A stretch of 20,949 bases of DNA. It comes from a virus. Positions 1 through 20,949 of this stretch are shown in pieces. The notes beneath the pieces were generated by a model. The model was not told the DNA's origin. It made no database searches and saw only the letters and a program-made list of their open reading frames with translations. The stretch covers positions 1 to 20,949 of IMG/VR virus record IMGVR_UViG_3300013094_000339; one strand, written 5' to 3'. Both the position numbers and the translations under genes were made by a program. Positions within the stretch are counted from its first letter, which is position 1, and the number at the start of each line of letters is the position of its first letter.

Positions 1-3000
1 ATCTAAACTTGCACCAAACTTAGTGCCACCGTTGTGTTGTCCAATATTAGCAACCAATGTAAATGTGTGGTTGTTTGCAACGTTTGATACAAATGCGTAT
101 ACATTGCCTGTGTTTAGTAAAGGACTACTTGCTGCTGCAAATGCACCTTTGGCGCTGATTGTGCTGACTGTACCAAAACCAGTACCAGTGGCATAGCTGT
201 TTGCATCCAGCATCATGCTGTTGCTGTCCACGTTGCCAGACCATGGGGTTGATTTATTGTATACTGCCCATTCACCAGTTAGATAATCGTTGTCTACCCA
301 AAGTTTATCGTTGTCAATCCAACCATGCGGTGGCTGAATTGTGCTTAGATCAGTTGGAGTTTTAATTCTGTTGCTGACCAACTTGAACAAAGTACCAGTA
401 CCAGTAATGGTCATGGCTTGTTTAATTTGATCCAACATCTGGCCGTAGAATATTACGTTAAAGTTGTAAGCATCAACAACGCTGTAAACAATGTAAACTC
501 CATTGGCTCTAGAATCAAAGCTGTCGATGACCACAATATCTTTATAAAGGGTTAGACCGTGTGGCTTGTCAGTAGTAACAGTGACTATGCTGTCAATTGC
601 ATAGTTCAATGCGTTAACTGCATTATCTGTTTCAGTAACACGATAAACATTCCAATTTTTGGTAATGTCGCTGGCCACCCAAATTTTTGTTCCTACGCCT
701 ATACCAGCAATGTTTGCACTTAGCGTACCAAGTCCTGCTGAAAGATTTGTACTAAGATCAAACACAGTCATGTCAATGTCATTGATGTTGACGTAACCTG
801 CTGTTGCTATATCATGTTCGTAGTGGCTGCTTGCGTCACGATTTACGTAAATGTTAGGAGTATAATTGCCTTCTGTTTTGTACAGTTGGTTGGGTTGCAC
901 ACCAATAATGCTGGATACGCTGCTACCGTTGTTTGGTAGTAGAGTAAGTGTTACAGGATCACCGTTGAATGTACTTTCAGTCAATATTAGATCAATACTG
1001 CGATTGTTGTCCAATGCGCCGTATTCACCAACACGCATGGCCCATTCTTCGTACACTTCAACATCACTGACAGATCCGTTTACGTTGACAGTATTGAATG
1101 CGTTGATAGAGTTTAATGTACCCTTTTGACGTATGTAGCCTTGATAAAATTTAGCCTGTGTTACTTCATCAAGACCAAAGTTTGTCAAGTAGTTGCGTGG
1201 CTGGAATCCGATTGCGCTGTCGCTATACAAGTGGAAATCACCCAACAACTCAGGATTATCAACATCGTTGAATCTATTGAATTTTTCTGCATTGTAGCTA
1301 AAGTTAGGCAACAATCCAGTTTTAAGTTCCTGCGATGTAATTTGTGCCCACTTGTTGGGGTCAAATGTAGTGGCAGCAGGTATGTTTTGTAGTGCTGTGT
1401 AGTTTATGTTCTTGTAGGAAACCAGTGTACCCATCAAGTAATCAGTGCCTTGCTGCCAAGCATCAACTTTTTTACTGTTGTAAACAAAGCCCGACGGATT
1501 TACTGCGCCTGTCCAAGATCCAGTTTTCTTGCCAATTAATTTCAAACGATATTGTCTGTTGCCCAATTCAGGTACATAAATGACATCGTTAAAAATGTCC
1601 ACGTTGTCAAATATAACAATATGCTCATACTCAACTACGTCTAACTTGACCAAAGATAGTGTTTGATCGTTGTTGGCGTTGGCTGTGAATAAGTTTCCGT
1701 TTACGGTGCTGGTTCTATTAACAGACATTTGACTATATTTGACAAAGTTATAGGCAGTGTCAAGTATGCGGCTTTGTGTTGGACTGTTTTGAATTTTATC
1801 AACTACGCCGCTGTTTGTAAACAGTGTAATTCTATTTCTAACAGGGCTTAGTACTAAAACTGAACCTGCTTGCCAACCTTGCTGAGCCCATGTTAAGAAT
1901 TCTTTCACGCTCAACAACCAATCACGCTGTACGTTTAAATCAGGATCAATGTCAGTAAACGCAAAGCCCACTGCATTCAAATAGCGTTGATAGCTGACCA
2001 AGAAGTCAATGACCTGCTGTCTTGTTGTAAATTCATAACCGTAGGGTATAGTAATCTTGTACTGTTGATAGTCTTGATAGATAACTGCTGAGTCATTTAG
2101 TACAGGAATACTGTAGGCATTGTTATTAACAAGGCTAGGTATAATTGTAAAATATGGTTGTGTGGTGTCAAAACCACTGACAGTGTAGCCTGTTCCGGTA
2201 CGCTCAACGATCACCCCGCTATAGGTATAAGTGCTGGTTGGAGTTGATTTATACAGCTCAACAGAATAGCTTTCTGCAGGAATAACAATACCTGAATTGG
2301 TACTACCTGGGCTGCTTTGCTCTGCAATAACCTGGATTAAGCTGCTGTCAGTAAATCCAGCCATTTTGTAGGCCAACTGTATGTTGACATTATCCAAATA
2401 CTCGTAAAGTTTAGTGCCAGGATCGATGCCTTGATTGCGTAGATACTCTGCGATCCAGTTCAAGTAGCCCGCTGCTCTTAGCACACTAGTACCACTCAAA
2501 GTACCGTTGACGTTGATACTAGCTGGTGTTATTCTTTGTAATGAGCTAGACAACACATATTGATTTAAATCTGTGTTTTTGTGGTATGTGCTGACATCCA
2601 TCAAACTACCAAAGTAGAAAGCTGGTTTTGCCAATGCAAGTGCTCGTTGAACTGCGTAGGGGAATTCGCTGCTACGACGCCATGCAGTTTCAACTGGACC
2701 TTGGTCACCGATAGCAAAGTTAGACGCAGCATCCTTGCTATTAAAGTTTTTGACCATGATCTGTGTTGGCGGAATCAATGACCCAGTTGCATCAACAGGA
2801 ATATAGTTTTGCAGATTAGTGCGAACAAATCTAGCATCTACATAACTATCACCGTTGTTCCATACCAGACCTTGCGCAAGATCATCCCACAACACCATGT
2901 TACCGCTGGTATAAGGTGCGGTACCATAACGGCTTTCCCACCATGTTGGTTGTTGGCCAAAGCCTAACATTTCCCATGGGTTGGTATGAGGACGATCTGT

Positions 3001-6000
3001 ATCGTAGAAGTATTTGAAGATAGCTCTCCACCCGCCCTGTAATTGTTCACCATCAACAGAATCTACAAATCTATTGTAACACCAAGTAAACGGGTTACTT
3101 GATACAAATGTTGTATTGGTAATATAATCTACTTGTGTAGTTCCTGCCCAGGTCAAGAAACTGTCGGTTAAGATTTGATTGAATTCAGAGATACTATAAT
3201 CAGTTGTTCTAAATTTGCCGGGCAAGTAATCGTACAAATCAAAGATGTTGTTGTTCAAATTAACTTTGATGTTGTTGTAGATGCGTTTTTCAAACTCCAA
3301 CAACAAATCATCTCTGTAGTCGTTGAACGCAGGAGTAATGCTGCCATCGTGACCTTGTATTACATAGATAGGTGTTGTGTAAGTTGTATCGTAATACTTG
3401 CTGGGTACAAATTTTGGATACAAGCCCAATTTGGTTGGGGTCTCTGGAATATAGTTGCCGTCAGTACTACTGTATTCGTAAATGGTAATGGTGTCGCCAA
3501 TGTTCAAGGCAGTTTTAATAGTAACGCCCGAAGTATTAGTATCAAAAACGTAGTCAACATCTTTAGTCAATTGTACATTATTCAAGTAGACCAAGACTGC
3601 AAGATTACTTAGTGTGGTATCACTAAAAATGTTGCTAAGTTGATAGTTGACAATTTCACTGCTTTCAACAGGATATGTTATTGTATTCTTGATGTCACCG
3701 TAAGGCACCATATCGCTATAGTACCAAGCAAAACTTTTGTTCTTAACGCTGTTGATATTTTTCAGTACAGTATCAAGTAGTGCAGGAATATTGGTATAAT
3801 CTGCACCAGGTAAACGTGTGCTGACTTCAATAATTTTGTTCTTAAGTTTGCTGTATTCGTGTCTAGCAAGATCCAGAGCTTGAACAAAATTAGCAGTATC
3901 GTCAACCAAGAATAACTCGCTATACAACACAGGGCTTGCATGTTGTAGTATGCTGCCGCCTTGAGATTTGATATAAACATCACGCAGATTGCTATCGCCT
4001 GGGAAGTTACCAGTAATTTGATTACTGTTACCAACCATTGTGGCAATGTGGTTTCTCAATTGACCCAATGTTAGCGTAGAAAAGTTTTTATTCTCGCTGT
4101 TATAGTTCAAGTTGTCAGGAACTTCGTAATAGCCCAAGCCGCTGACTTTGTTGCTGTTATAGACCAATATATCAACATGGTCACCTTTTGTCAATGCAGT
4201 ATCAGTGACATGCACAAACTGCAATTCTCCTGTGGTGTATATTTCCCAGTTTGTTGTCAGTTTAGCATTGATGTAAACACGGAAGTAGGGCACAGTGGCT
4301 GCTGTGCTATCAAGTATGTCGATACTAAAGTAAGAATTAATACCGTCATAATCGCCTTCAATGATTTGAAATTGTTTAGATTTTTCTCTATTAGTTGTCC
4401 AAGTGTTTCTAATGTTGTAAGCAGTCAAGCTGGTGTTTTGCTGCAAAAATCCCAAATTGTTAATATTAATGTTGGCGTGCGCAACGCCCGAACCGTCAGT
4501 GTAATTGACTAGATCAGAATCAAAATTGTTGGTAAATTGTATATCACCAATTTGATTAAAGTTTCTGTAGCTTAGTGGGAAACCAAGCGATGTATCATTG
4601 GTGCCAGTACCAACGGTATAGCTAAAAATCTTAGTACCAGCAAATGTACTGTTGGTATATGCACTGATGCTTGTACCAGTGCTGTCAATTACATCAAACA
4701 ATGGTGCTTGATTAACTTGATTTTTCTGTTGACCAACAGACCATGTAGATCCGTTGTAGTAGTACTGCACACCTTTGTGTGAGCCTTGGGTAACAATGAT
4801 GCTGTTATTTTTTACAATGTTGCCGTCGCTTGCTTCCACAAGATTGATAACATTACCAGATTGAGATGGGATGTTAACAATATTAACTGTGTAAATTTTG
4901 TCTCTTACTGTTGGATCAACGTCAACTGCAAAAATAACACGCATACCCTGTGTTAAAGTCACACCGCCAATTGCAGTGCCTGCAGGTGCTAGTTCAATGG
5001 TATTTCTACTATCGCTGACAGTAAAGTCAATTAGATCAACAGGAGCAACACCCACACTACCGTAATTGTACAATTGAATGTTTGATTCAAATTCAATAAT
5101 GGGTCTAATAGCTCTTAGTTTTTGATCTATTACTGCATTGGTATTGTTATATGCTGCGGCAGCGTTGATGACGTCAATATGGTACCAACGATTACTGCGT
5201 GTCCATGGATTCAAATCAATACTAGAACGATTGATAGTGATATAGTCTTTGGCTACTAGTCCTGTGCTTGCATATGATTCTGGGGAAATTAACAAATTAC
5301 TATCCACCAAAACAATACTGGTACCAACACCTTCAACCACATAAGTTTTGTTTTGATATGCAGCAGGCTGAACTGTAGTGTCAAATGTGACTGTTAATCC
5401 GTTAGTAAACACTACGCCGTTGGGGCTCTTATATGTTTTAGCGCCAACAATATCAGCAGCGGAAATATAAGATGCATCAGTGTGCAACAAGTTAAACTGA
5501 CCCACATATGAGCTTGCTACTCCGTCTTGATAATACAAGGTAGTAAGAGGAGCAGTAACGTCTGGCATCAAAGAAAATACGTTGTACTGCAAATAATCAT
5601 TGGCCAAATAGTAAGTATACTCAGCACGATTAAGACCGCCGCTGACAAACACTTTTTGCAATGCACCAATGGTAAAAGATTGCAACAATGGATTTAATGT
5701 TACGATTGGGTCAGCATCGCTGCTTAGGCTAATTTGCCATGCGTTGCGACGTAGATTTACGGGAACTGTATAGTTGTTTGCTGTCCAGAATCTTGCATCA
5801 ACATCAGTATTGACAAATATCAAACTTTTTAAATTGATTTGATTTGGTGCATTGACACCATCAAAACCATTTTCGCCTGCTGCAACAATTGTGCTCAAAC
5901 GTTGGCCCTGAACTTGTGTATAACTTAGAGTTGTACTCAAATCAGCGTTGCCAGCTAGAGTCATTCTAGCAAAATAATCTTGTGCATTAGGCTGTGGTAC

Positions 6001-6714
6001 TTTAAAAGTAACGGTACCTACATCAGTGCCGTTGTTGGTAACGCCCAATACATCTCTGCCAGTCAAGTTGGTCTGTGTAGATTTTGTACCTGCTACGCCA
6101 GGAGCAACTTGAATCCAGAATGGATATCCTGGTTGGTTAACTACAAATTGATATACACCGCCGTAGGCCAATTGTATAACTGGGTTTTCTACACCATCAG
6201 TGGTACTAAATTTGTAAGTGCCAGTGGCAGTATCTCTAGTGACAATAAAAGTTTCTTGTGTGGGAACTGCGGATGCTGTGACTGTTACAGGCGTTAGTCC
6301 GTCTTCTAACCAGTAGTACTGACTAAAGTTGACAAATTTATCAAAGTCAAACAAACCATTGTAGCTGTAAGTCTCATTGTCAAACAAACGAGATTGATTG
6401 TTTGTCAACCCGCCATAGTGTCCTACTTGTTGCAACAAATCAATATAGCTACTAAAAAATTCAGTATCTTTAGTGATTTTATTTTTTACAACAACACTGG
6501 GCTCAAGCTGATAGTTTTGACGTAGTTGAGTAGGTTCAGGCTGATAATTATCAGTACTCTTGAATGTTGGGGCGAACTTGCGGCCCACATACCCATTGAT
6601 GTTACGCAGGTCAGGCTGTGTAACCAATTGGTCAAGTGTTGCATTCAAGAACTTTTTGTTTGTTTCGGTTCTAAATGCTTCTGGTAAAAAATTTGCTGTC
6701 TGAATTTGTGCCAT
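1..6714 (-). CDS. Giant virion structural protein following gp6 (gp7 position), C-terminus beyond window
   Basis: Reading leftwards from the ATG at 6712-6714, the frame stays open for exactly 2238 codons to base 1, so the protein is larger than this and its end is missing. It starts one base after the gp6 stop, with no convincing Shine-Dalgarno site, so translation is probably coupled to gp6. The N-terminus (LPEAFRTETNKKFLNATLDQ, residues 10-29; FDFDKFVNFSQYYW, residues 122-135) looks like the very large structural protein I recall following gp6 in marine T4-like phages; this is memory, not a search. The body is Asn/Thr/Tyr/Val-rich, without obvious membrane segments, as expected for beta-rich fibrous virion protein. 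The last 60 visible residues read GFG..., then AKGAFAAASSP, GNVYAFVS and TKFGASLD, resembling FG-GAP (integrin-alpha-type beta-propeller) repeats. By position it may replace T4 gp7 (1032 residues), but I see no clear gp7 similarity. Likely late expressed. Confidence 0.
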   Translation of the reverse strand, partial: MAQIQTANFLPEAFRTETNKKFLNATLDQLVTQPDLRNINGYVGRKFAPTFKSTDNYQPEPTQLRQNYQLEPSVVVKNKITKDTEFFSSYIDLLQQVGHYGGLTNNQSRLFDNETYSYNGLFDFDKFVNFSQYYWLEDGLTPVTVTASAVPTQETFIVTRDTATGTYKFSTTDGVENPVIQLAYGGVYQFVVNQPGYPFWIQVAPGVAGTKSTQTNLTGRDVLGVTNNGTDVGTVTFKVPQPNAQDYFARMTLAGNADLSTTLSYTQVQGQRLSTIVAAGENGFDGVNAPNQINLKSLIFVNTDVDARFWTANNYTVPVNLRRNAWQISLSSDADPIVTLNPLLQSFTIGALQKVFVSGGLNRAEYTYYLANDYLQYNVFSLMPDVTAPLTTLYYQDGVASSYVGQFNLLHTDASYISAADIVGAKTYKSPNGVVFTNGLTVTFDTTVQPAAYQNKTYVVEGVGTSIVLVDSNLLISPESYASTGLVAKDYITINRSSIDLNPWTRSNRWYHIDVINAAAAYNNTNAVIDQKLRAIRPIIEFESNIQLYNYGSVGVAPVDLIDFTVSDSRNTIELAPAGTAIGGVTLTQGMRVIFAVDVDPTVRDKIYTVNIVNIPSQSGNVINLVEASDGNIVKNNSIIVTQGSHKGVQYYYNGSTWSVGQQKNQVNQAPLFDVIDSTGTSISAYTNSTFAGTKIFSYTVGTGTNDTSLGFPLSYRNFNQIGDIQFTNNFDSDLVNYTDGSGVAHANININNLGFLQQNTSLTAYNIRNTWTTNREKSKQFQIIEGDYDGINSYFSIDILDSTAATVPYFRVYINAKLTTNWEIYTTGELQFVHVTDTALTKGDHVDILVYNSNKVSGLGYYEVPDNLNYNSENKNFSTLTLGQLRNHIATMVGNSNQITGNFPGDSNLRDVYIKSQGGSILQHASPVLYSELFLVDDTANFVQALDLARHEYSKLKNKIIEVSTRLPGADYTNIPALLDTVLKNINSVKNKSFAWYYSDMVPYGDIKNTITYPVESSEIVNYQLSNIFSDTTLSNLAVLVYLNNVQLTKDVDYVFDTNTSGVTIKTALNIGDTITIYEYSSTDGNYIPETPTKLGLYPKFVPSKYYDTTYTTPIYVIQGHDGSITPAFNDYRDDLLLEFEKRIYNNIKVNLNNNIFDLYDYLPGKFRTTDYSISEFNQILTDSFLTWAGTTQVDYITNTTFVSSNPFTWCYNRFVDSVDGEQLQGGWRAIFKYFYDTDRPHTNPWEMLGFGQQPTWWESRYGTAPYTSGNMVLWDDLAQGLVWNNGDSYVDARFVRTNLQNYIPVDATGSLIPPTQIMVKNFNSKDAASNFAIGDQGPVETAWRRSSEFPYAVQRALALAKPAFYFGSLMDVSTYHKNTDLNQYVLSSSLQRITPASINVNGTLSGTSVLRAAGYLNWIAEYLRNQGIDPGTKLYEYLDNVNIQLAYKMAGFTDSSLIQVIAEQSSPGSTNSGIVIPAESYSVELYKSTPTSTYTYSGVIVERTGTGYTVSGFDTTQPYFTIIPSLVNNNAYSIPVLNDSAVIYQDYQQYKITIPYGYEFTTRQQVIDFLVSYQRYLNAVGFAFTDIDPDLNVQRDWLLSVKEFLTWAQQGWQAGSVLVLSPVRNRITLFTNSGVVDKIQNSPTQSRILDTAYNFVKYSQMSVNRTSTVNGNLFTANANNDQTLSLVKLDVVEYEHIVIFDNVDIFNDVIYVPELGNRQYRLKLIGKKTGSWTGAVNPSGFVYNSKKVDAWQQGTDYLMGTLVSYKNINYTALQNIPAATTFDPNKWAQITSQELKTGLLPNFSYNAEKFNRFNDVDNPELLGDFHLYSDSAIGFQPRNYLTNFGLDEVTQAKFYQGYIRQKGTLNSINAFNTVNVNGSVSDVEVYEEWAMRVGEYGALDNNRSIDLILTESTFNGDPVTLTLLPNNGSSVSSIIGVQPNQLYKTEGNYTPNIYVNRDASSHYEHDIATAGYVNINDIDMTVFDLSTNLSAGLGTLSANIAGIGVGTKIWVASDITKNWNVYRVTETDNAVNALNYAIDSIVTVTTDKPHGLTLYKDIVVIDSFDSRANGVYIVYSVVDAYNFNVIFYGQMLDQIKQAMTITGTGTLFKLVSNRIKTPTDLSTIQPPHGWIDNDKLWVDNDYLTGEWAVYNKSTPWSGNVDSNSMMLDANSYATGTGFGTVSTISAKGAFAAASSPLLNTGNVYAFVSNVANNHTFTLVANIGQHNGGTKFGASLD

Positions 6715-6715
6715 A

Positions 6716-9700
6716 TTAAACTACAATTCCCAATCCTGCTAGAGTTTGATTAATTTGTGCTGCTGTAATTGCGCTGATGATCTGTACATTGTCTGCTGTG
6801 GCTGCACTGGTCATGATTTCGTCTGGGTTGCTGTTGATTTGTAACAAGCCGCCAAAGGCAATGTTTGTACTGTTGGGTACAATGATAATACTGGCCACAT
6901 TGGGGGCCAATGTTGTGTGAAGATAGGTACTGAGCTCACTGAAGTAGAATGTATCACCAAAGTTCCAGTTAGCTGGATCAAAATAAGTGTTGATTGCTGA
7001 TATCACCCCGCTCTTAATATCGTTGTCGCTTACTGTGACATTGGGATTTTTAACTACTTTGAAAGTTGCTTGTAGGCTAGGGTCAACACCTTTTGCAGTA
7101 GAACCAAACAAAGGTTTAAACTTTCCAGTGTTGTAGACCAGTGTATCACTCATTGCTTTATAATTTTCAAGGCTAGTTGTGCCAGTACCATATTCTGTTT
7201 TTAATTCATCATTGGTTGGCAATGTTGGTTTAACTACTGTACCTGTTGTGTCTTGTATCCATGAGATATAGTTATCACTGTACTGCTTGGTCAAAATATA
7301 CAAGTCAATAATGTTGTTGGGTGCTGGGTCAATACGACGATCGTTTGGACTACCGTGTCTGTATTGAAACTGTAGATTTTGACGACCTGTTTGTGCCACA
7401 TAGTTGGTCAATAGTGTTAGTGTGCGTGTGTTGTTGTTGCTGATGCTTAACTGATAAAACGTGTTGTCAGCGGTAGCATAGAAAATTTGACCATTCAAAT
7501 ACAAATTGATGTTGGTATTGATCGCAGACAATGTTGGATATATAGACACAATCAACGCATCATCAACTGGTACTGTGGTGATAAAATTGCCTGCTCCGGT
7601 AACTTCTTGGAAATAGACATGCTTAAATGCTGAGTTAACAGTTGGATTTACAATAGTAGTAAACAGATCAGGATCATCAGGGATACCGTCGTTGTTTGTC
7701 CTAGGGAACGTTATCTTAACTTGTGTATTGTCAACATAGCCGTCTTGGTCCACTACGTTGTCATATATGTACCACAACTGATCAGTGCCCAGCGGTGTTG
7801 CGCTGTCAGCTTGACTGTTGGTCTTTAGTACTGTGACTTGATCGTTGATGGTCAAACCTGTAACGCTGTCAAAGGTCTTGACCTCTGGATCAAAGTAAAA
7901 ACGTGTTTGTCCCACGCTTTGGAACACATATTCAAGACCACGGTGTGCGATGTTATAACTGATACCATTATAGGTAAAGGCCACTAACCAGCTGCTGTCC
8001 AAACCTGCACCTGTGTTGTTGCCTTGGTTGGTCAAGCTGAATGCGCCCAAGTTTAAATCTTTGGGCAAAATAATTTGCCATGCTTGGGTGCTGACGTTGT
8101 AGGTCAAGCCAATGTTTTGATAGCTTTGTAGCAAGTTGACCACTTGGGGGATTAATGCACCAGTGCCCAGTGCATTTTTATACACAGGAATAATGCTTTC
8201 CACAACTGCACCGGTTGGGATATTTCTACTCAACTGTACAGCATAGCCTGGGTTAGAGGTAATTACGCTGGCCCAAATGTAAGATTTTTGGCTGGCGTAA
8301 ACAGGCGTACCTGATTGAATTTGATTTTGTGCATCAAAGTAATTACCAGGACCTGCATTGAATTTGATCAATGATCCTGCTGTGATGTATTTTAAATTGT
8401 TGCTTACTCCTAAGCCCACTTGCAATACTTGGTTGCTGCCATTGACAATGTAGCCAGTGCTGCTGTTTCCTGTAGCGGAGCTTTGATTCCATGATGTACT
8501 TGTAGGAGGAGTAAATCTAGGATAGTTGGCATAGTAAAACTGTTCCATTGCTGTGCTTGTAATCAATGGAGCTACAGTATTGTAAATTGTTTGATAAATG
8601 TCTTGTGCAGTCACAAAGCCAAAAGTATAGCTGCTGGTAGGACTTTGTGTGTACAACACACCGTCACTGCCATAAATGTTTGTGCTGCTGTACTTACCAG
8701 TAACGTCAAGTACATCCAAGAAACGACTTGTGCCCGAACTTGTGCGGTTAACTGCTTTGGTTTTTAAGATGCTGCTAAAGTTAGTGTAAGGGAATAGGTT
8801 GTAATCTTCCCCTGTAACCATACGGTTTTGTGTATAGTACTGTGCAGGAGCTTTGGTTCTAATGTCATCAATAGTTTCTCTAGTTTGACTATTAGACACT
8901 GTGTAGTGCAGGCTGGCGTTGATGGTTACTGTTTCCACAGCATTGTTTCTGCTGACATAACTGAAAGAGAATGCTACGTTTTGAATCTCGTCAGGAGTGA
9001 TTTTGTACTGTAGACCGTTGCTGGTTCTGTAGTATAGTCTAAACACACCGTTGGGTATGTTGGCAAAACTACCATCGCCAAACACTAGATCAACTTGATC
9101 ACCAGTGCGGCTGTTGACTTGATACAAGTTACGATTTGTGCTTTGATTGTAGATAACGTTGATACCAGCAATAGCAGGTACTTGAACCCACGAAGTAGTG
9201 GGTGCGCTGGTTGTATCCAATTGGTATAGCCAAACATCGTCGTTGTTGATGTTGTTGAAGTTTACACTGACCACACGGTTAGGCAAACTTTGACTTAGGT
9301 TAAAGTCCTGTGTGTTTAACGCACCTTGTTTGAAGTACAAAAAGTATCCAGTGTTGATACTGTTGTTCCCAAGATTGTCGTTGCGATACAGTATGTTAAA
9401 TTTGCCGCTAGGTGTTGGGGCAGGTTCGTAGATGTAGTTTTGTCCCACGCTGGTAGCACTGACTACTTCAAAGTTCATGGTACTGTCTTCAACAATGGCA
9501 TTAAAACTTTGTCTTGGCAGCACACCAGGAACCAAGTTGATGCTGTATTCATCAGTTTGTGTACCATTGATGGTGCTGCTGTTACCAGGTTTTCCAACTT
9601 GCTGATTGCTGATCAATGTGGCATTTAGAATTGTGGTAAATTGTTCTTGCCAATCTGGGTTGGCAGTATCATTCCAGTTGATCTGCAAGTTACTCAGGTT

Positions 9701-10105
9701 AAGACCGTTGCTGTCGAAGATATTTTCACTTGTGCTGATGCTGTCAATTTTTAAATAACCGCTGGCGCTGATGTTGCGTTTAGCGTTGTAGCTGATTAAA
9801 CGTGCAAGTTTGAGGATGCTGTCACGGCGTTCTGCTGTGTCAAAGAAGTTTTCGCGGGCATTCATATCGCCGCGGAAAGCCAGGCTTTGACCCAAGAAGG
9901 CAATAAGATCAATTAAAGCAATGTATTCACTGGACTCAGTAAAGTCGTTGAAATCTTCTGGGTAGTAATTACGCAAGTAATCAATCATAGTCTTGCGTAG
10001 GGTTTCAAAATCGTAGCTTTGGAAATCTGCTTGCTTAAAGGTCTGGTATAGCTGTGTCCAGTCCTGGTTTACTAATAAATTAGTCTGGCGTGTAGTTGTT
10101 GACAT
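6716..10105 (-). CDS. gp6: Baseplate wedge protein gp6 (baseplate J family), enlarged
   Basis: gp6 dimers link the wedges of the T4-type baseplate into a ring around the hub. The N-terminal part is highly typical: YDFETLRKTMIDYLRNYYPE (residues 31-50), then DFNDFTESSEYIALIDLIAF (51-70), then RGDMNARENFFDTAERRDSI (78-97). The C-terminal 150 residues, with DIKSGVISAINTYFDP and FYFSELSTYLH, resemble the usual gp6/J-family end that contacts neighbouring wedges. At 1129 residues it is about 1.7 times T4 gp6 (660), the extra length lying in the beta-rich middle. The ATG at 10103-10105 has a GGAT ribosome site (10115-10118) nine bases upstream and a late-type promoter just before it, so gp6 can be transcribed independently of gp25. 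The stop is one base from the next gene. The family call is secure; the role of the extra middle region is unknown. Confidence 0.93.
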   Translation of the reverse strand: MSTTTRQTNLLVNQDWTQLYQTFKQADFQSYDFETLRKTMIDYLRNYYPEDFNDFTESSEYIALIDLIAFLGQSLAFRGDMNARENFFDTAERRDSILKLARLISYNAKRNISASGYLKIDSISTSENIFDSNGLNLSNLQINWNDTANPDWQEQFTTILNATLISNQQVGKPGNSSTINGTQTDEYSINLVPGVLPRQSFNAIVEDSTMNFEVVSATSVGQNYIYEPAPTPSGKFNILYRNDNLGNNSINTGYFLYFKQGALNTQDFNLSQSLPNRVVSVNFNNINNDDVWLYQLDTTSAPTTSWVQVPAIAGINVIYNQSTNRNLYQVNSRTGDQVDLVFGDGSFANIPNGVFRLYYRTSNGLQYKITPDEIQNVAFSFSYVSRNNAVETVTINASLHYTVSNSQTRETIDDIRTKAPAQYYTQNRMVTGEDYNLFPYTNFSSILKTKAVNRTSSGTSRFLDVLDVTGKYSSTNIYGSDGVLYTQSPTSSYTFGFVTAQDIYQTIYNTVAPLITSTAMEQFYYANYPRFTPPTSTSWNQSSATGNSSTGYIVNGSNQVLQVGLGVSNNLKYITAGSLIKFNAGPGNYFDAQNQIQSGTPVYASQKSYIWASVITSNPGYAVQLSRNIPTGAVVESIIPVYKNALGTGALIPQVVNLLQSYQNIGLTYNVSTQAWQIILPKDLNLGAFSLTNQGNNTGAGLDSSWLVAFTYNGISYNIAHRGLEYVFQSVGQTRFYFDPEVKTFDSVTGLTINDQVTVLKTNSQADSATPLGTDQLWYIYDNVVDQDGYVDNTQVKITFPRTNNDGIPDDPDLFTTIVNPTVNSAFKHVYFQEVTGAGNFITTVPVDDALIVSIYPTLSAINTNINLYLNGQIFYATADNTFYQLSISNNNTRTLTLLTNYVAQTGRQNLQFQYRHGSPNDRRIDPAPNNIIDLYILTKQYSDNYISWIQDTTGTVVKPTLPTNDELKTEYGTGTTSLENYKAMSDTLVYNTGKFKPLFGSTAKGVDPSLQATFKVVKNPNVTVSDNDIKSGVISAINTYFDPANWNFGDTFYFSELSTYLHTTLAPNVASIIIVPNSTNIAFGGLLQINSNPDEIMTSAATADNVQIISAITAAQINQTLAGLGIVV

Positions 10106-10114
10106 CTAAAATAC

Positions 10115-10137
10115 ATCCGTTATCGTGTATTTATTAG
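10115..10137 (-). promoter_or_regulatory. T4-type late promoter and ribosome site before gp6
   Basis: Read on the minus strand, CTAATAAATAC (10137-10127) contains AATAAATA, one mismatch from the T4 late -10 box TATAAATA recognised by gp55-RNA polymerase. Six bases later comes ACGGAT (GGAT at 10118-10115), then nine bases to the gp6 ATG. The same CTAATAAATAC, 5-6 bases, ACGGAT, nine bases, ATG layout occurs before gp48. The surrounding 50-base gap between gp25 and gp6 holds nothing else that I can see, and no clear terminator. Confidence 0.65.
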
Positions 10138-10155
10138 ATATCAAAATGTGCGTAG

Positions 10156-10542
10156 TTAATATGGACCGTTGGTAGTAAGGTCGTTGGAATTGGCATCAAA
10201 TGTCAAACTGAGCTGTGTTGTTTGATCTGTGGGGATGTAGATCAAATCTAGCTCAATCTGTATGCCGTAATCCTGCGGTGTTATGGTAATATTGGTAATA
10301 CCTAGTCTAGGTTCGTAGCCAACAATTCTATTTACATCATCCACAATCAATTGATTCACTGTGTCATCAAGTGGTTCAAATAATAAACCCCAAATGATGC
10401 TGCCAAAGTTGGGCTGCATCAGCTTTTCGCCCTTGCGTATGCTGAAATGATTCAGCAGGTCTTGCTTAACCAAATTAATATCAGTAGCACGAAACTTTTT
10501 GCTGCGGTTTATTGTGCTGAAACCTTTGTATAGTATTGCCAT
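10156..10542 (-). CDS. gp25: Baseplate wedge protein gp25 (sheath-initiator, TssE-like)
   Basis: gp25 sits in the wedge core and nucleates the contractile sheath; relatives occur in type VI secretion (TssE) and R-type pyocins. The 128-residue length matches T4 gp25 (132). The central pattern is diagnostic: IRKGEKLMQPNFGSIIWGLL (residues 35-54), then VDDVNRIVGYEPRLGI (67-82) with the family's conserved EPR at 77-79, then a beta-strand end. The gene starts eight bases after the gp5 stop with no good Shine-Dalgarno site, so it is probably translated by reinitiation from gp5. A late-promoter-like AATAAATAC lies in that junction, oddly close to the start codon. Its place between gp5 and gp6 is the order expected in marine T4-like phages. 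No truncation is seen. Confidence 0.96.
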   Translation of the reverse strand: MAILYKGFSTINRSKKFRATDINLVKQDLLNHFSIRKGEKLMQPNFGSIIWGLLFEPLDDTVNQLIVDDVNRIVGYEPRLGITNITITPQDYGIQIELDLIYIPTDQTTQLSLTFDANSNDLTTNGPY

Positions 10543-10546
10543 ATTA

Positions 10547-10555
10547 GTATTTATT
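10547..10555 (-). promoter_or_regulatory. Late-promoter-like AATAAATAC at the gp5/gp25 junction
   Basis: The minus strand shows AATAAATAC (10555-10547), identical to the core of the two better-placed late promoters before gp48 and gp6. It includes the gp5 stop TAA and ends four bases before the gp25 ATG. A transcript starting 5-7 bases downstream would begin at or just inside the start codon, so it would be leaderless or non-functional for gp25. The shared nine bases could be chance in this AT-rich junction. Confidence 0.3.
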
Positions 10556-13500
10556 GCCCTGCATTAGCCAGTTGAATGTGTACTGGATCAGACTTGCTGA
10601 ATGTGCCACCCCAGCGTAGACCATAACTAGGCAAATCAACTGTACGTGCAATCAACGGCCCTTGGCTACTGTCAATAGCAACGCCGCTATTATGCGGGCT
10701 ACCCTTACCGCCAAGACTCTGTGGTAGTGCAGGAGTAGTAATACCGCCGGCAGTTGGATTTTCGGGTATGCGACCGCCTGCCTGTAGCCAACGTTGATAG
10801 ATAGCATCTTGATCTGCTGGGCTACGATATGCACTGGTAATAGTTATTTTGCCGCCAGATTTTGCTTTGAAGTCCTTGGCCATGTTTAGTATAGCATCTT
10901 TGAATGTACCGTTTAATTGATCAAAGTTTGCACGAGTTCCGCTTGCGCCACCGAATACAAACACATCGTCTGGATTAATACCAGTAGTATTTTCCCCGCT
11001 TAGACCAGCAGTTTGTGCAACGCTGCTGACTGCACCGCCTGCTGCCAATACGTCAATTGCATAACGACCTTGATTGTACAAATCTGCACCTTTGTATGTA
11101 GAATCCATCCAGGCTGTAGGAGTTACACCTTTACTGCGCCAATCTGCTGCACCTTGTGCTGTACGTGTTTCGTGCGCCACAAACATCATGCCTGCTGCGG
11201 TACAGACATCGTCAGTTGATTTAATCCCGCCGTTGGCCACCAATGCTGTATAGCTGGCAGTGAATTCGTTGAACTGTATAGTGTCCTGTACATTTGGACT
11301 GTTAAAGAAATCATCTTGACTTGTTATGCCGTCTCTACCAGTCCAGCTTGCAGTTTTACTCAATGTTGCTGTACCGTATTGTTTAACGGCATCTGGTTTG
11401 ATATAGCCTGCTGCGGCAAGATAAGTTGCATCCACTGCATACTTACCAATACGCTGAGCATCGCCGGATACAAAGCTATAGTTAAACTGACTTAAGAAGT
11501 AACCCAATTCTGCCATCATTGCTTTGGCTTGCTGCTGACTTAAGTTTGGAGTATTTGCTCCGAAGTTGCCCGCAGGAGTATAGGTTGTTGTTTTAGCCAT
11601 GTACTCTGCAGGGCAGGTTGGTTGCACCAATGATTGGCCTGCTGCATCAGTAATGCCCGCGTCTCCGCTGGTCACAGGTTTACCACTGGCGTCAGTAATA
11701 GGTTTACCGCTACCGTCTACAACGGCACCAGCTGGTGCGACTTGTCCCGATTCTCCTGCGTTGGCTAGTGCTTGCTGTACAACAGGCAACCACTTGGCTG
11801 CTGCTAGACCAACACTTGCTGCGGTAATACTGCCGTCGCTGGATTGTAACGATTTGTTTTGATTGGCAACGTTGCTGCCTGCAGGTGCAATGATATAGTC
11901 ATCAGGTTTGCCCACTGCCGCTGGCCAGAAAATACAGTTATACAAGTCTTGCAGTTTAGGAGTAGGTGCTTTGCTGGTAAATTTAAAGTACTGATAAAAC
12001 TTTGATACCCAATCCAACTGATCTACACGACTTAATTCTTTTAGTGCATCTGTAGTTGTGCCCAATGCTTTGGCTGTAGGAGGTACAAATTGTATTAGAC
12101 CTGTAGCACCAATACTGTTGACCAATGCAGGATCATATGTCGCATCAGTTTCATTGGCCATACAAGCCAGCAGATCAATATAGTTACAGTTGAGGCTTTG
12201 TGCAACAGATTTAACTTTATCAATAAAGGCTTTGTCAGTTGACCAAGGAGTTGGTACACCTTTGACTTTACCATTATCTTTGGTATTGCCGTTGGCTGCT
12301 GGCAATGTGTAGTTGGTGGGTGTTCCTGCTGTTCTAGGAGCGCACACGCTGCTACTTACTGATTTAGTTGTAGCAGCCGGTTTGCCCGTACGTGTCCAAG
12401 GCTCGTGGCTTGGTAGTATTGTGACAACACTGTCAACACTCTGCGGAACGCTGTACCACAGTTTGGTTGTTTTATCGTCAAATGTTGTGTCTGCGAGTTT
12501 ATTCTTTTCCAATGTGGGCATACTGATGCTGTTGCCGCCTGCACCGCCGTTGATGTCAATAGTACTGCCGCTTACTGTCATAGCGCCGCCGCTGCTCGCC
12601 GTCAGTTTGCCATCAGCACTCATAACAAGTTGCCCGGCACCAATGCTAGTTTTAGCTCCGTAGATCAACAAAGTTTCGCTACCACCAAGATTAACTTGTG
12701 CGGCATTAAGCGTATAACTGGTCTCGCTGACCATGTTGATACTGCCGCCACTGTGTATGTTAATGCCTTTATCAGCGTGTAGGTTAAACACACCCTCTGC
12801 TCTGACACTATAGTCTCCGGCAGTATAGGCTTTGACTCCAGTTTCGTCTATTTCCAACCAACTGGTTCCATCCTTGTGTGCAAAGTAAATAACGCTTTCG
12901 CTATCATTCATCAACAGTTGATGACCACCAGCTGTACGGAAACGCATAAGCTGATCTTTACCGCTGGTGTCGCCGTCGTCCATTACAAAACTATGACCAC
13001 CTTTACGTGTGGGCACAGCATATTGATCTAGGGTGATGCTACCACTGTTGACTTTGTTTTCATATTCTGGGTCATCTGCTGGATCCTTAGTCAGCGCACG
13101 ACCAGGGGTACTAATACCAAATACATGACTAGGTGTTTCTCTTTGTGCGCTGCTACTGATAGCACCGCGAACGCCGTCTCTATCCAAACCTTGTTTGAAC
13201 AGTATGTTTGCTTGAAATTCGTGTATGGGCTTTTTGTTGTTGTAAAATACGCTGTTCAATGACCCATCGATGTTTTCATTGAATTCTGCAACAGGCAATA
13301 CTTGTGGCGGCACATTTGTGTCGGGCAAAATGCTGGCTTTAATGTCTGCACTTACAGTAGTCTTGTCTACATTGGCTGAACTTGCTGCCACGGCGGGAGT
13401 CATCCAGTTACTGACACCTGCTTGCACACAGGCAAACCAAAAGCCACGCTCAGGATCGCCGTTGACAAAAGTACACAAGACCTGATTGCCAACATCTGGG

Positions 13501-13799
13501 GGTGTCATCCACATACCATAGGTATGAACTACGCCAGTAAAATTGTTGTTCTGACTGCTCTCAGGCTGATAAGTGCTGCCCATGTAGGGATTGGCATAAC
13601 TGACTGTACGCCAAAATAGCGAGTTGTTTTCGTCGCCGCCAAAGTCCGGAATCCATACACGCAAACGACCATCACGAGCAGCACTTAGATTGTCTTTAAC
13701 AATACCCAGCTGTGTGGCTGTATCATATCTGACACCAGGTACTTTGTCCCTATCATAATATTTAGAAAATCTTGAACTGTAAACGTTATTTTGTGCCAT
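10551..13799 (-). CDS. gp5: Baseplate hub spike gp5 with multiple cell-wall-degrading modules
   Basis: This is the central tail spike, which pierces the outer membrane and opens peptidoglycan. At 1082 residues it is nearly twice T4 gp5 (575). Visible parts, in order: an OB-fold domain (about 25-135, with GDPERGFWFACV at 114-125); a VgrG-like beta-helix (about 265-425, short G-x-h repeats); a lytic-transglycosylase-like domain (about 520-680, candidate catalytic Glu550 in ANETDATYDP, then GATGLIQF at 564-571); a Gly/Asp/Ala-rich linker (about 685-725); a muramidase-like module (about 745-925, IGKYAVD at 784-790, SWTGRDGI at 818-825, VAHE); and a C-terminal M15-type peptidase (about 955-1082, SAYRSP at 989-994, SPHNSGVAID at 1034-1043, DPVHIQ at 1071-1076, giving candidate zinc ligands His1036, Asp1043 and His1074). 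In T4 the lysozyme lies between OB fold and beta-helix; here all enzyme modules follow the helix. The start lies three bases after the hub-gene stop with only a weak GAG site, suggesting coupling. Confidence 0.92.
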   Translation of the reverse strand: MAQNNVYSSRFSKYYDRDKVPGVRYDTATQLGIVKDNLSAARDGRLRVWIPDFGGDENNSLFWRTVSYANPYMGSTYQPESSQNNNFTGVVHTYGMWMTPPDVGNQVLCTFVNGDPERGFWFACVQAGVSNWMTPAVAASSANVDKTTVSADIKASILPDTNVPPQVLPVAEFNENIDGSLNSVFYNNKKPIHEFQANILFKQGLDRDGVRGAISSSAQRETPSHVFGISTPGRALTKDPADDPEYENKVNSGSITLDQYAVPTRKGGHSFVMDDGDTSGKDQLMRFRTAGGHQLLMNDSESVIYFAHKDGTSWLEIDETGVKAYTAGDYSVRAEGVFNLHADKGINIHSGGSINMVSETSYTLNAAQVNLGGSETLLIYGAKTSIGAGQLVMSADGKLTASSGGAMTVSGSTIDINGGAGGNSISMPTLEKNKLADTTFDDKTTKLWYSVPQSVDSVVTILPSHEPWTRTGKPAATTKSVSSSVCAPRTAGTPTNYTLPAANGNTKDNGKVKGVPTPWSTDKAFIDKVKSVAQSLNCNYIDLLACMANETDATYDPALVNSIGATGLIQFVPPTAKALGTTTDALKELSRVDQLDWVSKFYQYFKFTSKAPTPKLQDLYNCIFWPAAVGKPDDYIIAPAGSNVANQNKSLQSSDGSITAASVGLAAAKWLPVVQQALANAGESGQVAPAGAVVDGSGKPITDASGKPVTSGDAGITDAAGQSLVQPTCPAEYMAKTTTYTPAGNFGANTPNLSQQQAKAMMAELGYFLSQFNYSFVSGDAQRIGKYAVDATYLAAAGYIKPDAVKQYGTATLSKTASWTGRDGITSQDDFFNSPNVQDTIQFNEFTASYTALVANGGIKSTDDVCTAAGMMFVAHETRTAQGAADWRSKGVTPTAWMDSTYKGADLYNQGRYAIDVLAAGGAVSSVAQTAGLSGENTTGINPDDVFVFGGASGTRANFDQLNGTFKDAILNMAKDFKAKSGGKITITSAYRSPADQDAIYQRWLQAGGRIPENPTAGGITTPALPQSLGGKGSPHNSGVAIDSSQGPLIARTVDLPSYGLRWGGTFSKSDPVHIQLANAGQ

Positions 13800-13802
13800 T
13801 TA

Positions 13803-16460
13803 TTATCTCGTGATTGCTGCAAGTATGTTTTGTTGCGTTTGCGCCAGTGTTGGTGCAGATTTAGCTACTTCTGCAAGTTTTTTGTCTGTTGCATTGTTGA
13901 CTATATCTCCAGAGAAGGCTGCGTCCAAATCTGATCCTGTGGCTGTGCCTAACTTGACCGCTGCATCTGATGCTGCTGCTGGTGCGGTAGTTGCCGTAGT
14001 AGTTTGCGTATCGGGTGCTGTAGTTTTAGCACGATCCAAATCTGATTTAGATACTCGGGGGCTGTTGGCTTTTTGTTCTGCGGTAGTTGTCTTTTTACGT
14101 TCGGCGTCGCCCAACGAGGTTACGCTATCATTGGCCTTGCTCTTATTGACAGAATCCTGCATTGGGTATCTGACCAAGTTTAGTGTTTGAACAAATTTAC
14201 CAGATTTAAACTCGCTATTTACTGTAATTACTCTATAAAATCCACTGAACTCACTAACTCGATATTTACTACTATCTAAATTATACAATCCGCTGCTGTC
14301 ACTGAAGTCAGTTGGTGTTCTAAATGTCAAGTAGCAGCAAATTTCTCCTGTGTCCATTGCAAGACTTCTAGTGCCAGGAACGTAAGGATCATCATTGGCC
14401 TTGTTATTGTTTAGTTTGTTGATCACTGCCGGACTAATAAACAAGTCATCCTGTTTGATGAATTCAGGATCTCCCAAAATTTGCAATCGTACACTGATCA
14501 TATCCCCGCCAGCAGTGGTGTATATGCTGTTCAATGCACTTTTAGCGTTGATGGTTTCGCTACGATTAACTGCGCCACCTGCCCCAGTTGATTGATCGTT
14601 GGCTACCACGTGCCTAGTCTCAGGCTGAATTTGATGATTATTTGCCGCGCTATCTGGTTTGTTCTTTTCTTGCTGATCTTCTGGTTTACTGTTTGCACCA
14701 GTTGTGGCATTTGTTTTACCACGATCAACATCAATGGCAGTATAGTACAAGGCATTGAATTCAATGTCAAAGCCAATCACGCTACTGTTTTGACCAGTGT
14801 AAAGATAATCGTAGCGTTTTACTGGTGTAGGCGGAGGACTCTTGGGCAAACGATCATCACGTTGTTGATACACATTGTAGGTGCTGATATAGAATGTAAT
14901 GGTCTTGCCCCAAACATTTCGTTCAGAGTCAAACTCACCTAATTCTATGCTGGGCACAATTTTCCATAATTTTACAGGTGTTGCCTGCTGTTGAACTACA
15001 TCGCCTCCGCTAGATTTTCCAGTGGATGTTTTTGAGGTAGTTGAAGAATCTATAGCTTGATTCAAAAAGTATTCGCTTTGAGGAATGACCAAGTTTATGA
15101 TATCGTTAACTCTAGTGCCTGCTTCTAAATCATGTATTACCGAATCAAAGTTTGCAGTTTTAGCATCTTTACCGTCATTGGCTTTGGCTGTATCTGCTGC
15201 GCCTGTTGCAGATACACGTCTGACACTGGATTTTTTCTGATCTACAATTTTAGAGTTTCTTATGGCATCATCCAAGAATACAAATTTTATTTGATCTGCA
15301 AATCCTATGTTGCCATTTTTAACTTGCGATTTAAACCAAGCATTGTAGGCGGCAACAAAACTTTTAGCATTAACCACTATAGGAGGTTGATCTACACTGT
15401 CAGACTTTTTGTTTGGTTCTCGTGATGTGGATTTAGGACTAGCATAGTATATAAATGCGCCGCCCTGTGTTGTAACTCCCTTTTGTCCATTGTTGGGAGT
15501 GGTGTCAGATTTTGGCGGTGGGGTTTTACGTTTTTTATCTTCTGCTATTGCAGCATCAACTGACTTAGTGGTTGCATCATCTATATCAGAGCTGAAATAA
15601 TCTGCCACAGTGGTCGCAGTTACATTCATACGAGTTTTGATACTTTGCACAGTTTCCAAATTTGCGCTGTGATTAAATGGGCAAGCATCAATACTGTACT
15701 CTGAACCTTTAACTCCTGCTTTGATCTTCATGGATAACAATTTAATAGGTATCCATTTGGTTTGATTGTCTATTATTTTTGAATTGCCTTTTTCATCTGC
15801 TCCGAAAAAGTTAATCTCTAGCAGATAGGGCATTTCTACATAGTTTTTACCGTTTAAGCCTGTGTTATTAATTTCAAGCAAACGATCCATCAAGGTCATG
15901 CCGTAGGGCTCTATGATGGTAAACTTGATATTGATAGCATTGGTTCCACGTGTATGGGCGTTTTGTCCGATGACTGTTTCCATGCTGAGATTTTCAAAGT
16001 AAAAATCTTCACTGAATGCAGGATCTCTGCCAGTATTTTTAAACGAACGTGGGCCTGTAGCTACAAAGTCAGTACTTCTGTATCTACCTGCACTACTAAT
16101 TAAAGTCTTTGATGGCTTAAATGTTGTAGGTGAAGTTACCAATGTGTTGTAATCGTCTCTAGTCAATACATGTAGTGTAAGACCGTAGGTATAGTTAGTG
16201 TATTGATCCAGTGGATTAGAAGAAGGGGCATAAGTTTTTTCTTTGTTACCGCCTAGCCCTGTTGTTTTCTTTACACTGGGTGCATCAGTTGCGGCCGCTG
16301 CTTCAGTTCTATCAAAAGTTGCCAACTGCTGTGCAGCATTGCCACGCCCGCCACCGTAGGTTGAGTTGGTTAAATTTACACCCGTAATATTTTGTACTTG
16401 ATTAGTGACGTTGTGCGCCAGATGTTCAATTTCATCTGGGTTCAATGGAGTTGTTGCCAT
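13803..16460 (-). CDS. Probable baseplate hub protein (gp27 position), 885 residues
   Basis: It is encoded between gp53 and gp5, where a partner of the gp5 spike is expected. I do not recognise the whole protein, but several stretches look like tail-hub proteins: SNPLDQYTNYTYGLTLHV (residues 81-98), a beta-rich domain ending in YSIDACPFNHSA (255-266), MISVRLQILGDPEFIKQDD (654-672), and FSGFYRVITVNSEFKSGKF (738-756). The GDP-F-I and G-Y-V...F-G-F patterns recall gp27/gpD-type hub proteins, which form the ring above the spike. Long Lys/Ser/Thr/Ala-rich, probably disordered, segments separate the folded parts (about 300-360, 410-435, 470-490, 580-640), and the last 115 residues are Ala/Thr-rich. 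At 885 residues it is more than twice T4 gp27 (391). The start has GGGG seven bases upstream. The hub assignment is inference from position and motifs. Confidence 0.6.
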   Translation of the reverse strand: MATTPLNPDEIEHLAHNVTNQVQNITGVNLTNSTYGGGRGNAAQQLATFDRTEAAAATDAPSVKKTTGLGGNKEKTYAPSSNPLDQYTNYTYGLTLHVLTRDDYNTLVTSPTTFKPSKTLISSAGRYRSTDFVATGPRSFKNTGRDPAFSEDFYFENLSMETVIGQNAHTRGTNAINIKFTIIEPYGMTLMDRLLEINNTGLNGKNYVEMPYLLEINFFGADEKGNSKIIDNQTKWIPIKLLSMKIKAGVKGSEYSIDACPFNHSANLETVQSIKTRMNVTATTVADYFSSDIDDATTKSVDAAIAEDKKRKTPPPKSDTTPNNGQKGVTTQGGAFIYYASPKSTSREPNKKSDSVDQPPIVVNAKSFVAAYNAWFKSQVKNGNIGFADQIKFVFLDDAIRNSKIVDQKKSSVRRVSATGAADTAKANDGKDAKTANFDSVIHDLEAGTRVNDIINLVIPQSEYFLNQAIDSSTTSKTSTGKSSGGDVVQQQATPVKLWKIVPSIELGEFDSERNVWGKTITFYISTYNVYQQRDDRLPKSPPPTPVKRYDYLYTGQNSSVIGFDIEFNALYYTAIDVDRGKTNATTGANSKPEDQQEKNKPDSAANNHQIQPETRHVVANDQSTGAGGAVNRSETINAKSALNSIYTTAGGDMISVRLQILGDPEFIKQDDLFISPAVINKLNNNKANDDPYVPGTRSLAMDTGEICCYLTFRTPTDFSDSSGLYNLDSSKYRVSEFSGFYRVITVNSEFKSGKFVQTLNLVRYPMQDSVNKSKANDSVTSLGDAERKKTTTAEQKANSPRVSKSDLDRAKTTAPDTQTTTATTAPAAASDAAVKLGTATGSDLDAAFSGDIVNNATDKKLAEVAKSAPTLAQTQQNILAAITR

Positions 16461-16461
16461 A

Positions 16462-16767
16462 TTATAGCCCCAGGTTGTCTGCTAGTGTTGTTTTCTTAGG
16501 AATCATAATAGTAACTCCCGCGACAAAATCAAAAATAGGATCATCAATAACGTTGGGATTACGTGCGCGGAACACCCACCACAAGGCACTGTTGCCGTAC
16601 AAGTCAAAGGCCAACAAGTCTGGTCTATATTGATAAATTCCGTTGATGGTAAAACTTACATCGTCTACTTGTTTGTCTATAGTTCTAGTTTCCAGTATAT
16701 CCAGAAACTTGCCCCCGAACAAGTTAGTTTCAAAATAAGGACTAGCTTTAGAATATTCAACTGTCAT
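16462..16767 (-). CDS. gp53: Baseplate wedge protein gp53 (LysM-like)
   Basis: gp53 joins the wedge late and clamps neighbouring wedges together around the hub. The 101-residue protein shows the LysM-like core of the gp53/tail-protein-X group: YQYRPDLLAFDLYGNSALWW (about residues 46-65), then VFRARNPN, then FDFVAGVTIMIPK near the end. T4 gp53 is about twice as long, but short versions fit the domain. Its ATG overlaps the gp48 stop as ATGA (16767-16764), and a GGTGGA ribosome site lies inside the end of gp48. Its own stop lies one base before the hub-gene ATG, so the three genes are very probably translated as a coupled set. No anomaly is seen. Confidence 0.87.
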   Translation of the reverse strand: MTVEYSKASPYFETNLFGGKFLDILETRTIDKQVDDVSFTINGIYQYRPDLLAFDLYGNSALWWVFRARNPNVIDDPIFDFVAGVTIMIPKKTTLADNLGL

Positions 16768-17654
16768 AGGAATCCACCATTATTCTTCAATAGATTGCCT
16801 TGACTAAACTGTGTCAATGTCATGTTGTTGGCAATATTTTTTCTACTGTACACTGGTTGTAGTGTAACTGAAATTTGACTAGTTGTAGGCAATCTAGCAA
16901 TGTGTGGACCGTTTTTAAATTCCAAGTAGTCAACTTCTGAGGGCATGGTATGTTGGAAACCTGTCACAACACAGCTGACATGTGGGAAGTAATAATCGCC
17001 ATATCCGTCTAGATAAACTATGGGCGGCGGATTACCTGCCAGTTTGTCTTTACCAAAAAACATCTTTGTGCTGGATCTAAAGAAATGTATTGCAGCCAAC
17101 AAGTATATGGCGTCATCATGGTTTTGTACAGTAAAGTCGCCTTGTATTTGAATAGCAGATACATCGCTGCCATCATAGAAATATTGTTTGTAGTTACTGT
17201 GTGTCAGTGCTTGTTCTTGATATCTTGCTGTGTGGGTTACACTGATGGTCGGAGTGTAGGGAAATATAACACCTTTGGTACGTCCCAACACTGATAAAAA
17301 GTTGTTGCTGGTGTCTTTGTAGAATAAACTACTGCTGTCAGGTAAACTGATGCGCACACGCCAATCAGAACCTGATGCTTTGGTTGGTACTGCTCCACCC
17401 AAACCATTGATCTGTACAGTGGGCGCTGCTTGTGTTTGTTTGGAAAACAAACTAGACACGCCTCCAGACAGTAGACCAGAGATCTTAGTGCGTAAATTTT
17501 GAGGGTCAATGGCACCTATTAGTGCATCAACTACACCAGGTTTTTGATACTGCGCCGCTGCTTGAGCAAATAAGTTGGTGCCGGCACTTGCATTGGCTGC
17601 TGCCGTTGCGTCTGCTGCTGCCGCTTCTGAGCCAGCTGATGGTAATAAAGGCAT
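16764..17654 (-). CDS. gp48: Baseplate tail-tube protein, gp48/gp54 type
   Basis: In T4, gp54 and gp48 sit on the assembled baseplate and start growth of the tail tube. The first 45 residues are Ala-rich and probably flexible. The folded part has the typical order: GVIFPYTPTISVTHTARYQE (residues 128-147), then IQIQGDFTVQNHDDAIYLLA (168-187), then PPPIVYLDGYGDYYFPHVSC (209-228), then the MPSEVDYLEF region (237-246). At 296 residues it is close to T4 gp54 (320) and shorter than gp48 (364). Only one such gene is present here, so it may do both jobs or its paralogue may lie elsewhere; the symbol follows usual naming in T4-like marine phages and is less certain than the family. It is the first gene of the leftward block, with GGAT at 17667-17664 and a late-type promoter just upstream. 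Confidence 0.82.
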   Translation of the reverse strand: MPLLPSAGSEAAAADATAAANASAGTNLFAQAAAQYQKPGVVDALIGAIDPQNLRTKISGLLSGGVSSLFSKQTQAAPTVQINGLGGAVPTKASGSDWRVRISLPDSSSLFYKDTSNNFLSVLGRTKGVIFPYTPTISVTHTARYQEQALTHSNYKQYFYDGSDVSAIQIQGDFTVQNHDDAIYLLAAIHFFRSSTKMFFGKDKLAGNPPPIVYLDGYGDYYFPHVSCVVTGFQHTMPSEVDYLEFKNGPHIARLPTTSQISVTLQPVYSRKNIANNMTLTQFSQGNLLKNNGGFL

Positions 17655-17663
17655 AAGTAAGAT

Positions 17664-17685
17664 ATCCGTTTACAGTATTTATTAG
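17664..17685 (-). promoter_or_regulatory. T4-type late promoter and ribosome site before gp48 (leftward baseplate block)
   Basis: The minus strand reads CTAATAAATAC (17685-17675), with AATAAATA one mismatch from the T4 late -10 box TATAAATA. After five bases comes ACGGAT, with GGAT at 17667-17664, then nine bases to the gp48 ATG. A start 5-7 bases past the box would give a leader of about 15 bases, as is common for T4 late transcripts. The same module stands before gp6. This element probably drives the whole leftward block. Confidence 0.7.
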
Positions 17686-17704
17686 TTAGAATTAACTGCT
17701 AACT
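17684..17704. repeat. Inverted repeat between the divergent promoters
   Basis: AGTTAG (17684-17689) and CTAACT (17699-17704) form a perfect 6-base inverted repeat with a 9-base centre, with a second overlapping dyad AGTTA-GAAT-TAACT inside it. It lies between the leftward late box and the rightward -35 box. It could be an operator or a weak hairpin, but short dyads like this also arise by chance in AT-rich DNA. Confidence 0.3.
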
Positions 17705-17713
17705 TAATAAAGG

Positions 17714-17742
17714 TTGACTTATGATTAAAACTTTGCTATTAT
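17714..17742 (+). promoter_or_regulatory. Sigma70-type promoter for gp55
   Basis: TTGACT (17714-17719) matches the -35 consensus at five of six bases, and TATTAT (17737-17742) matches the -10 consensus at five of six, with the ideal 17-base spacer. The predicted start is near 17749, giving a short leader that carries AGGAGA at 17755-17760. This looks like a promoter for unmodified host RNA polymerase, suiting an early or middle gene. Confidence 0.65.
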
Positions 17743-17754
17743 AGTCATAGTTTT

Positions 17755-17760
17755 AGGAGA
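17755..17760 (+). promoter_or_regulatory. Shine-Dalgarno site that fixes the gp55 start at ATT
   Basis: AGGAGA is a near-perfect ribosome-binding site. The codon lying six bases downstream at 17767-17769 is ATT. The first in-frame ATG (17869) is over 100 bases away and has no comparable site. This strong, well-spaced site is the main DNA evidence for the ATT start. Confidence 0.75.
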
Positions 17761-17766
17761 TTCAAA

Positions 17767-18645
17767 ATTAAAACCAACTACCTCAACAACAAAGACATTC
17801 TGAAAGAAATACACAAAAGCAAGACTACTTATTGCAAGTTTACTAAACCAGAATACGCTGATTACGATATGATCCTGCCAGACTTCAGCAAGATCAATAA
17901 GAAAAATACGTTGGAAGCACGCAAACTGCGTGCAGAGCGTTTGGCCAAACTTGCACATGAGGCGGCAACTGCTGATGGTACAAAACGTAAATTGGACGAG
18001 TTTGAGATCAAACTCAAAGATGTTGCAGACACAGATGTGGTTTTCCGTGTTATGACTTGGGACCATATCCCACTAGATGATGCCAAAACTCGCAAGGCCC
18101 GCATGGCTGCGTTAGATATTGAAGATGAGGAAGATCCTTTAATTGTGGAGTTTGATGAAGAAGATACTGCACATAACAAGTATGTCAAAGTAAATTTTCC
18201 TCCGTTCCAACATTTCAAACTAGACGAAAACGGCGAACCTTATTGTGTGGGCAAGAGCCATTGGCGTGGCGAGTTGGAAACTGGCGAGTTTTCAAAAGAT
18301 CATGGCAAAATGACCAACAAGTTGGCCAACATGTATATCAAACTGTGTGAACGTTATGCTACACGTAGCAACTGGCGTGGCTACACATACAATGATGAAA
18401 TGAGGGCTCAAGCCTTGCTACAGTTGACTTACATTGGTTTACGCTTTGATGAATCAAAGAGTGCCAACCCGTTTGCTTATTACACTGCCGCAGTTACCAA
18501 TAGTTTTACCCGTGTGCTTAACATTGAAAAACGCAATCAAAACATTCGAGATGATATCTTAGAAATGAATGGCCTGAATCCAAGTTATACACGTCAGGGC
18601 ATGAGTGGCGGATATAGTGCATCGGATGGCGGATACGACGACTAA
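17767..18645 (+). CDS. gp55: Late-transcription sigma factor gp55, probable ATT start
   Basis: gp55 replaces host sigma on RNA polymerase and directs it to late promoters (TATAAATA-type). The C-terminal half shows the sigma region-2-like core: YTYNDEMRAQALLQLTYIGL, FDESKSANPFAYYTAAVTNS and RVLNIEKRNQ (residues about 206-258 of 292). An ATG-only reading begins at 17869 (258 residues), but the frame upstream is plainly coding: NYLNNKDILKEI (residues 4-15) matches the N-terminus I recall for T4 gp55, NYVNNKELLQAI. The upstream frame closes at TGA 17722-17724 and has no ATG, GTG or TTG. ATT at 17767 is ideally placed after AGGAGA, giving 292 residues against 185 in T4. Most of the extra length is a charged insert (about 60-175) containing an acidic stretch, DIEDEEDP. 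The end is Gly/Asp/Tyr-rich and lacks a T4-like hydrophobic clamp-binding tail. A sequencing error for ATG cannot be excluded. Confidence 0.87.
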   Translation: MKTNYLNNKDILKEIHKSKTTYCKFTKPEYADYDMILPDFSKINKKNTLEARKLRAERLAKLAHEAATADGTKRKLDEFEIKLKDVADTDVVFRVMTWDHIPLDDAKTRKARMAALDIEDEEDPLIVEFDEEDTAHNKYVKVNFPPFQHFKLDENGEPYCVGKSHWRGELETGEFSKDHGKMTNKLANMYIKLCERYATRSNWRGYTYNDEMRAQALLQLTYIGLRFDESKSANPFAYYTAAVTNSFTRVLNIEKRNQNIRDDILEMNGLNPSYTRQGMSGGYSASDGGYDD

Positions 18646-18647
18646 TT

Positions 18648-18674
18648 GGGGCTTGCATTTGCCCCTGCATTTTT
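18648..18674 (+). terminator. Weak terminator-like hairpin after gp55
   Basis: Three bases after the gp55 stop, GGGGC (18648-18652) can pair with GCCCC (18661-18665) around an eight-base loop, followed by TGCA and TTTTT (18670-18674). The stem is only five base pairs and the T run is displaced, so it may attenuate rather than end transcription. It fills most of the 43-base gap before gp47. Confidence 0.4.
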
Positions 18675-18688
18675 GTTACACTGTATAA

Positions 18689-19705
18689 ATGAGTAACTTA
18701 TTTAAAAAAGCCGCGATCTTTACTGACATTCACTTTGGTCTGAAATCAAACAGTCAACTACACAATGAAGACTGTTTGAATTTTGTCAAATGGGCAACAG
18801 CCAAAGCTAAATCAGAAGGTTGCGAGACAGCCATGTTTCTCGGCGACTGGCACAATAATCGTGCCAGCATCAATATTGTCACACTCAACTACAGCCTAAG
18901 GGCCTTGGAACATCTAAATGATAATTTTGAACGTGTTTTCTTCATTCCTGGCAATCATGATTTGTATTATCGGGATAAACGTGATATCCAATCAGTTGAG
19001 TGGGCTCGTCACCTCCCGAACATTCAAATTGTTAACGATTGGTTTGTTGCTGATAATGTGGTTATCGCTCCTTGGCTTGTCGGAGACGACCACAAACGAT
19101 TGCACAAGCTCAAAGGACAATACATCTTTGGTCACTTTGAACTACCCGGCTATTTGATGAACGCCATGGTGGCTATGCCAGATCACGGCGAAGTTCGCAG
19201 AGAAGACTTTACTCATTTCGGACATGTATTCTCAGGTCACTTTCACAAACGGCAAACCAAAAACAACGTGACCTATATTGGCAATGCTTTCCCTCACAAC
19301 TATGCCGACGCCGGGGATGATGAGCGTGGTCTTACAATATTGGAATGGGGCAAAGAGCCCGAGTATCATGCGTGGCCCGATCAGCCTCGTTATCGTGTGT
19401 TCCAACTTAGCGATGTGCTAAAGAATACTGAGGCCATGTTGCAACCCAATATGCACGTTAGGGTCAACTTGGACATTGATGTCAGCTATGAAGAAGCTGC
19501 CTTTGTCAAAGAAACTTTTATTGACACGTATAAACTTAGAGAAATTACAATTATTCCAGCCAAGACCACTGCCCTAACAGATTATGAAATACAGGGCAAC
19601 ATAGAATTTGAAAGTGTAGACCAAATTGTTGTTGGTCAGCTTACCAATATTGAAAGTGATAAATTTAACAAGAACTTGCTGCTGGACATTTATCGCAATT
19701 TATGA
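18689..19705 (+). CDS. gp47: Recombination nuclease subunit gp47 (Mre11/SbcD-like)
   Basis: gp47 pairs with the ATPase gp46 to process DNA ends for the recombination-dependent replication of T4-type phages. The metallophosphoesterase motifs are all visible: FTDIHFG (Asp13, His15), LGDWHNNR (Asp53), IPGNHDLYY (Asn89, His90), FGHFELPG (His149) and FSGHFHKR (His184, His186). At 338 residues it is almost exactly the length of T4 gp47 (339), and the phrases GNHDLYY and SGHFH occur in nearly the same form in T4. The chosen ATG puts the first motif about 12 residues in, as expected. There is no Shine-Dalgarno site; the ATG is the end of TATAAATG and lies in the loop of a small inverted repeat (GTTAC 18675-18679, GTAAC 18693-18697). 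The stop overlaps the next gene's start as ATGA, where gene 46 might have been expected. Confidence 0.95.
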   Translation: MSNLFKKAAIFTDIHFGLKSNSQLHNEDCLNFVKWATAKAKSEGCETAMFLGDWHNNRASINIVTLNYSLRALEHLNDNFERVFFIPGNHDLYYRDKRDIQSVEWARHLPNIQIVNDWFVADNVVIAPWLVGDDHKRLHKLKGQYIFGHFELPGYLMNAMVAMPDHGEVRREDFTHFGHVFSGHFHKRQTKNNVTYIGNAFPHNYADAGDDERGLTILEWGKEPEYHAWPDQPRYRVFQLSDVLKNTEAMLQPNMHVRVNLDIDVSYEEAAFVKETFIDTYKLREITIIPAKTTALTDYEIQGNIEFESVDQIVVGQLTNIESDKFNKNLLLDIYRNL

Positions 19706-20532
19706 GCAAGGTCACACTGATCAGTTATCCTTCTGGTGGGTTTGGACATTTTATTTTTCATGTATTAACAGAGTTTGCTGAAGAAACTTACAAACCGTCA
19801 GACAATAAACTTGCATTTAGCAGTACAGGCAATAGTCACGGTACCAAGACCTACTCTGGTATTTACCGAGACGAGCAATATAATTTAACCATACCCAACA
19901 CTGACAAAACTGTATTAGTTTTGTGCGATAACGGCATCAACAATGATGGCTACGCAGAGATCAACGCAAAGTTTGCAGACGCATGTATAGTACGTGTGAC
20001 TATAGATACCGCTGTTAGGCCCATCATATACCAAACTTGTGTAGTCAAGGCCATGCAGACCACAGTAGATTCACAATTTACCATGGCAAACTGGAGCGAT
20101 GCCGACGAAGACTATGCCAAGAGAGAAAACTATACACTGTTCTATCACAATTGGCCTTTTGGTTGGCAAGCAGATAACTCGCCCAATATTTTAAATTTTA
20201 GTTTAGAAGGTTTAGTACGAGATCCATTTACTGCTTTGATCGTATTGATACAGCAATTGGGCATGACTATATGCCACAGACAGCAATTGTATGATCTTTG
20301 TGTCGAATGGCAACAGGCCAATGCAGTGTATTTTGCAGTGTATCACGATTGGAACAAGATAGAACAAGCACTGGACAGCAATCAAGACTTGGCAGTGGAT
20401 CACATTATTGATCTGCATGAGCAAGGCTATATCAACTACTGCTTGGAACAAAAGTTCAATTGTACTATACCAGTGTACGATTATAGAGATTGGTTTAAAA
20501 CAACCAAAGAAATGCTGGTATTCAAATCATGA
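19702..20532 (+). CDS. Uncharacterised protein, possibly sulfotransferase-like P-loop fold
   Basis: I do not recognise a named family. The N-terminus has a strand then a glycine turn, VTLISYPSGGFGHFIFHVL (residues 4-22), placed like the substrate-nucleotide loop of sulfotransferases, though the usual Lys/Arg-Ser-Gly-Thr signature is not present. Near residues 163-186, ILNFSLEGLVRDPFTALIVL followed by IQQLG recalls the late sulfotransferase helix (E-x-L-x-x-D-P...L), and a Trp-x-x-x-Asn follows. No signal peptide or membrane segment is seen. It overlaps gp47 and the next gene by ATGA at both ends, so it is translationally coupled within one operon and co-expressed with a replication gene. It could equally be a fold I cannot see. 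The functional guess is weak, but the gene itself is well supported by its length and tight coupling. Confidence 0.85.
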   Translation: MSKVTLISYPSGGFGHFIFHVLTEFAEETYKPSDNKLAFSSTGNSHGTKTYSGIYRDEQYNLTIPNTDKTVLVLCDNGINNDGYAEINAKFADACIVRVTIDTAVRPIIYQTCVVKAMQTTVDSQFTMANWSDADEDYAKRENYTLFYHNWPFGWQADNSPNILNFSLEGLVRDPFTALIVLIQQLGMTICHRQQLYDLCVEWQQANAVYFAVYHDWNKIEQALDSNQDLAVDHIIDLHEQGYINYCLEQKFNCTIPVYDYRDWFKTTKEMLVFKS

Positions 20533-20949
20533 AACAAAACCTATTAGTAATAAGCGATGGCAACGGGGTTGATCATGATTTTAAGAAATGGCCCACCTTG
20601 CTGAAAGTATTGACGACCAAACAATTTAATCTAATAAATCGTTCGGTTGTGGGTGCTAGTAATGATATGATATTGTTGCAACTAGCAGATGCTGTCAAAG
20701 ACAACAAGATAGATTGCGCCATAATTCAGTGGACCATACCCAACAGGCTTGATGTGATTGCTACACCGTTTTGGCGTGAGCAGGCAGCAAATGATGCTGA
20801 CTACAGTTTCAATCTCGTTGACAGCAATGAACTAACTTGGTGGGTAACCAGCGCCAGCAAAAACGAATACATACAGCAATATCACAATCGATATGTGCTG
20901 CATCCGCAGGCAATGTTGCGATCACAGGCCACCATGTTGGCTGCTGCTG
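20529..20949 (+). CDS. Uncharacterised protein, possibly SGNH-hydrolase-like, C-terminus beyond window
   Basis: The ATG overlaps the previous stop as ATGA (20529-20532), and the frame is open for 140 codons to the right edge. The layout of the N-terminus resembles an SGNH/GDSL fold: LLVISDGNGVD (residues 5-15) at the position of block I, followed by a Trp-Pro; INRSVVGASNDM (36-47) like block II; and DCAIIQWTIPNR (62-73) where block III would be. The typical GDS serine is not at the expected place (SDG instead), so an ordinary esterase activity is doubtful, and the His/Asp block lies outside the window if it exists. There is no ribosome site of its own; translation should depend on the upstream gene. 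The pair with the preceding gene looks like a small cassette of unknown role. The family call is tentative; the gene call is firmer. Confidence 0.75.
   Translation, partial: MKQNLLVISDGNGVDHDFKKWPTLLKVLTTKQFNLINRSVVGASNDMILLQLADAVKDNKIDCAIIQWTIPNRLDVIATPFWREQAANDADYSFNLVDSNELTWWVTSASKNEYIQQYHNRYVLHPQAMLRSQATMLAAA

Follow-up and report, generated by a model that had tools for sequence, protein, structure and literature searches.

A phage central spike with predicted wall enzymes behind its beta-helix and a lysozyme-fold module that is probably non-catalytic

Introduction

The central spike protein of phage T4, gp5, combines an OB fold, a triple beta-helix and a wall enzyme in a single polypeptide, with the lysozyme placed between the OB fold and the helix. 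A 20,949-base viral fragment (the window, i.e., the whole stretch of DNA analysed here) encodes a spike with the same three kinds of parts, but its enzymes come from other families and appear to follow the needle. This raises the question of what a needle with several wall-enzyme modules behind it might do and whether all of these modules still work as enzymes. Parts of such an arrangement are known from elsewhere: a helix-then-lysozyme order was reported in 2013 for gp078 of phage RaK2 (PMC3622015), delivery of an enzyme on the C-terminus of a spike that also has a peptidoglycan-binding part has been demonstrated for VgrG3cp (PMC9927483), and domain shuffling is well documented in phage lysins and tail proteins (PMC10684548).

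Results

The spike gene lies among baseplate genes of a probable jumbo myovirus

The reading frame of the spike gene is intact, its close homologues share the same layout, and it is surrounded by genes on the same strand:

6716-10105, minus strand: gp6 match, baseplate
10156-10542, minus strand: gp25 match, baseplate
10551..13799, minus strand: spike gene, 1082 amino acids plus stop
13803-16460, minus strand: 885-residue virion protein without Pfam match, adjoining the spike gene
16462-16767, minus strand: gp53 match, baseplate
16764-17654, minus strand: 296-residue virion protein

The 885-residue protein is possibly a hub partner of the spike. Beyond the baseplate genes, the plus strand encodes a late sigma factor resembling gp55 and a protein resembling SbcD. 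Since the arrangement of gp25, gp6, gp53 and the late sigma factor around the spike resembles that of PA5oct and XaC1 and the cultured phages that match best mostly have genomes of 280-490 kb, the sequence suggests that the spike probably belongs to a jumbo myovirus of the RaK2/PA5oct type. None of the cultured phage records covers 80% of the spike protein in one place. The host is presumed to be Gram-negative. A search of genome contigs for a host link gave a single match, a Rickettsiales metagenome-assembled genome (L098; 33% identity to the N-terminal part), which is too weak to name a host.

The enzymes follow the beta-helix

Each part of the spike was assigned by combining sequence families, AlphaFold2 models and solved structures, which confirmed a gp5/VgrG-type protein with the order OB fold, beta-helix, SLT-type lytic transglycosylase (LT), a second module of LT/goose-lysozyme fold (M2) and M15 peptidase:

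13410..13727, minus strand: OB domain, residues about 25-130
12420..13007, minus strand: beta-helix needle, residues about 265-460
11760..12278, minus strand: LT, residues 508-680
12150..12152, minus strand: Glu550, predicted catalytic residue of the LT
11025..11597, minus strand: M2, residues 735-925, probably non-catalytic
11493..11495, minus strand: Leu769, where M2 homologues mostly have a catalytic-type Glu
11436..11438, minus strand: Ala788, at the motif II Gln position of M2
11163..11165, minus strand: Arg879, at the motif III Gly of M2 (HLLGxGG)
10554..10979, minus strand: M15-type peptidase, residues 941-1082
10692..10694, minus strand: His1036, zinc ligand of the HxxxxxxD motif
10671..10673, minus strand: Asp1043, zinc ligand
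10578..10589, minus strand: Asp1071-Pro-Val-His1074, with the catalytic Asp and the third zinc ligand as assigned by comparison with M15 endolysins

The OB domain matches PF04717 (E 4e-7), and the OB domain and helix together match phrog_13211 over residues 24-421 (E 5e-28). In structural comparison, residues about 19-387 resemble the VgrG spikes of contractile injection systems (Z 8.9), and relatives have PF10106/PF22178 matches at the position of the beta-helix. A region of beta-strands (residues about 270-460) precedes the enzyme modules in the model, with no strands over residues 327-431 of the helix region in this monomer prediction. The phrog_13211 span and the strands lying before the enzymes exclude a T4-like domain order; residues 130-265 have no enzyme match. 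The coordinates and residues named in an earlier note on this DNA proved correct, and models and domain searches, which it had suggested as a check, placed enzyme folds across residues 508-1082 with the beta-helix ahead of them. RaK2 gp078, PHROG 13211 and evolved VgrGs share the order of OB fold, helix and enzyme, and we accordingly rejected the notion of a unique rearrangement. Low-confidence linkers separate the modules (residues 476-495, 687-711 and 922-933), and the placement of the modules cannot be read from the whole-protein model, which has a pTM of 0.42.

A PAAR tip protein gene was seen far from the spike gene in the phage with spike L092 (L099, the 302 kb record G005); among the records examined it was present only in this genome and absent from five others, all of which are fragments.

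One glycan-cutting and one peptide-cutting activity are predicted

The first module behind the needle agrees with the transglycosylase-like domain around Glu550 proposed earlier. Residues 522-667 match PDB 9udh (E 2e-25), for which our literature search found no descriptive paper, and align with it structurally at Z 19.6 (40% identity, rmsd 2.1 over 147 residues); phrog_4928 and phrog_196 are further matches. Both the fold and the GLxQ motif are present, the latter as a conserved GLIQF, and Glu550 is aligned with the FET of 9udh and invariant in close relatives. The LT is thus predicted from its sequence to cut glycan strands.

The peptidase at the C-terminus likewise bears out the original assignment. 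It matches the endolysin family phrog_2649 (E 2e-12) and, below the cut-off of 25 bits, PF02557 (E 2.7e-4, 21.2 bits), and its structural matches include Ply500 (Z 9.4) and VanY-type folds. The M15 fold, the HxxxxxxD motif and the DxxH motif are all present, with His1036, Asp1043, Asp1071 and His1074 invariant in a seven-row alignment, and the module is predicted to cut stem peptides in a zinc-dependent manner. A tblastn search with this module gave no match in 50,697 phage records. The families, folds and residues of the LT and M15 modules together uphold the expectation of one glycan-cutting and one peptide-cutting activity. A 2017 review names just one endopeptidase, P5 of phi6, as demonstrated among the virion lysins of phages infecting Gram-negative bacteria (PMC5380687); the window spike combines two predicted enzymes, one against glycan and one against peptide, on a single myovirus needle.

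The spike C-terminus forms a cassette with a variable slot

Viral contigs yielded 286 relatives, of which 80 were kept; the non-redundant set comprises 67 spikes, or 63 without fragments and with the window included. Four layouts occur: OB-helix only, OB-helix-M2, OB-helix-M2-M15 and OB-helix-slot-M2-M15, where the slot is the position directly before M2. From these sequences, the C-terminal part of the spike is a cassette in which M2 is widespread, the preceding slot variable and M15 optional. The slot is empty in 25 spikes and holds the LT in the group of the window, a GH19-like domain (phrog_181) in L042, L052, L054 and L076, or an endolysin-like domain (phrog_30077) in L044, L045, L047 and L071. 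Because L042 and L047 fall among LT-bearing spikes in a tree of the N-terminal part, exchange of the slot enzyme has taken place. The suggestion that the host wall is particularly hard to breach found no support, as close kin vary these modules freely.

Two spikes are longer still. In L043 (6001-10386; 1462 residues), the LT is followed by a stretch resembling a GDSL lipase (Pfam E 0.001, below cut-off), and then come M2, M15 and an additional C-terminal part. In L047 (5977-9831; 1285 residues), a weak match of GDSL-lipase type lies behind M15.

M2 of the window has kept its fold and lost active-site motif residues

The remaining module was described earlier as muramidase-like and wall-active; the fold stands, while the activity is doubtful. 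An AlphaFold2 model of M2 alone has a pLDDT of 93.9, and all 50 structural matches listed are lytic transglycosylases or related enzymes of the lysozyme superfamily (best Z 11.7), including Cj0843, MltE, MltF, Slt and goose lysozyme at Z 8.8-11.7. Foldseek alone gave only weak matches (best E 0.15), so the assignment leans on the structural aligner and on the motifs of homologues. Among these, the gp5 proteins of Pootjesviridae (phiM9, RL38J1, Atu_ph04; best tblastn E 1e-11) have an M2 homologue with intact motifs, yet as a central module before the beta-helix region, like the enzyme of T4, whereas M2 of the window lies after it. We take the ES, GxYQ and HLLGxGG motifs of the M2 homologues to correspond to active-site motifs I, II and III of the SLT family.

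All three are altered in the window, as seen in an alignment of 60 modules that splits into 30 slot-empty and reference rows and 30 slot-filled rows. Glu is found at position 769 in 28 of the 30 slot-empty and reference rows, Gln at 788 in 29 and Gly at 879 in all 30; M2 of L062 is an example with canonical motifs. Slot-filled rows have Glu at 769 in 20 of 30, Gln at 788 in 15 of 30 and Arg at 879 in 29 of 30. The window has the LT/goose-lysozyme fold with Leu769 in place of the catalytic Glu, along with Ala788 and Arg879, and to judge from its sequence M2 is probably not an enzyme. Loss of the glycine loop alone is no proof of inactivity, given that two thirds of the slot-filled modules keep the Glu. 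Position 769 is Glu in all six gp5 sequences of rhizobial phages and in L005, whereas the window and L002 have Leu, L006 has Val, and L027 and L049 have Ile; across lineages, Leu, Val, Ile, Gln or Ser replaces it, with seven changes of state on the N-terminal tree. Since close relatives vary between Leu, Ile and Val while L005 still has Glu, the loss is both recent and repeated.

Repeated loss of catalytic-type residues is also what would be expected if M2 were a decaying remnant without function, which we regard as very improbable: pairs of Glu-less modules have dN/dS of about 0.04-0.12, similar to the LT and to Glu-bearing M2, although these values are rough because dS is mostly above 1 or saturated. 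These estimates, rough as they are, indicate purifying selection on Glu-less modules of full length and intact fold, and a degenerate M2 is kept even as a separate gene in some relatives (see below). Lost motif residues together with low dN/dS suggest that M2 is maintained, but probably not for catalysis.

Retention of the complete fold under strong constraint could also mean that all three modules are active and that M2 uses another acid or a mechanism without the usual Glu. Glu764, five residues before position 769 and invariant in close relatives, might by its position substitute for the missing residue, and the Glu retained in many slot-filled relatives points the same way. We nevertheless consider this reading unlikely because the window departs from the usual residues in each of the three LT motifs and because the replacement of Glu by different residues in different lineages resembles relaxed catalysis. 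A claim of three active enzymes was therefore downgraded after the M2 alignment.

Filled slots and lost glycine loops coincide in few events

Of 30 slot-filled spikes, 29 lack the glycine loop of M2, while 25 of 25 slot-empty ones keep it. The N-terminal tree, however, has three changes in slot filling and two in loop loss, an AU test does not reject one clade of all slot-filled spikes (p 0.07), and the link is represented by one supported independent pair. A tree of M2 that leaves out the active-site columns separates the slot-filled modules into two supported clades and the outlier L092. The link is a pattern that rests on one to three events and not a statistical proof, and with so few events shared ancestry could explain it. 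A test for a statistical association was underpowered.

Some relatives carry M2 or an M2-like domain outside the spike

The spikes of L081, L082, L084, L086 and L088 are enzyme-less, and an adjacent gene encodes a domain resembling M2 (E about 1e-19 to 1e-17), which lacks the ES motif in the four examined. In L081 (7461-9002), for instance, a spike of 501 residues is followed by a gene for 513 residues with the degenerate domain. We identified no active partner enzyme in this group. In L091 (2876-5941), the M2 of the spike itself is degenerate and the upstream gene has an intact-looking canonical M2 at its N-terminus. Both cases fit the idea that M2 stays on in a non-catalytic role after a different enzyme has taken over the cutting.

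Enzyme-less spikes such as these and that of PA5oct (477 residues), along with the low-confidence linkers of the window spike, would also suit a scheme in which cleavage or folding back removes the C-terminal modules from the tip ahead of penetration, leaving a bare beta-helix as the working needle. This seems to us somewhat less likely even than three active modules, as more than 40 non-redundant relatives keep the modules fused behind the helix and we recognised no known cleavage site in the spike.

Discussion

We favour a puncturing spike whose LT and M15 modules cut the wall and whose M2 is retired as an enzyme yet kept, and we consider this explanation probable. It builds on the gene layout, folds, active-site residues, conservation and slot exchange read from sequences and models. 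The needle of OB folds and beta-helix would consist of three chains, with three copies each of LT, M2 and M15 hanging by flexible linkers from its far end. Contraction of the sheath would drive the needle across the outer membrane and bring the cluster of modules into the periplasm, where the LT may cut glycan strands and M15 stem peptides to open the wall for the tube. M2 would descend from the one enzyme of lysozyme fold that is found by itself in many relatives and, having lost its catalytic-type residues, would most likely be kept as a wall-binding or scaffolding domain, while the slot before it takes interchangeable wall enzymes. More generally, the needle tip may be an exchangeable enzyme rack on which an ancestral muramidase was repeatedly turned into a non-catalytic wall-gripping or scaffold domain, maintained by selection, once a second glycan-cutter had entered the slot or another part of the hub, a tentative generalisation to which we give slightly less than even credence.

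Delivery into the periplasm is the likeliest role of the needle by analogy with VgrG3cp of V. cholerae, an evolved VgrG that likewise has an enzyme on the C-terminus of the spike. Action in the periplasm is a property of VgrG3cp, which differs as a T6SS weapon with an immunity protein and a pesticin-like enzyme and has neither M15 nor an LT pair. The gene neighbourhood of the window spike is formed by the phage baseplate genes gp25, gp6 and gp53 instead of a T6SS context with an immunity gene.

Enzyme-tipped needles and an order other than that of T4 were thus already known, and what appears new against the searched literature is the set of LT, M2 and M15, the swappable slot and the retired module; we found no precedent for these on a phage spike in the papers and databases searched. 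With its homologous needles that have either no enzyme or varying ones, the series offers a way to ask how wall enzymes are matched to hosts and why an enzyme is retained after its retirement.

The nearest phage counterparts show how the enzymes vary on comparable needles. RaK2 gp078 and PHROG 13211 (jumbo-phage baseplate hub, tail lysozyme) have a homologous OB domain and helix and also carry their enzyme after the helix, but this is one C-terminal lysozyme of GH24 type, whereas the window has LT, M2 and M15 instead and no match to PF00959, the family of GH24-type lysozymes. The hub of Vibrio phage 2.275.O (L017:5001-7652) has two wall-enzyme matches after the helix as in the window, though these are a weak M23 peptidase match and a GH24 lysozyme. 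In the Xanthomonas phage XaC1, a separate gene for a GH24-type lysozyme (L018:7632-8120) directly follows a spike gene with a lysozyme-like end.
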